Positions 1 through 64,000 of a stretch of 64,000 nt of DNA are shown in pieces (within the stretch, counting starts at the first letter, position 1; every line of letters starts with the position of its first letter). The stretch is from Brachybacterium phenoliresistens (GTDB lineage: Bacteria; Actinomycetota; Actinomycetes; Actinomycetales; Dermabacteraceae): contig NZ_KK069989.1 in the NCBI RefSeq assembly GCF_000576425.1, positions 310,001 through 374,000 of the forward strand. The letters run 5' to 3'. Under the pieces are notes generated by a model. It was not told the origin of the DNA. It did not search any database and saw only the letters and a list, made by a program, of their open reading frames with translations. The translations under genes and the position numbers were made by a program.

Positions 1-296
1 GCACCGGCGACGACCAGCTCGAGACGATCCAGGTGCTGCGCGACCAGGTCGCCTACCTCGCCGATTCCGCCGATGACGACGACGAGGCGCGCAAGGCCAA
101 GGAGTGGTCCCAGCGTCTGGACCGCTGCGAGCGCGCCGCCCAGATCCTCAAGGCCCCCGGTGCCTCGAAGGCGGACCGGACGGCGCTGACGAAGAAGGTC
201 AACGCTCTGCGCTCGGAGATCTTCAGCGCGTTCATCACGGAGCAGGCGGAGGACGCCGAGAAGGGCGCCGTCGCCGAGCGCGACCCCGGCGCCTGA
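1..296 (+). CDS. C-terminal fragment of an unrecognised protein
   Basis: The reading frame is open from the left edge of the window and ends at the TGA at 294-296, so this is the last ~98 residues of a protein that starts outside. It is rich in Asp, Glu, Lys and Ala, probably helical, with an acidic run (DDDDE) and the tail ERDPGA. No motif was recognised and no function is proposed. Strong third-position GC supports it as coding. It converges on the AraC-type regulator with only 43 bases between the stops. Confidence 0.6.
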   Translation, partial: TGDDQLETIQVLRDQVAYLADSADDDDEARKAKEWSQRLDRCERAAQILKAPGASKADRTALTKKVNALRSEIFSAFITEQAEDAEKGAVAERDPGA

Positions 297-301
297 GGGG
301 C

Positions 302-348
302 GCCGGCTCGCTGCTGAGGGTCCCCGCGGTCCTCCGGGCTCAGCCGGC
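302..348. terminator. Candidate bidirectional terminator hairpin
   Basis: GCCGGCT at 302-308 pairs perfectly with AGCCGGC at 342-348, with further pairing possible inside the GC-rich loop. It lies between two converging genes and overlaps the last codons of the AraC-type regulator. There is no T-tract, as is common in high-GC actinobacteria. Confidence 0.35.
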
Positions 349-1341
349 CGCATGCCCCGAGGGCCAGGCGTCGCGGGGGATCTGCTCGGGGGGATCGTGG
401 GCGTGGGCCTCCCGGAACAGCCGCGGGCTGATCCCCTGGACGGCGCGGAACCGCCGGGAGAAGTACAGGGGGTCCTCGTATCCGACGATCCGTCCCACCT
501 CGGCCACCGGCAGGGTGGTCGTCGCCAGGAGCTCGCTCGCGCGGGCGATGCGCAGGCGCGTCACGTACGCGACGACTCCTCCGCCGGTCGCGGCGCGGAA
601 CAGCGCGGCGAAATGGGAGGGGGAGAGCCCCGCGAGCTCGGCGAGCTCGGAGACGACGACCGGATGGTCGAGGTGGTCGCGCAGGTGCGCGAACACGCGT
701 CGCAGCGGCGCCTGGCGCATCGGCGGCCCGGCGGCGGCATCGGCGGCGAGGTGGGCCAGCACGTTCCCTGCCGCCCCGCTGGTGCGCATCAGGCTCGGCA
801 GGGTGTCGTCGACCTCCATCGTCGTCAGCACCTCCTCCATGAGCTGCTGGATCCGGGCGCGGTCGTGCAGGTCGATCACGACCGGCCGCCGCCCGCCGTC
901 GGGCAGCGACGCCTCGAAGGCCCGGGCCTGGGGCCCCGCGGCGTGCATCCAGATGATCGTCCATGGATCATCGGCCATGGATCCGTACCGATGCCCGAGC
1001 TGCGCCGGCAGGACGAGGGCCTGGCCGGCGCGGACGTGCAGGGTCGTGGCGCTGTCGTCCTGCGTGGCCCGGCACCAGCCGCGCCCGGCGGTGCAGACGA
1101 TGACGACGCTCGCCCCGGCGCCGAGCAGCCGCTGCCTGCCGTGGTGGAGGGCATGCGGGAACCAGCCGGCATCGGTGACGAGCAGCTCGCGCGTGATCGG
1201 GGACGCGCCCGCCGCACGGGCGACGGCGGGCGGCAGGATGCGCAGCCGTTCGCCGGGGAACCCCTCGCCGATGCTCACGGGGTCACCGTAGCGCAGCCGG
1301 CCGGTCCGTACGGACGATCGCAGGATCGTCGGATCGTCCAT
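340..1341 (-). CDS. AraC-family transcriptional regulator
   Basis: This 333-residue protein has the AraC/XylS layout. The N-terminal ~200 residues look like a cupin-type sugar-sensing domain (pattern GAGASVVIVCTAGRGW). The C-terminal ~100 residues hold the double helix-turn-helix, with LAELAGLSPSHFAALFRAA as the first helix pair and VGRIVGYEDPLYFSRRFR as the second, which is the family signature. It is transcribed away from the DUF5107, ABC-importer and GH2 genes, so it most likely controls that carbohydrate operon (inference). The ATG at 1341 lies inside a cluster of GGATCGTC repeats. A GTG at 1278 would give a shorter protein and leave that cluster non-coding, so the start is not certain. 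Confidence 0.9.
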   Translation of the reverse strand: MDDPTILRSSVRTGRLRYGDPVSIGEGFPGERLRILPPAVARAAGASPITRELLVTDAGWFPHALHHGRQRLLGAGASVVIVCTAGRGWCRATQDDSATTLHVRAGQALVLPAQLGHRYGSMADDPWTIIWMHAAGPQARAFEASLPDGGRRPVVIDLHDRARIQQLMEEVLTTMEVDDTLPSLMRTSGAAGNVLAHLAADAAAGPPMRQAPLRRVFAHLRDHLDHPVVVSELAELAGLSPSHFAALFRAATGGGVVAYVTRLRIARASELLATTTLPVAEVGRIVGYEDPLYFSRRFRAVQGISPRLFREAHAHDPPEQIPRDAWPSGHAAG

Positions 1342-1361
1342 GCAGGGCGAGAGGATCGTCC
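1312..1361. promoter_or_regulatory. Direct GGATCGTC repeats, candidate AraC-type operator
   Basis: AGGATCGTC occurs at 1322-1330 and 1352-1360, GGATCGTCC at 1331-1339, and the inverted form GGACGATCG at 1312-1320. They cluster in the divergent region between the AraC regulator and the DUF5107 gene. AraC-family proteins typically bind pairs of direct repeats, so this is a plausible binding region. The role is inferred from position and repetition only. Confidence 0.4.
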
Positions 1362-1364
1362 TTC

Positions 1365-1396
1365 CCTCGACCGTCGCCCCTGCCTACGGTCGAGGC
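1365..1396 (+). promoter_or_regulatory. Inverted repeat with -10-like hexamer before a leaderless start
   Basis: CCTCGACCGT (1365-1374) and ACGGTCGAGG (1386-1395) form a perfect 10-bp inverted repeat with an 11-base spacer, ending one base before the ATG at 1397. A -10-like TACGGT (1385-1390) lies exactly six bases before the ATG. It could be an operator covering the transcription start. No convincing -35 is visible. Confidence 0.4.
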
Positions 1397-4300
1397 ATGC
1401 TCACCGCCGAGTCCCTGCTCCCGCTCGCCGCGCGCCCCGCGGAGCTCGCCGACCGCGCCGCCGCCGTCTGGTCGGCCCCGACCACGATCCCGACCTATCG
1501 CCCCCTGCCGCCGGAGCGCTTCCCCGCGTACCTCGACCGGCGCGTCTACCAGGGGTCCTCGGGCGCCGTCTACCCGCTGCCGTTCCACCACCAGATCGCG
1601 GCCGAGCCGGAGGACCAGGTGTGGCAGGCCGTCCACCTGCAGAACGCGTGGCTGCACGTGGTGGTGCTGCCGGAGCTGGGCGGGCGCATCCACATCGCCC
1701 GGGACCGTGTGAGCGGGGAGGACCTGTTCTACGCGAACCCGGTGATCAAGCCGGCGCTGGTGGGCCTGGCGGGCCCGTGGATCGCCGGCGGCGTCGAGCT
1801 GAACTGGCCGCAGCATCATCGGCCGGCGACCTTCCTGCCCAGCGACTGGAGCATCGAGGAGGAGGCCGACGGCTCCGTCGTCGTCTGGTGCGGGGACCAC
1901 GACCCCTTCGACCGGCTCCAGGGCCTCCACGGGGTGCGCCTGCGCCCCGACTCCTCCGCCCTCGAGCTGGCGGTGCGGCTGTTCAACCGCACCGAGCTCG
2001 AGCAGACGTTCTTGTGGTGGGCGAACGCCGCCGCCCGCGTCCACGACGACTACCAGGTGTTCTTCCCCCACGACGTCCGCTACGTCGCCGACCACGCCAA
2101 GCGCGCCGTCACCGCCTTCCCCGCCGCGGACCGTCCCTACTACGGCGTGGACTACCCCGCGCTCGCCGGCACGGAGTTCACCGCGGCCGATGGCACCTCC
2201 GGCACGGGAGACCGCCTGGACTGGTACCGCAGCGTGCCCGTGCCCACCTCGTACATGGCGCTGCACAGCGACGAGGACTTCTTCGGGGGCTACGACCACG
2301 CCAGCGGCGTCGGCTTCGTGCACGTCGCCGACCGCCGGCTCGCCGTCGGCAAGAAGAACTGGACCTGGGGGAACTCGCCCTTCGGGCACGCCTGGGAGCG
2401 GAACCTCTCCGAGGACGGCGCCCACTACATCGAGCTGATGGCCGGCGTGTTCACCGACAACCAGCCCGATTTCGCCCAGCTCGCCCCCGGGGAGACGAAG
2501 ACCTTCACCCAGCGCTGGTATCCGATCCGCGGCACCGGCGCGATCGACCGGGCGGGGGAGGACGCCGCCGTCTCCTTGCGCCTCGGTGCCGGCCGGGCCG
2601 TCGCCCGCATCGCCGCGGCCCGCGTCGTCCCGGGCGCCCGCGTCACGCTGCGCCAGGACGGCATCGTCCTCGCCGAGCAGGCGGGCGACCTCGACCCGTC
2701 CCGCACCCTCGAGCTGCGCGCCGACGCCGCGGCCGACGCCCCTGTGAGCGTGGAGGTGGCCGATGCCGAGGGCCGCGTGCTGGTGGCCTGGAGCACCGCC
2801 GAGCTGGCGGCCGGCGCGGACCAGCCGGAGCCGCAGGCCGCGCAGGAGCCGCCCGCCCCGGGCGAGGTCGCCACCGCGGAGGAGCTCGCCCTGATCGCCG
2901 AGCACCTGGTCGTCTACCGTCACGCCACCCGCGCCCCGGAGCCCTACTGGGAGGAGGCCCTGCGCCGGGATCCCGGGCATGTGGCGAGCCTCGTCGGCCG
3001 TGCCGTTCGCGCCTACCGCCGCGACGATCTCGAGGCCGCCCGCGGACTGCTCGCACGGGCCGTCGCCCGCCTCACCCGGTGGCACCCCACCGCGCAGGAC
3101 ATGCGCCCCCAGTACCTGCTGGGCCTGGTCCATGAAGCCCTGGGCGAGGACGAGATCGCCTACGACCTGCACGCGCGGGCCTCGTGGGCTCGGGCGTGGC
3201 GCGGACCGGCCGGCTACCGGATGGCCCGTCTGGACGCCCGCGCCGGGCGTGAGCGGATGGCGCTTCACCGGCTCGAGGACGTCCTCGCCGTCGAAGGGGA
3301 CCATCTGCAGGCCCTCGCTCTGCGCGCCGTGTGCCTGCGGCGGCTCGGGCAGGAGCAGGAGGCGCGGTCCGCGCTCGCCGCCGCCCTCGCCCGGAACCCG
3401 CTGGACGCGCTCGCCCGCGCCCTCGCCGGGCAGGTGCCCTCCGCCGATGTGCAGGTCTGCCTGGACGTCGCGATCGACCTGGCGGGATTCGGGGAGGGGC
3501 AGGCCGCGCTGGCCGTGCTCGACCGGGCCGCGGAGGCCGACCGATCCCGTCCCCTGGGGCAGACGGCCGGCGGGCCTCTGATCGACTACCACCGGGCCGT
3601 GATCCAGGAGGAGCTGGGGCAGCCTGGGGCCGCGGCGCAGAGCCGGGCCCGGGCCCGGAGCGCGGACCCGACCTGGGCCTGCCCCTCCCGCCTGGCCGAT
3701 GTCGCCGCCCTGCGCGCGGCCGGCGACCAGGACCCGCAGGCCGCGGCACTGCACGGGCACTGGCTGTACGCGGCCGGACGCCCCGCGGATGCCGCCGCGG
3801 CCTGGGAACGCAGCCTCGACCTCGGCGGTGACGATCCCGCCGTGCACCGCAACCTGGGACTCGACGCCGTGAACCGGCTGCAGGACCCGGAGGCCGCCTC
3901 CGGGCGCTACGCGGCCGCGGTCCGGGCGGCGCCGCAGGAGGCCCAGCTCCGGCTCGAGATCGACCAGCTCCATGCCCTGCAGGGGCGTGGCACCGAGGAG
4001 CGCCTCGCCCGCCTGCGGGAGAACGCCGCGCTGCTGGCGGAGCGGGACGACGCCCAGGTCGCGCTCGCGCACCTGCTGGTCAGCGCCGGCGAGGCGGCGG
4101 AGGCCGGCGCGGTGCTCACGCAGCGGCGGCTCCACCCCTGGGAGGGCGGGGAGGGGGAGGCGCTGTCGGCCTGGGAGCGGGCGTGCGTCCGTCTCGCCGT
4201 CGATGCCGTCGCCGACGGGGATCCGGACGCAGCGCTCGCGCAGCTGCAGGCCGCTCTCGCCCCGCCCGCCCAGCTCGGCGAGGCGCGCCACCACCTCGCC

Positions 4301-4792
4301 TCGACCGCGCAGCTCGACCTGCTGCTCGGGGACGTCCATGCCCGAACGGGGCAGGCGGAGGCGGCCTCGGAGGCCTGGCGCCGCGCCGCCGAGCAGAAGG
4401 GCGACTTCCTGGGCATGCAGACCCAGGAGCATTCCGAGACCACCGCCTGGAGCGTTCTCGCCCTGCGCCGCCTGGGCCGGGACGCGGAGGCGGCGGCGCT
4501 GCGGCAGGACCTCGAGGGCTTCGTCGACGACCTGGCCGGGACGCCGCCGACCGTGGACTACTTCGCGACCTCGCTGCCCGACCTCCTGCTGTTCGTGGAG
4601 GACCCGGTCCTCGTGCGGGACCGGCGGGTCGCCGTGCTCCGCGCCCAGCTGCAGGCCCTGGACGGGGAGCTCGACGCCGCGGCCGTCGCGCTCGCCGCCC
4701 CCGAGCTCGCGGCCTCACGGCATGCCGCCGACCTCGGCATGCTCCTGCGCGACGGCGCGGCGGGCCTCGCCTTCCGCGCACGCCACCCCTGA
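1397..4792 (+). CDS. DUF5107 and tetratricopeptide-repeat protein
   Basis: The 1131-residue product has an N-terminal half of ~400 residues resembling the DUF5107 domain, a beta-sandwich fold related to aldose-epimerase-like and glycosidase-associated modules (for example [13 protein letters not shown] and [11 protein letters not shown]). The C-terminal ~650 residues are Ala/Leu/Arg-rich helical repeats of tetratricopeptide type (for example [20 protein letters not shown]). There is no signal peptide or membrane span, so it is probably cytosolic. DUF5107-TPR proteins are common next to sugar importers in actinobacteria, but their biochemistry is not known to me. I chose the ATG at 1397 because it follows the -10/inverted-repeat block. 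It heads the carbohydrate operon that continues with the importer and GH2 enzyme. Confidence 0.8.
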
Positions 4793-4865
4793 CCGATCAG
4801 GAACCACCCCCGACCGACCAGGAACCCCCGACCCCACAGGACCTCCCGGACCCACCAGGACCTTC
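4791..4865 (+). repeat. Degenerate short tandem repeats
   Basis: Four imperfect copies of a GACCNACCAGGAACC-like unit, about 18-21 bases each, begin at about 4791, 4812, 4830 and 4848. They fill most of the 141-base gap between the DUF5107 gene and the binding-protein gene. No hairpin is obvious and no function is proposed. Confidence 0.4.
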
Positions 4866-4933
4866 CCCGAACGCCGCGGATCGCCGCGGACCGCACCACC
4901 TCACCCCACCCGACACGCACACCGGAGCGGACG

Positions 4934-6232
4934 ATGAAGACCACTCGCATGTCACGACGGACCATCCTCACCAGCGCAGGGATCGGCATGACCGCCGCAG
5001 GGCTCGCCGCCTGCGTGGACACCAGCGGAACCGGCGGCGGCGGAGGCACGGGAGGCGGCGGAGGGACCGGGGACGGCATCGTCCTCCAGAACTCCATCCA
5101 GGACACCGCACCCAAGGCCGCCCTCGAGCAGCTGGTCGCGGACTACGACGGCCCGGTGACGATGAACTCCGTGGCCACCGAGCAGTACCGCGCCCAGCTC
5201 ACCAACTACCTGCGCTCCTCCAACCCACCGGACGTCTACAGCTGGTACGCCGGCTCCGTCTCCCGCGCGTACGCCTCGCAGGGCCTGCTGCTGGACGTGG
5301 CCCCGCTGTGGAACGAGGGCGGCGCCTGCGCCGACTTCTCGCCCGCGCTGCGGAGCCTGGCCGACAACGGCGACGGCACCTTCAGCTTCGTGCCGACCAA
5401 CTACTACTGGTGGTCGATCTTCTACAAGAAGTCCGCCTTCGCGACCTGGGGCATCACCCCGCCGGAGACCTGGGACGACTTCATCGCCCTGTGCGAGTCC
5501 CTCCTCGCCCAGGGGATCATCCCCCTCGCCAACGGCATCGGGTCCACCCCGTGGATGGCCTCGGGATGGTTCGACTACCTGGATCTGCGTCTGAACGGAG
5601 CCCAGTACCACCGCGAGCTGCTGGCCGGCGAGCACGCCTTCACCGACCCCGAGGTGAGGACCGTGATGGCCGAGTACGCCCGCCTCATCCCGTTCTTCGA
5701 CCCCGACATGGCCTCCTACTCGAACCAGGAGGCCACGACCCCTCTCGTGCAGGACCGGGCCGCGATGTACCTGGTCGGCGCCTTCGTGACCAACAACGTC
5801 CCCGCCGACATGGTCGAGGACCTCGACTTCTTCTCCGTCCCCGTGATCGACTCGTCGATCCCCACGGCGGAGGAGGCCCCCACCGACGGCTTCTTCGCGG
5901 CGTCCGGCAGCTCCGACCCGGAGGCGACCCTCGACTTCCTCAGCTACCTCGCCGCCCCCGAGCAGCAGCAGAGGTTCATCGAGCTCTCCGGCTCGGCGAA
6001 CCTGCCCACGTCCCCGCAGGTCGACACCTCCGCCTTCAGCGCGCTCACCCAGAAGGGCATCGAGCTGCTGAACTCCACCGAGGAGATCACCCAGTTCTTC
6101 AACCGTGACTCCTCCGATGCCCTGCAGACCACCGCGGACGCCGCCCTGACCCGGTTCCTGGCGCAGCCCGAGGACGTCGACGCCGTCCTCACGGAATGGC
6201 AGGCCGCGGCCGAGCAGGTGTGGAGCTCCTGA
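4934..6232 (+). CDS. Sugar ABC transporter substrate-binding lipoprotein
   Basis: This 432-residue family-1-type extracellular solute-binding protein starts with a twin-arginine signal (SRRTIL) and a lipobox (LAAC, Cys at about residue 31), then a Gly/Thr-rich linker. It should be exported folded by Tat and anchored to the outer membrane face. The body has the usual binding-protein features: PPDVYSWYAGS, YYWWSIFYKKSAFATWGI and PPETWDDFIALC. A GGAG ribosome site lies six bases upstream of the ATG. The stop overlaps the ATG of the first permease, so the importer is translationally coupled. The substrate is likely an oligosaccharide released or processed by the GH2 enzyme downstream. No ATPase gene is present; a shared MsiK-like ATPase elsewhere is the usual arrangement. 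Confidence 0.93.
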   Translation: MKTTRMSRRTILTSAGIGMTAAGLAACVDTSGTGGGGGTGGGGGTGDGIVLQNSIQDTAPKAALEQLVADYDGPVTMNSVATEQYRAQLTNYLRSSNPPDVYSWYAGSVSRAYASQGLLLDVAPLWNEGGACADFSPALRSLADNGDGTFSFVPTNYYWWSIFYKKSAFATWGITPPETWDDFIALCESLLAQGIIPLANGIGSTPWMASGWFDYLDLRLNGAQYHRELLAGEHAFTDPEVRTVMAEYARLIPFFDPDMASYSNQEATTPLVQDRAAMYLVGAFVTNNVPADMVEDLDFFSVPVIDSSIPTAEEAPTDGFFAASGSSDPEATLDFLSYLAAPEQQQRFIELSGSANLPTSPQVDTSAFSALTQKGIELLNSTEEITQFFNRDSSDALQTTADAALTRFLAQPEDVDAVLTEWQAAAEQVWSS

Positions 6233-7122
6233 TGGCGGCCCTGGGAGCCCGACTGCGGCGGGTGCCGCCGCTGATCTGGCTCATGCTGCTGATCCCGCTG
6301 GTCGTCGAGGCGTTCTGGGTGTTCTGGCCGGCGGTCAACTCGTTCTCCCTGGCGACCCTGCGCTGGGACGGCATCACCCCGGCCGAGGGCGTGGGCCTGC
6401 AGAACTTCGTCGACCTCACCGCCGACCCGATCTTCCGCACCGCCGCCGCCAACACCGTCTACTGGCTGATCGCCTTCGGCCTGCTCTCGGTCGCGGGCGG
6501 GCTCGCGCTCGCCGTTGCCCTGAACCGGCCGGGCCGCGGGGTCGGCATCTACCGGGCGGCGATCTACCTGCCGATGGTCGTGTCGATGGCGGTCACCGGC
6601 CTGTTCTGGCGGGTCATGTACCAGCCCGACGGGCCGATCAACAGCGCTCTGGGACTGCTGGGGCTGGAGGGCCTGGAGCGGCAGTGGCTCGCCGACCCGG
6701 ACCTGGCGCTGTCGGCGATCCTCGTCGCGGCGGTCTGGCGCCAGTGCGGCTACATCATGGTCCTGTACCTGGCCGGGCTCAAGGGCGCCGACGCCTCGCT
6801 CGAGGAGGCCGCCGCCGTCGACGGCGCGAACGCCTGGCAGCGCTTCTGGCGGATCGTGATGCCGCAGCTCAGCGGCGTCCACACCGTCGTCCTCGCGGTG
6901 ACGGTGATCGATTCGCTGCGCACCTTCGACATCGTCTGGACCATGACGCGCGGCGGCCCGTACAACAGCACGCAGCTGCTGAGCACCTACATGTTCCAAC
7001 AGGCGTTCACGAACGGGAACCTCGGATACGCCTCCGCGATCGCCGTGGTCATCTTCCTGCTCGCGATCGGATTCATCATCACCTACCTGGCGCGCCAGGC
7101 CCGCACGGAGGAGGCGTCATGA
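6232..7122 (+). CDS. Sugar ABC transporter permease, first subunit (MalF type)
   Basis: This 296-residue inner-membrane protein has about six hydrophobic spans and the permease EAA loop (EEAAAVDGANAWQRFWRIVMP), which contacts the ATPase. The ATG at 6232 overlaps the binding-protein stop (TGATG), and its own stop overlaps the next permease start (ATGA). The longer frame from 6196 would begin inside the binding-protein gene and is not needed. Together with the neighbours it forms a CUT1-type carbohydrate importer. Confidence 0.93.
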   Translation: MAALGARLRRVPPLIWLMLLIPLVVEAFWVFWPAVNSFSLATLRWDGITPAEGVGLQNFVDLTADPIFRTAAANTVYWLIAFGLLSVAGGLALAVALNRPGRGVGIYRAAIYLPMVVSMAVTGLFWRVMYQPDGPINSALGLLGLEGLERQWLADPDLALSAILVAAVWRQCGYIMVLYLAGLKGADASLEEAAAVDGANAWQRFWRIVMPQLSGVHTVVLAVTVIDSLRTFDIVWTMTRGGPYNSTQLLSTYMFQQAFTNGNLGYASAIAVVIFLLAIGFIITYLARQARTEEAS

Positions 7123-7988
7123 GGACCGCGATCCCATCGGGCGTGGCATCGACGCCGCGCCGCCGTCGACGCACGGGGCGCTCGCCCTGGCTCCACGTCG
7201 TCATGATCCCGCTGACCCTGCTGTGGATGAGCCCCATCGTGTTCGTCGCGATGATCTCGGTGCGCACCTTCGACGACATCGCCGCCCGCGGGCTGTCCGC
7301 CCTGCCCACCTCGATATCGCTCGAGGGGTTCGCCACCGCGCTCAGCGGCGGGGGACTGCTGCGGGCCCTCGGCGTGAGCACCCTCGTGACGGCCCTCGCC
7401 GTGCTGGCCTCGCTGGCGCTGTCGTCCTGGGCGGCGTATGCGCTCAGCCGGTTCCGGATCCCCGGGCGCCGCGCGATCCTGCTGCTCATGCTCGCCGGGA
7501 ACCTCCTGCCCGCGCAGATCCTCCTCGTCCCCGTGGCGCGGATCAGCGAGGGCATCGGCCTGCAGGACACGCTCGCCGCCCTGATCCTGGTCCAGGTCGG
7601 GTTCGGCATCGGGTTCTACACCTTCGTGCTGCACGGCTTCATGCAGGGCCTGCCCGAGGAGGTGTTCGAGGCCGCGCGGCTCGACGGCGCCGGCCCCGGG
7701 CTGATCTACCGGCGGATCGTGCTGCCGCTGAGCAGGCCCTCGTTCGCGGCGCTCGCGGCGCTGGCGACCACCTGGGTCTTCAACGACCTCATCTGGGCGC
7801 TGACGATCCTGCGCACCGAGGCGAAGTTCCCGATCAGCGCGGCCCTGCTGAACCTCATGGGCGGCTACGGCAGCAGCTGGAACGTCATCGCCGCCGCCTC
7901 CCTCATCGCAGCGGTCATCCCCGCACTCGTGTTCTTCGCCTTCCAGAAGCAGTTCGTCTCCGGCCTCCTCGTGGGCTCCTCCAAGTGA
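7119..7988 (+). CDS. Sugar ABC transporter permease, second subunit (MalG type)
   Basis: This 289-residue inner-membrane permease has a basic cytosolic N-terminus (TPRRRRRTGRSPW), about six spans, and the EAA loop FEAARLDGAGPGLIYRRIVLP. It matches the MalG/carbohydrate permease family in length and ending (FFAFQKQFVSGLLVGSSK). The ATG at 7119 overlaps the preceding stop. It completes the importer, and only the GH2 gene follows, 14 bases downstream. Confidence 0.93.
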   Translation: MRTAIPSGVASTPRRRRRTGRSPWLHVVMIPLTLLWMSPIVFVAMISVRTFDDIAARGLSALPTSISLEGFATALSGGGLLRALGVSTLVTALAVLASLALSSWAAYALSRFRIPGRRAILLLMLAGNLLPAQILLVPVARISEGIGLQDTLAALILVQVGFGIGFYTFVLHGFMQGLPEEVFEAARLDGAGPGLIYRRIVLPLSRPSFAALAALATTWVFNDLIWALTILRTEAKFPISAALLNLMGGYGSSWNVIAAASLIAAVIPALVFFAFQKQFVSGLLVGSSK

Positions 7989-8002
7989 AGGAATCATCAC
8001 CG

Positions 8003-10846
8003 ATGTCCCCGCACCCCCCGCTCGACCTCACCGGAACCTGGACCTACCGCCTCGACCCCGACGGCATCGGGGAGGCGGAGCACTGGGCATCCGCGCCCCT
8101 GGCGGATCCGGGCACCCTGACCCTGCCCAGCTCACTGGGCGCGCAGGGCATCGGCGATCCCGTCACCGTCGACACCCCGTGGACCGGCGGCATCGTCGAC
8201 CAGTCCTTCTTCACCGACGAGCGCTACGCCCCCTACCGGCAGGGCGAGGACGTCTCCATCCCCTTCTGGCTGCAGCCGCAGGTGTACTACCGCGGCGCCG
8301 CCTGGTACCAGCGGCGCCTCGAGATCCCCGAGGGATGGGACGGCAGCGGCATCGACCTGATGCTCGAGCGCGTGCACTGGGAGTCGACCGTGTGGATCGA
8401 CGGGCATCGCCGGGGCAGCCAGGACAGCCTCACCACCGCGCACCGCCACGACCTGGGCCGCCTGGCCCCGGGGATGCATCTGCTGACGATCCGTGTCGAC
8501 AACCGCACCGTCATCGACGTGGGACCGAACTCCCATGCGATCTCCGACCACACCCAGGGCAACTGGAACGGCATCATCGGCGAGATCGCCCTGCACGAGC
8601 GCCCCGAGATCCGGCTGGGCCAGGTGCGCGTCCTCCCGGACGTCGCCGCCCGCCGGGCCCGGGTGCGCATCGACATCGCCTCCGGCACCGCGGTGGCCCG
8701 CGAGGGCCGGCTGCGGCTGACGGCCCGCCGGGCCGACTCCCTGCCCGATGCGGCCGGTGCCCCCGTCATCGGCCCGATCGAGGCGGCGTTCGAGGTCGAC
8801 CACGGCGAGGACCTGGGCTCCCGCGGCTTGCTGGGCGGCGGCACCCACCTCGACATCGACCTGGACCTCGGGGCCGATGCGGCGCTGTGGGACGAGTTCA
8901 CCCCGGCGCTGTACGCGCTGGAGGTCCAGCTGAGCGCCCGCACCGGGGACCGCGAGCACACCGATACCGCCCGCGTGCTGTTCGGGCTGCGGGAGGTGCG
9001 CACCAAGGGCACCCGGATCCTCCTGAACGACCGGCCGATCTTCGTGCGCGGCAGCCTCGAATGCTGCGTGTTCCCCCTGACCGGGTACCCGCCCACCGAG
9101 CTGGAGCCGTGGCGGCGCATCATGCGCATCGCCAGGGCCCACGGCCTGAACCTGCTGCGCATGCACTCGTGGTGCCCGCCGGAGGCCGCCTTCGTCGCCG
9201 CCGACGAGGCCGGCATGTACCTCCAGGTCGAAGGGCCGATCTGGGCGAACCAGGGGGCCGCGGTGGGGGAGGGCCGCCCCGTGGACGCGTACCTCCACGA
9301 GGAGACGCGGCGGATCCTGCGCGCCTACGGCAACCATCCCTCGTTCCTCATGATGGCGCACGGCAACGAGCCCGGCGGGCGGGATGCGGAGTTCCTCGCC
9401 GCCTGGGTGCGGCTGTGGCAGACCCAGGACCCGCGGCGGCTGTACACGACGGGCGCGGGCTGGCCGGGGGTGCCCGAGAACGACTTCGACAACATCCCGC
9501 AGCCGCGCGCGCACCGCTGGGGCGAGGGCCTCGCGTCGCGGATGAACGCGCAGCCGCCGCACACCCTGGCGACCTACGACGAGGACGTCGCCTCCCGGGA
9601 CCGGCCGATCGTCTCCCACGAGATCGGCCAGTGGTGCGTCCACCCCGACCTCGAGGAGGTCGCGCAGTACACCGGCCTGATGCGGCCGCGGAACTTCGGC
9701 GTGTTCGCGGACCTCCTGCGGGAATCGGGGATGCTCGACCAGGCCGCGGACTTCCTGCACGCCTCCGGCCGCCTGCAGACCCTCGCCTACAAGGAGGACA
9801 TCGAGGCGGCGCTGCGCACCGAGGGCTTCGGCGGGTTCCATCTGCTGGGGCTGACGGACTTCCCCGGGCAGGGCACCGCCCTGGTCGGCGTGCTCAACCC
9901 GTTCTGGGAGGAGAAGGGGTACGTGAGCCCCGAGGAGTTCTCCCGCTTCTGCGCCCCGACCGTGCCGCTGGCCCTGCTGCCGCGGCGGATCTGGGCGGCC
10001 GAGACGGAGCAGGAGTTCTCGGTGCGGATCGCCCACTACGGCTGGGCCGCGCTCGAGCAGGGCGAGGTGCGCTGGAGCCTTCGCGGCGACGACGACGCCG
10101 TGCTCGCACAGGGCGCCTTCCACGACGCTTCCCAGGTCCCCCTCGGCAACTCCACCGTGCTGGGGCCGGCCACGATCCCCGCGGGCCTGGTGGGCGAGGC
10201 GACGCACCTGCGGCTGGTCGTCACCGTCCTCGAGGCGGGGGAGCGGATCGGCGAGAACGACTGGGACGTGTGGATCCACCCCGACGCCCCGGCCGATGAG
10301 ACACCCGGCGTGCGCACCGCGACCGATCCCGCCGAGGCGGCGCAGGCCGCCGCCCGCGGCGAGAGCGTGCTGCTGGAGATCCCGGCGGAGGCGATCGGCA
10401 ACGACATCTCCCTCGGCTTCACGCCCGTCTTCTGGAACACGGCGTGGACCCGCGGGCAGGCCCCGCACACCCTCGGCCTGCTGCACGACCCCGCGCACCC
10501 CCTGTTCGCGCAGTTCCCGACGGCGGGCGCCACCGACTGGCAGTGGTGGGCGCCGCTGCGCGGGGCCCGGCCGATGCTGCTGGACGGACTGCCCCGAGAG
10601 ATCCGACCGACGGTGCAGGTGATCGACACGTGGTTCGAGGCCCGCCGGCTCGGCGTGCTGTTCGAGGCCCGCATCGGGAAGGGCAGGATCCTCGTGACCT
10701 CGTTGAACCTGGACGGCGGGGACGGGGCGGACGAGCGCCTGGCCGCCCGTCAGCTGCGGCGCAGCGTCCTCGCCTACATGGCCTCCCCCGACTTCGCCCC
10801 GCAGGTGGAGGTGAGCGTCGAGGAGCTCGCGAGCGTCCTGCGGTGA
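8003..10846 (+). CDS. Glycoside hydrolase family 2 protein
   Basis: The 947-residue product has the GH2 architecture: an N-terminal jelly-roll sugar-binding domain (WYQRRLEIPEGWDG, VWIDGH), immunoglobulin-like domain(s), then a TIM barrel starting near FVRGSLECCVFPLTGYPP. The likely acid/base is Glu456 in HGNEPGG and the likely nucleophile Glu540 in SHEIGQW, both in the places expected for the family. There is no signal peptide, so it should hydrolyse imported oligosaccharides inside the cell. The specificity (beta-galactosidase, glucuronidase, or another exo-activity) cannot be told from sequence alone. It is the last gene of the importer operon. Confidence 0.88.
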   Translation: MSPHPPLDLTGTWTYRLDPDGIGEAEHWASAPLADPGTLTLPSSLGAQGIGDPVTVDTPWTGGIVDQSFFTDERYAPYRQGEDVSIPFWLQPQVYYRGAAWYQRRLEIPEGWDGSGIDLMLERVHWESTVWIDGHRRGSQDSLTTAHRHDLGRLAPGMHLLTIRVDNRTVIDVGPNSHAISDHTQGNWNGIIGEIALHERPEIRLGQVRVLPDVAARRARVRIDIASGTAVAREGRLRLTARRADSLPDAAGAPVIGPIEAAFEVDHGEDLGSRGLLGGGTHLDIDLDLGADAALWDEFTPALYALEVQLSARTGDREHTDTARVLFGLREVRTKGTRILLNDRPIFVRGSLECCVFPLTGYPPTELEPWRRIMRIARAHGLNLLRMHSWCPPEAAFVAADEAGMYLQVEGPIWANQGAAVGEGRPVDAYLHEETRRILRAYGNHPSFLMMAHGNEPGGRDAEFLAAWVRLWQTQDPRRLYTTGAGWPGVPENDFDNIPQPRAHRWGEGLASRMNAQPPHTLATYDEDVASRDRPIVSHEIGQWCVHPDLEEVAQYTGLMRPRNFGVFADLLRESGMLDQAADFLHASGRLQTLAYKEDIEAALRTEGFGGFHLLGLTDFPGQGTALVGVLNPFWEEKGYVSPEEFSRFCAPTVPLALLPRRIWAAETEQEFSVRIAHYGWAALEQGEVRWSLRGDDDAVLAQGAFHDASQVPLGNSTVLGPATIPAGLVGEATHLRLVVTVLEAGERIGENDWDVWIHPDAPADETPGVRTATDPAEAAQAAARGESVLLEIPAEAIGNDISLGFTPVFWNTAWTRGQAPHTLGLLHDPAHPLFAQFPTAGATDWQWWAPLRGARPMLLDGLPREIRPTVQVIDTWFEARRLGVLFEARIGKGRILVTSLNLDGGDGADERLAARQLRRSVLAYMASPDFAPQVEVSVEELASVLR

Positions 10847-10866
10847 CCTGAGGCGCCGCGTACGCT
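10838..10866 (+). promoter_or_regulatory. Candidate promoter with leaderless start
   Basis: CTGCGG (10838-10843), a 17-base spacer and TACGCT (10861-10866) form a plausible housekeeping promoter. The -10 lies exactly six bases before the ATG at 10873, which predicts a transcript starting at or next to the start codon. Confidence 0.45.
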
Positions 10867-10872
10867 CGAGCA

Positions 10873-12273
10873 ATGGCAGCAGGAAGCACAGCGTCCACCC
10901 CCTCATGGCCGGCCCGGCTGGGCACGGCGCTGCTGGTGCCGATCATGGTCGGGGCCTTCTTCGTGTTCCGCGCCGCCACCGGGCCGTCGGCCGAGGGGAC
11001 CGTGCTGCTGCACCAGGAGCATCCCGTCCAGCTCGGCCCGGACGGCTGGGTCGCCGTCGAGCAGGACGCCGGCGGCTGGTTCTGGGACCGGGACACCGAG
11101 GTGGTGATGCGGAGCCTCGTCACCGGGGCGGAGACGAACCTCGGAAGGGATCCGCAGGTGGCGTACATCCTGCCCTCGGGCGGGTACCTCAGCGGCCTGG
11201 GCGGGACCACCATCCGTACCCCCTCGGGCGAGGAGGTCGCGTCCATCGACCCCGAGACGATCGGCGAGGGCGTGGAGGGGCTCGAGGAGCTGCAGGCCGG
11301 ATTCCCCGAGCTCGCCGCGGTCTCCGACGAGGTGGTCGCGGTCCTGGTCTGCTACGCCCCCGAGGCGGAGCTGCTGACCTCGGATGCCGCTGGCGGGCAT
11401 GCGGTGATGGCCGGCTTCCGCCTGAGCGACGGCAGGCGGGTCTGGGCCCGGGACACCGGTGCCGGCTGCACGGGCCGGGAGATGTACTGCCCGCCGGTCT
11501 CGGAGCTGGGCGCCGTCGAGCACGTGGTGACCTACGCCGACGATCAGGCCACCGTCACCCGCGTCGACGACGGGACGGTCGCGGCCACCTGGGAGGACAC
11601 CCCGAAGGACTCCGTGGTCGTGCAGGACGGCCTCGCCCTGCACCGCATCGGCAACTCCGTCGTGGAGGCGGTGGACCTCGCGACCGGCGAGGTCCTCGCC
11701 GCGACCGAATGCCCCGACGTGGGCCTCATGAGCCCGGGCCCGGTCCCGAACCTCTCCCCGGAGGCGATGCTCGCCATCGAATGCGGGGAGCAGGAGGTGC
11801 GGCTGTACGACCGGGACGCGCGGGAGTTCACGCCGGTGCCGGCGCCGCCGCTCGGCGAGGACCGCACCATCCCCGACGGGGAGTCGCGGGCCCACGACCG
11901 GTACATCCTGCAGCGCACGGGAGAGACGGTCACCATCACCGACGCGCTCAGCGGGAGCGAGATTGGCAGCTTCGCCGCGCCCGAGGAGATGGCGGTCCAG
12001 ACCAACGCCCCGCGCGGACGCGTGATGCTGATGTACCTGGTCACCGACGAGGACGACGTGCAGTACCGGATGATCGCCGCGGACCTGCGCACGGCGCAGC
12101 CGCTCCTCACCGACTCGCGGAAGATGGGCCTCACCTGGCAGGTCGACCCGACGGGGTTCGCCATGGTCTCCAGCGGGGACTTCTACCGGACCGGGGGCCG
12201 GTACAGCAGCGAGGAGGAGTATCGGGTGGAGTCGTGGGTGGTGGGGGTCGAGGCGGCGACGGGCGCGGGGTGA
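10873..12273 (+). CDS. Membrane-anchored PQQ-like beta-propeller protein
   Basis: The 466-residue product has one hydrophobic segment near residues 15-35 (LGTALLVPIMVGAFFVF), then an extracytoplasmic region built of repeated short beta strands with the pattern seen in PQQ-like quinoprotein propellers (GFRLSDGRRVWARDTGAG; AVDLATGEVLAATECP). It is probably an N-terminally anchored surface protein with a seven-bladed-type propeller. It carries no enzyme motif. It has its own promoter and is followed by a hairpin, so it is likely a single-gene unit and marks the left border of the defence island. Confidence 0.65.
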   Translation: MAAGSTASTPSWPARLGTALLVPIMVGAFFVFRAATGPSAEGTVLLHQEHPVQLGPDGWVAVEQDAGGWFWDRDTEVVMRSLVTGAETNLGRDPQVAYILPSGGYLSGLGGTTIRTPSGEEVASIDPETIGEGVEGLEELQAGFPELAAVSDEVVAVLVCYAPEAELLTSDAAGGHAVMAGFRLSDGRRVWARDTGAGCTGREMYCPPVSELGAVEHVVTYADDQATVTRVDDGTVAATWEDTPKDSVVVQDGLALHRIGNSVVEAVDLATGEVLAATECPDVGLMSPGPVPNLSPEAMLAIECGEQEVRLYDRDAREFTPVPAPPLGEDRTIPDGESRAHDRYILQRTGETVTITDALSGSEIGSFAAPEEMAVQTNAPRGRVMLMYLVTDEDDVQYRMIAADLRTAQPLLTDSRKMGLTWQVDPTGFAMVSSGDFYRTGGRYSSEEEYRVESWVVGVEAATGAG

Positions 12274-12278
12274 GACTC

Positions 12279-12309
12279 GCGCAGCAGTAGTCGATGTTCG
12301 ACTCTGCGC
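12279..12309 (+). terminator. Hairpin after the propeller gene, candidate terminator
   Basis: GCGCAG plus AGTCGA (12279-12284 and 12289-12294, separated by a 4-base bulge) pair with TCGACTCTGCGC (12298-12309) around a three-base loop. It sits five bases after the stop codon. The sequence up to about 12530 is noticeably AT-richer and holds no gene I can support. Confidence 0.45.
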
Positions 12310-12530
12310 CTAAGCAAATAACCCGACGCAGATTGACGCGGCGCCATCATATCTATCAAGAACGAACTCAACCCGGCCTCCAGTCATTCCCTGAGAGATT
12401 CTTTAACGTTTAGCATATTTGTGTGCGTTCGCCTGGTGTTGCGAGGCGGCTCGTGATAGCAGACCGTCCTTCAGTATCGAACTATCTAGAAGCCTTCACC
12501 TCGAGTGTCAAGGTTTCTGGAGGTTATGCC

Positions 12531-14291
12531 TCACAAGGTGCGCGGCCAAACCTTCAAGGCGATCTCCAGCAACTCTTCCATTCGTTCGTTGGCCGCAACG
12601 TTGTCCCAAGTGCGTGTACGCAACTGCCTCTGTAGGATTGCGTCCTGACGGTTCGTCCAATTTAGAAGCTCTGGTGCCTTGTCGTAGAAATTGGGCGGAA
12701 GCGCGCTGTTGGTCTTCCCGGGCAGTAGCATCAGGTTCCCGAGCTTTCCGAGCCAGAAATTCTGCCGGCTATTCACCGAACGGCCGCCTTGAGGTTCTAT
12801 ATGCTCCAGGGTCATGTCTTGATTTCGAGGTAGCTTGGAATGTCCCCAGAATTCCTCGATCTTCTCGAGGGTACGGCGAACCCTGTGGACGTCGGCCGGC
12901 TTCTGGGCGAAATACGTCAGCCCTCGAAGGCCGTCTTTGAACTGAACGTCAGTTGGCATTAGGCGCACGGCGTCAGCCTTGAATGCCTCCAGTGCCCTTG
13001 TATATTCGGACGCGGACGACGCCGCATCCACCGCGTAGGCGGCGCGTCGATACGCGCGTCGGATGGTAGATGTGGAAGGGCGCTTCGAGATTGACCACCG
13101 GAACTGGAGCGCTTCTATTGATCGCAAGAAGTCTAGAAGAATCTTCTTGGCGATGGACTTATGTCGCGGATGGATGTAGGATCTCAATAATGCGAATAGG
13201 ATGTTCAAGGGAAGGTTTGATCCAGGCACAAGACAGCCGTATAGCGCGGAGTCAATTTCCTCGAACACGTCCTTTCTCCAACGATCGGGCGGGACAATGC
13301 GCTCCCAGTGCTTACCATTCGGCGATGCCAAGCAGTCGTCGAACTCATTGAAGATTTCGGCGGTCTGGTGGAACCTCCTAAGGAATTCCCGTGCTGCTCC
13401 TTCCTCGTCGTCGAATGATTGCAGATGGTGGTCGACTGAGCGGCGGATGCGAGTTACGGCAATAATTTCGTCATCTGGTTGCTGAGAGGTTGAGTTCCAG
13501 AAGTATCCGAGAAAGTCTTCCGTGCTAACCTTGGACCATCCCGTCGATTCAACCAAATTGACGCAAGTTGTCCAGACTAGCTCTTCGTCCCGGCCCGGTG
13601 TAGCCTCGATCGCTGATATGACCTGATTCTTTACTAAGTCGATCTGGCGAAGGCTTCGACCCCGGTCATTCAGTGTCTCGAAAATCCTAAAAGCGCTGTT
13701 CTTGTCGCCACCTCGTACATAGACCACGTTGGCTTGAAGGAATCGGTCACGAATGTAATCAATGGTCTGTGCGGGACTGTGCGGACTGTCTCGCATTTCG
13801 GCGTTCACCAGGTCAGACAGCAATGTGAAGGCCGAAAACTGTGCCCTCTCAGCATTGCTTTCCGGCTTCTTCTTGACGACTTGTTCATCGGGCGAAGACA
13901 GGATGCGGAGTTGAAGAAAGCCTGCTTCATTACGATATCTCAGACGAAAAGTGGTCTCGCCGGAGAGATCGCGTTGCTGGATGTACTCGTTAAGGCCCTG
14001 CGATCGACCATGTTCGCCTATCGACTCGTAGGCGTTCTTTATGGCTACGATTGCAATCAGGATGGTTGTTAGTCGCTGCTGTCCGTCGACAAGATCCCAT
14101 TGCTGCGGACCCGACGAGTGTACTACCATATTTCCGAGAAAGTGGCCACCAGCTGGGGCGGCTTTTAGGTCGTTCCACAAGTCCTGGATATTCTCCTCTT
14201 CCCAAGCATAGTCGCGCTGGTACCTGGGTATGATGTGGTCCCCGGTGCGAATGACTTCGGCAATGCTTCTTTGAGTTGCATCGAAATCCAT
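12531..14291 (-). CDS. DUF262/DUF1524 protein, GmrSD-like modification-dependent nuclease
   Basis: The 586-residue product joins an N-terminal DUF262 domain (DGQQR at 69-73, in the ParB/sulfiredoxin-like nucleotide-binding fold) to a C-terminal DUF1524 domain with His-Me/HNH-type residues (LEHIEPQ with His497; LGNLMLL with Asn519). This is the single-chain GmrSD arrangement. GmrSD enzymes are type IV systems that cut DNA with glucosylated hydroxymethylcytosine in an NTP-stimulated reaction; whether this one has that target is unknown. Its base composition is close to half AT, with codons such as ATA and CTA that are rare in neighbouring genes, which points to separate acquisition. It lies downstream of the methyltransferase on the same strand, with a 217-base gap (14292-14509) in which I see no gene. 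Confidence 0.88.
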   Translation of the reverse strand: MDFDATQRSIAEVIRTGDHIIPRYQRDYAWEEENIQDLWNDLKAAPAGGHFLGNMVVHSSGPQQWDLVDGQQRLTTILIAIVAIKNAYESIGEHGRSQGLNEYIQQRDLSGETTFRLRYRNEAGFLQLRILSSPDEQVVKKKPESNAERAQFSAFTLLSDLVNAEMRDSPHSPAQTIDYIRDRFLQANVVYVRGGDKNSAFRIFETLNDRGRSLRQIDLVKNQVISAIEATPGRDEELVWTTCVNLVESTGWSKVSTEDFLGYFWNSTSQQPDDEIIAVTRIRRSVDHHLQSFDDEEGAAREFLRRFHQTAEIFNEFDDCLASPNGKHWERIVPPDRWRKDVFEEIDSALYGCLVPGSNLPLNILFALLRSYIHPRHKSIAKKILLDFLRSIEALQFRWSISKRPSTSTIRRAYRRAAYAVDAASSASEYTRALEAFKADAVRLMPTDVQFKDGLRGLTYFAQKPADVHRVRRTLEKIEEFWGHSKLPRNQDMTLEHIEPQGGRSVNSRQNFWLGKLGNLMLLPGKTNSALPPNFYDKAPELLNWTNRQDAILQRQLRTRTWDNVAANERMEELLEIALKVWPRTL

Positions 14292-14509
14292 TTTCCCCCC
14301 AATTGTTCTGGATGTACTGACGTCATAATGCGCGAACTCGGCATCAGTCTAGCGGTGCACGCCGTGGTACGGGCGCCTTTTACCATGTCTGTCCGTCCGA
14401 TCCTGGAGTTTTTATACATTGGTCTGAGGGGCCGTGGGGCCGGTGGTGTGCGGGCCCAACGTGCAGTGTTGGCTGAGGGGATCGCGCCCTACCACTCCCG
14501 CATAGGAGG

Positions 14510-15901
14510 TCAGCCCGAGCGCGACCCGGTCAGTGAATTCGGTTCATCGAGCGTCGCGTGCACGGCCTGCCGTCCGCGGATGATCGAACCTCCGGGGCCG
14601 GCACGCACGCGGGTGCGGTCGGGACCCTGCTGCTCCAGCGGGATCTCGAGCTGATCGTCCGCGCGTGACGCGAGCATGCCGTCGGCCTCCTCCGCCTCGT
14701 ACGCACGGATCAGTCTGCCGACGTCGATGCTGGGTCTCGTCTCGGCCTCGTAGGTCTCCCCGTCCATCGTCTTCAGGATCGCGTCGATCACGACCTGGGC
14801 GCCTTCGGGAGGAACGGCCATGCCCACCTGGCGTCGGACGCTCGGCTGCGAACCGTAGAAGCGGAAGGAGTCGGGGAACGTCTGCAGGCGAGCTCGCTCC
14901 CGGTTCGTGAGGGCGCGAGGCTCATTCCAGTGGTACATGTGCGTACCTCCGCCTCCGGAGCCGGTCACGGTGTACGAGGGTTCGTCGGGGTCGAGCTTCC
15001 GGTAGATGTTGCTGAGGGTGGCCCCCTTGACGTTGAGCACGAGCGAGTCGTCGTCGAAGGTCGTGTTGAAGGCGTTCTTGCCGGGCTGGATCGCCTTGAG
15101 CCGCTCGACCACGGACCTCCTGTGCTTGATCGGCACGTTGTTGTAGGCAGAGGGGTCGATGGGCTCGTTCTCGAGGACGTCGCGCGCGGTCCGCTGCTGC
15201 CACTTCGCAGGCGTGGTCGGGAGCGGAACACGGAAGCCTCGGGGGAGAGATTCCCGGACGTCGCGCCGGATGCCGACGATGAGAATGCGGTGCCGACGCT
15301 GCGGCACCCCGTACTTCTCGAACTTGTAGAGGTGGGCGACGAGCTCGTACTCGAGGTCCTCATCGACCTCCTCGGCGTCCGGGCCGTAGTACGAGGTGAA
15401 GGACGGATCGGTGAGCGCGGCGGCGCCGGGTCGGCGCAAGGCGGAGAGGATCTTGCCGAATGCCCGCCCGCCGTTGGCTCGGGAGAGTCCTGAGACGTTC
15501 TCGGCCAGGAACCACTCCGGTCGGCGGAGCGCGAGCGCATGGACGCCATAGGTGTACAGCGCTCCGTAGTCGCCCTCGAGTCCGCGATGCTCCCCCACCG
15601 TGCTGAAGTCGTTGCATGGGAAGCCGAAGGCGAAAGCATCGAAAGCTGGGACCTTCCGCAGGTCGAAGCCGCGGACGTCGGCGGTGAAGACGGTCTCGTC
15701 CGTAGCGCCGTGGATGTTCTTCCGATAGGTCTCCGCGGTGTCGGGATGGTACTCGACTGCCCAGCCATGGCGGACCGTCGAGCACCGCCCCTCCTTGATC
15801 GCATCCCGGCTCGCGAGCTCAGCACCGAGCGCGATCCCGCCTGGACCGCTGAACATCTCGCCGAGGACGTAATGCGGCACCGTTCCACCCCTACCGATCA
15901 T
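14510..15901 (-). CDS. dcm: DNA cytosine-C5 methyltransferase
   Basis: The 463-residue product carries the ordered C5-methyltransferase motifs: FSGPGG (17-22, AdoMet binding), GFPCNDFS with the catalytic Cys96, ENV (134-136), QRRHRI (201-206), a target-recognition region, and the closing QVGMAVPP. It should convert cytosine to 5-methylcytosine in a specific DNA sequence; the target cannot be read from the protein. It is divergent from vsr, a classic pairing because Vsr repairs T:G mismatches left when 5-methylcytosine deaminates. It provides the modification arm of the restriction system transcribed the other way. Start at the ATG at 15901; a GTG at 15880 is also possible. Confidence 0.95.
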   Translation of the reverse strand: MIGRGGTVPHYVLGEMFSGPGGIALGAELASRDAIKEGRCSTVRHGWAVEYHPDTAETYRKNIHGATDETVFTADVRGFDLRKVPAFDAFAFGFPCNDFSTVGEHRGLEGDYGALYTYGVHALALRRPEWFLAENVSGLSRANGGRAFGKILSALRRPGAAALTDPSFTSYYGPDAEEVDEDLEYELVAHLYKFEKYGVPQRRHRILIVGIRRDVRESLPRGFRVPLPTTPAKWQQRTARDVLENEPIDPSAYNNVPIKHRRSVVERLKAIQPGKNAFNTTFDDDSLVLNVKGATLSNIYRKLDPDEPSYTVTGSGGGGTHMYHWNEPRALTNRERARLQTFPDSFRFYGSQPSVRRQVGMAVPPEGAQVVIDAILKTMDGETYEAETRPSIDVGRLIRAYEAEEADGMLASRADDQLEIPLEQQGPDRTRVRAGPGGSIIRGRQAVHATLDEPNSLTGSRSG

Positions 15902-16026
15902 CGAGCTCCGTCACTGCGCAGCCTACGCGGTCGTCCGCGTGGCGCGTGGGGCGATCCAGAGATCGCCTGTTGCAGCAGCTTACTCCGGGGCACCCCCTTC
16001 GCGGCGGATGCGCAGCGCCTAGTGGA

Positions 16027-16044
16027 CGGAGATCTGTATCTCCG
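16027..16044. promoter_or_regulatory. Perfect inverted repeat between dcm and vsr, candidate operator
   Basis: CGGAGAT (16027-16033), a four-base spacer and ATCTCCG (16038-16044) form a perfect palindrome in the 211-base divergent region between the methyltransferase and vsr. Restriction-modification systems often control this junction through a regulator or through the methyltransferase itself. No controller gene is seen here, so the binder is unknown. Confidence 0.4.
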
Positions 16045-16100
16045 CCTGCGGTGATGCCGCCTACCGGGAAGTCGAGGACCTCAGGGAGTAAGGTCTCGCC

Positions 16101-16106
16101 TACGCT
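16101..16106 (+). promoter_or_regulatory. -10 hexamer of a leaderless vsr promoter
   Basis: TACGCT at 16101-16106 lies exactly six bases before the vsr ATG at 16113, and no ribosome site precedes that ATG. This fits a leaderless transcript. No good -35 is visible, so the promoter may be weak or activator-dependent. Confidence 0.35.
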
Positions 16107-16112
16107 CTTCAC

Positions 16113-16532
16113 ATGGCCCTGCGACCCCCTCCGCCCAGCAGCGAGAACGCGCGCAGGACGATGCTCGCCAACCGCCGGCGGGACACCTCGATCGAGCTCG
16201 AGGTCCGACGGCGCCTCCACGCCGCCGGACTCCGGTATCGCGTGGACTTCCCCGCCGACGCATCCGACCGGCGCCGACGCGCGGACATCGTCTTCACGCG
16301 CGCGAGGGTCGCGATCTTCATCGACGGGTGCTTCTGGCACGGTTGCCCCGCGCACTACGTCGAACCGAAGAGCAACACCGACTACTGGCGGTCGAAGATC
16401 GCGCGGAACATGGAGCGCGACCTGGAGTCCACAGCCCGCCTCGAGCGTGCGGGATGGCGGGTCCTGCGGTTCTGGGAGCACGAGGACCCGGCGGAGGTGG
16501 CGGCGACGATCCTCGCGGTCATCCGTCCATGA
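16113..16532 (+). CDS. vsr: Very short patch repair endonuclease (Vsr)
   Basis: The 139-residue product has the Vsr signature: DTSIELEVRRRLHAAGLRYR, ADIVF with the metal-binding Asp58, and FIDGCFWHGCP (69-79) with His76, followed by NTDYWRSKIARNMERD. Vsr nicks DNA 5' of the T in T:G mismatches made by deamination of 5-methylcytosine, so the neighbouring methyltransferase is its natural partner. Length is normal for the family. It is the first gene of the rightward defence operon; the next gene starts 81 bases later. Confidence 0.95.
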   Translation: MALRPPPPSSENARRTMLANRRRDTSIELEVRRRLHAAGLRYRVDFPADASDRRRRADIVFTRARVAIFIDGCFWHGCPAHYVEPKSNTDYWRSKIARNMERDLESTARLERAGWRVLRFWEHEDPAEVAATILAVIRP

Positions 16533-16613
16533 TCTCGGGTCGTTCATCGGTTGTCCGCGCGGCCCGATAACCTGCTCCTGACAGCGATGTTCACAGCGAT
16601 CAGGGGTACTGGC

Positions 16614-19346
16614 ATGGCAGGTCAGCAGCTGGACAGCGCGCTCTTCGAGCAGGCGCTCGGGGCGTACGAGGGGATGATGCAGGCTCGCTCGGGGGAGACG
16701 AACCAGAGCGCGGCGCACCGCGACTGCGTCGCGCTCGTGGATCGGATGTTCCCCGGTTTCCGCACGACGTACGAGGCGCGCGAGGAGGAGCGGAAGAAGT
16801 CCGTCGAACAGATCATCATCGACCGGCGGATCCTCACCGACGATGGAGCGTTCACGCCCTGGTACGGCGGTTCCAAGGTCATGCTGGGGGAGTGGCCCGA
16901 CTACAGGCGCCGGCTGGAGAGCGGTGGTCTGCCGGCATCGGCCATCGAGTCGATCGACCAGTCGACGGAGATGATCCTCTCGCGCTGCGCGAACCCGAAG
17001 CAGCCGGGCGATCGGCGCAAGGGCCTGGTGATCGGCTACGTCCAGTCGGGGAAGACCGCGAACTTCACCGGCCTGATCGCGAAGGCGGTCGACGAGGGGT
17101 ACAGGATCATCATCGTCCTCGCCGGCATGTACACCAATCTCCGCGTGCAGACCCAGCTGCGTCTGCAGAAGGATCTCGGCATCGACACCGTCCGGGAGCG
17201 CGCAGGCATCGGCTGGACGCTCCTGACCAACGCCACGGCCGACGTCGGCAAGAGCATCCCGCCGGGGTTCCTGTCCAACACGGCGAACGTCGCCGTGCTC
17301 GTCGTCAAGAAGCACGAGATGCGACTGGCGAACGTCGCGCGCTTCCTGCGCTCGATCCCCGAGGACATCCGCAACCGCCGCGGCGTCCTGATCATCGACG
17401 ACGAGTCGGACCAGGCGACGCCCAACACTCTGGCTGCCAAGGACCTCGTGTCCACCATCAACCAGAGGATCCGCGACATCTGGGCCGCCGTCCCGACCGG
17501 GAGCTACGTGGCCTACACCGCGACGCCCTTCGCCAACGTCTTCATCGATCCGGCCGACGCGGGAGACCTGTACCCGGACGACTTCATCACGGTCCTCCCG
17601 AAGCCGGACTCCTACATGGGCTCGGAGCTCTTCTTCGACGTCCGGCAGGATGCGGACGCTGACGAGGACGAGGTCATCCATCAGCTCGCCCACGAGGTGC
17701 CCGAGCATGAGGCCGAGCTCTTCACTCCTCGCCCGAAGGACATCGACTCCTTCGATCCGCAGGTCACGCCGTCGCTGGAGGCGGCCGTGCGCTGGTTCGT
17801 CCTCGCGACGGCCATCCGCGAGCTGCGCACCGGCTCGGTGAAGCACTCCTCCATGCTGGTGCACACCTCCCAGCTCATCCGCGCCCACCAGCGGACGAAG
17901 GAGGTCGTGGCCGACCTCATCGGGGCCCTCAATTTCAACCTCGAGAATGAAGAGGACGAGTTCCGCAGCCTGTACGAGGCCGAGATCGACCGCGCGGCCT
18001 CGCTGCGGGACGGAGAGCGGGTCCCGAGCTGGACGGAGACGTGGGAGAGGGTGCACAGCGTCCTCCCGCGGGTCGTGGTCAAGATCGACAACGGGCAGTC
18101 CGACGACCGACTCGTCTACACCGATGAGCAGCCCCAGACCGTGATCGCCATCGGCGGCGGCACGCTGTCCCGAGGGCTCACCCTCGAGGGCCTCGTCGTC
18201 TCGTACTTCCTGCGCTCGAGCAACGCCTACGACACCCTCCTGCAGATGGGGCGCTGGTTCGGGTTCCGTCCCCGCTATCGCGATCTGGTCCGGGTCTGGA
18301 TGGGCCCGGGCCTGCTGGAGGACTACGCCCATCTCGCACGCGTCGAGAAGCAGCTGCGCGACGAGGTCGCCGTGATGGAGGGGGAGAACCGCACGCCGCG
18401 CGATTTCGCCGTCAAGGTACAGAGCCATCCCGGTCGCCTCGAGATCACGAGCAGCAACAAGATGACGGCGGCCCAGCTGGTCCGCGCAGGGCTGGGCGGG
18501 ACCCGGCGTCAGACGATCTACCTGGACCGCTCGCCCGGCGGCATCGCCGACGGCCAGCGCGCCGCACGCCGGCTCGTCGAGCGCGCTCTCGCGCATGGCG
18601 GTCCCGTCCTCCAGCGCAGCGAGCGCAGCGCCAAGCCGTTCCCGTCGCTCCTCATCCCGGGGCTTCCAAACGAGGACCTCGTCGCGTTTCTCCGCGACTA
18701 CTGGGTGGCGCCGTCCGACAAGTGGCTCCAGCCGGACGGCATGGCCGACTGGCTGCAGCGCCACGGCACCGACGCGAGCTGGAACCTCGTCCTGCTCTCC
18801 GGGCCCGGCGGCGGGAGATCCGGATTCGAGCTCGCCGATGGCATCCGGATCGGCACCTCGAGCCGTGCGCCTCTCAAGCCCGAATACTGGTCGTCGTCGC
18901 GGCTCGGCCAGGGGGTCCCGCAGGGCGCGGACATCGTCAACATCCGAGCCCTCATGTCGAGCGCGGACCAGATGCTCGACCTGCGGATCCTCGCCGACCA
19001 GGATCTCCTCTCGCAGGAGGACGTCGCGATCGTCGACGGCGTGGACGTGGACGATGTGCCGAGCGTGAAGACGGCGCGCTCCCTAGTGCGGCCCGAGGAG
19101 GGGATGATCCTGCTCTATGCGGTGGATCGGGATTCTCGGCCGCGAGGCGAGACCTCCACGAGGACCCGCGAGCCCATGAACGCGAGCGGAGAGCTGATCG
19201 GGCTCGGCGTCGTCTTCCCGCACGTCGAGGCGGAGGACTACGGCGAGTACTGGGCCGTCCAGCTCGCGAACCAGGTCGTGGACGATGCCACGGCGACCCA
19301 GGCTCCCGACAACGAGGGCGACTACGTCTTGGAGGACGCACGATGA
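16614..19346 (+). CDS. Z1-domain SF2 helicase-like ATPase
   Basis: The 910-residue product has P-loop motifs in SF2 order: GYVQSGKT (141-148, Walker A), LIIDDES (about 259-265, Walker B), a TATP motif III, then GGGTLSRGLTLEGL and QMGRWFGFR, which fit motifs V and VI. The C-terminal part corresponds to the Z1 domain, known from restriction-like operons. It is probably a DNA translocase that powers the nuclease next door (inference). I chose the ATG at 16614, preceded by AGGGGT, over upstream in-frame starts. The stop overlaps the next ATG (ATGA), so translation is coupled to the PD-(D/E)XK gene. Confidence 0.88.
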   Translation: MAGQQLDSALFEQALGAYEGMMQARSGETNQSAAHRDCVALVDRMFPGFRTTYEAREEERKKSVEQIIIDRRILTDDGAFTPWYGGSKVMLGEWPDYRRRLESGGLPASAIESIDQSTEMILSRCANPKQPGDRRKGLVIGYVQSGKTANFTGLIAKAVDEGYRIIIVLAGMYTNLRVQTQLRLQKDLGIDTVRERAGIGWTLLTNATADVGKSIPPGFLSNTANVAVLVVKKHEMRLANVARFLRSIPEDIRNRRGVLIIDDESDQATPNTLAAKDLVSTINQRIRDIWAAVPTGSYVAYTATPFANVFIDPADAGDLYPDDFITVLPKPDSYMGSELFFDVRQDADADEDEVIHQLAHEVPEHEAELFTPRPKDIDSFDPQVTPSLEAAVRWFVLATAIRELRTGSVKHSSMLVHTSQLIRAHQRTKEVVADLIGALNFNLENEEDEFRSLYEAEIDRAASLRDGERVPSWTETWERVHSVLPRVVVKIDNGQSDDRLVYTDEQPQTVIAIGGGTLSRGLTLEGLVVSYFLRSSNAYDTLLQMGRWFGFRPRYRDLVRVWMGPGLLEDYAHLARVEKQLRDEVAVMEGENRTPRDFAVKVQSHPGRLEITSSNKMTAAQLVRAGLGGTRRQTIYLDRSPGGIADGQRAARRLVERALAHGGPVLQRSERSAKPFPSLLIPGLPNEDLVAFLRDYWVAPSDKWLQPDGMADWLQRHGTDASWNLVLLSGPGGGRSGFELADGIRIGTSSRAPLKPEYWSSSRLGQGVPQGADIVNIRALMSSADQMLDLRILADQDLLSQEDVAIVDGVDVDDVPSVKTARSLVRPEEGMILLYAVDRDSRPRGETSTRTREPMNASGELIGLGVVFPHVEAEDYGEYWAVQLANQVVDDATATQAPDNEGDYVLEDAR

Positions 19347-20320
19347 CGCACGGCCATTCTCGGGCCGAGGAGGCGTACGAGCTCCTGCGCGGACGTCACG
19401 CAGAGCCCGGCGGGGGAGTCCGGGCCCTCATCGGACCTCCCGGCCGGCTCGAGGACGCGATCCTCGTGAAGGACCACGTGGGCATGATCCACCTGCTCGC
19501 CGCCCTCCCCGCGGGCAGGGAGATCTTCGATGTGCCGCTCGGTCATACCCTGCGTGCGACGTGGGTCGGGACGCGCAGCGCCGACGGGCACACGACGAGC
19601 CTCGACGTCGCGTGCACGGATCCGCGCCTGCGCCTCACGTTCCTCTCGCTCATCGGAGAGATGCTCGACCGCGCCGATGAGACCGGCAGGCCATGCATCG
19701 ACGAGCTGACCGGCGTGCTCGACTCCTGGCGGTCCGCGCTCGCCCGCGCGAAGCGCGAGCTGGACCGGAGCCGCGCTGTCGGACTCTTCGGCGAGCTGAC
19801 GATCCTCGAGCAGCTCGCCCGGAAGGACCAGGTGCGCGCCCTTGCAGCATGGCGAGGGCGCGAAGGGCACCGCCACGACTTCGCTCGCACGAACGCCCTG
19901 GAGGTCAAGACGTTCTCCTCGACCGGGTCCCCGTCTGTGCAGATCCATGGGCTCCTCCAACTCGACCCGCCGCCCGCAGGCGTGCTTCATCTGGTGGCGT
20001 TCCGCGTCGTGGAGACCGACTCCGGATCCTCCCTCGCGGAGCTCGTCGAGCGGATCGTCGAACAGGGAGTCTCCCGGGCCGATATCGCCGACTGCCTCGG
20101 TGAGGACGCCCCTGCCCTCGAGGGCGGGCGTGATCGGCGGTTCACGATCGAGGAGACCCGTCTGCATGAGGTAGGCGAGGATTTCCCGGGGCTGCGCGCC
20201 TCGCGGCTCGACGAGACGGCGCTGCGCGGCGTCGACGACCTGACCTATTCGCTGAACCTCGATGCCTGCCCCGGCGGCATCGATCCCCGGCAGCTCGACC
20301 GGATCCTCGAGGAGCTCTGA
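19343..20320 (+). CDS. PD-(D/E)XK nuclease-family protein (DUF4420 type)
   Basis: The 325-residue product has the DUF4420/PD-(D/E)XK layout: GLFGELTIL, then HDF with Asp179 and LEVK with Glu187 and Lys189, in the D-x(n)-ExK spacing of the nuclease fold. It is likely the DNA-cutting subunit of the system. It overlaps the Z1 gene by four bases and ends eight bases before the GHKL gene, which argues for a complex made of all three. No target-recognition domain is apparent in it, so specificity may come from another subunit. Confidence 0.85.
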   Translation: MTHGHSRAEEAYELLRGRHAEPGGGVRALIGPPGRLEDAILVKDHVGMIHLLAALPAGREIFDVPLGHTLRATWVGTRSADGHTTSLDVACTDPRLRLTFLSLIGEMLDRADETGRPCIDELTGVLDSWRSALARAKRELDRSRAVGLFGELTILEQLARKDQVRALAAWRGREGHRHDFARTNALEVKTFSSTGSPSVQIHGLLQLDPPPAGVLHLVAFRVVETDSGSSLAELVERIVEQGVSRADIADCLGEDAPALEGGRDRRFTIEETRLHEVGEDFPGLRASRLDETALRGVDDLTYSLNLDACPGGIDPRQLDRILEEL

Positions 20321-20328
20321 CATCGCAC

Positions 20329-22248
20329 GTGCCCATCACCTCACTCCAGTGGTTCCCCAAGCGGTTCTCCCCCGGAGACATGGATGCCTCCGGCGGGGAC
20401 AGGCTGCTCGGGAAGACGGAGCTCTCCCGCCTCGCGGTGCTCATCCGGGAGATGGCGCAGAACAGCTGGGACGCCCGCTTGCCGGAACGCCAGCCCGTCT
20501 TCGGCGTCTCCCTGCGCCGCACGAACTTCCGGTACCGCGACAGCCTCGCCGAGCTCATCAGGGAGGGTCGGCTCGGAGATCTCGGAGGCCTGGTGCGCAA
20601 TGCAGGGTTCCGCGTGCTCGAGATCTACGACCGCGGCACCGCCGGCCTCGACGGCCCGGCTGACCTCTCGCCCGTCGGGAAGGGCGCCTCCGCTCGGTTC
20701 CAGGACCTCATCCTGAAGTTCGGAGTCCCGCACAACAACGGGTCGACGGGCGGCACCTACGGTTTCGGGAAGACGGCGGCCTTCGCGTACAGCGGCATCG
20801 GCACGGTCGTCTACTGGACCCGATGCAGGAACTCGGAGGGCCACCTCGAGGACCGCTTCATCGTCTCCGCCTTCAGCGACTCGTACGAGGACGCCGGCGT
20901 GCAGTACACCGGCCGTCACTGGTGGGGCAGGCTCACCGAAGAGGGCGACTCGATCCTGCCCATCGTGGGCGAGGAAGCGACGGAGCTCGGCGAACGATTC
21001 TTCGAGACCGGGTTCGCGCCAGGGGAGACCGGGACGTCGATGCTGATCCTCGACCCCCTCGTCACCGACCCCGATGACATGGAGGACGCCGAGCGGGAGC
21101 CGCTGGATCGCCACCGCAGCGATGCCGGCGAGGTGGAGCGGGACTTCGCGCGCCGCGCGCGGCACGTCATCAGGGCCAATCTGTGGCCGAAGATGATCGC
21201 CGAGACACCCGCCTCCGGCGTCCCCATGGAGATACGCCTGCACGTGAATGGCGAGCCCATCGATCTGGGATCGCCGGAGGCAGCGGTGCTCGCCCACTGG
21301 GGAGCCGGGCTGAATGCGATCCGCCGCTTCCGCGCCGGCGGCCGGAATGAGTCAGCGTCCCCGACGAACGTGCCGATCACCGTTCTGGAGATCAAGCGCT
21401 ACGACAAGGTCATCGGGCACCTCGCCCTGGTCCGACGCATACCCAACCTCGAGATCATCCAGGGGCATGTCGAGGACGACGACCTGGATCCGTCCCGGAC
21501 GGACGCCCGGCTGCAGCGGATCGCGCTGATGCGCGGCCAGGCGGAGCTCGTCGTCACCACTGTGGACTGGGTGGGGCGGGAGCCGTTCGAGGGGATGGAC
21601 TGGCTGGCGGTCTACAAATCCGCCGACGAGTTCGACCAGATGTACGCCGACGCCGAGCCTCCGGCTCACGACAGCTGGGTCACCGACGGCAGCAGCAGCG
21701 AAGCGGCGAAGATCGTGCGACACACCAGGACCCGCGTGAAGCAGCTGATCACGAGGGAGCTCTACCCCGAGACGACGAACGAGGAGGCTTCTGCCCCGCG
21801 GATCGCCATGGCGACAGGGGCGCTCTCCCGTCGGCTCGGCGCGATCCTCCCCGCTGCGGCGCCGACGATGCCTGCCGTCCGAGAAGGGGGCGGCGCCGGC
21901 AGGAGACGAGCGACGACGTGCGCACGTTGGGTCGTCGAGGCCGAGCCCCCTCGTCTGATCAGCACAGACGCCGCCGGGCGCCAGAGGCAGGAGGTCGAGT
22001 TCCAACTCAGCGGCGGGACCGAGCCGGTCGGGACGGTTCGACTGAGCGTCAGTCTGCTCGGTGACGAGGGGCTCCACGAGCTGGTGCCGCCGGAGGAGCT
22101 CGACATCGAATGGGGCGAGGGCCTCGCAGGCAACGGCGCCTACGCCCACGTGCCGGCCGGTTCGACCGGCGTCGTCCGCTTCTCCGGTGCGCCTCGCCGT
22201 GCGATGCGCGTCGAGCTCACCGCAGGAGGCATCGATGGCCGTTCTTGA
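20329..22248 (+). CDS. MORC/MutL-like GHKL ATPase of a restriction-type system
   Basis: The 639-residue product has the GHKL nucleotide-binding motifs: REMAQNSWDA (Glu41, Asn45, Asp48), EIYDRG (Asp101, Gly103) and GGTYGFGKTAAF (about 141-152, with Gly145 and Gly147). An S5-like domain should follow, then a C-terminal stretch of ~130 residues rich in beta strands (VRLSVSLLGDEG; VVRFSGAPRRAM). GHKL ATPases such as MutL, gyrase B and MORC act as ATP-driven clamps, so this is probably the DNA-sensing or clamp subunit. Starts with GTG at 20329; the 3' end overlaps the next gene by 14 bases. Confidence 0.87.
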   Translation: MPITSLQWFPKRFSPGDMDASGGDRLLGKTELSRLAVLIREMAQNSWDARLPERQPVFGVSLRRTNFRYRDSLAELIREGRLGDLGGLVRNAGFRVLEIYDRGTAGLDGPADLSPVGKGASARFQDLILKFGVPHNNGSTGGTYGFGKTAAFAYSGIGTVVYWTRCRNSEGHLEDRFIVSAFSDSYEDAGVQYTGRHWWGRLTEEGDSILPIVGEEATELGERFFETGFAPGETGTSMLILDPLVTDPDDMEDAEREPLDRHRSDAGEVERDFARRARHVIRANLWPKMIAETPASGVPMEIRLHVNGEPIDLGSPEAAVLAHWGAGLNAIRRFRAGGRNESASPTNVPITVLEIKRYDKVIGHLALVRRIPNLEIIQGHVEDDDLDPSRTDARLQRIALMRGQAELVVTTVDWVGREPFEGMDWLAVYKSADEFDQMYADAEPPAHDSWVTDGSSSEAAKIVRHTRTRVKQLITRELYPETTNEEASAPRIAMATGALSRRLGAILPAAAPTMPAVREGGGAGRRRATTCARWVVEAEPPRLISTDAAGRQRQEVEFQLSGGTEPVGTVRLSVSLLGDEGLHELVPPEELDIEWGEGLAGNGAYAHVPAGSTGVVRFSGAPRRAMRVELTAGGIDGRS

Positions 22249-23140
22249 GTCGCGGCCCTTCCTCGCACCCGCGAGCCGTGCTGTCCACGCGACCATCGAG
22301 ATCATCGAGCCCGCCGGGACCTCGTTCGAGGACATCGGCGACACGTGGGAGCCGGGGCAGCGCATCGTCCTGCGCTGCCGAGCAGAGCTCGCACCAGACT
22401 TCTGGGAGCAGACTCGGATCGATCCGAGCGAACCCGTGCTCCTGGTCGGCATTGCCACCTGCCTGCCAGCCCGGGCACGTTGGCGCTCCTCGGCCCGATT
22501 CGAGCAGATCGACGGAGCATGGCGCGCCGACACCCTGGTCGAGGTGGACGGATCCGTCGTCGCGGTCGAGGTCCTGGCCGACGCATGGGTCGTCGGTCCG
22601 GGCCGGACGGGGAGCGAGGATCCGTCGCTCGCCATCCATGAAGGGGCGAAGCTCTGGCAGTTGACCAAGCCGAGCAAGCTGGAGCTGGAGAGCGACGGGG
22701 CCGCCTTCCCCACCACGGCGATATCGTTCGCTCAGACGGGGCGGCGCGATGTCCCCTGGACCGTGGAGCTGGCTCCAGAGGCGGAGCCGTTCTGGAAGAT
22801 CAGCTCCTCAGTCCGGCTCTACATCAACACGGACTCGGATCTCGCACCTGCCATCCTCGACGGCAGCGCCTCCGAGGACCTGTTCGCGCTGATGCAGTGC
22901 GACATCCACCTCGCCGTGATGCACAGCCTGGCGAAGTGGCGAGATTCCATCCCCCCGGCGCAGATGATGGCTCTCGCCGAGGAGGATGTCGAATCGCTCG
23001 CATCGTTCGGAGCCAATCTGGCCCAGAGCCTCGGTCTTCCTCTCAGCGAGTGCCTCCGCCTCGCACGGGAGGAGCCCCTGGCCCTCTCGGCCCGGTCTCG
23101 GGAGGCCCTCTCGTTCGGAAGGAGCTCGTCGGCATCGTGA
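22235..23140 (+). CDS. Unrecognised protein of the Z1/GHKL defence operon
   Basis: This is a 301-residue soluble protein that I cannot assign to a family. The first ~200 residues read as alternating beta strands (VHATIEIIEPAGTSFEDIGD; VLLVGIATCLPA), and the last ~100 as helices (FALMQCDIHLAVMHSLAKW; ASFGANLAQSLGLPLSE). It has no signal peptide, membrane span or nuclease motif. It overlaps the GHKL gene by 14 bases and the next gene by four, so it is almost certainly an obligate member of the system. Target recognition or bridging between ATPase and nuclease is a possible role (speculative). Confidence 0.75.
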   Translation: MAVLESRPFLAPASRAVHATIEIIEPAGTSFEDIGDTWEPGQRIVLRCRAELAPDFWEQTRIDPSEPVLLVGIATCLPARARWRSSARFEQIDGAWRADTLVEVDGSVVAVEVLADAWVVGPGRTGSEDPSLAIHEGAKLWQLTKPSKLELESDGAAFPTTAISFAQTGRRDVPWTVELAPEAEPFWKISSSVRLYINTDSDLAPAILDGSASEDLFALMQCDIHLAVMHSLAKWRDSIPPAQMMALAEEDVESLASFGANLAQSLGLPLSECLRLAREEPLALSARSREALSFGRSSSAS

Positions 23141-23886
23141 CTCGCATCTATCCCCAGTTCGACCGGGACGTCGCGTTCGAGGAGCTGGCTGCCCTCGAGA
23201 ACCTGCTGCGGGCAGGCATGGCACCGCGGCCGCTCGCGGACGGCATGCTCCATCCCGCTACGAAGTTCAACGGTTTCGGCGGAGTTCCGGTCGACGTGCC
23301 GCGACTGCGCGCGCTGCGCTCCGCTCTCGAGTCGGCTCTGAGCGGCGCCGGTGCACAAGGACGCGACGCCGATCGACGCTTCGATGTCGCCGTCGGCCAG
23401 GTGCTCGCGCACTGGTTCGAGGAGGATGGGCGCGGGCAGGCGTCCAATCCGGAGATCTGGCCGTATCTGACGATCTACGTGCTGCCGGACCTCGCTATCA
23501 GGCGATTCGGCCCGGACAAGTCCGGCAGGCTGCCGCGCGACAGGTACCTCTCGGGGCGCCGCAACGTCTTCTACCGGGCCTACCTGCGATCGTGGATCCT
23601 CGGTGATCTGCTCGATGACCCGGACCTGCCGCTTTACGAAGACGATCTAGTCGGACTGGTGGACCGCAATTTGTCGGCGGACCACAGGATCGCTCGGATG
23701 ATCGGGGAGCAGATCCGGTCAATTCAATCCGGCGAGGCACGTCGAGAGGGAGTGAGAGGAGGTCTTAAATCGGTGCAGTACGAGTTGCGAGTCAGTGACC
23801 TGGCCTCACTTACGGACGAATCCGCCAAACGGGTCATAGCGGAATGTTTCGACGGAGGAGTGAAAAGACAGGGCGCAACTTTCTAA
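23137..23886 (+). CDS. DUF6339-like protein, last gene of the core operon
   Basis: This 249-residue protein starts at a GTG overlapping the previous stop (GTGA). The beginning MTRIYPQF and the central YLTIYVLPDLAIRRFG and RNVFYRAYLRSWIL remind me of DUF6339, but that match is from memory and tentative. It is mostly helical and soluble. Composition changes inside the gene: up to about 23.63 kb it is GC-rich like the core, and after that clearly AT-richer, like the DUF262 gene that follows. This suggests a recombination joint in or near its 3' third. Confidence 0.65.
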   Translation: MTRIYPQFDRDVAFEELAALENLLRAGMAPRPLADGMLHPATKFNGFGGVPVDVPRLRALRSALESALSGAGAQGRDADRRFDVAVGQVLAHWFEEDGRGQASNPEIWPYLTIYVLPDLAIRRFGPDKSGRLPRDRYLSGRRNVFYRAYLRSWILGDLLDDPDLPLYEDDLVGLVDRNLSADHRIARMIGEQIRSIQSGEARREGVRGGLKSVQYELRVSDLASLTDESAKRVIAECFDGGVKRQGATF

Positions 23887-24062
23887 TCCGGCAAGTGAAA
23901 CTGTTGTTGCGGACTTCCGGGACTAGGTCTAGGTCAAATGGTTCTGGCGGCCTCCCGGACCGAGCGAGACAGACGCGGGCGTCTAACGGGAATAAATAAC
24001 CGCAAACCCGCGGCGCCAGCAAGGGCCCCCAGGGCTCTCGCAGCAATCAAGGAGTCAAGAGT

Positions 24063-25880
24063 ATGGCAGAGAAGGCAAACCAGCTCGGTGTCAAATCTAA
24101 GACAATCGAATCTGTGTACCGTGAGTTCACCGCAAGTGCCTACGGGGTCAATCGGCGGTACCAGCGCAAGCTGGTCTGGACGGTAGAAGAAAAGGAGCGA
24201 CTGATTGATTCGATTATAAATCAGTACCCTTTGCCTCAGTTCCTTGTGGCGGAGGATGTGACATCCCGCGACTATCAGTTCGAGATAATTGATGGCATGC
24301 AACGAATGAACGCAATCGTTGCGTTCATCGAAAACGAATACCCGCTGCGCGGGGAGTACTTCGACCTCGAATCGCTAGCGATAACCAAGGAGAAGAAGGA
24401 TGAAGGCACGCTTGTGCAACGCAAGCCCATCCTTTCGCGGGCGGAGAGTGTCAAGATCGCAACTTACGAAATCGCACAGTCCGTATACCGAACCGACCAC
24501 TCTTCGAGCATCGAAGAAGTCTTTAGGCGAATAAACTCGTCGGGGCAAAAGCTGTCTAGCCAGGATCTTAGGCAGGCCGGATCGACTTCTCCGATTGCGG
24601 ATATTGTACGAGAAATCGCCAGTCGAATTCGTGGGGACCACTCGACGTCCGACGTAGTCGATCTCGCAGGCATGAAGGCCCTTTCAATCGCGAGCAACAA
24701 CAACGAATACGGAATCAAGCCGGAGGAAATCTTTTGGGTTAGGCAAGCTGTCCTCAATCGTGCAAACGTGCGAACCTCTGGAGATGAACAGCTGATACTT
24801 GACATTGTCGCGGACATGCTATTTGATCCAGTTCCGAGCACCGGAACTTCCACCCGAAATGCCCTATTTGGAGTCGAGTCCTTTGATGGCAGGAGTGCGG
24901 ATGCCCGCTTCTCCGCTCTCCTGAAAGACCCTGCCTGGCACTCTGGCAAGAAACGGACCCTTGTCGACGACTTCATGCAGACTTTCGATAAGGTCCTTGA
25001 AATTGTTGCCGAGTTCGGCGAGGATTCAAGGTTCCCAAAGGTAATCGGGCAAAAGGGCAACAACCCGGTGCCTAGATACTTTGAAGTCTTCTTCGTGGCA
25101 GTTTGGCGATTGTATTCCGTTGAACGGCTCGAGCTGACGAATCCTGCGGCTGCGGCAGATCAGCTTAGGCTCCACCCCGCATTCAAATCTATGCCGGGCG
25201 GGGGAGGCGAGTGGCCGTCTGCCGACAAGGAAGCGATCATTAAGAAGCTTTGCAGAAGCCTTAAGGTGGCTTTTGATGCACCACGACTTGCTGAAAACGC
25301 ACGGCCTCGAACGAGCGTTATGTCCAATAGCGAGTTTGCATCGACAGTTTCGGAAGTGCTGCTGGAAAGTTCGGCGTACGAGATGAAGCAAGGTCTATTG
25401 AGGCTCGAGTCCGGGGCTTCGGTGATCACCTCGACGCTGTTCGACCGAATCCTTCGCACGGTTACTGCGATTTCTAATTCGTTCCCGAAGCAGGGCGGTC
25501 ATGTGTTAATTGGTGTCGCTGACAGCGATTCGGATGCCGACCGTGTTTACGAGATTTACGGCGTCAGTCCGATAATCTACCGCACGCTCCGCATCGTCGG
25601 GGTTGAAAGGGAAGCGGACGCAATGGGGGTTAGCTTCGACGAGTACTGGGATGCCGTCATTCGCAAGATCTCAATGAGCTCTAAGCTTGACTCGTCCTAT
25701 GCAAAGCGCGTCGCTAAGAGCGCTCGGGTCGCTGTTCATGAGGGTAGGAAGATGCTTGTAATTGACGCTCCGACCACGCGTGATCCGGTTGCTTTTGACG
25801 GGAAATACTTCGAGCGCATTGGTACGTCGACTGAGGAAGTCAAAGACCTCATCGCTTTCGGAAGGGGATTCGACTTGTGA
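24063..25880 (+). CDS. DUF262 protein with a C-terminal Schlafen/AlbA_2-like domain
   Basis: The 605-residue product starts with a DUF262 domain (IIDGMQRMNAIVAF, DGMQR at 77-81). Instead of the usual DUF1524 nuclease end, the last ~140 residues resemble the AlbA_2 nucleic-acid-binding domain of Schlafen-like proteins: a GGHVLIGVADSD strand at about 478-489 and the closing DAPTTRDPVAFDGKYFERIG. I infer an NTP-binding or NTP-hydrolysing module joined to a DNA/RNA-binding module, with no recognised nuclease. AT-rich compared with neighbours, with ATA, TTA and AGG codons, so acquired separately from the core. An AAGGAG site precedes the ATG. The 176 bases upstream (23887-24062) presumably carry its promoter, which I could not pin down. 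Confidence 0.82.
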   Translation: MAEKANQLGVKSKTIESVYREFTASAYGVNRRYQRKLVWTVEEKERLIDSIINQYPLPQFLVAEDVTSRDYQFEIIDGMQRMNAIVAFIENEYPLRGEYFDLESLAITKEKKDEGTLVQRKPILSRAESVKIATYEIAQSVYRTDHSSSIEEVFRRINSSGQKLSSQDLRQAGSTSPIADIVREIASRIRGDHSTSDVVDLAGMKALSIASNNNEYGIKPEEIFWVRQAVLNRANVRTSGDEQLILDIVADMLFDPVPSTGTSTRNALFGVESFDGRSADARFSALLKDPAWHSGKKRTLVDDFMQTFDKVLEIVAEFGEDSRFPKVIGQKGNNPVPRYFEVFFVAVWRLYSVERLELTNPAAAADQLRLHPAFKSMPGGGGEWPSADKEAIIKKLCRSLKVAFDAPRLAENARPRTSVMSNSEFASTVSEVLLESSAYEMKQGLLRLESGASVITSTLFDRILRTVTAISNSFPKQGGHVLIGVADSDSDADRVYEIYGVSPIIYRTLRIVGVEREADAMGVSFDEYWDAVIRKISMSSKLDSSYAKRVAKSARVAVHEGRKMLVIDAPTTRDPVAFDGKYFERIGTSTEEVKDLIAFGRGFDL

Positions 25881-25920
25881 GATCGTTGCCACTCGTGTCG
25901 AAGGATTCGCAGAACGTTGA

Positions 25921-26970
25921 TCAGTCCTTCAACATCCACACCCGCCGCAGCGGCAGCCGCTCGGTGATGTCCTCCGGCAGCTTCTCGTAGTTGCGCAGCA
26001 CGGCGTCGACGACGTCGGTCGAGTCCCAGACCTTCACACGGAAGCGTTGGTGCTTGACCGCGTCGCGCGCCGGCTTCGACAGGCCCGCCCACGTGGCGAG
26101 CAGTCCGTAGTCGGCGCCATGGGTGCTCACCAGACCGTTCAGCTGCGCGACGACCTCGGAGGCGACCTGGCCGGTCTTCACCTGGACGATGAGCTTCGGC
26201 GACTCGACCCCCAGCAGCCCCCGACCGGCGGTGATGTCGATGCCGCCGTCCGCGCCCGGCGGCGCCTCGTCCACATCGAATCCCTCCGCCTCCAGCAGCG
26301 CCGCCACGAGGTGGGCGAAGCCGTGACCGGAGAACTCCTCGGCGATCTTCGAGGAGATCTGGTCCTGGGCGATGTCGGCTATGTCCGGCTGGGACTCGGG
26401 CTCGTCCACCACATCGGTCGGGGAGTCCGCGGTGTGGGCTGTCGGTGCGGGCTGTCGGGCGGAGGGCATCGTCGCTGACCCGACGTCCTCGCCGGTGGCG
26501 AGCACGTGCTCGAGGCGGGCCACCGCGTTGTTCCTGCTGGGCGAGAAGATCGTCAAGGCGCTGCCCAGGGTGTAGAGCAGGTCCTGCTTGATCGCCGATC
26601 GCGGCACCTGGCGCAGCCATTCGACCTCCACCACGTGGCGCTGGTCGCGGTCCTCGCTGTCCAGGTAGCGGTAGCCGGAGGTGACGCGCCCCAGCGCGAT
26701 CTCTCGGTTCGTCTTCATGGGCATCACGAGCAGGTCACCCGGTGAGATGCGGCCGCGCAGCGCCCACAGCTGCGCGACGGCGTTCGTGCGCGCACCCGCC
26801 GAATCGGCAGGGTACGCCTCCGCTACGATCCTCTCGACGTCCTCCCGGCTGCGCGCCTCGGTGAGGTCTGCGACGTCGCGCCATCCCCCGCCCGAGTACC
26901 CGTTCTCGATCGCCCATTCATCGCGCTTGCCGTAGCGGCCCGAGCGCACCACCCATGCACTGTTGCTCAC
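25921..26970 (-). CDS. Mrr-family restriction endonuclease with EVE/PUA-like N-terminus
   Basis: The 349-residue product has an N-terminal ~150-residue domain (AWVVRSGRYGKRDEWAIENG; GDLLVMPMKTNREIALGRV) that fits an EVE/PUA-like modified-base reader. The C-terminal Mrr catalytic domain is GHGFAHLVAALLEAEGF, ADGGIDI (Asp245) and IVQVK (Gln263, Lys265). Mrr-type enzymes cut methylated or otherwise modified DNA (type IV restriction). Start at the GTG at 26970, giving VSNSAWVV; the much longer open frame upstream is antisense to the HSP90 gene. GC-rich, and convergent with the DUF262-AlbA_2 gene 40 bases away. Confidence 0.87.
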   Translation of the reverse strand: MSNSAWVVRSGRYGKRDEWAIENGYSGGGWRDVADLTEARSREDVERIVAEAYPADSAGARTNAVAQLWALRGRISPGDLLVMPMKTNREIALGRVTSGYRYLDSEDRDQRHVVEVEWLRQVPRSAIKQDLLYTLGSALTIFSPSRNNAVARLEHVLATGEDVGSATMPSARQPAPTAHTADSPTDVVDEPESQPDIADIAQDQISSKIAEEFSGHGFAHLVAALLEAEGFDVDEAPPGADGGIDITAGRGLLGVESPKLIVQVKTGQVASEVVAQLNGLVSTHGADYGLLATWAGLSKPARDAVKHQRFRVKVWDSTDVVDAVLRNYEKLPEDITERLPLRRVWMLKD

Positions 26971-27132
26971 GGGATCGACAGTACTGCTTCTGCAGGTCAC
27001 GCGGGCCCGATGGCCGGCGAACTCCCGAATCTCCCGCCACGTCCTCCTGGGATCGCTCGAGCAGGCAACGCGCTCGGAGCCGTCTTCACGCCATCGGGCA
27101 CAACCGCGCCGGGCTCCACATACCCTTCCCCC

Positions 27133-28884
27133 ATGCCCACCACCCCCGAGAACTTCCAGGTCGACCTGCGCGGGATCGTCGAGATCCTGTCGCACCACCT
27201 GTACTCGAGCCCGCGCGTGTACGTGCGCGAGCTGATCCAGAACGCGCGGGATGCCGTGGTCGCGCGCGGCGAGGACGTGCCGCCCATCGAGCTGGTCGTC
27301 GATCCGGCCGCGGGCTCGCTCACCGTGCGCGACCACGGCATCGGCCTCACCGAGGCGGATGCCCGCAGCCTGCTGTCCACCATCGGCGCCTCCAGCAAGC
27401 GCGAGGAGCTCGCGGCGGCACGGCGGGAGTTCCTGGGCCAGTTCGGGATCGGCCTGCTGTCCTGCTTCCTGGTGGTGGACCAGATCGAGGTGGTCTCCCG
27501 CAGCGCCCGCGACCCGCAGGCGCCGACGATGCGCTGGATCGGCTACGGCGACGGCACCTTCACCGTCTCGCCCGCGGAGCAGCCGCTCGAGGAGCCGGGC
27601 ACCCTGGTGCGGGTGCATGCGCGGCCGGACGAGGCCGAATGGGTGGGGACCGACCGCGTGTTCCGCCTCGCCCGCGAGTTCGCGAGCCTGCTGGCCGTGC
27701 CGATCACCTTCGCCGTCGCCGGCGATCCCCGCCCCGCGGTGCGGGTGAGCGGAGATCCCGCCCCGTGGGACCTGCCCGGTAAGGCGGCGGCCGCCTGGTG
27801 CGAGGACGCCTTCGGCTTCGCGCCGCTGGCGAGCATCCCGCTGGACCTGCCGATGCTCGGCATCCGCGGCGTCACGTTCGTGACCGGCGAGGCGACGCCC
27901 GGCCGGGGCCGCGCGGGGGACCGGGTGTTCTCCCACGGCATGTCCGTCGCCTCCGACAACACCCAGCTGGTGCCGGAGTGGGTCAGCTTCGCGCGCGTCG
28001 CGATCGAGGCGGGGTCGCTCAGCCTCACCGCCTCCCGCGAGAGCCTGCACGAGTCCGCGGCCCTCGCCACGGCGCGCGAGGAGCTCGGCCACCAGGTCCG
28101 GGCGGGCATCGAGCGCCTCGCCGCCGGGGACCCGGAGGTCTTCGCACGCTTCGTCGACGTGCACGGGCAGAGCCTGCTCGCCCTCGCCGTCGCGCACCCG
28201 GAGATGCTGGAGTTCGTCGCCCGCCACCTGACGTGGGAGACCAGCTCCGGGCCGCTGCGTCTGGTGGAGATGCCGGCCAGGATCACGTTCACCACGCAGG
28301 ACCGGGACTTCAGCAGCTACGCCCCGATCGTCCAGGCGCAGGGCGACCTGCTGGTCAACGGGGCCTACACCCACGGCGCCGCCATGCTGCGCGCGTACGA
28401 CCAGGCGCAGTCGCGGCTCACCGCGCGCGAGTTCGAGCTGACGCGCCTGCTGGAGAACCTCCCGGAGCCGCGCGGCGAGGACGCGGCCCTCGCCGAGCGG
28501 ATCGGCACCGTGGCGCGGGGCGTGCTCGACGCGCACGGCGTCGCGGTGGACGTGCGCGCCTTCCGCCCGGTGTCCCAGCTGGTGCTGCACGTGCCCGGGC
28601 GCGCCGCGGGCTTCGTGTTCGAGGAGGTCGAGGACGATCCGTGGGCCGACATGCTCGGCGGCGGGGCCCCGCGCGAGCAGGAGGACCCCCGGCCCACCCT
28701 CGTGCTCAACCTCCGCGCCGAGGCCGTGCGGGCCCTCGGCGGGACGCTCGCCCCCGCCACCCGCGACGACGCGATCCGCGCGCTGCACCTGCTGAGCCTG
28801 CTGCAGGCCGGCATCCGCCTGCAGGCCGAGGAGCAGGCGCTCCTCGCGGGCGCGTTGCAGACGCTGCTCCTCGCGGCATCCTGA
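27133..28884 (+). CDS. HSP90-family chaperone
   Basis: The 583-residue product has the HSP90 GHKL ATPase signatures: RELIQNARDA (32-41), DHGIGL (67-72) and GQFGIGLLSCF (102-112), then a middle domain and a C-terminal dimerisation region. It is a little shorter than E. coli HtpG and diverges strongly after the ATPase domain, as do the actinobacterial HSP90-family proteins coupled to a repeat protein. A TACCCT hexamer lies exactly six bases before the ATG, suggesting a leaderless transcript. The partner gene follows 40 bases later. Confidence 0.88.
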   Translation: MPTTPENFQVDLRGIVEILSHHLYSSPRVYVRELIQNARDAVVARGEDVPPIELVVDPAAGSLTVRDHGIGLTEADARSLLSTIGASSKREELAAARREFLGQFGIGLLSCFLVVDQIEVVSRSARDPQAPTMRWIGYGDGTFTVSPAEQPLEEPGTLVRVHARPDEAEWVGTDRVFRLAREFASLLAVPITFAVAGDPRPAVRVSGDPAPWDLPGKAAAAWCEDAFGFAPLASIPLDLPMLGIRGVTFVTGEATPGRGRAGDRVFSHGMSVASDNTQLVPEWVSFARVAIEAGSLSLTASRESLHESAALATAREELGHQVRAGIERLAAGDPEVFARFVDVHGQSLLALAVAHPEMLEFVARHLTWETSSGPLRLVEMPARITFTTQDRDFSSYAPIVQAQGDLLVNGAYTHGAAMLRAYDQAQSRLTAREFELTRLLENLPEPRGEDAALAERIGTVARGVLDAHGVAVDVRAFRPVSQLVLHVPGRAAGFVFEEVEDDPWADMLGGGAPREQEDPRPTLVLNLRAEAVRALGGTLAPATRDDAIRALHLLSLLQAGIRLQAEEQALLAGALQTLLLAAS

Positions 28885-28924
28885 CCCGACACCGACCACC
28901 AACCACCGACAGCAGGGGATGACG

Positions 28925-31150
28925 ATGATCCGATACGACGAGGTCCGGGGCCTCACCGGCGAGAAGGCGCAGCGCGTGCGGGCGCTCATCGACCGCAGCA
29001 GCGAGATCTGGGACATGCCGGAGGACATGGGGACGATCGACGCCTGGGAGGAGCAGATCGCCGCCTGCGAGGCGGAGGGCGTGCCGCATCTCGCGGCGAG
29101 CGGGCGCTTCGGTCAGTACTCGATCCTCAGCCTCGGCGGCATGCCGCAGGAGGCCCTCGAGGCGTATGCGCGGCTCATGCAGATCGTCGGCCGCTACGGC
29201 GACCACATCCACCCCGACAACGTGAGGACGTTCCTCGGGACGATCTCGAACCTGGTCTCGACCGTGGGGGAGGACCCGTCGCTGTCGCGGCCGCAGCTCG
29301 AGCGGATCGTCGACCTCGTCGAGAAGCAGACGATCGCCCACGGCTTCGACCTCTCCAACGTCACGCTGGCGCGGGCGAGCCTCGCCGCCGAGTTCGGCGA
29401 GCAGGATCGCGCCTACGCGCTGCTGGACCGCTGGCAGGGCATCGGCAGCCCCGAATGGCCGCCCTTCGACGCGAACACCGTCACCCGCGAGGTCGCGATC
29501 CTCGAGCCCTTCGAGCCGGAGCTCGCCGCGGAGACGCTCATGCGACGGTTCACGGCGATGGGCGTGCCGCCGGGCCCGATCGACACCGACCGCGAGGACC
29601 TCACCCAGCTCGTGCTGCTGCGGGCGCTGCTGGGCTCCCTGTGGGCGCGCGCCGGGCGGAAGGACCTCGCGGCCCGGATCGGCGACGAGCTGGTCGACCA
29701 GTTCGGCATCGAGGACCTCGTGCAGACGGCGGTGGTCGAGGACCTGCTGCTCGTGCTCGAGCATCGGCCCGATGACGCCCGGGTCGCGGCCGATGTCGGG
29801 CTCGCCAACAGCGCGCTCGACACCGTCGACTGCCGGCTGATCGCCGCTCTCGCCCGCAGCCGGACGCTCGAGGACCCGGCAGGGGAGGAGGCGGTGCTGC
29901 TGCGCGCCGTGGCGACGCAGGCCGCGGCGGCGCACGATGAGCGCGGCGGGACGGACATCCACACCCGGGAGCTGCGGGAGATCTGGCTCGCGGACCTCCC
30001 GCCCGCCGACCCCGAGCCGGCCGCGGGCGATGACCCGGTGGAGCGGGCCGAGCGGATCCTGCGCGCCGGCTGGATCCCGCGGCGCACCGCGCCGGTGACC
30101 ATCGACGAGGTGCCCTTCGCGATCAAGGACCGCTACCTCGAGCTCCACGGGCTGTCGATGGCCGTCCTCGAAGCCGGCTCCGAGGAGGAGTCCGAGGCGC
30201 TCGTGGAGAGCATCGTCGCCCGCAGCCGCGAGCTGAGGATGCCGATGGCGGAGTTCGTCGCGCAGCTCATGCGGACGATGCGCGCCTACCAGTCCGACGA
30301 CCATGTGGCGCTCGTCCTGCGCTACGCGGAGGCCCAGCGCGCGCAGGCGCTCGCGCCGGACGGCATCTACCCGCCCCTCGAGAAGGCCGCCGCGGGGCTC
30401 TTCCTCCCGGTGATCCTCACGGCCCTGGACCAGCCCGCGATCCCGCTGGGCCGCATCGACGCGATCATCGCCGGGGAGGTCGACCTGCGGGCGCTGACCG
30501 GGAAGCCGACCACTCCGATCGCCATGGCCCGGCTCGCCCGTGCCGCCCACCTCGGGGAGGTCTCGGAGGTCGGGCCGCTTCTCGCCGATGTCCGGGCCCA
30601 CCTCGCGGCGGAGGCCGGGGACGTCGACCCCTTCGACGTGCAGATCGACCTGGCCCGGATCCTCGCCCCCCTGGATGCCCGGTCCGTCCCGGGGCTCGTG
30701 GCCGACGTGCTGGAGAGCTCGAACGACCCGTCCCAGCAGCGCGCGGCGCAGGCGTGGACGGCCTGGGCCGCACTGCGGGCGGGCCGGCCCGTGGACCGGG
30801 ACGCGGCCGAGGTCGTCGCGCAGCTCGAGCAGGTCGATCGGGACTTCGAGGATTTCGGGGACCTGCCGCGATCGGTGGTCCTCGAGCTCGCGGCCCAGGT
30901 CCCGGGCACCCTCGGATGGGCGGTCGACGCGGCGCTCGCGGACACGACCCCGGGGGACCCGTACCACCTCGACACCTTCGCCGGCGCCGCGCGGGTCCTG
31001 CTCGACCATGCCCCGAGCGACGCTCGCGGGCCGCGGCTGCGCGAGGACGCGCTCGCGATCGCCGCGGCGCTCGATGAGCGCAACGGCAGCGAGGTGCAGT
31101 CCCGGCAGCTGCGCGAGAGGTTCTTCCAGGAGGCTCGCGAGCGCAGCTGA
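28925..31150 (+). CDS. Large helical-repeat protein paired with HSP90
   Basis: This 741-residue, wholly soluble protein consists of Ala/Leu/Glu-rich helices arranged like tetratricopeptide repeats (ALEAYARLMQIVGRYG; ERAERILRAGWIP). No catalytic motif was found. It follows the HSP90-family gene closely and ends at a long palindrome. TPR proteins often serve as HSP90 co-chaperones, so a dedicated co-chaperone or client role is a reasonable inference. An AGGGG ribosome site six bases before the ATG at 28925 favours this start over the in-frame ATG at 28919, which would sit directly against it. Confidence 0.75.
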   Translation: MIRYDEVRGLTGEKAQRVRALIDRSSEIWDMPEDMGTIDAWEEQIAACEAEGVPHLAASGRFGQYSILSLGGMPQEALEAYARLMQIVGRYGDHIHPDNVRTFLGTISNLVSTVGEDPSLSRPQLERIVDLVEKQTIAHGFDLSNVTLARASLAAEFGEQDRAYALLDRWQGIGSPEWPPFDANTVTREVAILEPFEPELAAETLMRRFTAMGVPPGPIDTDREDLTQLVLLRALLGSLWARAGRKDLAARIGDELVDQFGIEDLVQTAVVEDLLLVLEHRPDDARVAADVGLANSALDTVDCRLIAALARSRTLEDPAGEEAVLLRAVATQAAAAHDERGGTDIHTRELREIWLADLPPADPEPAAGDDPVERAERILRAGWIPRRTAPVTIDEVPFAIKDRYLELHGLSMAVLEAGSEEESEALVESIVARSRELRMPMAEFVAQLMRTMRAYQSDDHVALVLRYAEAQRAQALAPDGIYPPLEKAAAGLFLPVILTALDQPAIPLGRIDAIIAGEVDLRALTGKPTTPIAMARLARAAHLGEVSEVGPLLADVRAHLAAEAGDVDPFDVQIDLARILAPLDARSVPGLVADVLESSNDPSQQRAAQAWTAWAALRAGRPVDRDAAEVVAQLEQVDRDFEDFGDLPRSVVLELAAQVPGTLGWAVDAALADTTPGDPYHLDTFAGAARVLLDHAPSDARGPRLREDALAIAAALDERNGSEVQSRQLRERFFQEARERS

Positions 31151-31162
31151 GCAGAGCGAGGC

Positions 31163-31221
31163 GAGGACCTGCTGCAGGAGGACACGTACGTCATGTACAT
31201 GTCCTGCTGCAGCAGGTCCTC
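31163..31221. repeat. Long intergenic palindrome, copy A
   Basis: The 22-base arms (31163-31184 and 31200-31221) pair with one mismatch. Inside them lies GGACACGTAC (31180-31189), the loop GTCAT, and GTACATGTCC (31195-31204). The same core and a five-base loop ending in AT recur at 37.9 and 49.9 kb. It sits between two converging genes. No T-tract follows. It could be a terminator, a REP-like element or a protein-binding site. Confidence 0.8.
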
Positions 31222-31352
31222 CGAACCCTCCGGGATGCCCCTCTGCGGTGGGGGCGGAGCGCCCGGACACGGCGCACGCATCGCGAACCGATGCTCGGCG
31301 GCGCGCTCGGCAGCGGGAGCGAGCGGGCCGCCGGCCAGCGGGACGGGCGGCC

Positions 31353-32027
31353 CTACCCCTCCACCCCGAAGTCCCCCAGCACCGCCAGGATGTGGGCGGT
31401 GATGCGGGACTCCAGGTCCGCCGGGCCCTCGGCGATGACGTCGATGACCTCCTGGTGCTTGTCCGCGGAGGTGTTGAGCTTCGCGCGCTGGGCGCCGGCG
31501 TGCATGATCGACATGCGCAGCACGCCGGCCAGCTGCTCCCAGGTCTGCAGCAGCACCTCGTTGTCGCTGACGCGGCACAGGGTGCGGTGGAACTCGACGT
31601 CTGCCTCGAGGCGCTCGAGCATGGGGAGGTCGTCCTCCTCGGCGTCGCGCATGGTGCGCAGGGCGCGGTCCAGCTGACGCAGCGCCTTCGCGCGCTCGGC
31701 CTCGGGCATGTCGGCGACGGTGCGGGCGGCGAGGGCCTCGAGGGCGGCGCGCACGCGGAAGGTCCCGGCGATGGTGCGGGCGTCGAGGCTGCGCACGTGC
31801 AGGCGGCCGCGGCCGTCGGTGACGGCGAGGCCCTCCTGCTGCAGCTGGCGCAGGGCCTCGCGCAGCGTGCCGCGGGAGATGCCGAGCTCCGAGGCCAGGC
31901 GCACCTCCGCGAGGTGGGTGCCCGGGGCGATGCCGCCCATGACGATGGCCTCGCGCAGCGCCTGCAGGGCCTGTTCGCGCAGGTTGCTCACCTGCAGGGA
32001 CGGGAGGACTGAGGTCTGTGGGCTCAC
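31353..32027 (-). CDS. GntR-family regulator with FCD domain
   Basis: The 224-residue product has an N-terminal winged helix (LREQALQALREAIVMGGIAPGT, LASELGISRGTLREALRQLQ) and an all-helical C-terminal FCD domain with metal-ligand type residues (EFHRTLC, MHAG, KHQEVIDVIAEG). FCD-GntR proteins usually repress transport and catabolism genes for organic or sugar acids. It is divergent from the TRAP operon and almost certainly controls it. A FadR-type operator lies directly upstream. Start is GTG at 32027, the only sensible start giving a family-length protein. Confidence 0.9.
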   Translation of the reverse strand: MSPQTSVLPSLQVSNLREQALQALREAIVMGGIAPGTHLAEVRLASELGISRGTLREALRQLQQEGLAVTDGRGRLHVRSLDARTIAGTFRVRAALEALAARTVADMPEAERAKALRQLDRALRTMRDAEEDDLPMLERLEADVEFHRTLCRVSDNEVLLQTWEQLAGVLRMSIMHAGAQRAKLNTSADKHQEVIDVIAEGPADLESRITAHILAVLGDFGVEG

Positions 32028-32040
32028 GCCGTCATCCAAC

Positions 32041-32057
32041 ACTGGTCCGACCTTGTT
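32041..32057. promoter_or_regulatory. FadR-type operator between FCD-GntR gene and TRAP operon
   Basis: ACTGGTCCGACCTTGTT at 32041-32057 closely resembles the E. coli FadR consensus (CTGGTCCGAC core) and fits the general FCD-subfamily pattern TNGTNNNACNA. Flanking CCAACA (32037-32042) and TGTTGG (32054-32059), repeated at 32082-32087, give additional symmetry. It lies between the regulator start and the TRAP promoter, so the FCD-GntR protein is the expected binder. Confidence 0.6.
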
Positions 32058-32065
32058 GGCAAGTG

Positions 32066-32095
32066 TTGACAGTAGGACAGTCCAACACGTAGCGT
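32066..32095 (+). promoter_or_regulatory. Promoter of the TRAP operon
   Basis: TTGACA (32066-32071), an 18-base spacer and TAGCGT (32090-32095) form a good housekeeping promoter, with the operator just upstream of the -35 and a CCAACA half-site inside the spacer. The first gene starts 55 bases after the -10. Confidence 0.6.
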
Positions 32096-32150
32096 CCTCG
32101 CCGTACCGACCCCCGGTCCCCGGACAGAGCTGTCCCGAAGGAGCCCGCTG

Positions 32151-32753
32151 ATGTCGCACGACCCCGCACCGCCCGCCCGTCCCCCGCACGGCACGCCCCG
32201 GCACGACCCGACCCCGTCGGGCCGCGCCGACGCCCTGCACGCCCGCCTCGCCCCCGCCCGCCGCCTGCTCGACGGGGTCGAGAAGGTCGTCACCGTGCTC
32301 GCCGTCGCGGCGCTCGCGCTGATCGTCCTCACCGTCGTGTGGCAGGTCGTGGCCCGGTACGTGACCTCGCAGTCCACCGCCTGGGCGCCCGAGCTGTCGC
32401 AGACCGCCTTCGTGTGGACGGCGCTGCTGGCCATCCCGCTGGGCGTGCGCAGCGGTCGACACATGGTGGTGGACCTCTGGCGCGGCCGCAGCGAGCTCGT
32501 GCAGAAGGTCGTCTTCGTGCTCGCGTCCCTCGTCATCCTCGTGACCTGCGCGGTGCTGGTGGCCTTCGGCATCGAGATGCTCGGCACGTCCTTCCAGCGC
32601 AGCCTGCCCAGCCTCGGCATCTCCTCCGGATGGCAGATGCTCGCCGTCCCCATCGGCTTCGGCCTCAGCTTCATCTTCCAGCTCGAGGTGCTCGTGCGCC
32701 GCTTCACCGACCCGGCGAGCGTCGAGGTCGACCCCGCCGAACAGACCGTCTGA
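32151..32753 (+). CDS. TRAP transporter small permease (DctQ type)
   Basis: This 200-residue inner-membrane protein has four hydrophobic spans, matching the DctQ subunit (VLAVAALALIVLTVVWQVVARY; FVWTALLAIPLGVRSGRHMVVD). It bridges the large permease and the periplasmic-type binding protein in TRAP uptake, which is driven by a sodium or proton gradient. A long Pro-rich N-terminus precedes the first span. AAGGAG lies seven bases before the ATG. It is the first gene of the operon. Confidence 0.92.
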   Translation: MSHDPAPPARPPHGTPRHDPTPSGRADALHARLAPARRLLDGVEKVVTVLAVAALALIVLTVVWQVVARYVTSQSTAWAPELSQTAFVWTALLAIPLGVRSGRHMVVDLWRGRSELVQKVVFVLASLVILVTCAVLVAFGIEMLGTSFQRSLPSLGISSGWQMLAVPIGFGLSFIFQLEVLVRRFTDPASVEVDPAEQTV

Positions 32754-32767
32754 GAGGAGACCCCGAC

Positions 32768-34081
32768 ATGGGTGGATCACTGCTGGGCACCTTCGGCCTC
32801 GGGATGCTCTCCCGCGTCCCCATCGGCTTCGCCCTGGCCGCCGCATCCCTGGTCACGCTGTACTTCCTGACCACCGACAACCTCGCCATCGGCGCGCAGC
32901 GCATCGTCGCCGGCGTCACGCCGTACCCGCTGCTGGCGGTGCCGCTGTTCATCCTCGCCGGCGGGCTCATGAACGCCGGCGGCATCTCCCGCCGCCTGCT
33001 GGACCTGGCCGATGCCATCGTCGGCCGCATGACCGGCGGCCTCGCCCACACCAACATCCTGGCCTCGCTGTTCTTCGGCGGGCTCTCCGGATCCTCCGTC
33101 GCGGACGTCTCCTCGCTGGGCCGGATCCTCATCCCCGCCATGCGGGAGCGGAAGTACACCGCCGCCTACGCCGCCGCGGTCACCGCCTCCTCCGCGATCA
33201 TCGCGCCGATCCTCCCGCCCTCGATCACGCTGATCCTGTTCGGCGTGGTCACCGGCACCAGCATCGGCCAGCTGTTCTTCGCCGGCGTCATCCCCGCCAT
33301 GCTGTACATGGCGGTGCTCATGGTGACCGTGCTGGTCACCGTCAAGCGTTCCGGCTTCGAGCCGGAGGCCGTGAAGACCATGGACGAGAAGGACATCGGC
33401 CGCACCCCCCGCGACCAGATCGCCCCGTTCTGGCCGGCGCTGGCCAAGGCGATCCCCGCGCTGCTGCTGCCGGTGCTGATCCTCGTGGGGATCCGCGGCG
33501 GGATCTTCACCCCCACCGAGGCCGCCGGCATGGCCGTCGCCTACGCCGTGCTGGTCGGCGCCTTCGTCTACCGCGAGCTGACCTTGCCGAAGATCTTCAC
33601 CGCCATGAAGGACTCCGTCGCGCTCATCGGCCTGATCCTGCTGGTGATGGCCGCCGCCCAGCTGTACTCGTGGGTGCTCACCTCCGGCGGGGTGCCGCAG
33701 TCCGTGGCCGCCGCGCTGCTGGCCGTCTCCGCCAGCCCCATCGTGATCCTGCTGCTGATCAACGTGCTGCTGCTGGTGGTGGGCATGTTCATCGAGGCCA
33801 ACGCCGCGATCATCATCCTCGTCCCGATCATCTTCCCCGTCGCCGTGGAGCTCGGCATCGACCCGCTGCACCTGGGCGTGGTGATCGTCGTGAACATGGG
33901 CCTGGGCCTGGTGACCCCGCCGGTGGGCCTGAACCTCATGCTCGCCTCCGAGATCGCGGAGATCGACCTGCTCGCCGGCGCCCGCGCCATGCTCCCCTTC
34001 CTCGCCGGCGGCCTCGCCTTCCTGCTGCTGCTCACCTTCGTCCCCGCGCTGACCACCTGGCTGCCCGGGGTCCTGTACTGA
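32768..34081 (+). CDS. TRAP transporter large permease (DctM type)
   Basis: This 437-residue inner-membrane protein has about 11-12 spans and the DctM landmarks: NLAIGAQRIVAGVTPYPLLA, FFGGLSGSSVADVSSLG, IIAPILPPSITLI and LGLVTPPVGLNLML. It forms the translocation channel of the transporter. The ATG at 32768 is preceded by GAGAGGAG; the longer open frame from 32339 would overlap most of the small permease and is rejected. Fourteen bases separate it from the small permease. Confidence 0.95.
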   Translation: MGGSLLGTFGLGMLSRVPIGFALAAASLVTLYFLTTDNLAIGAQRIVAGVTPYPLLAVPLFILAGGLMNAGGISRRLLDLADAIVGRMTGGLAHTNILASLFFGGLSGSSVADVSSLGRILIPAMRERKYTAAYAAAVTASSAIIAPILPPSITLILFGVVTGTSIGQLFFAGVIPAMLYMAVLMVTVLVTVKRSGFEPEAVKTMDEKDIGRTPRDQIAPFWPALAKAIPALLLPVLILVGIRGGIFTPTEAAGMAVAYAVLVGAFVYRELTLPKIFTAMKDSVALIGLILLVMAAAQLYSWVLTSGGVPQSVAAALLAVSASPIVILLLINVLLLVVGMFIEANAAIIILVPIIFPVAVELGIDPLHLGVVIVVNMGLGLVTPPVGLNLMLASEIAEIDLLAGARAMLPFLAGGLAFLLLLTFVPALTTWLPGVLY

Positions 34082-34135
34082 CCCGCACGACCGGACCGAC
34101 CACCCGCTCGACCCACCCACCCCCAGGAGAAACCG

Positions 34136-35158
34136 ATGATGCTCTCTCGCCGCCACGCCCTCGCCGGAGCCACCGCCCTCGGCGCCGCCGCCCTCACCGC
34201 CACCGGATGCGCACGCCGCGACGCCACCGCCGGCGGCGGATCCGACGGCGGGGGAGGAGCCCAGAAGCTCGTCCTCGGCCACGCCGGATCCGACACCGAC
34301 CCCCGCCAGGCCGGCTCCGAGCAGCTCAAGAAGCTCATCGAGGAGCGCACCGAGGGCCGTCTCACCGTCGAGATCCACGGCAACTCCACCCTCGGCTCCT
34401 GGGAGCAGATGATCGAGGGCCTGCAGCTGGGCACCACCCACCTGGTCATCGAGTCGATCCTCTCGCTCGAGGCCTACTCCGAGCTGGCCGCCGTGGAGAC
34501 CGCCCCCTTCCTCTACGAGACCGACGAGCAGTTCTTCGGCGTCTGGGACGGGGAGCTGGGCGCCGAGATCAAGGCCGCGCTGACCGAGGCGACCGGCTTC
34601 GAGCTGCTGGGCAACATGTTCCGAGGCGCCCGCAACCTCACCGCCAACCAGGAGGTCGCGACGCTGGACGCGCTCCAGGGGCTGACCGTCCGCACCCCCT
34701 CCACGCAGACGATGGTCGAGACCTGGCAGACTCTCGGCGCCCGCGCCGAGGCCATGGCCTGGGACGAGGTCTACTCCGCCCTCGAGCAGGGCGTGATCGA
34801 CGGCCAGGAGAACCCGCTGGACGTCGCCGCGTTCAACGCCCTCTACGAGGTGCAGTCCCACGTGATGATGACCCAGCACATGTACGCCAACTACCACTTC
34901 CTCATGTGGGGCGACACCCTCGCCGGGTTCTCCGAGGAGGACCAGACCATCATCCGCGAGGCGGCTGACGAGGTCGGGAGGACGTACACGGAGACCACCG
35001 TGACGAAGCTCGAGGAGTACCGCACCACCCTCGAGGGCGAGGGCATGACCTTCGTCGAGCTGCAGGACCGCGAGGCCTGGGTCGAGAAGGTCCAGCCGAT
35101 CATCGACGGCCTGCCCGAGCAGGTCGCCGCCTGGGTCGACCAGATCAAGGGCGGCTGA
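34136..35158 (+). CDS. TRAP transporter substrate-binding lipoprotein (DctP type)
   Basis: This 340-residue DctP-family protein starts with a twin-arginine signal (SRRHALAG) and a lipobox-like TGC, so it should be exported folded and lipid-anchored. Family features: the start of the fold KLVLGHAGSDTDPR, the RG-type ligand contact region NMFRGARNLTANQEV, and GLTVRTPSTQTMVETW, which holds the conserved Arg that pairs with a carboxylate ligand. A sugar-acid or dicarboxylate substrate is likely. AGGAG lies upstream of tandem ATGs at 34136 and 34139; either could be used. Confidence 0.93.
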   Translation: MMLSRRHALAGATALGAAALTATGCARRDATAGGGSDGGGGAQKLVLGHAGSDTDPRQAGSEQLKKLIEERTEGRLTVEIHGNSTLGSWEQMIEGLQLGTTHLVIESILSLEAYSELAAVETAPFLYETDEQFFGVWDGELGAEIKAALTEATGFELLGNMFRGARNLTANQEVATLDALQGLTVRTPSTQTMVETWQTLGARAEAMAWDEVYSALEQGVIDGQENPLDVAAFNALYEVQSHVMMTQHMYANYHFLMWGDTLAGFSEEDQTIIREAADEVGRTYTETTVTKLEEYRTTLEGEGMTFVELQDREAWVEKVQPIIDGLPEQVAAWVDQIKGG

Positions 35159-35166
35159 GCCGCCGC

Positions 35167-35192
35167 CCGGTGCCGGCGATCGTCGGCACCGG
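35167..35192 (+). terminator. Strong hairpin after dctP-type gene
   Basis: CCGGTGCCG (35167-35175) and CGGCACCGG (35184-35192) pair perfectly over nine bases with an eight-base loop. It follows the binding-protein stop by eight bases and precedes the dehydrogenase genes, so it may attenuate transcription or protect the upstream mRNA and keep binding-protein levels high. Confidence 0.5.
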
Positions 35193-35256
35193 CGCCACCT
35201 CTCTGCCCCCCGCCCATCGCCCCCGAACCACCCACCCCACCCGGGAAAGGACCCCC

Positions 35257-36633
35257 ATGAATCTCCACGAGCTGCTGCGCGCCCGCCAGGACGCCGGCAC
35301 CCCCATCCGCATCGGCCTGATCGGCGCCGGGCGCTACGGCACCATGTTCCTCGCGCAGGTGCGCAACACCCCCGGCATGCACGTCGTCGCCATCGCCGAC
35401 ATCAACACCCAGCGCGCCCAGGGCGCCCTCGAGCTGGTGGACTGGCCGGCCGAGGCGGTCGCCGGCTCCATCGACGAGGCGCTCGCAGGCGGGGGCACCG
35501 CGGTGATCCCCGACGCCGCCGCCCTGCTGGACGCCGACGTCGACGTGGTCGTCGAGGCCACCGGCAATCCGATCGTCGGCACCAGGCATGCGCTGCACGC
35601 GATCCGCACCGGCAAGCACATCATCATGGTCACCGTCGAGGCCGACGCCCTGTGCGGCCCGGCCCTCGCGGCGGAGGCCGAGAAGGCGGGCGTGGTCTAC
35701 TCCCTCGCCTACGGCGACCAGCCGGCGCTGATCTGGGAGCTCGTGGACTGGGCCCGCACCAGCGGCTTCACCGTGACCTGCGCCGGCAAGGGCGCGAAGT
35801 ACCTCGAGCACTACCACCAGATGAACCCCGACAACGTCTGGGAGAACTGGGAGTTCTCGAAGGAGCTCACCGACTCCGGGCAGCTGAACCCGTACATGCA
35901 CACCTCCTTCCGCGACGGCACGAAGGCCGCGATCGAGATGGCGGCCGTCGCCAACGCCGCCGCGCTGCAGCCCTCCGACGAGGGCCTCAGCTTCACCCCC
36001 GGGGACGTGGAGCAGATCGCCACGATCTGCAGGCCCGCGGCCGATGGCGGCGTCCTCGCCCACAACGGCTCGGTCGACGTCATGAGCTCGGTGACCCGCG
36101 ACGGCGACTGGATCGAGCACAACACGCAGGAGGGCGTGTTCGTCGTCGTCGAGGCGACCAACGACTACGTCTCCGGCTGCTTCACCGAGTACCCGTGGCA
36201 CCCGGACCCCAGCGGCCGCTACGCCGCCCTGTACCGCCCGTATCACTACGTGGGCCTCGAGCTGGGCGTCTCCATCGCCAACGCCGCCCTGCGGGGGGTG
36301 GCGACCGGGCGGCCCGTCGGCTTCTACGCCGACGTCGTCGCGACCGCGAAGAAGGACCTCGAGCCGGGGGAGACCCTGGACGGCGAGGGCGGCTTCTGCG
36401 TGTGGGGCAAGCTCATGTCCGCACCCACGTCCGTGGCCCGCAACGCCCTGCCCGTCGCCTTCGCGCACGGCATCGTGCTGAAGCGCGCCGTGCCGGCCGG
36501 CGAGGTCGTCACCTGGGACGACGTCGAGGAGCCCGTGGGCATGGACGAGGCCGTGGCGATGCGCCGCGCGACCGTCGCCCTGCTGCCGGCGGCCGATGGG
36601 GCGGCATCGGCCGCCGCCTCCGCTACCGTCTGA
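35257..36633 (+). CDS. NAD(P)-dependent oxidoreductase with C-terminal SAF domain
   Basis: The 458-residue product opens with a Rossmann fold (IRIGLIGAGRYGTMFLAQV, 20-38), followed by a homoserine-dehydrogenase-like middle (DVDVVVEATGNPIVGTRHAL) and a C-terminal region resembling an SAF domain (about 400 onwards: FAHGIVLKRAVPAGEVVTWDD). Proteins of this build occur next to TRAP transporters and sugar-acid genes; the exact reaction is not known to me. AAAGGA precedes the ATG at 35257. It probably oxidises or reduces the imported acid together with the next enzyme. Confidence 0.82.
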   Translation: MNLHELLRARQDAGTPIRIGLIGAGRYGTMFLAQVRNTPGMHVVAIADINTQRAQGALELVDWPAEAVAGSIDEALAGGGTAVIPDAAALLDADVDVVVEATGNPIVGTRHALHAIRTGKHIIMVTVEADALCGPALAAEAEKAGVVYSLAYGDQPALIWELVDWARTSGFTVTCAGKGAKYLEHYHQMNPDNVWENWEFSKELTDSGQLNPYMHTSFRDGTKAAIEMAAVANAAALQPSDEGLSFTPGDVEQIATICRPAADGGVLAHNGSVDVMSSVTRDGDWIEHNTQEGVFVVVEATNDYVSGCFTEYPWHPDPSGRYAALYRPYHYVGLELGVSIANAALRGVATGRPVGFYADVVATAKKDLEPGETLDGEGGFCVWGKLMSAPTSVARNALPVAFAHGIVLKRAVPAGEVVTWDDVEEPVGMDEAVAMRRATVALLPAADGAASAAASATV

Positions 36634-36635
36634 CC

Positions 36636-37610
36636 ATGGAGACATCGCGCGAGCGGGAGCCGCAGACCGGACCGGTGCCGCAGGACGGGCAGGACACGCC
36701 GAACGGGCGGGTATCGCTGATCGGTCGGGTATCGCTGATCGGGCTGGGGGCGATGGGCGGGCCGATGGCCCACGCCCTCGTGGACGCCGGGCTCGAGCCC
36801 GCCGTCTGGAACCGGACGGCCGCGAAGGCGGCCCCGCTCGCGCAGGCCGGGGCGCAGGTCGCCGCGACCCCGGCCGATGCGGCCCGCGCGGTGACCCTCA
36901 CGGTGCTCGCGGGCATCGAGGACCTCGTGGACGTGATCGACCGGCCCGACGGGCTGCTCGCCGGCTGGCGCGCCCGCGGGATCGCATCCCCGATCCTCGT
37001 GGTCATGGGCACGGTCCCGCCGGCCGATGTCCAGGCCCTGGGGCAGCGGCTCGCCGCCCACGGGGTGCGCACGGTCGACGCCCCGGTCTCGGGCGGGGTC
37101 GCCGGCGCGGTCGGGCGGCGCCTGGCGATCATGGTCGGCGCCGAGCCGGAGGAGTTCGCGCAGCTCGCTCCCGTCCTGCGGACGATGGGCACCACCGTCG
37201 AGCACGTCGGCGCCCTCGGCGCCGGGCAGGCCGCGAAGACCTGCAACCAGGTCGTCGTCGCCGCGACCGTCGCAGCGCTCGCCGAGTCGTTCCGCCTGGC
37301 GCGTGCCGCCGGCGTGGATCCTGCGGCCCTGCAGCGCCTGCTCGGCGGCGGCCTCGCCGCCTCCGAGGTCCTCGCGCAGAAGGGCGACAACTTCGTCGCG
37401 GAGTCCTTCGAGCCCGGGGGCCTGGCCCGCTACCATCTCAAGGACTTCGCCTCCGCCCGCGCCCTGTGCTCGGCCGCGGGCATCACCCTGCCCGTCACCG
37501 AGGCCGTCGCCTCCCAGTTCTCGCACATGGTCGACCTGGGTCTCGGCGACCTCGACAACTCCGGGGTGTACCGGATCCTCGACGCCCGCGACCCGGAGGG
37601 CCTGGCCTGA
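36636..37610 (+). CDS. NAD(P)-dependent 3-hydroxyisobutyrate dehydrogenase-family enzyme
   Basis: The 324-residue beta-hydroxyacid dehydrogenase has the nucleotide motif GLGAMGGPMA, the substrate motif DAPVSGGVAGA and the catalytic-lysine segment GAGQAAKTCNQ. Relatives include L-threonate dehydrogenase and tartronate-semialdehyde reductase, which fits a TRAP operon for a sugar acid. The N-terminal extension ends in a doubled RVSLIG strand, made by a 17-base direct repeat at about 36708-36742. Only two bases separate it from the SAF enzyme. It ends the operon. Confidence 0.88.
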   Translation: METSREREPQTGPVPQDGQDTPNGRVSLIGRVSLIGLGAMGGPMAHALVDAGLEPAVWNRTAAKAAPLAQAGAQVAATPADAARAVTLTVLAGIEDLVDVIDRPDGLLAGWRARGIASPILVVMGTVPPADVQALGQRLAAHGVRTVDAPVSGGVAGAVGRRLAIMVGAEPEEFAQLAPVLRTMGTTVEHVGALGAGQAAKTCNQVVVAATVAALAESFRLARAAGVDPAALQRLLGGGLAASEVLAQKGDNFVAESFEPGGLARYHLKDFASARALCSAAGITLPVTEAVASQFSHMVDLGLGDLDNSGVYRILDARDPEGLA

Positions 37611-37639
37611 CGCGGTGGCTCCGCCCGGCGGGGCGGTCC

Positions 37640-37890
37640 GGTCGGACGGGGTGACGCCGCGCAGCCCGACGGGGCGGCGCAACCAGGCGGCCTCGCGCGG
37701 ACGGACGGGATGGCCCGGTCGGACGGGGCGACGCCGCGCAGCCCGACGGAGCGGCGCAACCTGACTGCCTCGCGCGGACGGACGGGATGGCCCCGGATGA
37801 CGGCGTCGCGCGGTCGGACAGGATGGCCGCGACGGACGGGGCAGCGCGGTCGGACAGGATGGCCGCGACGGACGGGGCAGCGCGGTCGGA
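37640..37890. repeat. GC-rich tandem repeat block
   Basis: A 77-base unit occurs twice (starting at 37640 and 37717) with few differences, followed by a 36-base unit occurring twice (37808 and 37844) and a third partial copy at 37880. All units share GGTCGGAC and GACGGGGC motifs, so the shorter unit may be derived from the longer. It occupies much of the 614-base gene-free gap 37611-38224. Open frames through it are low-complexity and are not supported as genes. Confidence 0.75.
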
Positions 37891-37907
37891 CGGAGCGAGC
37901 AGGCTGA

Positions 37908-37954
37908 CTGCTGCAGCAGGACACGTACATGATGTACATGTCCTGCTGCAGCGG
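37908..37954. repeat. Long intergenic palindrome, copy B
   Basis: The arms 37908-37930 and 37932-37954 pair over 23 bases with two mismatches. The core GGACACGTAC, the centre ATGAT and GTACATGTCC match copies A and C, and the flanking CTGCTGCAGCAG is shared with copy A. It lies immediately after the tandem repeats and upstream of the ROK operon. Confidence 0.8.
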
Positions 37955-38050
37955 TTCCCCCGGTCGCCGCCTCCGCGGGGGACCGTGCCGCGAGCCGGTG
38001 TCGAGCCTCTGGTCCTCGATCGCGGCAGCAGGGGACGAGGGTCGTGCAGA

Positions 38051-38122
38051 CCGGCGCCGTGCCTTGTCCCATCGCGGGCGCGGTGCCCTGTCCAGCCGCG
38101 GGCGCCGTGCCCTGTCCTGTCT
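38051..38122. promoter_or_regulatory. Three 24-base direct repeats upstream of the ROK gene
   Basis: Units at 38051-38074, 38075-38098 and 38099-38122 share the core GGCGCSGTGCCYTGTCC. They end about 70 bases before the ROK promoter. Regular spacing close to a whole number of helical turns for two units could present binding sites on one face for a repressor or activator. ROK autoregulation is a possibility only. Confidence 0.45.
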
Positions 38123-38189
38123 CAGCGGACGATCCCTGCGGGGTTCGGACGCATTTCGTCGGCGAGTCGACAGAAAGAACCGCATGTCG

Positions 38190-38218
38190 TTGCGGCTCCG
38201 ATCGTCCCCCCGCATGCT
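38190..38218 (+). promoter_or_regulatory. Promoter of the ROK-sulfatase operon, leaderless
   Basis: TTGCGG (38190-38195), 17 bases, and CATGCT (38213-38218) form a housekeeping-type promoter. The -10 ends exactly six bases before the ATG at 38225, predicting a transcript with no leader. Confidence 0.5.
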
Positions 38219-38224
38219 GGCGGG

Positions 38225-39457
38225 ATGACGACCGGGACGACGAGGCCCCTGCGCGGGGCCGAGCACGAGATCCTGCGGGCGCTGCGCCTGCAGGGACCAT
38301 CCACGCGCGCCGAGCTGGTGCGCCGCACCGGGCTCTCCCGCGCCACCATCTCCGCGGTGACCGCACGGCTGCAGGCCGCCGGCCGGGTGGAGAGCGCCGG
38401 GACGGCACCGTCCCGCCGCGGCATCGGCCGCACCCCGGAGCGCCTCGCCCTCAGCGTGAGCGGCGCCGTGATCCTCGGCGTCGAGTTCGGGCACCGGCGC
38501 GTCACCGTCACCGCGATGGACGAGGCGCACCACATCGAGGGCACCGCATCGGCCGTTCACGACCAGGACGAGCCCTGGACGCGGCGGATCCGAGCGGCGC
38601 TGCGGCTGCTGAGGGATCTGGGGCTCGCCGGGCGCACGATCCTTGCCGTCGGCCTGGGCGTCCCCGGCCGCATCCCCGACCGCGAGGCCGTGGCCCGCAT
38701 GCTCGAGCAGACCTTCGCCGATCAGGTCGCGCCCCAGGTCAGGACAGACAACAACGCGCGCCTGGCAGGGCTCGCGGAGGCCGTGTGGGGCGCCGGGCGG
38801 GAGCTGCAGAGCTTCGTCTACCTGCGCCTGATGGACGGGGTCGGCGGGGCGCTGATCTCTCAGGGCGCGATCTACGACGGGCTGCACGGCACGGCCGGCG
38901 AGTTCGGGCACATGACCGTGGACCCGACCGGCCCCGCCTGCCGCTGCGGGAAGCGCGGATGCCTGGAGGCGTACGTGTCCCGGGAACGGATCCTCGCCGC
39001 CACCGCCCACCGGGACCTCGAGGCGCTGCGCGCGGCGCTCGACGCCGGGGACGCGCGTCGCCGCGACATCGTCGCCGGCGCCGGCCACCGGATCGGGGTG
39101 GTCCTCGCCAACGCCTGCACGGCGCTCGACGTGCAGGGCGTGGTGCTCGGCGGCGACCTGCTGGACCTCGGCGACCACCTCACCGACCCGCTCGAGGCGG
39201 CCTTCGCCGCGAACCTCATGCCCGAGCGGGCCGCGCGGATCGCCCTGCGCACCGGGCGGATCCGCCAGGTCGACGGGGCGCTCGGCGCCATCGCCCTCGT
39301 GCTTCGGGATCCCTCCATCACCCTGTCCGATGCGGGCTCCGCACCGGCCGCCGCCGAGGCCGGCTCCCCGGCCCGCCCGACCGATGCCCGTCCGACGGAC
39401 ATCGGCCGGAAGGAAGCTCCCGTGCTCCGCGACCAGAAGGGACGACTCTCCTCGTGA
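38225..39457 (+). CDS. ROK-family transcriptional regulator
   Basis: The 410-residue product has an N-terminal winged helix (LRGAEHEILRALRLQGPSTR, LVRRTGLSRATISAVTARL) and a ROK domain with the zinc motif CRCGKRGCLEAY and the GEFGHM loop. ROK repressors of this type sense sugars or sugar phosphates and control uptake and glycosidase operons. It heads a 10-kb operon of sulfatases, importer and arabinofuranosidase and likely controls it. Its stop overlaps the first sulfatase start (GTGA). Confidence 0.92.
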   Translation: MTTGTTRPLRGAEHEILRALRLQGPSTRAELVRRTGLSRATISAVTARLQAAGRVESAGTAPSRRGIGRTPERLALSVSGAVILGVEFGHRRVTVTAMDEAHHIEGTASAVHDQDEPWTRRIRAALRLLRDLGLAGRTILAVGLGVPGRIPDREAVARMLEQTFADQVAPQVRTDNNARLAGLAEAVWGAGRELQSFVYLRLMDGVGGALISQGAIYDGLHGTAGEFGHMTVDPTGPACRCGKRGCLEAYVSRERILAATAHRDLEALRAALDAGDARRRDIVAGAGHRIGVVLANACTALDVQGVVLGGDLLDLGDHLTDPLEAAFAANLMPERAARIALRTGRIRQVDGALGAIALVLRDPSITLSDAGSAPAAAEAGSPARPTDARPTDIGRKEAPVLRDQKGRLSS

Positions 39458-40941
39458 CCAGCCCGAACATGTTCTTCTTCCTCACCGATCAGCACCGGGT
39501 CGACACCCTGCCCTGCTACGGGAACGACATCGTGCAGACCCCGTGGCTGGACTCGCTGGCCTCCGAGGGCACCGTCTTCGACCGCTTCTACACCCCGACC
39601 GCCATCTGCACCCCCGCCCGCGCGAGCCTGCTCACCGGCGAATCCCCGTTCCGCCACCAGCTGCTGGCGAACTACGAGCGCAACGTCGGCTACATCGAGG
39701 ACCTCGCGCCGGAGCACCGGAGCTTCAGCCGCGACCTGCGCGATCGCGGCTACCGGGTGGGCCTGGCCGGCAAGTGGCACGTGGGACTGCATCGCACCGC
39801 CGAGGACTTCGGCTTCGACGCCCTGCACATGCACGGCTGGCACAACCCCGTGGACCTGCCCGCCTACCAGGAGTGGCTGGCCGCGAAGGGCCTGCCCGCG
39901 TACCGGCTGCGCGACGAGATCCGCGGGACGTTCCCCAACGGCAGCCCCGGCAACCTGCTCGCCGCCCGGCTCGACCAGGGCGTCGAGGCGACCTTCGAAC
40001 GGTTCCTCGGGGACCTCGCGATCGCCCGGCTGCGGGAGTACGCGGAGACCTTCCATCGCGACGGCACCCCGTTCTTCCTGGCCACCCACTTCTTCGGTCC
40101 GCACCTGCCGTACAACCTGCCCGACGAGTACTTCGACCTGTACGACCCGGACGACGTCGAGCTGCCCGCCTCGATCGCCGAGACGTTCCTCGGCAAGCCG
40201 CCCGTGCAGGCGAACTACTCCGCCCACTGGACCTTCGACACCCTCGACGAGGCGACCAGCCGGAAGCTCATCGCCGCCTACTGGGGGTACGTGACGATGA
40301 TCGACCACGAGATCGGGCGGATCGTCGAGGTGGCTCGTGAGCTCGGCGTCTACGACGATGCGGCGGTGTTCTTCAGCGCCGACCACGGCGAGTTCACCGG
40401 CGCGCACCGGCTGCACGACAAGGGCCCGGCGATGTACGAGGACATCTACCGGATCCCCGGGGTGGTGCGCCCGCCCGGCGGCGGCCCCGCCCAGCACCGG
40501 GCCGAGTTCGCCGACCTCCTCGACCTCACCGCGACCATCGGCGAGATCGCCGGCATCGACCCCGAGCGCACCCCGGACGGCACCAGCCTGCTGCCGATCC
40601 TGCACGGCCGGACGCCGCCGTGGCGCACCGACTACGTCGCCGAGTTCCACGGCCACCACTTCCCCTACCCGCAGCGGATGCTCGTCACCGACCGGTACAA
40701 GCTCATCGTCAACCCCGAGTCCGTGAACGAGTTCTACGACCTCGTCGCCGACCCGCACGAGCTCACCAACCGCTACGGCTTCCCCGAGTGCCGCGTCGAG
40801 CGCGACGCCCACCTGGCCCTGCTGTACCGCCGCCTGCGCGAGCGCGGAGACAACTTCTACCACTGGATGACATCGATGTATCCGGTGGGCGGGAAGGACT
40901 ACGACACCTCGCTGGGCTCCTTCGAGAGGAACACACCATGA
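39454..40941 (+). CDS. Type I sulfatase (formylglycine-dependent)
   Basis: The 495-residue product has the arylsulfatase fold: the metal-binding start FFFLTDQHRVDTLPCYG, the modification motif CTPARASLLTG with Cys52 expected to become formylglycine, the GLAGKWHVG loop and a second metal site at FFSADHGEFTGAH. It should hydrolyse a sulfate ester. No signal peptide is seen, so it may act on imported sulfated saccharides in the cytosol. It needs a formylglycine-generating enzyme, which is not in the window. Overlaps the ROK gene and the next binding-protein gene by four bases each. Confidence 0.92.
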   Translation: MTSPNMFFFLTDQHRVDTLPCYGNDIVQTPWLDSLASEGTVFDRFYTPTAICTPARASLLTGESPFRHQLLANYERNVGYIEDLAPEHRSFSRDLRDRGYRVGLAGKWHVGLHRTAEDFGFDALHMHGWHNPVDLPAYQEWLAAKGLPAYRLRDEIRGTFPNGSPGNLLAARLDQGVEATFERFLGDLAIARLREYAETFHRDGTPFFLATHFFGPHLPYNLPDEYFDLYDPDDVELPASIAETFLGKPPVQANYSAHWTFDTLDEATSRKLIAAYWGYVTMIDHEIGRIVEVARELGVYDDAAVFFSADHGEFTGAHRLHDKGPAMYEDIYRIPGVVRPPGGGPAQHRAEFADLLDLTATIGEIAGIDPERTPDGTSLLPILHGRTPPWRTDYVAEFHGHHFPYPQRMLVTDRYKLIVNPESVNEFYDLVADPHELTNRYGFPECRVERDAHLALLYRRLRERGDNFYHWMTSMYPVGGKDYDTSLGSFERNTP

Positions 40942-42329
40942 CGCAGTCCCCGCACCCCGCACCGGCCGGACCCGTCGGCGCAGGTCCCGCCGCGCGGAGC
41001 ACCGCGCGCCGCGGGATCGGCCGTCGGCACCTCCTGGCCGGAGCAGGAATCGCCGGCACGGCCCTGACCGCGGCCGCCTGCTCCGGCGGGCAGTCCATCG
41101 GCGGGGCCGAGGCCCCGCCCGCTGCGGCAGAGCCCTTCTCCGGCACCTACGACGGCCCCGATGTCACCATCACCTTCTGGAACGGCTTCACCGGCGGCGA
41201 CGGGCCCTACATGAAGCAGCTGGTCGCAGAGTTCACCGAGGCGAACCCGGCGATCACCGTCGAGCAGTCCTCCCTGGAATGGCCGGACCTCTACTCCAAG
41301 GTCGTCACCGCCACCGACGCCGGCAGCGGCCCCGACGTCGCGGCCATGCACCTGGACCAGCTGGCCAGCTTCGCCGCCCGCGGCACGATCGTCCCGCTGG
41401 ACGACCTCACCGAGTCCCTCGGCCTCACCGCATCCGACTTCACCCCGGCGGTGTGGCAGGGAGGCGTCTTCCAGGACCGGCGCTACGGCATCCCCCTGGA
41501 CATGTTCACCATCGCCCAGTACTGGAGCACGCCGATGCTCGCCTCCGCCGGCCTCGAGAGCGGCCCCGCGACGGCGGAGGAGTTCGCCGCCGCGACCACA
41601 GCGCTGCAGGGCGCCGGGGTGGCCGCCCCGTTCTGGATCTCCCCGGACAACTGGCAGATCTTCGTGAGCCTGCTGGGCCAGTTCGGCGGGTCCCTGTACT
41701 CCGAGGACCTCACCACCGTGACGTTCGGCGACGAGGCCGGGGTCAAGGCCCTGACCTGGATGCGCGACCTGGTCGAGAGCGGGGTCAGCCCCTCGGACGC
41801 CACGGACCTCGCGACCGCCTTCAAGAACGGCTCCTCGGCGATCATCCACGAGCTGCTGTGGCTCATCAACGACATCGAGGACACCGCCGACGGCATGGAG
41901 TACGGGATCGGTCCCTTCCCGATGATCGGCGACGCCCCCGGGGTGTTCGCGAACTCGCATCACTTCGCCCTGACCAAGCAGGCCGATGCGGATGAGGACC
42001 GCGGCCAGGCCGCCCGCATGTTCATCTCCTGGATGAGCGAGAACTCCGCGACCTGGGCCGGCTCCGGGAACATCCCGGCCCGCGCCTCCGCCCGGCAGGA
42101 CGTCGTGTTCACCGAGGGCCGGCAGGCCCCGCTGGCCGCCGATGACGTGCTGGAGAGCTTCCTGTTCCTCCAGCAGGTCCCCGGATCCCGGGAGATCGCG
42201 GCCGACAGCTATCAGCGCGCCGTCAGCCGGGCGGTGCTCGGCGAGGAGGAGCCGGAGGCCGCGCTCGCCGCCGCCGTCACCACCGCCCAGGAGATGCTCG
42301 ACCGCAACCGCGAGCTGTACGGCATCTGA
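40938..42329 (+). CDS. Sugar ABC transporter substrate-binding lipoprotein
   Basis: This 463-residue family-1 binding protein has a long basic N-terminus, a twin-arginine motif (GRRHLLAG) and a lipobox (TAAAC), so Tat export and lipid anchoring are expected. The core has VTITFWNGFTGGDGPYMKQL, a typical start of sugar-binding proteins, and EQSSLEWPDLYSKV. It is translationally coupled to the sulfatase and followed by a hairpin and two permeases. The substrate is probably a sulfated or arabinose-containing oligosaccharide. Confidence 0.93.
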   Translation: MTQSPHPAPAGPVGAGPAARSTARRGIGRRHLLAGAGIAGTALTAAACSGGQSIGGAEAPPAAAEPFSGTYDGPDVTITFWNGFTGGDGPYMKQLVAEFTEANPAITVEQSSLEWPDLYSKVVTATDAGSGPDVAAMHLDQLASFAARGTIVPLDDLTESLGLTASDFTPAVWQGGVFQDRRYGIPLDMFTIAQYWSTPMLASAGLESGPATAEEFAAATTALQGAGVAAPFWISPDNWQIFVSLLGQFGGSLYSEDLTTVTFGDEAGVKALTWMRDLVESGVSPSDATDLATAFKNGSSAIIHELLWLINDIEDTADGMEYGIGPFPMIGDAPGVFANSHHFALTKQADADEDRGQAARMFISWMSENSATWAGSGNIPARASARQDVVFTEGRQAPLAADDVLESFLFLQQVPGSREIAADSYQRAVSRAVLGEEEPEAALAAAVTTAQEMLDRNRELYGI

Positions 42330-42332
42330 CCC

Positions 42333-42351
42333 GGAGCCCCGAGCGGGCTCC
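42333..42351 (+). terminator. Hairpin between binding-protein and permease genes
   Basis: GGAGCCC (42333-42339) and GGGCTCC (42345-42351) pair perfectly around a five-base loop, four bases after the stop. Such hairpins commonly raise binding-protein expression over permeases by partial termination or mRNA protection. Confidence 0.55.
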
Positions 42352-42387
42352 CGAACCAGGCGGAAGACCGCCGAGAGGAGAGGATCG

Positions 42388-43350
42388 ATGAGCACCGCCG
42401 CTCCGAGCCTCAGCCCGTCCCGCAGTCCCGTTCCTGTCGCGCCCGTCGACGCACCTCGTCGGATCCGCCGGGGCAGCCCGGTGACGCCGTACCTGTTCAT
42501 CGGCCCCTTCCTGATCCTGTTCGCGGTGTTCGTGCTCGCACCGATCCTCGTGCTCGCCTGGTCGAGCACCCGCCAGTGGATCCTCGGCTTCGACAGCGGC
42601 GGATTCGTGGGCGGGGAGAACTACGCGACCCTGCTCAGCGGCCAGGGGGTGCTGTCCGAGGAGTTCTGGCGCGGCATGCGGGTCACCGCCGTGTTCACCG
42701 TCCTGTCCGTGCCGCTCCTGGTGACGGTCCCCTTCGCGCTCGCATTGCTGCTGAACCTCCGCTTCCGCGGGCGGACCCTGTTCCGGGCCGTGTACTTCGC
42801 CCCGTACGTGCTCGGGGTCGCCGTCGTCGGAGTGCTCTGGCACTTCCTGCTGGATGCCCGCGTCGGCCCGGTCAACCACCTGCTGGGAGCGATCGGCCTG
42901 CCCGATGCGACCGCGTGGACCACTTCGCTGCCGGCCGGCTGGGTGTCGCTGGTCGGGGTGACCGTGTGGTGGACCGTCGGCTTCAACGCCGTGATCTACC
43001 TGGCCGCCCTCCAGGACGTGCCCGCCGAGCTGCACGAGGCCGCCCGCATCGACGGCGCCGGCGCCTGGCGGCGGCTGTGGGCGGTGACCATCCCGCACAT
43101 GCGGCGGGTGCTGCAGTTCGTCGTCGTCATCACCATCATCGCCTCGGCCAACATGTACGGGCAGTCGGCGCTGATCACCCAGGAGCAGCCCGGCGGCGCC
43201 ACCCGCACCGCCATCGGCTACATCGCCCAGACCGGCATGCGCTCCTACGACATCGGCATGGCGAGCGCCATGAGCATGATCCTCGCCGTGTGCCTGATCG
43301 CCGCGAGCCTTCTGGTGAACCAGCTCTTCCGACTCGTGGGAAAGGTGTAG
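42388..43350 (+). CDS. Sugar ABC transporter permease, first subunit
   Basis: This 320-residue MalF-type permease has about six spans and the EAA loop HEAARIDGAGAWRRLWAVTIP. The Pro/Ser-rich N-terminus before the first span is cytosolic. The ATG at 42388 follows GAGAGGAG. It is followed three bases later by its partner permease. No ATPase gene is in the operon. Confidence 0.93.
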   Translation: MSTAAPSLSPSRSPVPVAPVDAPRRIRRGSPVTPYLFIGPFLILFAVFVLAPILVLAWSSTRQWILGFDSGGFVGGENYATLLSGQGVLSEEFWRGMRVTAVFTVLSVPLLVTVPFALALLLNLRFRGRTLFRAVYFAPYVLGVAVVGVLWHFLLDARVGPVNHLLGAIGLPDATAWTTSLPAGWVSLVGVTVWWTVGFNAVIYLAALQDVPAELHEAARIDGAGAWRRLWAVTIPHMRRVLQFVVVITIIASANMYGQSALITQEQPGGATRTAIGYIAQTGMRSYDIGMASAMSMILAVCLIAASLLVNQLFRLVGKV

Positions 43351-43353
43351 ACG

Positions 43354-44205
43354 ATGACCGCCGTCCTTCCGCCCCGTCGCCGCCCGCGCCTGCGGCGCAT
43401 CGGCCTGTGGGTCCTCCTGATCGGGCTGACCTGCGTGTTCGCCCTTCCGCTGCTGTACATGCTCGCCACCGCGTTCAAGACGCCCGCCGAATCGGTCTCG
43501 GCGGACTTCCGCCTGTGGCCGCAGGACCCCACCCTCGGGGCGTTCCGGCAGATCCTCGGCGACGACTCCGTGCCCGTCCTGCGCTGGGTGGGCAACAGCC
43601 TGCTGGTCGCCGTCGCGCACTGCGCCCTCACCGTCGTCCTCGCCGTCCTGGCCGCCTACGCGCTGGCCCGCATGGAGTTCCGGGGCCGTCGTCTGATGAT
43701 GGGCGTCATCCTCGCCACCATGTTCGTGCCGGCCGTGGTCATGCTCATCCCGCACTTCCTCATCGTGAACTCCCTGGGCTGGCTGAACTCCTATGCGGCG
43801 CTGATCATCCCGGGTGCCGCCGGGGCGTTCGGCGTGTTCTTCCTGCGGCAGTTCTTCGCGGCGATCCCGCGCGAGCTCGAGGAGGCCGCGATCGTCGACG
43901 GCTGCACCCAGTGGTCCACCTTCGCGCGGATCATGCTGCCGCTGGCCCGCCCGGCCGTCGCCACCTTGGTGGTGCTGTCCTTCCTGGCCAGCTGGAACGA
44001 CTACCTGTGGCCTGTGTTCGTCCTGTTCAGCAGCGACATGCAGACCCTGCCCTCGGGCCTGCGGCTGCTGCAGGCGGAGAACTCCACCCGGTACGACGTG
44101 ATGATGGCCGGCGCCGTCATCGCCAGCGCCCCCGTGCTCGCCCTCTACGTCATCGCCCAGCGCTGGATCATCGAGGGAGTCTCGACCAGCGGCATCAAGG
44201 GCTGA
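43354..44205 (+). CDS. Sugar ABC transporter permease, second subunit
   Basis: This 283-residue MalG-type permease has six predicted spans, the EAA loop EEAAIVDGCTQWSTFARIMLP and the typical ending QRWIIEGVSTSGIKG. AAAGG precedes the ATG. Together with the two upstream genes it forms a CUT1-type importer. The 81-base gap after it carries the ribosome site for the arabinofuranosidase. Confidence 0.93.
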   Translation: MTAVLPPRRRPRLRRIGLWVLLIGLTCVFALPLLYMLATAFKTPAESVSADFRLWPQDPTLGAFRQILGDDSVPVLRWVGNSLLVAVAHCALTVVLAVLAAYALARMEFRGRRLMMGVILATMFVPAVVMLIPHFLIVNSLGWLNSYAALIIPGAAGAFGVFFLRQFFAAIPRELEEAAIVDGCTQWSTFARIMLPLARPAVATLVVLSFLASWNDYLWPVFVLFSSDMQTLPSGLRLLQAENSTRYDVMMAGAVIASAPVLALYVIAQRWIIEGVSTSGIKG

Positions 44206-44286
44206 CCCCCGGCGACGCGCCACCACCGCATCGCCCCACCGTCGGCAACCCCCCCCGCCCTTCGTACCATCCCGAACAGGAGTCCC

Positions 44287-45954
44287 ATGGCCCCCGCATC
44301 GTCCACCGCATCCGCCCTTCTGACCGCGCAGATCGACCTCGCACCGGCCCCGGCCGATGACCGCATCGACCCCATGATCTACGGCCACTTCCTCGAGTCC
44401 GCGTTCTTCCACAACATCGAGGGCGGCGTCTTCGACGAGGGATCCCCGCTGTCGGTCACCGGCGACGGCCCGCTCGCCGGCTGCCGGCAGGACGTCATCG
44501 ACGCCTGCCGCGCACTGGGGATGCCGGTGGTGCGCTGGCCCGGCGGCAACTTCACCTCCGCCTACTGGTGGGAGGACGGCACCGGCCCGCGCGATGAGCG
44601 GCCGCGCCGCCTCGAGCTCGCCTGGGGCAGCGAGGAGTCCAACCGCTTCGGCACCCCCGAGTTCCTCGCCTGGTGCGAGGCCACCGGCGCCACGCCCTAC
44701 CTCGCGCACAGCTGCCGCAGCGTCGAGGACGCCGTGCGCTGGGTCGAGTACTGCAACTACGAGGGCGACACCGCCATGACCCGCCGCCGCGCGGCGGACG
44801 GGATCGACCCCGCCCGCCCGGTGCCGATCTGGGGCATCGGCAACGAGGTGTACGGGCCCTGGCAGATGGGCCATCGCAGCCCCGAGCGCTATGCGGCCGA
44901 TGCTCTCGAGCACGCCCGCTTCATGCGGGCCGTCGACCCCTCGATCGAGTTCGTCGCCGTGGGCCTGGACGAGGACCGCTGGACCGACGCGGTGGTGCGC
45001 GAGCTCGGCGAGACGGCCCGATGGTTCTCCGTCCACGCCTACGGGGCGGGCTTCCACCTCGTGGATCCCTCGCGCGAGGAGTTCGATGCGATCGTCTCCC
45101 AGGCCCTGCATTTCGAGCAGGTGCTGCAGGGCTTCTCCCGGAAGACCGCCGCCGCGGCGGCCCGGCACGGCATCACCCGCCCGCTCGAGATCGCCCTGGA
45201 CGAGTGGAACATGCGCCACTACGAGCCGCGCACCTGGGAGGATCCGCAGCCCGGCGCCGACGGCGGCATCGCCCCGCGGGACACCTCCGGCCCGGCCGAC
45301 GCCCCGGGCACCGCGGGGGAGAACGGGTGGCGGGTCAGCCGGTACTCGCCCCGCACCCTCGCCGATGCGCTGTTCTACGCCGGCGTGTTCCACGCGATCC
45401 ATCGGACCGCCGGGAACGATGTGCCCGTGACCATGGCGAACACCGTCAACCTGGTCAACGCCAACGGACTGCTCGCGGTGCGGGAAGAGGGCCTGGTCCG
45501 CTCCGCGACGTACCACGTGTGGGATCTCTACCTCAACCATTTCGGCACCCGAGCGCTGCCGGTGCGGCTCGCGGGCCCCTCGGTCACGCTGCCGGTGCGG
45601 CACGAGCAGGGCTGGGGCGGCGAGGCGCAGTGCCGGCAGGCGCTCGCCGCCGTGCCGCTGCTGGACGTGAGCGCCTCCGCCTCGGCCGATGGCACGCGCC
45701 GATTCGTCGCGATCATCAACCGCTCGGCCGACCAGGACGTGCGGACGGCGCTCGTGGTGGACGGCGCCCCGGTCTCGGGGCCCGTCACGGTGCGGACCCT
45801 GGGGGCCGACGCCCCGGAGCTCTTCGCCGCCAACACCCTGGATGCGCCCGACGTGCTGGGAGTGCGCGAGAGCTCGACGACCCTCGAGGGCGGCGAGGTC
45901 ACCGTCCCCGCCCACTCGATCACCGTGCTCTCCTGGCAGGCCCCGGCGGGCTGA
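44287..45954 (+). CDS. Alpha-L-arabinofuranosidase, GH51
   Basis: This 555-residue GH51 enzyme shows RWPGGNFTSAYWWEDG, the acid/base Glu187 in WGIGNEVYG, and the nucleophile Glu306 in ALDEWNM, then a C-terminal beta-sandwich. It removes terminal arabinofuranosyl groups from oligosaccharides such as arabinoxylan or arabinan fragments. No signal peptide, so it acts inside the cell on imported sugars. AGGAG lies upstream of the ATG. Its presence between two sulfatases suggests a glycan carrying both arabinofuranose and sulfate. Confidence 0.94.
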   Translation: MAPASSTASALLTAQIDLAPAPADDRIDPMIYGHFLESAFFHNIEGGVFDEGSPLSVTGDGPLAGCRQDVIDACRALGMPVVRWPGGNFTSAYWWEDGTGPRDERPRRLELAWGSEESNRFGTPEFLAWCEATGATPYLAHSCRSVEDAVRWVEYCNYEGDTAMTRRRAADGIDPARPVPIWGIGNEVYGPWQMGHRSPERYAADALEHARFMRAVDPSIEFVAVGLDEDRWTDAVVRELGETARWFSVHAYGAGFHLVDPSREEFDAIVSQALHFEQVLQGFSRKTAAAAARHGITRPLEIALDEWNMRHYEPRTWEDPQPGADGGIAPRDTSGPADAPGTAGENGWRVSRYSPRTLADALFYAGVFHAIHRTAGNDVPVTMANTVNLVNANGLLAVREEGLVRSATYHVWDLYLNHFGTRALPVRLAGPSVTLPVRHEQGWGGEAQCRQALAAVPLLDVSASASADGTRRFVAIINRSADQDVRTALVVDGAPVSGPVTVRTLGADAPELFAANTLDAPDVLGVRESSTTLEGGEVTVPAHSITVLSWQAPAG

Positions 45955-46002
45955 TCCGTGCCCGCCGCCGGCGACCCCTCCGACAGGAAAGGACCGAGGT
46001 CC

Positions 46003-47469
46003 ATGTCGAACGACCCTCCGAACATCCTGGTGCTGATGACGGATCAGCAGCGCATCGGCTGCACCGCCGCACAGGGCGGGCCCGACACGATGCCCAGCAC
46101 CGACGCGCTGCTGCGCCGCGGCACGCAGTTCCCGCAGGCCTACACGAGCGCGCCGGCCTGCGTGCCGGCACGCACGAGCCTTCTCACCGGCCGCTTCCCC
46201 TCCGCCCATCGCGTGCGACAGAACTCCACGCCGCAGCACGCCCACTACTCCCAGGACCTCCTGGACGTGCTGCGAGGGGCCGGCTACTCCCTGCATTTCG
46301 CCGGCAAGCCCCACATGCACCCCGGCCCGGAGGACTTCGACACCTTCCACGGGCCGTACATGCATGACGGAGGCCCGCAGGATTCGGCCGAGCACGCCGC
46401 CTTCGACGCATGGCTGCACGAGCTCGACCATGCCGTCGCCCCCGAGCCGACGCCCTTCCCCGTCACGGCCCAGCTGCCCCACCGCATCATCGACGGGGCG
46501 ATCGACGCCGTCGACCGCGCCGATCCGTCGCGGCCGTTCCTCCTCTGGGTCTCCTTCCCCGAGCCGCACAACCCCTACCAGGTGCCCGAGCCGTACTTCT
46601 CGATGTTCGACCCGGCATCCGTCCCGGACCGTGCGGCCGGGCCGGAATCCCTCGAGCGGCTCGGCTGGCGCTTCCGCTGGCTGCACCGGCTGATCGAGGA
46701 GAAGCGGCCCGGCTTCGACGCCGAGTGGCGCCGTCTGCGCGCGAACTACCTGGGGATGCTCCGTCTGATCGACGACCAGATCGCCCGGCTCCTCGACCGC
46801 CTCGCGGACGACCTCGAGAACACGATCGTGATCGTCCTCAGCGACCACGGGGATCTCATCGGCGACTACGGGCTGCAGCGCAAGGGCGCGGGACTGCCCG
46901 AGGCACTGGTGCGGATCCCCTTCGGGCTCAGCGGCCCCGGCATCGATCGCCAGGAGCGCGAGGAGCTGGTCTCGATCGTGGACGTGCTGCCCACCGTCGC
47001 CGAGCTCGTCGGCGCGGAGGTCCCGCCGGGGGTGCAGGGGCGCTCCCTCGCCCCGCTGCTGGCGGGGGAGCCCGCGCCCGCGGCGGAGTTCAGGTCGATG
47101 TACGCGGAGCACGGCTTCGGGGGAGCCTCCTACCGCGAGGAGGACCGGCCCGCGCTGCACTTCCCCTACCCGGGGCGCCGCTTCGACGAGCTCAACAGCG
47201 TCACCCAGAGCGGGGAGATGCGGATGGTCGTCGAGGACGGCATGAAGCTGGTCGTGGACGACACCGGCGAGAGCTTCCTCTACGACCTGCGCGAGGACCC
47301 GGCGGAGCTCACGAACCTGTTCGACGCGCCGCAGGCCGCCGCGGCACGCGATGCCCTGCACCGTCGGCTCGTGCAGTGGATGCTGCGCGTCGCCGACGAC
47401 CTCCCCGTCGGGGCCTACGACCCCTGCACCCGGGAGCACAACTGGCTCTGGGCCGAGACCCGGCGCTGA
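46003..47469 (+). CDS. Second type I sulfatase (formylglycine-dependent)
   Basis: The 488-residue product has NILVLMTDQQRIG (first metal site), CVPARTSLLTG with Cys53 for formylglycine conversion, and VLSDHGDLIGDYG (second metal site). It differs enough from the first sulfatase to suggest a different sulfate position or sugar. No signal peptide. GGAAAGGA lies before the ATG at 46003, which begins MSNDPPN. Likely cytosolic. Confidence 0.92.
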   Translation: MSNDPPNILVLMTDQQRIGCTAAQGGPDTMPSTDALLRRGTQFPQAYTSAPACVPARTSLLTGRFPSAHRVRQNSTPQHAHYSQDLLDVLRGAGYSLHFAGKPHMHPGPEDFDTFHGPYMHDGGPQDSAEHAAFDAWLHELDHAVAPEPTPFPVTAQLPHRIIDGAIDAVDRADPSRPFLLWVSFPEPHNPYQVPEPYFSMFDPASVPDRAAGPESLERLGWRFRWLHRLIEEKRPGFDAEWRRLRANYLGMLRLIDDQIARLLDRLADDLENTIVIVLSDHGDLIGDYGLQRKGAGLPEALVRIPFGLSGPGIDRQEREELVSIVDVLPTVAELVGAEVPPGVQGRSLAPLLAGEPAPAAEFRSMYAEHGFGGASYREEDRPALHFPYPGRRFDELNSVTQSGEMRMVVEDGMKLVVDDTGESFLYDLREDPAELTNLFDAPQAAAARDALHRRLVQWMLRVADDLPVGAYDPCTREHNWLWAETRR

Positions 47470-47530
47470 GCCACGGCAGCACCTCGGACGCCCGGACCAG
47501 GCCCGGGCGACACCTCATCTGGAGGCCACC

Positions 47531-48877
47531 ATGTCCGCACATCGACCCCCCGCCCATCGACCACGCCCCGTCGCCCCGCACGGGACGGCCTCCCGGCGAT
47601 CCGTGCTCGGCGCGGGCGCCACGGCGCTCCTGGCCTCTCCGCTCGTCGCCGGGTGCGGGCCCGGTGCAGACCGCGGCGGGCGCGGCGGCTCCGACGGCCT
47701 CCGGGTCTCGTGGTACGGCGGGGTCCCGGTGCACGAGGGCGTCGACGGCGCCCTCGCGGCGTTCGGGACCGCCCACCCCGACATCCCCGTCACCTCGGAG
47801 AAGGCCGAGTTCTCCGCCTATTGGGACAAGCTCGCCACCCAGACCGCGGGAGGGCAGAGCCCCGACGTGTTCCGCATGTCGATGTCGTACTTCCAGGAGT
47901 ACGCCGATCGCGGGGCGCTGCTGGATCTCTCCGACCTCATCGGCGACCCCCTCGACATCTCGTCGCTGGACGCGGATGTCGCCGCCTCCGGCGACGTCGG
48001 CGGCGGGACCTTCGGGATCGGCCAGTCCTCGATCACCCACGCGACCTTCCGCAACACCCGGCTCGCGGAGGAGCACGGGATCACGCTGCCGGCCGCGTGG
48101 AGCTGGGACGACTTCGCGGAGTTCTGCCGGTCCCTGGCGGGAGCCGCGGGGGAGGGCGTCTACGGCTCCACCGACGCGAGCGGCAGCTTCCAGATCTTCG
48201 AGGTGTGGGCGCGGCAGCACGGCATCGACCAGTTCACCGAGGAGGGCTACGCGGGAACGGCGGAGCTCGTGGAGGAATGGTTCGCCCTCTGGCAGGGTCT
48301 GCGCGCGGCGAAGGCGGTCCCGCCGGCCGACATCACGGCGGAGGCCGGAGGCTTCGAGAACTCCCCGCTGTCGCTCGGCAGCGCCGCCGTCGAGTTCGGC
48401 TGGGTCCAGCAGATCACCTTCTACCAGCCCTTCCTCCCCGAGGCGCCGCTCGAGGTCGCGCCCGTGCCCGGCATGACCGCCGGCGACCTCTCAGGGCAGT
48501 TCGTCAAGGCGCTGGATCTGTGGTGCGTCGCCGCCACCAGCGCGAACCCGGAGAACGCGGCGCAGCTCATCGACTTCCTCGTGCACGACGAGGAGGCTGT
48601 CCGGTCCATCGGCCTCACGCTGGGCGTCCCGCCGTCGGAGAGCTCGCGCGAGCTGCTGGCGGCGGCGCCGGACACGCCCGAGGGTCGGGCGATCGCGTAC
48701 GTCGAGTCGGTCACCGGATCGACGGGCGAGGCGCCCGGGCCCTGGCCCGTCGGCTACAGCACGCTGCTGGACGCGTTCTCCCGTGTGAGCCAGGACGTCG
48801 CCTTCGGGGATGCGGATCCTTCCGCGGCGGCCGACGATTTCGTGGCCCAGGCACAGGAGGCGATCGCCGCAGGATGA
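47531..48877 (+). CDS. Second sugar-binding lipoprotein of the operon, without own permeases
   Basis: This 448-residue family-1 binding protein has a twin-arginine motif (SRRSVLG) and a lipobox (VAGC). Core segments: LRVSWYGGVPVHEGVDGALA and WSWDDFAEFC. It is the last gene of the operon and no permease follows: the next gene is on the other strand. It probably delivers a second ligand to the permease pair at 42.4-44.2 kb, or acts as a sugar sensor. GGAGG lies before the ATG. Confidence 0.9.
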   Translation: MSAHRPPAHRPRPVAPHGTASRRSVLGAGATALLASPLVAGCGPGADRGGRGGSDGLRVSWYGGVPVHEGVDGALAAFGTAHPDIPVTSEKAEFSAYWDKLATQTAGGQSPDVFRMSMSYFQEYADRGALLDLSDLIGDPLDISSLDADVAASGDVGGGTFGIGQSSITHATFRNTRLAEEHGITLPAAWSWDDFAEFCRSLAGAAGEGVYGSTDASGSFQIFEVWARQHGIDQFTEEGYAGTAELVEEWFALWQGLRAAKAVPPADITAEAGGFENSPLSLGSAAVEFGWVQQITFYQPFLPEAPLEVAPVPGMTAGDLSGQFVKALDLWCVAATSANPENAAQLIDFLVHDEEAVRSIGLTLGVPPSESSRELLAAAPDTPEGRAIAYVESVTGSTGEAPGPWPVGYSTLLDAFSRVSQDVAFGDADPSAAADDFVAQAQEAIAAG

Positions 48878-48882
48878 GCCGT

Positions 48883-48922
48883 CGCGCGCTGCGGCGCGCG
48901 GACCCCCGGGAGGCATCCGGGG
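48883..48922. terminator. Tandem hairpins ending the sulfatase operon
   Basis: CGCGCGC/GCGCGCG (48883-48889 and 48894-48900, loop TGCG) is followed by CCCCGG/CCGGGG (48904-48909 and 48917-48922). Both stems are perfect. They lie between two converging genes and probably terminate both. Confidence 0.6.
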
Positions 48923-48953
48923 CGACGCCGTCCGGAACGGCTCCGGCGGGCTG

Positions 48954-49790
48954 CTACCGCCGCCATTGCCACGGCGTCGTCTCGGTGACCTTCACGAAGC
49001 CGTAGCGCTCCAGGATCGGCCGGGAGTACGGGGTGGAGTCGCTGTGGATCAGGGTCTTCCCGCCGCGCAGGGCGGACCGTGCGCGGGCCGCGGTGAGCGC
49101 ACGGTAGATGCCGCGGCCGCGCCACGCCGGACGGGTCGCGCCGCCCCAGATCCCGGCGACGTCGGTACCCGGCACCGGATGCAGACGCCCGGCGCTGACG
49201 ATCTCGCGGCGCGCCGCGCCCGCCGTCCCGGGCGCCGATGCGGAGCCCTCGCCGCCGGCCTCGGCGACCCAGCACTCGATCGACGGGTCCTCGGCCAGGC
49301 TGGACAGCAGCTCCTCGACGTGGGCGGGGGCGCCGAACACCTCCTCCTGCATGGCGCACATGCGGCGCACGTCCGCCTCCTCGGCGATGCGCCGCAGCGT
49401 GACACCGTCGGGGAGGGGGACGTCGACGGCGAGCAGCGCGGCCTCGCCGATCATCACCGACTCCGGCTCCCCGGGCACGTAGCCGTGGGCGCTCAGCGCC
49501 TCGACCAGCCCAGGAGCATCGTCGTGCGCGCGGGACTTCCACTCGGCCTCGAGGATCTCCGGGCGCTGCGCGAGGTGCGCGACTGCCGCGGCGACGAGGG
49601 CCGGCACATCGGCCCCGATCAGGTCGCGGTAGGAGACGAAGCCGCGCCCGCCGGGGAACTCGCCCAGCCACAGCGGGCCGATGCGGGTCACCGCGAGGGC
49701 GCCGTGCATCTCCGCCTCCGTGCGCAGCGTGTCGTCGTAGGCGGCGCGCAGCGCGGCGACCTCCGCTCTCGGTGTCCCGCTCATCGGCAT
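48954..49790 (-). CDS. GNAT-family N-acetyltransferase
   Basis: The 278-residue product has the acetyl-CoA-binding segment GATRPAWRGRGIYRALTAAR in its C-terminal half and ends SRPILERYGFVKV, typical of GNAT enzymes. The N-terminal ~130 residues may be a degenerate second GNAT fold or a substrate domain. The acceptor is unknown. It is a single gene, convergent with the sulfatase operon and divergent from the flavodoxin gene. An in-frame ATG six bases downstream is an alternative start. Confidence 0.85.
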   Translation of the reverse strand: MPMSGTPRAEVAALRAAYDDTLRTEAEMHGALAVTRIGPLWLGEFPGGRGFVSYRDLIGADVPALVAAAVAHLAQRPEILEAEWKSRAHDDAPGLVEALSAHGYVPGEPESVMIGEAALLAVDVPLPDGVTLRRIAEEADVRRMCAMQEEVFGAPAHVEELLSSLAEDPSIECWVAEAGGEGSASAPGTAGAARREIVSAGRLHPVPGTDVAGIWGGATRPAWRGRGIYRALTAARARSALRGGKTLIHSDSTPYSRPILERYGFVKVTETTPWQWRR

Positions 49791-49893
49791 CCCGCCCTTC
49801 CCCTTCGCGCTGTTCGCAGGGCTCTCCTCCGTGCTGGCCGCAGGCCCCGGTTCGGTGCCGGCCGCACGGCATGTCTATCAGGCAGGACGCCGG

Positions 49894-49958
49894 GGAGGGG
49901 GACTGCTCTCGCAGGACACGTACATCATGTACGCGTCCGGGAGCGCCGGTTCCCCTCC
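49894..49958. repeat. Long intergenic palindrome, copy C
   Basis: The 30-base arms (49894-49923 and 49929-49958) pair imperfectly around the loop ATCAT. The core GGACACGTAC and the right-hand GTACGCGTCC match copies A and B, while the outer stem has diverged, with GGAGGGG and CCCCTCC at its base. It lies between the diverging GNAT and flavodoxin genes. Confidence 0.75.
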
Positions 49959-50021
49959 TCAGCGGTCGGCGCGGCGCATCGCGCGCCGACGGACGAGCCC
50001 GGCAGGTGGCACGCTGGGCCC

Positions 50022-50516
50022 ATGAGCGTCCTCATCGCCTACGCCACCCACTCCGGCGCGACCCGCACCCTCGCCGAGCAGATCGCCGAGACCCTCGCCG
50101 ACCTGGGCCGGGATCCGCACGTCGTCGACGTCCTCGAGGATCCGGACCCCACCGGGCACGAGGCCGCCGTGATCGGCTCGGCGGTGCGCGCGGAGTCCTA
50201 CGAGACGCCCTTCGTCCGGTGGACCCGCCGCCGCGCCGAGGCGCTCGGGCAGCGGCCCGTCGCCCTGTTCTCCTGCTCGGGCTCCGCGTCGGACCCGGCG
50301 AAGCAGGGCAGGCAGAAGGCCACCGATGCCTTCCTCGCCGAGGCGCTCTTCGAGCCGGTCGCCGTGCGCAACCTCGCCGGCTGGGTGCTCATGGACCGCA
50401 TCCCGCTCCACGAGCGGTTGCTGCTGCGGTCGATGCGCACCCCCGAGGGCGACTTCCGCGACCTGCCCGCCGTCGCCGCCTGGGCCCGGGAGATCGCCCC
50501 GCTGCTGCGCGGCTGA
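50022..50516 (+). CDS. Flavodoxin-domain protein
   Basis: This 164-residue protein begins VLIAYATHSGATRTLAEQIAE, where the phosphate loop THSGATR binds FMN, and continues VIGSAVRAESYETPFVRW and VALFSCSGSASD. It resembles the HemG/flavodoxin-domain family of single-domain flavoproteins; the specific electron partner is unknown. CACGCT lies six bases before the ATG, consistent with a leaderless start. A GC-rich 313-base gap follows (50517-50829). Confidence 0.85.
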   Translation: MSVLIAYATHSGATRTLAEQIAETLADLGRDPHVVDVLEDPDPTGHEAAVIGSAVRAESYETPFVRWTRRRAEALGQRPVALFSCSGSASDPAKQGRQKATDAFLAEALFEPVAVRNLAGWVLMDRIPLHERLLLRSMRTPEGDFRDLPAVAAWAREIAPLLRG

Positions 50517-50740
50517 TCGGCACGGCACCCGCCTGGTCCCTGGGGACTTCTCCCGGTAGGCACCAGGGCCGATGCGCCCCGGCATCGCCCGCAGGGGAAC
50601 TGCTGGGCGGCCTCGAGTCGAAGGCCGGCTGACCGAAGGGATCACTACCGCGGTCGATCCTGATGACGAGCTGGCGACCGTCCTCGACCGATCGTCCCCT
50701 GCCCCATTGCGGTGCGTCCCTTCCTGCCCGCGCCCGCTCC

Positions 50741-50769
50741 TTGACGACCTTTCGTGGATGCCGTAGCGT
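50741..50769 (+). promoter_or_regulatory. Promoter of the MFS-SDR-FucU operon
   Basis: TTGACG (50741-50746), 17 bases, and TAGCGT (50764-50769) form a near-consensus promoter. The -10 is identical to that of the TRAP operon. The remainder of the gap back to 50517 shows only a weak CCTGGT/ACCAGG inverted repeat at 50532-50567. Confidence 0.65.
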
Positions 50770-50777
50770 CCTCTGGC

Positions 50778-50804
50778 GTGCACATATTGCACACCGCGCG
50801 CAAT
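50778..50804. promoter_or_regulatory. Overlapping inverted repeats at the transcription start, candidate operator
   Basis: GTGCA-N5-TGCAC (50778-50792) overlaps ATTGC-N9-GCAAT (50786-50804). Both lie at and just after the predicted transcription start, where a repressor would block elongation. The IclR-type gene at the end of the operon is the natural candidate. Confidence 0.5.
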
Positions 50805-50829
50805 GAATGCATCAGCCGAAGGAGTCTTG

Positions 50830-52158
50830 ATGATGATCCCCACCACACCCCGTGCCGAGCTCGATCTGGAGCGCAGCACGCTGAGAGCGATCCGGCGGCG
50901 CCTGCTCCCGGTCATCGCGGTCATGTACTTCATCGCCTTCCTCGACCGCAACAACGTCGGGTTCGCGAAGCTCTCGATGAGCGCGGACATCGGCCTCACC
51001 GAAGCGGCCTTCGGCTTCGGGGCCGGAGTCTTCTTCCTGGGGTACGCATTGTTCGAGGTGCCGAGCAACGGCGGCATGGTGCGCTTCGGCGCGCGGAAAT
51101 GGATCGCGCGGATCATGATCTCGTGGGGAGTCCTCGCCACGGCCATGGCCCTCACCACCGGCCCGGTGTCCTTCTCGATCCTGCGCTTCCTCCTCGGGGC
51201 GGCAGAAGCCGGGTTCTTTCCCGCGATCATCTTCTACCTGACCCTCTGGTTCCCCCAGAAGGTGCGTGTGACGGTGCTCGGGACGTTCATCCTCGCCCAG
51301 CCCGTCTCCAACGCCATCGGCGCGCCGCTGTCCGGGGCGATCCTCATGATGCCGCCGGTGCTGGGATTGGCCGACTGGCAGTGGCTGTTCATCATCGAAG
51401 GCATCCCGGCGATCATCCTCGGGCTGCTCGCGCCGAAGCTCCTCACCGACCGTCCCCAGGACGCGGCCTGGTTGAGCGATTCTCAGCGCACCTGGCTCAT
51501 CGGCACCATCGAGAAGGAGAACGCCCTGGTCGCCCGGAGCGGACACGGACGCTTCATCGACGGCCTCACGGACAGGCGGGTCTGGGCCTACGCGGGGCTG
51601 AACTTCGGGATGGTCTGCGGGATCTACGGTTTCGGGCTCTGGCTCCCCACCGTGATCCAGTCGCTCGGAGACTTCTCCGTCGGCCAGGTCGGCCTGATCT
51701 CGGTTCTCCCCTATGGTGCGGCGGCGGCCTTCCTCTTCTTCTGGGCCCGGCGCTCCGATCGCACCGGCCGCCGCGCCCTGCACGCGGCGGGAGCGATGAC
51801 GATCGCGGCCGTCGGCCTTCTGGGAGCAGGGCTGACGACGGGTGTCTCCCCCTTGGTGGGTCTGATGTTCCTGGTCGTCGCCGCCATGGGCGTGTACGCC
51901 GCGACCGCGCCGCTCCTGTCCATGCCGTCCTCGGTCTTCGTCGGTGCAGCCGCTGCCGCCGGCATCGGACTGGTCAACGCCGTCGGAAACGTCGGGGGAT
52001 TCGTCGCCCCTTTCGCCGTCGGCCTCATCAACGACGCGACCGGGAGCACCCACGCGAGCCTCGCGTTCCTCGCGGCGTGCCTCATCCTCACCGCGGTCGC
52101 CACCGCCCTGTACGCCGGTCGCCGACCGGAGGGACGCGTGGCGGTCCAGGACCGCTGA
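50830..52158 (+). CDS. MFS transporter, anion:cation symporter type
   Basis: This 442-residue, 12-span inner-membrane transporter has features of the ACS family: RLLPVIAVMYFIAFLDRNNVGFA, GAGVFFLGYALFEVPSN and RFLLGAAEAGFFPAIIFYLTLWFP. ACS members import organic or sugar acids by symport. A GGAG site five bases before the ATG at 50830 decides this start over the in-frame ATG at 50803. First gene of an operon with an SDR, an RbsD/FucU protein and an IclR regulator. Confidence 0.92.
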   Translation: MMIPTTPRAELDLERSTLRAIRRRLLPVIAVMYFIAFLDRNNVGFAKLSMSADIGLTEAAFGFGAGVFFLGYALFEVPSNGGMVRFGARKWIARIMISWGVLATAMALTTGPVSFSILRFLLGAAEAGFFPAIIFYLTLWFPQKVRVTVLGTFILAQPVSNAIGAPLSGAILMMPPVLGLADWQWLFIIEGIPAIILGLLAPKLLTDRPQDAAWLSDSQRTWLIGTIEKENALVARSGHGRFIDGLTDRRVWAYAGLNFGMVCGIYGFGLWLPTVIQSLGDFSVGQVGLISVLPYGAAAAFLFFWARRSDRTGRRALHAAGAMTIAAVGLLGAGLTTGVSPLVGLMFLVVAAMGVYAATAPLLSMPSSVFVGAAAAAGIGLVNAVGNVGGFVAPFAVGLINDATGSTHASLAFLAACLILTAVATALYAGRRPEGRVAVQDR

Positions 52159-52202
52159 ACCGACGCCCCGCCATCTGGCCCCCTCACAACTAGGAGACGA
52201 CC

Positions 52203-52967
52203 TTGACCACCTCGCACCCGAACAGCACGACCGCCCTGATCACCGGAGGCGGAGTCGGCATCGGCCTGGGCATCGCGCGCCGGCTCGCCGAGCAGGGCGT
52301 CCGGATCGCCCTGACCTATCGGACCCATCGCCCCGACGAGCAGGTGCTGGACGCGCTGCGCGCTGCGACCGGGCAGGCACCCCTCGTCCTGCCGGTCGAT
52401 GCCACGGACCCGGAGCAGGTCGAGACGATGGCCGGCGAGGTCCGGAGGGCCTTCGGGAGCCTGGACATCCTCGTCAACAACATCGGCGGCCTCATCCGTC
52501 GTTCGCCCATCGCCGAGATGGACCTCGAGCTGTGGCGCACGGTGATGGCCACCAACCTCGACTCCACATTCCTCGTGACCCGCTCCGTCCTGCCCTTCCT
52601 GAGCCGCCCGGGCGGGAGGATCATCAGCATCTCCTCCCTCGCCGGTCGGAACGGCGGGCACCCGGGGGCCACCGCCTACGCAGCCTCGAAGGCGGCGATC
52701 TTCGGGTTCACCCGAGGCCTGGCGAAGGAACTGGCGCCGGACGGCATCACCGTCAACGCCATCGCGCCGGGCTTCATCGAGGACACGCCCTTCCACAGCA
52801 CCTTCACCACGGAGGACTCCAAGCGGCGCACGATCACCACCATCCCCGTCGGACGTGCCGGTACGCCGGAGGACGTGGCACAGGCCGTGGCGTGGCTTGC
52901 CTCTCCGGGCGCGAGCTTCACGACCGGGACCATCGTGGACGTCAACGGCGGGCAGCACTTCGCATGA
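52203..52967 (+). CDS. Short-chain dehydrogenase/reductase
   Basis: This 254-residue classical SDR has the nucleotide motif TGGGVGIGLGIA, NNIG at the end of the fourth strand, ISISSLAG with the catalytic Ser, and YAASK with Tyr and Lys. It closes with the usual VNGG end. It starts at TTG (52203), justified by AGGAG eight bases upstream. Probably oxidises the sugar or sugar acid imported by the adjacent transporter. Its stop overlaps the next ATG. Confidence 0.92.
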   Translation: MTTSHPNSTTALITGGGVGIGLGIARRLAEQGVRIALTYRTHRPDEQVLDALRAATGQAPLVLPVDATDPEQVETMAGEVRRAFGSLDILVNNIGGLIRRSPIAEMDLELWRTVMATNLDSTFLVTRSVLPFLSRPGGRIISISSLAGRNGGHPGATAYAASKAAIFGFTRGLAKELAPDGITVNAIAPGFIEDTPFHSTFTTEDSKRRTITTIPVGRAGTPEDVAQAVAWLASPGASFTTGTIVDVNGGQHFA

Positions 52968-53401
52968 CGCTCATCCGCGGTGAGGCGGGGATCATCCATC
53001 CGGATGTCCTCGAGGCGCTGGCACGGGTGGGGCACAAGGGCAGGATCCTGGTGGCCGACGCGCTCTACTCGACGGCCACGATCGTCGGCCCGAGATGCCG
53101 CGTGGTCCACATCGGGCTCTGTGCCGGGTACCCGACGGTGCCCGAGGCGGTGCGTACTCTCCACCGTGCCATCGCACTGGAGGAGGTGTGCAGGATGCTG
53201 CCCGAGTCCGGCCGCACGGATCACGACGTCCATCGGGAGGTCGATGCGCTCCTTCCCGGCGCTGCGACGGCGCATTCCTGGATCCCCCGCGGGGAGTTCT
53301 ACGCGGCGGCCCGATCCGAGGACGTGGCCCTCTGCCTGGCCACGGGAGACGTGCGCCGGTTCGCGAACGTCCTGCTCACCGTCGGAGGGGTGCGGGCATG
53401 A
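52964..53401 (+). CDS. RbsD/FucU-family sugar mutarotase
   Basis: This 145-residue protein fits the RbsD/FucU family: IIHPDVLEALARVGHKGRILVADA at the start and a catalytic-type His in GHKG, with the closing YAAARSEDVALCLATGD. These enzymes interconvert sugar anomers; FucU acts on L-fucose, RbsD on D-ribose. Which sugar applies here is not decided by sequence. Overlaps the SDR gene by four bases. Confidence 0.9.
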   Translation: MTLIRGEAGIIHPDVLEALARVGHKGRILVADALYSTATIVGPRCRVVHIGLCAGYPTVPEAVRTLHRAIALEEVCRMLPESGRTDHDVHREVDALLPGAATAHSWIPRGEFYAAARSEDVALCLATGDVRRFANVLLTVGGVRA

Positions 53402-53442
53402 CGTGAGATGATCGCGGCTGGAGAAGGGAGGCCGAGCGGATC

Positions 53443-54228
53443 ATGTCGCAGACCGTCAAGCGCGCCATCACCATCCTCGAGCGGTGCAGCGAGCGCCCCA
53501 GCACCGTGCAGGAGCTCGCAGACACCCTCGGGACGCATCGGACCACGGCCCTGCGGCTCGTGCAGACCCTCGAGGCGTCCGGATTCCTCCGCTCCGTGGG
53601 GAACGCCCGATATGGCGTCGGGTTCCGCCTGGCAGGCCTCGCCTCGCGCGCCGTCGAGCAGTTCGATCTCCGCGAGCTGGTCCATCCGCACCTCCAGGAG
53701 CTGAGCGACGCCGTCGGCTTCACCGTGCAGCTCGCGGTCCCGCAGGGAGATCGGCTCATCTACGTCGACAAGATCGAGCCGCCCTCGTCCATCACCTTGA
53801 ACACGCGTATCGGCGGCGAGGTGGTCATCCATACCGCCGGCGTCTCCAAGGCGATCCTGGCGCATCTCGACCCTGCGCAGCGGGACAGGATCATCGCCCA
53901 CGCGACCTTCGAGAAGCACACCGACAGCACGATCACCGATCCCGACCGGCTGCGCGCGGTGCTCGAGCTGGTGGCCGCTCGCGGCTGGTCCACCGATGAC
54001 GGGGAGTTCGAGACGTTCTCGAACTGCATCGCCGCGCCCGTGTTCGACGGACGCGGCGCCTGCGTGGGCGCCCTGTCCATCACGGCATTCACACATCACG
54101 CCACCATCGAGCAGCTCCAGGAGCATCTTCCGCTGCTGCTCGAGACCACCCGGCGGATCTCCCGCGAGCTCGGAGCGCCCGAGGGCGCCCAGGAGACCGC
54201 GGCGGCGGCGGGCTCCGGCACGCTCTGA
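53443..54228 (+). CDS. IclR-family transcriptional regulator
   Basis: The 261-residue product has an N-terminal winged helix (KRAITILERCSERPSTVQEL, TTALRLVQTLEASGFL) and a C-terminal IclR effector domain ending in GALSITAF and the helix around LLLETTRRISREL. It follows the transporter operon by 41 bases on the same strand, so it is probably the local repressor or activator acting on the palindromes at 50.78 kb. GGGAGG lies upstream of the ATG. Confidence 0.92.
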   Translation: MSQTVKRAITILERCSERPSTVQELADTLGTHRTTALRLVQTLEASGFLRSVGNARYGVGFRLAGLASRAVEQFDLRELVHPHLQELSDAVGFTVQLAVPQGDRLIYVDKIEPPSSITLNTRIGGEVVIHTAGVSKAILAHLDPAQRDRIIAHATFEKHTDSTITDPDRLRAVLELVAARGWSTDDGEFETFSNCIAAPVFDGRGACVGALSITAFTHHATIEQLQEHLPLLLETTRRISRELGAPEGAQETAAAAGSGTL

Positions 54229-54243
54229 CGACGGAGGCCGTGG

Positions 54244-54924
54244 ATGATCCCGCTGCTGCGCCGCGACCTCGACGGCCGCTACCCCGACTGGCGCCGCACC
54301 GTGCTGATCTGCGCGATCGCCGGCGTGCTGCTGGGCTCCTCGATCGGGGCGCTCGCCCGGGTGGTCCTCGTCGAGACCGGCGTCGGCGCGGGGGAGAAGC
54401 GCATCGGCACCGTCATGCTCGCCGCGATGCTCGTCGCCCTCGCGCACGTGCTGGTCGTGGCCGTGGACGCCGTGCGCCCGGTCCCCGGCCTGCTGCGCCT
54501 GCTGGACACCGGCGGGCGCGTGGCCGTCTGGGCGGCGACCCTCGCCTGCGGCGTGACGCTCCTGCTGCAGGCCACCGACTCCAGCTTCCTCGGCAGCGCC
54601 GTGCTTCTCGTCGCCCTCGGAGGCCTGTGGTGGACCCGCGGCATCGGCCGCGCCGCCCGTGCCCGTGCCCAGGACGAGGTCCTGCGCGCGCGGATCGAGC
54701 AGCATCTCCTGGAATCCGCGCATCTGCACGGCCTCGAGGCCTCCGTCGAGGCGCTCAGCGTCCGCCTCGGCGAATGGGAGGTGCGGCGCCGCCGCAGGCC
54801 CGAGCACGAACGGCATCCCTGGGAGGACACCGGCGTCACCCGGGCCCTCGGGCACCTGGGCCCGCCCGGCCGCGGCGTGCGCCGCGCCCTGGACTGGCTG
54901 GGCGGACGCGGCCGCCGCAGCTGA
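54244..54924 (+). CDS. Small membrane protein of unknown function
   Basis: This 226-residue protein has four predicted spans in the first ~135 residues (LICAIAGVLLGSSIGALARVV; VMLAAMLVALAHVLVVAV; VAVWAATLACGVTLLLQA; AVLLVALGGLWW) and a charged, helical C-terminal tail rich in Arg and Glu that should lie in the cytosol. I do not recognise the family. GGAGG precedes the ATG. It may be co-transcribed with the IclR gene, 15 bases away. Confidence 0.7.
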   Translation: MIPLLRRDLDGRYPDWRRTVLICAIAGVLLGSSIGALARVVLVETGVGAGEKRIGTVMLAAMLVALAHVLVVAVDAVRPVPGLLRLLDTGGRVAVWAATLACGVTLLLQATDSSFLGSAVLLVALGGLWWTRGIGRAARARAQDEVLRARIEQHLLESAHLHGLEASVEALSVRLGEWEVRRRRRPEHERHPWEDTGVTRALGHLGPPGRGVRRALDWLGGRGRRS

Positions 54925-55005
54925 CCGCGCCCGCCGCAGCTGACCGCGCCCGCCGAGACTCCGAGGTGCCGGGGTGCCGAGGTGTCGGTGTCGGACGCTC
55001 GAGCG

Positions 55006-55059
55006 ATTGCAGCCTGCCGTACCAGTGACGCGCCGAAATTGGTACGTACGCCTGCAATT
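55006..55059. terminator. Imperfect hairpin between converging genes
   Basis: ATTGCAG and CGTACCA (55006-55023) pair with TGGTACG and CTGCAAT (55040-55058) with internal mismatches. It lies between the small membrane protein gene and the converging alpha-amylase gene. It is unrelated to the three-copy palindrome despite a shared GTAC. Confidence 0.4.
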
Positions 55060-55178
55060 CCTCCAAGCGCCGCCGCGCGATCCCGGAGGGCACTGCAGTC
55101 CCGCGGGGCACTGCGGTCGCGCGGGGCGCCGCGGTCCTGCGGGCCCCGGGGCGGCCCCGCCCCGGGGCGCCCGGCCGA

Positions 55179-57062
55179 CTACCTCCAGGTGTCCTGGCCG
55201 GTGCCGTCGTCGGAGCTGGTGGCCGTCGCGGTGCGGTTCGCCCCGGACTCCCAGGTCACGGCGCCGCTGGCGTCCTTCTTGATGTACTTGTACTCGAAGG
55301 TCGTCCCCGCCGGCACATCCACCGCGCCGGTCCACGTCGGGTAGGTCGCGGCGGAGAGCTTCACCGCCGCACCGGTGCTCCACGCGCCGAGCTGCGGGAT
55401 GCTGCCCACCACGTAGACGTCCTGCCCCCACACGGTGCTGGCGGTGACGGCGAAGTCGACCGCGACCGTGGTCGGGTCGCCCTCCTGCGGGGCGTCCCCG
55501 CCGGACAGGGCGCCGACATGCAGGGCGAGCGCCCCGTAGGCCGGCAGCGTCGCGGTGAACGTGCCGTCGGCGGCGACGGTGATCGTCTGCGAGCAGTCAT
55601 CGGCCGCGATCACGTCGCAGTACGTCCCGGACGGGAGCGAGGTCTGATAGGTGCGGGTCACGGAGGCGCCGGTGTTGTTGATGCTCACGTAGCCCTTCGC
55701 GCCGCGGCCGTAGGCGATATGGTTCCCGCCGTCGTCCCACCAGTTCGTCACCTCGGTGCCGGCGACCTGGTTGTGGAAGCCGACCATGCCCTGGATCTCC
55801 GTCCAGCGCTGGGTGCAGGTCCAGGTCGCGCTCGCGCAGTCCGCATCGGGCACGGTCGTCTCGGTCGACCCGGGGACGCCCGCGTCCTTGTCGGTGAAGC
55901 GGTAGCCGGAGTACACCGACGGCGAGCCGTACGGCCAGGACAGCATGAACGTGTTGGCCAGCACATACTTCGCGCCCCACGTCTCGTTCATGGTCTCGGC
56001 GTTGCGCTCGGTGTCGTGGTTGTCCACGAACACGCCCGCGCTCGCCGAGAGGAGCTTCCCGTCGCCGATGGTCCGCAGGTCCTTGATCCGGCCGTCGAAG
56101 CGGGTCTTCAGCTCGCGGGAGTACGCGAACTCGTGCGAGTCGCCCGAGCCCAGGTACTCCGAGGGCTGGATCGGCTCGCCGGGGGCGCCGATGACCTCCT
56201 GCACCCAGTACACGTCCGGGTCCGACAGCTCGGCCTTGATGGCCACGAGGTCCTCGGCGGGGATGTGCTTGGCCGCATCGATGCGGAACCCGGCCACCCC
56301 CAGGTCCAGGAGGTCGTTCATGTAGGCGGCGATGGTGGTGCGCACATCATCGGACTCGGTGCGCAGGTCCTGCAGGCCGACCAGCCGGCAGTTCTGCACC
56401 TGCCAGCGGTTCGTGTAGTCGGAGATGTCGGTGCGGCAGTCGTGGAAGTCCTCCGCGCCGTACAGGCCGGGGAAGTCGTCGACGCCGTAGGGGGTGCCGG
56501 CCACGCCGGTGCCGCTGCCGTTGCCCACCCCGGTGGTGTGGTTGATGACGGCGTCCGCGATCACCTCGACGCCGGCGGAGTTGCAGGAATCGACCATGGC
56601 CGCGAACTCGGCGCGGGTGCCCAGCTTCCCTTCGATCCGGTAGCTGACGGGCTGGTACGAGGTCCACCACTCGGTGCCGCGGATGGTCTCCTGCGGCGGC
56701 GAGACCTGCACGTAGCCGAAGCCGGCGGGGCCGATGGTGCTCGTGCACTCCGCGGCCACCGCGTCCCAGGTCCACTGGAACAGGTTCAGGATGACGTCGC
56801 CGCGGCCCTGGGGCGACTCCGCCCCCGTGGTGGGGACCGGCGGTGCGGCATCGGCCGCCCGCGGAGGCGTGCTGAGGCCGCTGCACGCGACCAGGAACGC
56901 CAGCGCCAGCGCGGCGGCGACGCGGGCCAGGGCCCGCGCGCCGGGCCGGGCCGGGGCCGGCATGCCGGGACGGGGCAGCGCGGCGCCGGGACGGTGCAGG
57001 GGCGGCCTGCCGGGACGGCGCGGGGCCGCCCCGCCGGGGCCGCTCTCGGACGTGAACTGCAT
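55179..57062 (-). CDS. Secreted alpha-amylase, GH13 with C-terminal CBM20
   Basis: The 627-residue precursor has a long Pro/Arg-rich N-terminus, a hydrophobic segment ending in a lipobox-like LVAC, then a GH13 catalytic domain: GFRIDAAKH with the nucleophile Asp262, WVQEV with the acid Glu289 and NHDTERN with Asp350. An all-beta C domain follows, and the last ~95 residues are a CBM20 starch-binding domain (VWGQDVYVVGSIPQLGAW). It breaks down starch outside the cell. GAGGAGAG just upstream of the ATG at 57062 decides this start over the frame beginning at 57179. Likely induced by maltodextrins. Confidence 0.93.
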   Translation of the reverse strand: MQFTSESGPGGAAPRRPGRPPLHRPGAALPRPGMPAPARPGARALARVAAALALAFLVACSGLSTPPRAADAAPPVPTTGAESPQGRGDVILNLFQWTWDAVAAECTSTIGPAGFGYVQVSPPQETIRGTEWWTSYQPVSYRIEGKLGTRAEFAAMVDSCNSAGVEVIADAVINHTTGVGNGSGTGVAGTPYGVDDFPGLYGAEDFHDCRTDISDYTNRWQVQNCRLVGLQDLRTESDDVRTTIAAYMNDLLDLGVAGFRIDAAKHIPAEDLVAIKAELSDPDVYWVQEVIGAPGEPIQPSEYLGSGDSHEFAYSRELKTRFDGRIKDLRTIGDGKLLSASAGVFVDNHDTERNAETMNETWGAKYVLANTFMLSWPYGSPSVYSGYRFTDKDAGVPGSTETTVPDADCASATWTCTQRWTEIQGMVGFHNQVAGTEVTNWWDDGGNHIAYGRGAKGYVSINNTGASVTRTYQTSLPSGTYCDVIAADDCSQTITVAADGTFTATLPAYGALALHVGALSGGDAPQEGDPTTVAVDFAVTASTVWGQDVYVVGSIPQLGAWSTGAAVKLSAATYPTWTGAVDVPAGTTFEYKYIKKDASGAVTWESGANRTATATSSDDGTGQDTWR

Positions 57063-57132
57063 GGAACTCTCCTCTTCGTGGGTGCAGCCCGCCATCGGAC
57101 TGCCGTCCCGGCCGCGTCGCCGGGAAACCTGA

Positions 57133-57148
57133 CTGCAAAAACTTGCAC
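57133..57148 (-). promoter_or_regulatory. TTGCA-type inverted repeat upstream of alpha-amylase
   Basis: On the amylase strand, TGCAA-N4-TTGCA is a perfect inverted repeat lying 70-86 bases before the start codon. Maltose regulators of the LacI family in actinobacteria (MalR/Reg1) bind CTTGCAG-type sites at amylase promoters, so this is a likely operator. Confidence 0.5.
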
Positions 57149-57283
57149 AAACCTGCAGGGAGTGTGTCGGAGAGTACACGGGTCCGGCGGGCTCGTCGAG
57201 AGGGGATCCGGTGGCCAGGGGTCAGGCCTGGTCTGACGTGCCATCGGCGCCGGGTCCCGAGGCGGGAGCTGACGGATTCTCGA

Positions 57284-57300
57284 CTTGCGTATTCTTGCAG
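57284..57300. promoter_or_regulatory. Second CTTGC-type box pair
   Basis: CTTGCG, four bases, and CTTGCAG at 57284-57300 form a direct repeat related to the boxes nearer the amylase. It lies 222 bases before the amylase start, just after the stop of the neighbouring oxidoreductase gene, and may be a distal site for the same regulator. Confidence 0.35.
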
Positions 57301-57310
57301 CCAGGTCTTC

Positions 57311-58231
57311 TCAGGCTGTCGGCCGCGGGGCGCGGATGCCGGAGATGATCCGGGTCCATCCCTCCGCGCCGCCGCCGTCGGCGATCGCCCGCCGGTAGTG
57401 GCCCTGCACCGCGCCCGACAGGGTGGTGTCGATCCCGACGACGGTGCTGGCCGCGTGGACGTGGTCGGCGGTCGCGCCCATCATGGTGACGCTGCTGCCC
57501 TCGCCGGGGTGCTCCTCGGCGTCGATCCGCGCGCCGAGGGCCTCGATGCCGTCCGGCGCGATCATCTCCGGGATCGCACGGAACAGCTGCATCACCTCGG
57601 GGAGGAACTCCTGCGCCGTGATCCCGGCGGATCCGGCCAGGGCGGTGGCATGGGCGAACCCGGCCAGGGTCGTGAGGAAGACGTCCAGATGCGCCTGGTA
57701 CATGAGCTGGGCGCGGTCCGGATCAGCCCCCAGGAACCGCGGCGCGGCGATGCGGGCGAGGGTCGCCCGATGGGCGGCGAAGGCCTCCTCGTCCCCGCTG
57801 TAGAACGCGTAGGCGCGCTCGGTCCCGAGCATCGGCGCGGGCACCATCAGCCCTCCGGTGAGGAAGGAGGCGCCGTGGGATGCGGCCCACGCGGCCGCGT
57901 CCCGGGTCGCCGCCGGGGTGTCGGAGCTGAGGTTGACCAGTGTCCTTCCGGCCAGCACGGACGTCGTGCCGTCGAGGATGTCGTGCATCGCGCGGTAGTC
58001 GGTGAGGCTGAGAAGGGTCAGGTCGGTGGTCTCCACCGCCTCGCGCGGGGAGTCCGCCCGGCGCGCTCCGGCCTCGACGAGGGCGTCGGCGCGCCGGGGC
58101 GTACGGTTCCACACCGTGACCGGGTGGCCGGCCTCCAGCAGGGCGCGGGACATCGCCTGGCCCATCGGGCCGAGGCCGATCACGGTGACGGGCGCGGCGG
58201 ACGTCGGGGGAGTTGAGGGGGTGTTCGTCAT
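57311..58231 (-). CDS. NAD(P)-dependent oxidoreductase, 6-phosphogluconate-dehydrogenase-like
   Basis: The 306-residue product has the N-terminal Rossmann motif VIGLGPMGQAMSRALLEAGH and the NRTPRRA NADP-binding segment, followed by a helical C-terminal domain of the imine-reductase/beta-hydroxyacid dehydrogenase group. The usual catalytic Lys is not evident (AQLMYQAHLD), which is typical of the imine-reductase-like branch. Start at the ATG at 58231 (MTNTPST). It is divergent from the HxlR regulator, with an operator between them, so it is likely the regulated gene. Confidence 0.88.
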   Translation of the reverse strand: MTNTPSTPPTSAAPVTVIGLGPMGQAMSRALLEAGHPVTVWNRTPRRADALVEAGARRADSPREAVETTDLTLLSLTDYRAMHDILDGTTSVLAGRTLVNLSSDTPAATRDAAAWAASHGASFLTGGLMVPAPMLGTERAYAFYSGDEEAFAAHRATLARIAAPRFLGADPDRAQLMYQAHLDVFLTTLAGFAHATALAGSAGITAQEFLPEVMQLFRAIPEMIAPDGIEALGARIDAEEHPGEGSSVTMMGATADHVHAASTVVGIDTTLSGAVQGHYRRAIADGGGAEGWTRIISGIRAPRPTA

Positions 58232-58263
58232 GCGGCCATACTGGCCGGGCACCGGCGGGTCGG

Positions 58264-58277
58264 GAAGTACGCACTTC
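58264..58277. promoter_or_regulatory. Candidate HxlR operator
   Basis: GAAGT-ACGC-ACTTC is a perfect inverted repeat centred in the 85-base divergent region. Its form (AAGTACGCACTT) fits operators reported for HxlR-type winged-helix regulators. Confidence 0.55.
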
Positions 58278-58316
58278 TTCCTGCGGTGCTCACCGGCGAG
58301 TAAGCGAAGAGGCGGC

Positions 58317-58697
58317 ATGGCGAAAGCACCGAGGACCGGCCCGTACATCTGCGGGATCGACGCCGCGCTCGACGTCGTGAGCGGGAAGTGGAAGGGGCTC
58401 GTGCTGTGGGAGCTGCATGCCCACGGCGTGCGCCGGTTCTCCGAGCTGCGCCGGGCGCTCCCCGGGGTGAGCGAGAAGATGCTCGCCCAGCATCTGCGGG
58501 AGATGGAGGCCGACGGCATCGTCCTGCGCACCGTGTATGCCGAGGTCCCGCCGAAGGTCGAGTACTCGCTCACGGAATCCGGTGCGGCGCTGAACGAGGC
58601 GCTGCTGCCCCTGGGGGCCTGGGGCCGCGAGCGGGTGCGCCGCGAGGGGCTCGAGGTCGCACCGGTCCCCGAGGCGCCCGCATCGGCCGCGGGCTGA
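58317..58697 (+). CDS. HxlR-family transcriptional regulator
   Basis: This 126-residue winged-helix protein has the HxlR signature: ALDVVSGKWKGLVLWELHAHG, RFSELRRALPGVSEKMLAQHLREME and the wing VPPKVEYSLTESG. HxlR regulators often respond to reactive carbonyls or quinones and repress a divergent oxidoreductase, which is the arrangement here. The Cys in YICGIDAAL near the N-terminus could be the redox sensor, as in YodB/HypR-type members. GAAGAGG precedes the ATG. Confidence 0.92.
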   Translation: MAKAPRTGPYICGIDAALDVVSGKWKGLVLWELHAHGVRRFSELRRALPGVSEKMLAQHLREMEADGIVLRTVYAEVPPKVEYSLTESGAALNEALLPLGAWGRERVRREGLEVAPVPEAPASAAG

Positions 58698-58812
58698 GCT
58701 GCGTTCCGGCCACCGTCCGACCCCTAAGCCCGCGGACTGGGCGCATGCGGGCGGTGGCGGCACCGAGGCTCTCTGGACCTGGAAGAGCATCGGCTCGGAG
58801 CACTCCTCCGGC

Positions 58813-59613
58813 TCAGGTCAGGGCGAGATCCGTCATGAGGCCGGAGATCTGCTGCGTGACCTCGGCGGTCATGGCGCCGTCGTCGATCGTGGGGGTGCCG
58901 TCGCCCGACTGCGGTCCGTAGTCGCCGAAGCTGGCGTGGCTCGCGCCGGGGATCTCGACGAGCTCGGCGTCGGCGGGCAGCAGAGGGCGGGCGTCGGCGA
59001 TCTTCTGCGGGGTCGACAGCCCGTCCTCGCTGCCGCCGAGGCTGAGGACCGGCAGATCGGTCCCGGAGAGGTCGGTCGCGCAGTACGAGCCGAACAGGAT
59101 CAGGGCATCGGCCTCGGCCGCGACCTGGCAGGCCCGCACCCCGCCCATGGAATGCCCGCCGACCATCCAGGTGCCGGCCTCCGGCACCAGGTCGGTGAAG
59201 GTGCTGAGCCCGCGCCGGTCGAACAGGGCCAGATGCAGGGCGGGCCGGACGATCACGACGGCCACCTCGTGCTCGGTGACCAGGGAGGACAGCCGCGCGG
59301 CGTACGCCTCTGCCTCGACCTTCGCCCCGGGGTAGAAGACGAGGCCCATCGCCGGGGCCGTGGGCGCGCCGTTCCCCTCGGGGCTGCTCGCGGTCGCGTC
59401 GCCGGGCAGCAGCACGAGGGCCTCGCGGGACGAGCGGGCCACGATGCCGGGATCCTCCAGGACGGCCGCGTACGGGGCCTCCTCCGCATCCATCACGCCG
59501 ACGTTCGCCCAGACGAGGAACCCGCCGGCGGCGACGAGCACGAGCACGCCCAGCGCGGCGACCAGGCCCAGCAGCAGGCGCAGGGCACGGGGCCGGCGAG
59601 AGGTGGAAGGCAT
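58813..59613 (-). CDS. Membrane-anchored alpha/beta hydrolase
   Basis: The 266-residue product has an N-terminal hydrophobic segment (LLLGLVAALGVLVLVAAGGFLVW) and an alpha/beta-hydrolase fold with the nucleophile elbow GGHSMGG, an acid in GGSEDGLS and the base in PGASHASFG. It is probably anchored outside the membrane as an esterase or lipase-like enzyme; the substrate is unknown. The next gene leftward is the HxlR regulator on the other strand, 115 bases away. Confidence 0.85.
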   Translation of the reverse strand: MPSTSRRPRALRLLLGLVAALGVLVLVAAGGFLVWANVGVMDAEEAPYAAVLEDPGIVARSSREALVLLPGDATASSPEGNGAPTAPAMGLVFYPGAKVEAEAYAARLSSLVTEHEVAVVIVRPALHLALFDRRGLSTFTDLVPEAGTWMVGGHSMGGVRACQVAAEADALILFGSYCATDLSGTDLPVLSLGGSEDGLSTPQKIADARPLLPADAELVEIPGASHASFGDYGPQSGDGTPTIDDGAMTAEVTQQISGLMTDLALT

Positions 59614-59617
59614 GGGC

Positions 59618-60556
59618 TCAGCGTAGCGGCGCGGCCCGCAGCCGGCTGCGCGCCGGGAGCGGGCCGATGTCCACGCGCGCGATCCGCCCTCCGGCGATGC
59701 CGATGCGCACGAGCGCGACGGGGTGGCCGCCCGGGGCGATCACGGCGGCCGGCTCGCCGTCCACCAGCAGGATCGTGCTCGCACGGATCCGGTCCAGGAA
59801 GCCACGGGTCTCCTCGGCGACGGCACGGGCGCCGGTCACCCGGGGCCGTGCTCCGTCGCGCAGCAGCTCGGGGTGCGCGGTGCGGACCGCCTCCGGGGCC
59901 AGGAGGGCGAGCAGCGCCTCCATCCGGCCCTCGCGTGCGGCGGCGAGGAACGCCTCCAGGAGGCGCGCATGCTCCGCGACCGCGGCCTGCGAGAGCGGCG
60001 CCGCTCCCTCGGCGCCGTCTCCGGCGGCGCCACCACCGGCACTGCCGCCCCCGGCGGGACCGCCCCCGGCAGGGCCCACATCGTCCGGGGCGCCGTGCAG
60101 CCGCAGCCGCGCCCGGCTGGCCTGCTTCTTCGCGCTCGCGACCGAGGTTCCGAGCGCCGCCGCGACCTCGACGAACGGGACGCCGAACAGGTCATGCAGC
60201 ACGAAGGCGACGCGCTGCGCGGGCGACAGCCGCGAGAGCAGGACCAGCAGCGCCCGGGAGACGTCCTCCCGATGCATCATCTCCTCGTCGGCGGCCACCT
60301 GGGCAGGCAGCAGGTGCTCGGGCGGGAGCGTGGACTCCTCGCGGCGGCGTCGGGCCCGCAGCTGGTCCAGGCACAGCCGGGCCGTCACGGTGGTGAGCCA
60401 GGCGGCGGGGTCGCGGATCTCGTCGGGGCGGGCGGACTGCGCGCGCAGCCACGCCTGCTGCACGGCGTCCTCCGCATCGTGCGTCGAGCCGAGGATCCGA
60501 TGGGCGAGCGACAGCAGGCGCGGGCGCTCGGCGGAGTAGGCATCGAGAAGTGCCAT
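59618..60556 (-). CDS. ECF41-like RNA polymerase sigma factor with SnoaL-like C-terminus
   Basis: The 312-residue product has sigma region 2 (LLDAYSAERPRLLSLAHRILG, DAEDAVQQAWLRA), region 4 (LSPAQRVAFVLHDLFGVPF, SVASAKKQASRARLRL), a Gly/Ala/Pro linker (about 180-205) and a C-terminal SnoaL-like domain of ~110 residues. This architecture is that of the ECF41 group, which lacks a separate anti-sigma factor and is controlled by its own C-terminal domain. The ATG at 60556 follows AGGTGA. The divergent region carries an ECF41-type promoter pointing at the ABM-like gene. Confidence 0.88.
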   Translation of the reverse strand: MALLDAYSAERPRLLSLAHRILGSTHDAEDAVQQAWLRAQSARPDEIRDPAAWLTTVTARLCLDQLRARRRREESTLPPEHLLPAQVAADEEMMHREDVSRALLVLLSRLSPAQRVAFVLHDLFGVPFVEVAAALGTSVASAKKQASRARLRLHGAPDDVGPAGGGPAGGGSAGGGAAGDGAEGAAPLSQAAVAEHARLLEAFLAAAREGRMEALLALLAPEAVRTAHPELLRDGARPRVTGARAVAEETRGFLDRIRASTILLVDGEPAAVIAPGGHPVALVRIGIAGGRIARVDIGPLPARSRLRAAPLR

Positions 60557-60562
60557 CCGAGA

Positions 60563-60589
60563 GGTCACCTTTCCGGTGGGAGGGGCGTC
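60563..60589 (+). promoter_or_regulatory. ECF41-type promoter
   Basis: GGTCACC (60563-60569), exactly 16 bases, then CGTC (60586-60589) matches the ECF41 consensus TGTCACA-N16-CGTC at five of seven -35 positions and all four -10 positions. It drives the ABM-like/DoxX pair, whose first GTG is 47 bases downstream. The sigma factor divergent from it is the expected reader. Confidence 0.6.
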
Positions 60590-60636
60590 AAGACGGGTGA
60601 ACGACCCACAACAGACCCGCACCGAGGAGAACGCTC

Positions 60637-60945
60637 GTGAGTGTACAGATCGTCCGGTTCCGCACCGATGCCGCGCATGCCGCCGAGCTCGAGGAGAGCA
60701 TCGGCCGCGTGCTCGCCGCCCTGGCCGATGCCGCCCCCGCCGGCGTCTCCTACACCGCCGTGCGGGCGCGGGAGAGCCCGGAGTTCCTTCTGATGCTGGC
60801 GCTGGAGGAGGGCATCGCCAACCCGCTGCCGGAGCTGCCCGAGGCCGCGGCGCTGCGCACGCTGATCGCCCAGCGCGCCGGAGGGCCCGTCCCGCCGGTC
60901 GCGATGCAGGTCATCGGCGAATACCGCGCGGGGGAGGCCCGATGA
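60637..60945 (+). CDS. ABM-like small protein
   Basis: This 102-residue protein of alternating strands and helices (SVQIVRFRTDAAHAAELEES; YTAVRARESPEFLLMLAL) is in keeping with a dimeric ferredoxin-like fold as in antibiotic biosynthesis monooxygenases. It starts at GTG. It overlaps the DoxX-like gene (ATGA), and both lie under the ECF41-type promoter. The catalytic role is unproven. Confidence 0.7.
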   Translation: MSVQIVRFRTDAAHAAELEESIGRVLAALADAAPAGVSYTAVRARESPEFLLMLALEEGIANPLPELPEAAALRTLIAQRAGGPVPPVAMQVIGEYRAGEAR

Positions 60946-61289
60946 GCCTCGTGCTCACCGCGGCGGTCCTCGCCGGCATCCTCGCCAACGCGGTGATCGC
61001 CGTCGCGGACCTCGCCCGGGCCCGCTTCGTGCTGGCCAACTCCGCCGAGGTCGGACTGCCGCCGGGCAGCGTGCCCTGGATGGCGGCACCGAAGATCGCC
61101 GGGGTCCTGGGGCTGGTCGCCGGCCTCGCGGGCCTGGCCCCGGTCGGCCTCGTCGCCGGCATCGGCCTGGTCCTCTTCTACCTCGGGGCGGTCGCGGCGC
61201 ACCTGCGGGCGGGGGTGCTGCACAACATCGCGTTCCCGCTCGCGTTCCTGGCGCTCGCCGTGGCCGCGGCGGCACGATTCCTCGTCTGA
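60942..61289 (+). CDS. DoxX-family membrane protein
   Basis: This 115-residue, four-span membrane protein of DoxX/DoxD-like type has LVLTAAVLAGILANAVIAV and KIAGVLGLVAGLAGLAPVGL. ECF41 sigma factors are often encoded beside small oxidoreductases or DoxX proteins, so it probably belongs to the stress regulon of the neighbouring sigma factor. Overlaps the upstream gene by four bases. Confidence 0.85.
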   Translation: MSLVLTAAVLAGILANAVIAVADLARARFVLANSAEVGLPPGSVPWMAAPKIAGVLGLVAGLAGLAPVGLVAGIGLVLFYLGAVAAHLRAGVLHNIAFPLAFLALAVAAAARFLV

Positions 61290-61378
61290 TCGCTGCGGGC
61301 GTCGGCCGGCTCCGGTCAGCTCGGCGGGTCCGGCCGATCGGGCCGGCACCGGCCTGCGCCGCTGCTCGTGCCTCGCTA

Positions 61379-61396
61379 CGGCTCCAGCCGGAGCCG
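61379..61396. terminator. Hairpin between converging genes
   Basis: CGGCTCC (61379-61385) and GGAGCCG (61390-61396) pair perfectly around AGCC. It lies between the DoxX-like gene and the MFS exporter gene, both ending here, and may end both transcripts. Confidence 0.5.
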
Positions 61397-61402
61397 GCCC
61401 GA

Positions 61403-63037
61403 TCAGCCCTTCTCCCACACCCCGTGGTCCACCGGCCGGCCGATGGCCAGCGCGGCGAGGACTCCCACCAGGGACAGCGCCACCGGCAGCAGGAGGGCAT
61501 CGGCCATGGCGTGGGCGAAGGGCTCGTGCAGCATCGCCGGCAGCTCCGCCGCGCGCGCCCCCTCCCCGCCGGCCCCTGCCGTGGGGGCCGCGCCGCCGAG
61601 GGCGTCCTGGAAGCGCACGGCGATGTGATCGTTCATGACGGTCGCGATGGCGGCCGATCCCAGCACCGAGCCGATCTGCCGGGTCTCGTTGTAGACCCCG
61701 GAGCCGGCGCCGGCCATCGACGGCGGAAGGTTGCGGGTCGCCGTCATCGACAGCGGTCCCCAGATCAGGGCGTTGCCGAGCCCCACCAGGAAGAACGGCA
61801 GCAGGAGGAGCACGATCGACGCCCCCGGGGCCATGATCCGCGAGAGCCAGAACAGGCCCGCCGCCAGGGACACGAACCCGCCCACGGCCAGCCAGCGCGG
61901 GTTGACGATGTTCATCCATCGGCCGACGAACGGGGCGAGGCCCCCGGAGACCAGCGCCATCGGCACGGTCATCAGGGCCGCCTGCGTGGGGGACATGCCC
62001 AGCACCCGCTGGAAGTACAGGGTGATCGGGAAGGACAGCGTCAGCACGGTCGCGCCCATCATCGCGATCGCGATGTTCGCGACGGAGAAGTTGCGGTCGC
62101 GGAACAGCGACAGCGGCACCAGCGGTTCGCGCCGGTTGATCGCCTGCCACCCGACGAACACCGCCATCACGACGATGCCGCCGATGATCATCCCCGGCAC
62201 GCTCACCGGCAGCCCCGTCTCCCACGGGCCGATGCGCAGGGAGTTGGTGATCGTGCCCCAGTCATAGGTGTTGCCCTCCTGGATGCCGAAGACCAGCAGG
62301 AACAGCCCCACCGCGGACAGCACCACGCCCAGCCCGTCGAAGGAGTGCGCGCGCCGCTCGAAGCGGGGCACATGGCGGGCCGCGAGCACCAGGCCGATGG
62401 CCCCCACCGGCAGGTTCACGAAGAAGATCCATTCCCAGCCGGGGCCGTCCACCAGCAGCCCGCCGGCGACCGGGCCGACCAGGGTCGCGACCCCGGCCGT
62501 CGCGCCCCACAGCGCCATCGCCTCGCCCCGCCGCGCAGGCGGGAACAGGCGGGTGATCATCGACATCGTCTGCGGGGTCATCATCCCGGCGCCCAGCCCC
62601 TGCACCACCCGGGCGAGGATCAGCATGCCGACCCCTCCGGCCAGGCCGCACCACAGGCTGGCCAGCGTGAACACCGCGAGCCCTGCCATGTACATGGTCT
62701 TCAGGCCGATGCGGTCGCCGAGGCGTCCGGTGATCAGCAGCGGCACCGCATAGGCGAGCAGGTAGGCGCTGGTCACCCACAGCAGCGCCGTGAGATCCGC
62801 GCCGAGGTCCGCCTGCATCCGCGGCAGGGCGACGGTGACGATGGTGGTGTCCACCAGGATCATGAAGAATCCCAGCACGATCGACCACAGCGCCGGCCAG
62901 GGCCGGTCCAGTCGGGGGTCCCGCGCCGAGGCCGCGGGAGCGGCGCCGGACGGGTCGTGCCCGGATCCGGGAGACCCGGAGGCGTGGGACCCGGACCCGG
63001 GATGCGGGGAGCCGGACGGTCCGGTGGTGGACGGCAT
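61403..63037 (-). CDS. MFS multidrug-type transporter, DHA2 family
   Basis: This 544-residue protein has about 14 spans and the DHA2 motifs: LGFFMILVDTTIVTVALPRMQ (span 1), GRLGDRIGLKTMY (motif A) and LGATAGVATLVGPVAGG-like motif C (WGATAGVATLVGPVAGGLL). It probably exports drugs or metabolites with proton antiport. The Gly/Ser/Pro-rich N-terminus is cytosolic. AGGGGG precedes the ATG at 63037; the frame opening at 63166 is rejected. Confidence 0.93.
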   Translation of the reverse strand: MPSTTGPSGSPHPGSGSHASGSPGSGHDPSGAAPAASARDPRLDRPWPALWSIVLGFFMILVDTTIVTVALPRMQADLGADLTALLWVTSAYLLAYAVPLLITGRLGDRIGLKTMYMAGLAVFTLASLWCGLAGGVGMLILARVVQGLGAGMMTPQTMSMITRLFPPARRGEAMALWGATAGVATLVGPVAGGLLVDGPGWEWIFFVNLPVGAIGLVLAARHVPRFERRAHSFDGLGVVLSAVGLFLLVFGIQEGNTYDWGTITNSLRIGPWETGLPVSVPGMIIGGIVVMAVFVGWQAINRREPLVPLSLFRDRNFSVANIAIAMMGATVLTLSFPITLYFQRVLGMSPTQAALMTVPMALVSGGLAPFVGRWMNIVNPRWLAVGGFVSLAAGLFWLSRIMAPGASIVLLLLPFFLVGLGNALIWGPLSMTATRNLPPSMAGAGSGVYNETRQIGSVLGSAAIATVMNDHIAVRFQDALGGAAPTAGAGGEGARAAELPAMLHEPFAHAMADALLLPVALSLVGVLAALAIGRPVDHGVWEKG

Positions 63038-63190
63038 GGAGAACCCCCTGGTCTGTGCGCATGTCGGCGCGCCTCGAGCTCGGAGGGCGCCGGGGAGGAA
63101 TCTACGCCTGCCCGCCGACGCCGCGCGATGCCGTGCGACGCCGGGCACGTTCGCGCGAGGGGGCATGCCCGCGGGCGGGCTCGGCCGGGA

Positions 63191-63892
63191 TCAGGCCTCG
63201 GGGATCGTGATCTCCTGCCGGAAGGCGGGGATGGCCACCCCGTCGCGGCTGGCCTCCGGGCGCAGGTAGAGGCAGCGGTAGGTCTCCTCGCGCCGCGGTG
63301 CGACCAGGGCCAGCCATCCCTCGGCGGGAGTGCCGTCGTCGGTGGCGTCCAGCGGGGTGCGGCCGGAGGCGGTGATCTCGTCCCAGAGGGCGAGGTCTGC
63401 GCCGGCCTCGGTGCCATCGGCCAGGAGGGAGAAGAAGGTCGGGTAGAGGGCGATCACGCTGCGGGCCCCCGGGGCGCCCGCGACCTGCAGCAGGATGACC
63501 TCGCCGCCCGCGGCGACGACCTCGGCGCGCAGCGTGGTGAGTGCGTCCCGCAGGGCGGAGACGATGGTGAGGGCGTCGTCCGTCTCCGGGTCGGTGAAGG
63601 TCTGGCCGATGGCGACCTCCGCCGGCTCGCGGGGCTCGTGGTCCGGCGTCGCCGCCGCGGTGGATTCCGCAGGAGCGGCCTGCTCGGGCGCGGGGGACGT
63701 CGCGCTCGCGCTGGGCGAGGACGCATCGCCGGTCGAGGCGGCGGGCGGGCCGCCCTCCTCGCCGCGGGTGCAGGCGGCGAGGGAGGCGGCCAGCAGTCCG
63801 GCCGCGGCCGCGCGGCGGGTGATGCGCCCGGCGGGACCTGTCGCGCGGGGCTCGGACGCGCGGCCCTGCGGAGGCGCCGGCGGAGTGCTCAT
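63191..63892 (-). CDS. Tat-exported lipoprotein of unknown function
   Basis: This 233-residue protein has a twin-arginine region (ITRRAAAAG), a lipobox (LAAC) and a long Ser/Ala/Pro-rich linker. The C-terminal ~130 residues form a domain I do not recognise (AIGQTFTDPETDDALTIVSA; GWLALVAPRREETYRCLYLRP). It is a surface lipoprotein. Its ATG overlaps the stop of the gene entering from the right, so it is the downstream partner of that gene. Confidence 0.7.
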   Translation of the reverse strand: MSTPPAPPQGRASEPRATGPAGRITRRAAAAGLLAASLAACTRGEEGGPPAASTGDASSPSASATSPAPEQAAPAESTAAATPDHEPREPAEVAIGQTFTDPETDDALTIVSALRDALTTLRAEVVAAGGEVILLQVAGAPGARSVIALYPTFFSLLADGTEAGADLALWDEITASGRTPLDATDDGTPAEGWLALVAPRREETYRCLYLRPEASRDGVAIPAFRQEITIPEA

Positions 63893-64000
63893 GCCGTCAC
63901 CCGGATCCGCGGGGCATCGGCCGGCGGTGCGAGCTGGGGCTCGGCCCAGATCTCGATCTCGGCGGGCACGGCCCGCGGCCGGCCGGATGCCCAGGAGCCC
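63889..64000 (-). CDS. C-terminal fragment of a protein running off the window
   Basis: An open frame from the right edge ends at TGA (63891-63889) and overlaps the lipoprotein ATG. About 36 residues are visible, ending PRIRVTA, with high third-position GC. It is too short for assignment. It is probably co-transcribed with the lipoprotein. Confidence 0.5.
   Translation of the reverse strand, partial: GSWASGRPRAVPAEIEIWAEPQLAPPADAPRIRVTA

Follow-up and report, generated by a model that had tools for sequence, protein, structure and literature searches.

Restriction systems containing a GHKL ATPase have been predicted since 2008. In BREX (PglX) and in Type I restriction-modification enzymes the specificity of restriction derives from the modification module; these systems use adenine methylases and other motors and offer only an analogy for the system described below. 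Among related arrangements, Iyer, Abhiman and Aravind (2008) proposed Dcm, Vsr, a Z1 helicase, an RE-fold nuclease and a paraMORC protein as restriction partners, and in their third operon type, with MORC or paraMORC and linked Dcm and Vsr, the motifs DThhQXuRhFG and E-D-ExK mark the Z1 helicase and the novel RE-fold nuclease, and ExxxH marks paraMORC2 (PMC2292703). A Z1-domain SF2 motor, a separate nuclease and a 5mC methylase are also combined in CglI and NgoAVII (PMC4267653), and ATP hydrolysis by the Z1 helicase of CglI is described as requiring both the partner nuclease and target DNA that is unmethylated (PMC4267653, PMC5737866). An inactive adenine methylase domain has been described in DndH (PMC10853773).

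The window analysed here, a stretch of 64,000 nt of Brachybacterium phenoliresistens (GCF_000576425.1, NZ_KK069989.1 positions 310,001-374,000), carries at 14510-23886 a seven-gene restriction-modification cluster, recognized by reading of the window, Pfam, NCBIfam and homologue alignment (Table 1). The ORF coordinates confirm the gene positions and junctions of an initial annotation of this DNA, with overlaps of 4 bases between the Z1 and nuclease genes, 14 between GHKL and gp6 and 4 between gp6 and gp7, and a gap of 8 bases between nuclease and GHKL; the divergent dcm and vsr genes lie 211 bp apart, and the Z1 gene may start at 16551, 16587 or 16614. Pfam matches among the ten window proteins scanned comprise, within the cluster, DNA_methylase, Vsr, Z1 and DUF4420, and the window copies of GHKL, gp6 and gp7 have no match at E 0.1. 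Searched with profiles built without the window, the latter three were recovered at E 2.4e-83 (GHKL), 1.1e-13 (gp6) and 2.7e-22 (gp7, 44 homologues). Since the gene order recurs elsewhere and the window proteins match profiles made without them, the cluster is not a chance assembly.

Table 1. Genes of the restriction-modification cluster in the window
Gene product	Position	Strand	Evidence and remarks
Dcm-type cytosine-5 DNA methyltransferase	14510..15901	-	PF00145 E 2.1e-57; catalytic motifs intact
Vsr-type mismatch endonuclease	16113..16532	+	NCBIfam vsr 128.7 bits, cutoff 97.85
Z1-domain SF2 helicase/translocase	16587..19346	+	PF10593 E 4.6e-67
PD-(D/E)XK nuclease, DUF4420	19343..20320	+	PF14390 E 5.1e-36
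GHKL ATPase of paraMORC2 type	20329..22248	+	GTG start
gp6	22235..23140	+	predicted Ig-like sandwich and helical C-terminal part; no known family
gp7	23137..23886	+	GTG start; predicted all-helical, DUF6339-related

The catalytic motifs that the initial annotation had seen in the assigned subunits are indeed intact, and the window residues occupy invariant or near-invariant columns among homologues taken from the loci read, a few of which come from genomes entered twice. Dcm retains the motif IV cysteine (PC), ENV and QxRxR; it is the only PF00145 gene found in the 4.19 Mb assembly, where it appears as two pieces of one gene, and Vsr is likewise the only one found there. In the Z1 protein, Walker A GKT and DDE.D are kept in 107/107 homologues and DTLLQMGRWFG corresponds to the DThhQXuRhFG motif of the third operon type; the E, D, ExK and Q residues of the nuclease, which we take to be the ‘NRE’ of that work, are invariant in 98/98 homologues and agree with its E-D-ExK pattern. 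The GHKL residues N, D, GG and K are kept in 93-96 of 98 homologues. The restriction system had originally been designated MORC/MutL-type. Membership of the MORC family proper was rejected, because the signature GhXhhpXXRhl is missing in the window protein and five aligned relatives (6/6); its regular expression matches 3 of 98 family ORFs and, as a control, four of five GHKL proteins from MZA-like loci do contain the signature. Instead, the window protein contains the paraMORC2 ExxxH as EPPAH at residue 443, with E and H of EPPxH conserved in 97/98 homologues, a motif scored by sequence which the paraMORC2 definition places in the C-terminal part of the S5 domain. Neither Z1 nor GHKL has a PDB relative detectable by sequence.

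Five of the seven genes, including the GHKL gene, match the third operon type, and Dcm and Vsr are linked in the window. In contrast, gp6, gp7/DUF6339, the catalytically dead Dcm copies and the loose coupling of Dcm reported below are absent from the available portions of PMC2292703. In the literature searched, which covered few subscription journals, there is no mention of gp6, of DUF6339 or of a dead Dcm in Z1 systems. CglI and NgoAVII differ from the window in being described as three-gene systems without GHKL, gp6 and gp7, whose PLD-B3 nuclease has its own recognition domain (PMC4267653), whereas no PLD or B3 domain was matched among the ten window proteins scanned.

For the comparison of gene order, a single GHKL query was used, and of its 362 matches the best 80 were taken; these loci are actinobacterial by their titles and not independent of each other. 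In all 80 of these best-matching loci gp6 and gp7 follow the GHKL gene, and 74 have the complete order Z1-nuclease-GHKL-gp6-gp7; an adjacent DUF4420 gene is missing in five. Within the same best 80 of 362, distances correlate at 0.96-0.98 between core genes, at 0.54-0.56 between Vsr and the core and at 0.24-0.28 between Dcm and the core, the last figure being based on the nearest Dcm per locus and mispairing multi-Dcm loci such as L098/L102. These values indicate that the five core genes share one history, to which Dcm does not belong, and that gp6 and gp7 are constant core subunits, which is new. The restriction system of Z1 motor, RE-fold nuclease and GHKL protein that had been suggested is supported by the recurring order and co-inheritance, as is the presence of two ATPases (Z1 and GHKL) in one unit. 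The block of seven proposed initially persists as a co-inherited core of five with Dcm and Vsr only loosely attached. Among the best 80 of 362 loci, Dcm is present in 77 and Vsr in 64.

Profiles and neighbourhoods were needed to trace gp6 and gp7, because plain tblastn with gp6 in 345 genomes of the class, apart from the genome of the window itself, recovered a single distant relative, and plasmid searches yielded neither gp6 nor gp7. Solid gp6 profile matches occur in 8 of 296 class genomes and accompany Z1 and GHKL in all eight; a weak match in G146 (E 4.8e-4), with no other cluster genes within 20 kb around it, was taken as chance. The initial annotation had named homologues lying mostly away from the Z1/GHKL pair as evidence against the grouping. 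Such a distribution does not apply to gp6, and to gp7 only in part: GHKL stands beside the DUF6339 homologues in 13/13 genomes, Z1 does so in five and not in the other eight. The relationship of gp7 to Pfam DUF6339 (PF19866) is indicated by five of six gp7 family members, which match this model within a threshold of E 1, the strongest at E 3.6e-15; the window gp7 itself has no DUF6339 match at E 0.1, nor has its own genome. The gp7 profile was built from gp7 domains only, since a whole-ORF profile draws in Dcm because of gp7-Dcm fusions. Of the two subunits first listed as uncharacterised, gp7 can accordingly be placed in part, by its relationship to DUF6339 and by a DUF6339 relative matching the PADLOC candidate PDC-M33, and gp6 continues to have no known family (no Pfam match of the window copy, no NCBIfam match among 43 homologues).

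Structure models gave folds for both proteins. For gp6 (pLDDT 86, pTM 0.59) an Ig-like N-terminus and a helical C-terminus are predicted; the best Foldseek match has E 4.8e-3, and residues 5-153 retrieve many unrelated Ig-like structures (best Z 7.6, rmsd 3.0, 107 aligned). The gp7 model is all-helical (pLDDT 91.5, pTM 0.86), with nothing better than E 0.94 in Foldseek and structure matches in VIA up to Z 6.5, mostly over residues 164-249, that look like common helical arrangements. By sequence, gp6 has no PDB relative and gp7 three PDB matches at E 0.5-0.8, taken as chance. Fold matches to these predicted models, searched for gp6 both as a whole and with residues 5-153, do not point to a function of either protein.

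The exchange of Dcm was estimated from the best-matching pair of live Dcms per locus pair, set against the GHKL distance; the Dcm counts exclude six sequences below 250 aa and two in which motif IV falls into a gap at the end of a contig. Among the best 80 of 362 loci, r is 0.26 over 75 loci and 0.13 over the 45 without a dead Dcm, where Dcms are more than 50% divergent in 27 of 46 pairs whose GHKL proteins differ by less than 30%. L060 and L069, for instance, differ by 14% in GHKL and by 71% in Dcm. Judged from these distances, the Dcm partner is often swapped while the core is inherited as a unit. A constant core with a changing methylase raises the question of where the target specificity of the cutter comes from. 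A scan of swapped pairs, covering only 18 loci, revealed no core segment that jumps with Dcm like a target-recognition domain, the largest excess drops being 0.14 (gp7), 0.13 (GHKL linker region) and 0.10 (Z1 C-terminus).

Such exchange would also be explicable by a methylation-independent core. Dcm and Vsr would then be loosely attached protective or regulatory neighbours of a core that defends regardless of sequence or methylation, sensing for example DNA structure, DNA ends or phage replication and then cutting or degrading DNA. The near absence of linkage in loci without a dead Dcm, the lack of a recognition-like core segment and the three of the best 80 of 362 loci without Dcm in the DNA examined, one of them a 5 kb contig, speak for this alternative. 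We nevertheless regard it as unlikely, in view of the Dcm in nearly every locus, the status of the window Dcm as the only one found in its genome, and the fusions described next. An unfused Dcm is present in 76 of the best 80 of 362 loci at a median of 884 bp from the core, 68 of them within 1500 bp.

Fusions of gp7 with a Dcm-like domain occur in 27 of the best 80 of 362 loci, always with Arg in place of the motif IV Cys, and five further loci contain an unfused dead Dcm, giving 32/80. All 38 dead Dcm sequences have lost the second motif VIII Arg and kept both motif I glycines. Where a dead and a live Dcm occur together, as in 30 of the best 80 of 362 loci, the live Dcm tracks the core (r 0.84), and a Dcm difference of more than 50% is seen in no more than 19 of the 200 close pairs. 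Fusion of gp7 to an inactive methylase by evolution points to a partner surface. As the window has one intact Dcm, no dead copy and no gp7 extension, the link between gp7 and recognition rests on the relatives.

Consistent with this comparison of gene sequences, we consider it probable that the cluster encodes an ATP-driven restriction core that depends for recognition of its target on an exchangeable module of Dcm type, gp7 being the link. In this scenario, Dcm would mark self DNA with 5-methylcytosine and Vsr would repair the T:G mismatches arising from deamination of 5mC. The cutting machine would be a complex of the five core subunits: Z1 would translocate as the DNA motor, a role assigned on the model of the CglI Z1 helicase, the paraMORC2 protein might serve as an ATP-driven clamp, holding DNA or looping it and licensing its cleavage, and the DUF4420 protein would cut unmethylated DNA in defence. 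Encoded between clamp and gp7, gp6 might be a scaffold, and gp7 might connect the DNA-reading part with the core. The latter seems to lack a recognition specificity of its own and would take it from the live Dcm where a locus has a single Dcm, as in the window, and elsewhere from the catalytically dead copy, often fused to gp7. It is conceivable, although we would sooner doubt than assert it, that this defines a class of restriction enzymes in which a multi-ATPase core without own specificity reads its target via a cytosine methyltransferase docked through gp7/DUF6339, the reader in 32 of the best 80 of 362 loci being a dedicated dead methyltransferase that binds but does not methylate the site, with protection of the host left to a live sister. 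If true, DUF6339 would receive its first proposed role, and the system would be a bacterial parallel to those eukaryotic GHKL/MORC proteins which act together with DNA methylation.

A divergent MZA anti-phage system, with gp6 and gp7 in place of AIPR, a component of the MZA operon, and paraMORC2 in place of MORC, is considerably less probable than a methylation-independent core. The window Z1 and DUF4420 proteins are MzaC- and MzaD-like, and L027 and L032 combine a Z1/DUF4420 pair with an HATPase_c_3 GHKL protein and AIPR, the latter detected by the same Pfam library. However, the window proteins score far under the equivalog cutoffs (347 vs 1500 bits for Z1, 58 vs 420 for the nuclease), and neither AIPR nor HATPase_c_3 was matched among the ten window proteins scanned; MZA membership was rejected on the scores and the missing AIPR, and the system may still work like MZA. 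A role of a MutL-like GHKL protein, Vsr and helicase in very-short-patch or mismatch repair, a MutL-linked set discussed in PMC2292703, is hardly credible given the patchy distribution of gp6, the restriction-type neighbouring genes and the failure to see Vsr in 16 of the best 80 of 362 loci, some ended by contig limits.

A further similarity is with the PADLOC candidate PDC-M33: the window GHKL protein matches PDC-M33A (E 8.1e-14, residues 91-165 only) and the DUF6339 protein of the class-2 locus L144 matches PDC-M33C (E 8.8e-8), unlike the gp7 of L036 and unlike the window gp6 and gp7, which have no PADLOC match. In an empty-site comparison only the right flank was recovered, in one relative. 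Of the gp7 extensions other than the Dcm-like fusions, five were scanned: three show similarity to DUF3320, in one case above the cutoff, and a fourth to HTH_3, below the cutoff.

The restriction block at 14510–23886 is real. It is well conserved across the relatives read, belongs to a kind of restriction system that is known but little characterised, and is more structured than the initial annotation could see from the sequence. The strands, overlaps and gaps described there for its seven genes were all borne out. Pfam matches cover Dcm, Vsr, Z1 and the DUF4420 nuclease (NRE); the GHKL protein and the two unassigned proteins, gp6 (22235–23140) and the DUF6339-related gp7 (23137–23886), have no Pfam match at E 0.1.

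A scan of the GHKL alignment against genome contigs of 84,980 species yielded 362 relatives; the analysis covered the best 80. Within these best 80 of 362, gp6 and gp7 are present at every locus, and the genes for Z1, NRE, GHKL, gp6 and gp7 follow each other in this order on the same strand in 74; an adjacent DUF4420 gene is missing in five, and one locus is a 5 kb contig beginning within GHKL. In L076 (same genome as L147) and L079, Z1-GHKL-gp6-gp7 has no DUF4420 gene next to it; a TerD gene adjoins Z1 in L076. Profiles built without the window still match its proteins (gp6, E 1.1e-13; gp7, E 2.7e-22; GHKL, E 2.4e-83). Among 296 genomes of the host's taxonomic class, DUF4420 was found in 21, its own included. 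Z1 adjoins it in all 22 places read (one per genome plus a second in class genome G101), and a window-type GHKL gene is present in six, each time followed by gp6 and gp7. Four genomes are shared between the 80 loci and the class loci, and the counts over 80 are unaffected. The expectation that homologues of the unassigned genes accompany the Z1/GHKL pair held for gp6, whose profile matches nine of the 296 class genomes: Z1, GHKL and gp7 are present in all eight solid cases, and the ninth is a weak fragment whose searched neighbourhood contains no other block gene. For DUF6339 it held in part: all 13 class genomes with this domain have a neighbouring GHKL gene, but only five of the 13 have Z1 there.

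The remaining eight DUF6339 loci (L139–L146) form a second class consisting of GHKL, DUF6339 and Dcm, in which Z1 is not detectable. A gene in the gp6 position was read in six of the eight and resembles gp6 (profile comparison probability 83%, E 8.6e-6). Two giant proteins from this class were scanned; each has C-terminal SF2 helicase domains and also gives a sacsin match, weak and below cutoff. The one from L144 matches PADLOC TmtA (E 3.7e-44). GHKL-gp6-gp7 thus looks like a module serving more than one motor. The Z1/DUF4420 pair is a platform for several partners, as neighbours at Z1/DUF4420 loci without gp6/gp7 indicate. Ten neighbour proteins, from seven of the sixteen such loci, were scanned and comprise five HATPase_c_3 GHKL proteins, two AIPR proteins (L027, L032), and one each of MTaX1 (L042), NERD plus kinase (L041) and GmrSD_N (L044). 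The NERD-domain gene with a protein kinase domain in L041 (6277–8280) adjoins DUF4420; another, with a below-cutoff kinase domain, lies upstream of Z1 in L148 (1406–3139).

The core subunits are inherited together, with pairwise distance correlations of 0.96–0.98 among Z1 (82 sequences), NRE (77), GHKL, gp6 and gp7 (83 each), versus 0.24–0.28 for Dcm and 0.54–0.56 for Vsr against the core. Dcm is found in 77 of the best 80 of 362 loci, and in 76 it is unfused, at a median distance of 884 bp. Some copies are dead, lacking the catalytic motif IV cysteine. Exchange was measured by the best-matching live Dcms per locus pair. Over 45 loci without a dead Dcm, live Dcm and GHKL distances correlate at r = 0.13, and Dcms are >50% divergent in 27 of 46 pairs with GHKL <30% divergent; over 30 loci with both dead and live Dcm, r is 0.84 and 19 of 200 close-GHKL pairs have Dcms >50% divergent. 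A segment scan set 35 pairs with swapped Dcms, drawn from 18 loci, against 25 pairs with unswapped ones, all with GHKL <35% divergent; in no core protein did it reveal a stretch that jumps as a recognition domain would. The largest differences are found in gp7 (0.14), the GHKL linker region (0.13) and near the Z1 C-terminus (0.10), the swapped pairs being slightly more divergent overall (0.26 versus 0.23). The gp7 alignment columns 40–100 differ most (identity 0.56 versus 0.69 at columns 60–100) and might possibly constitute a Dcm-facing surface, or reflect noise.

In 27 of the best 80 of 362 loci gp7 runs in frame into a Dcm-like domain. The motif IV cysteine is replaced by arginine in all 27 fusions and in L034 (same genome as L131); unfused dead Dcms occur in another five of the 80 loci, as well as in five of the eight second-class loci. 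Across the 38 dead sequences, L034 and L131 being counted separately, the motif IV residue is arginine in 37 and serine in one, and the second motif VIII arginine is always lost, both arginines being kept in 110 live sequences; the two glycines of motif I and the glutamate of motif VI are retained in all 38. The loss of catalytic residues, the conserved replacement and the otherwise intact signature argue for a retained, non-catalytic job of the dead Dcm. Of the 32 loci with a dead Dcm, 30 also carry a usable live one; the live Dcm of L086 is intact but covers only a short part of the protein, and L123 stops at a contig edge. Other C-terminal additions of >100 amino acids occur in eight further gp7 proteins. 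Five were scanned: three are DUF3320-like (one above cutoff), one resembles HTH_3 (below cutoff) and the fifth has no match beyond DUF6339. On the basis of the dead-Dcm fusions and the other additions, we take gp7 as the likely coupler of the core to a DNA-reading part, a link that would extend by inference to the window gp7, which has no addition. The gp7 model is confident and all-helical (pLDDT 91.5, pTM 0.86), and structure searches and a PDB sequence search found no convincing solved relative. The gp6 model combines an Ig-like N-terminal sandwich with a helical C-terminus (pLDDT 86, pTM 0.59) and yields generic Ig-like structure matches only. In L131 (12861–14702), the dead Dcm domain of the gp7 fusion scores best with the PADLOC DruM2 models (E 2.2e-97); Druantia may therefore merit a check for inactive cytosine methylases.

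The MORC signature is missing from the window GHKL protein and its five aligned relatives; it occurs in 3 of 98 GHKL family ORFs and in four of five GHKL proteins of MZA-like loci. The ExxxH motif, which Iyer et al. describe for paraMORC2 (PMC2292703), is kept in the family (E and H in 97 of 98). In the accounts of CglI, a Z1 motor hydrolyses ATP only when it is complexed with a separate nuclease and the target DNA is unmethylated; translocation by the motor ahead of cutting has been proposed (PMC4267653; PMC5737866). VcSduA is reported to join a GHKL domain to a PD-(D/E)XK nuclease and to require both activities for phage defence (PMC12137116), and Iyer et al. proposed that the DNA between the site of recognition and that of cleavage is looped by MORC-type proteins (PMC2292703). 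Taken together, these precedents support, by analogy, a cutting machine that combines motor and clamp and is guarded by 5mC. We further propose that this machine would borrow its specificity from Dcm.

The Dcm and Vsr genes of the block are the sole copies found in the 4.19 Mb genome. The GC content is 66–70% in the block and ~73% in the outer flanks, with lower values in the two bordering DUF262 genes, one of which contains a GmrSD_C and the other an AlbA_2 domain. These two genes, the Mrr gene and the block make a restriction island. The HSP90-like gene is probably part of the accessory region, because it was matched in only 3 of 38 genus genomes, its own included.

Features bordering the block in the window
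Feature	Position	Strand	Remark
DUF262 (GmrSD_N) gene, flanks block	12531–14291	-	~53% GC
DUF262 (GmrSD_N) gene, flanks block	24063–25880	+	~53% GC
Mrr-type restriction endonuclease	25921 to about 26960	-	PADLOC candidate PDC-S02, strong match, E 4.6e-129
Putative HSP90-like protein (from sequence reading)	27010–28884	+
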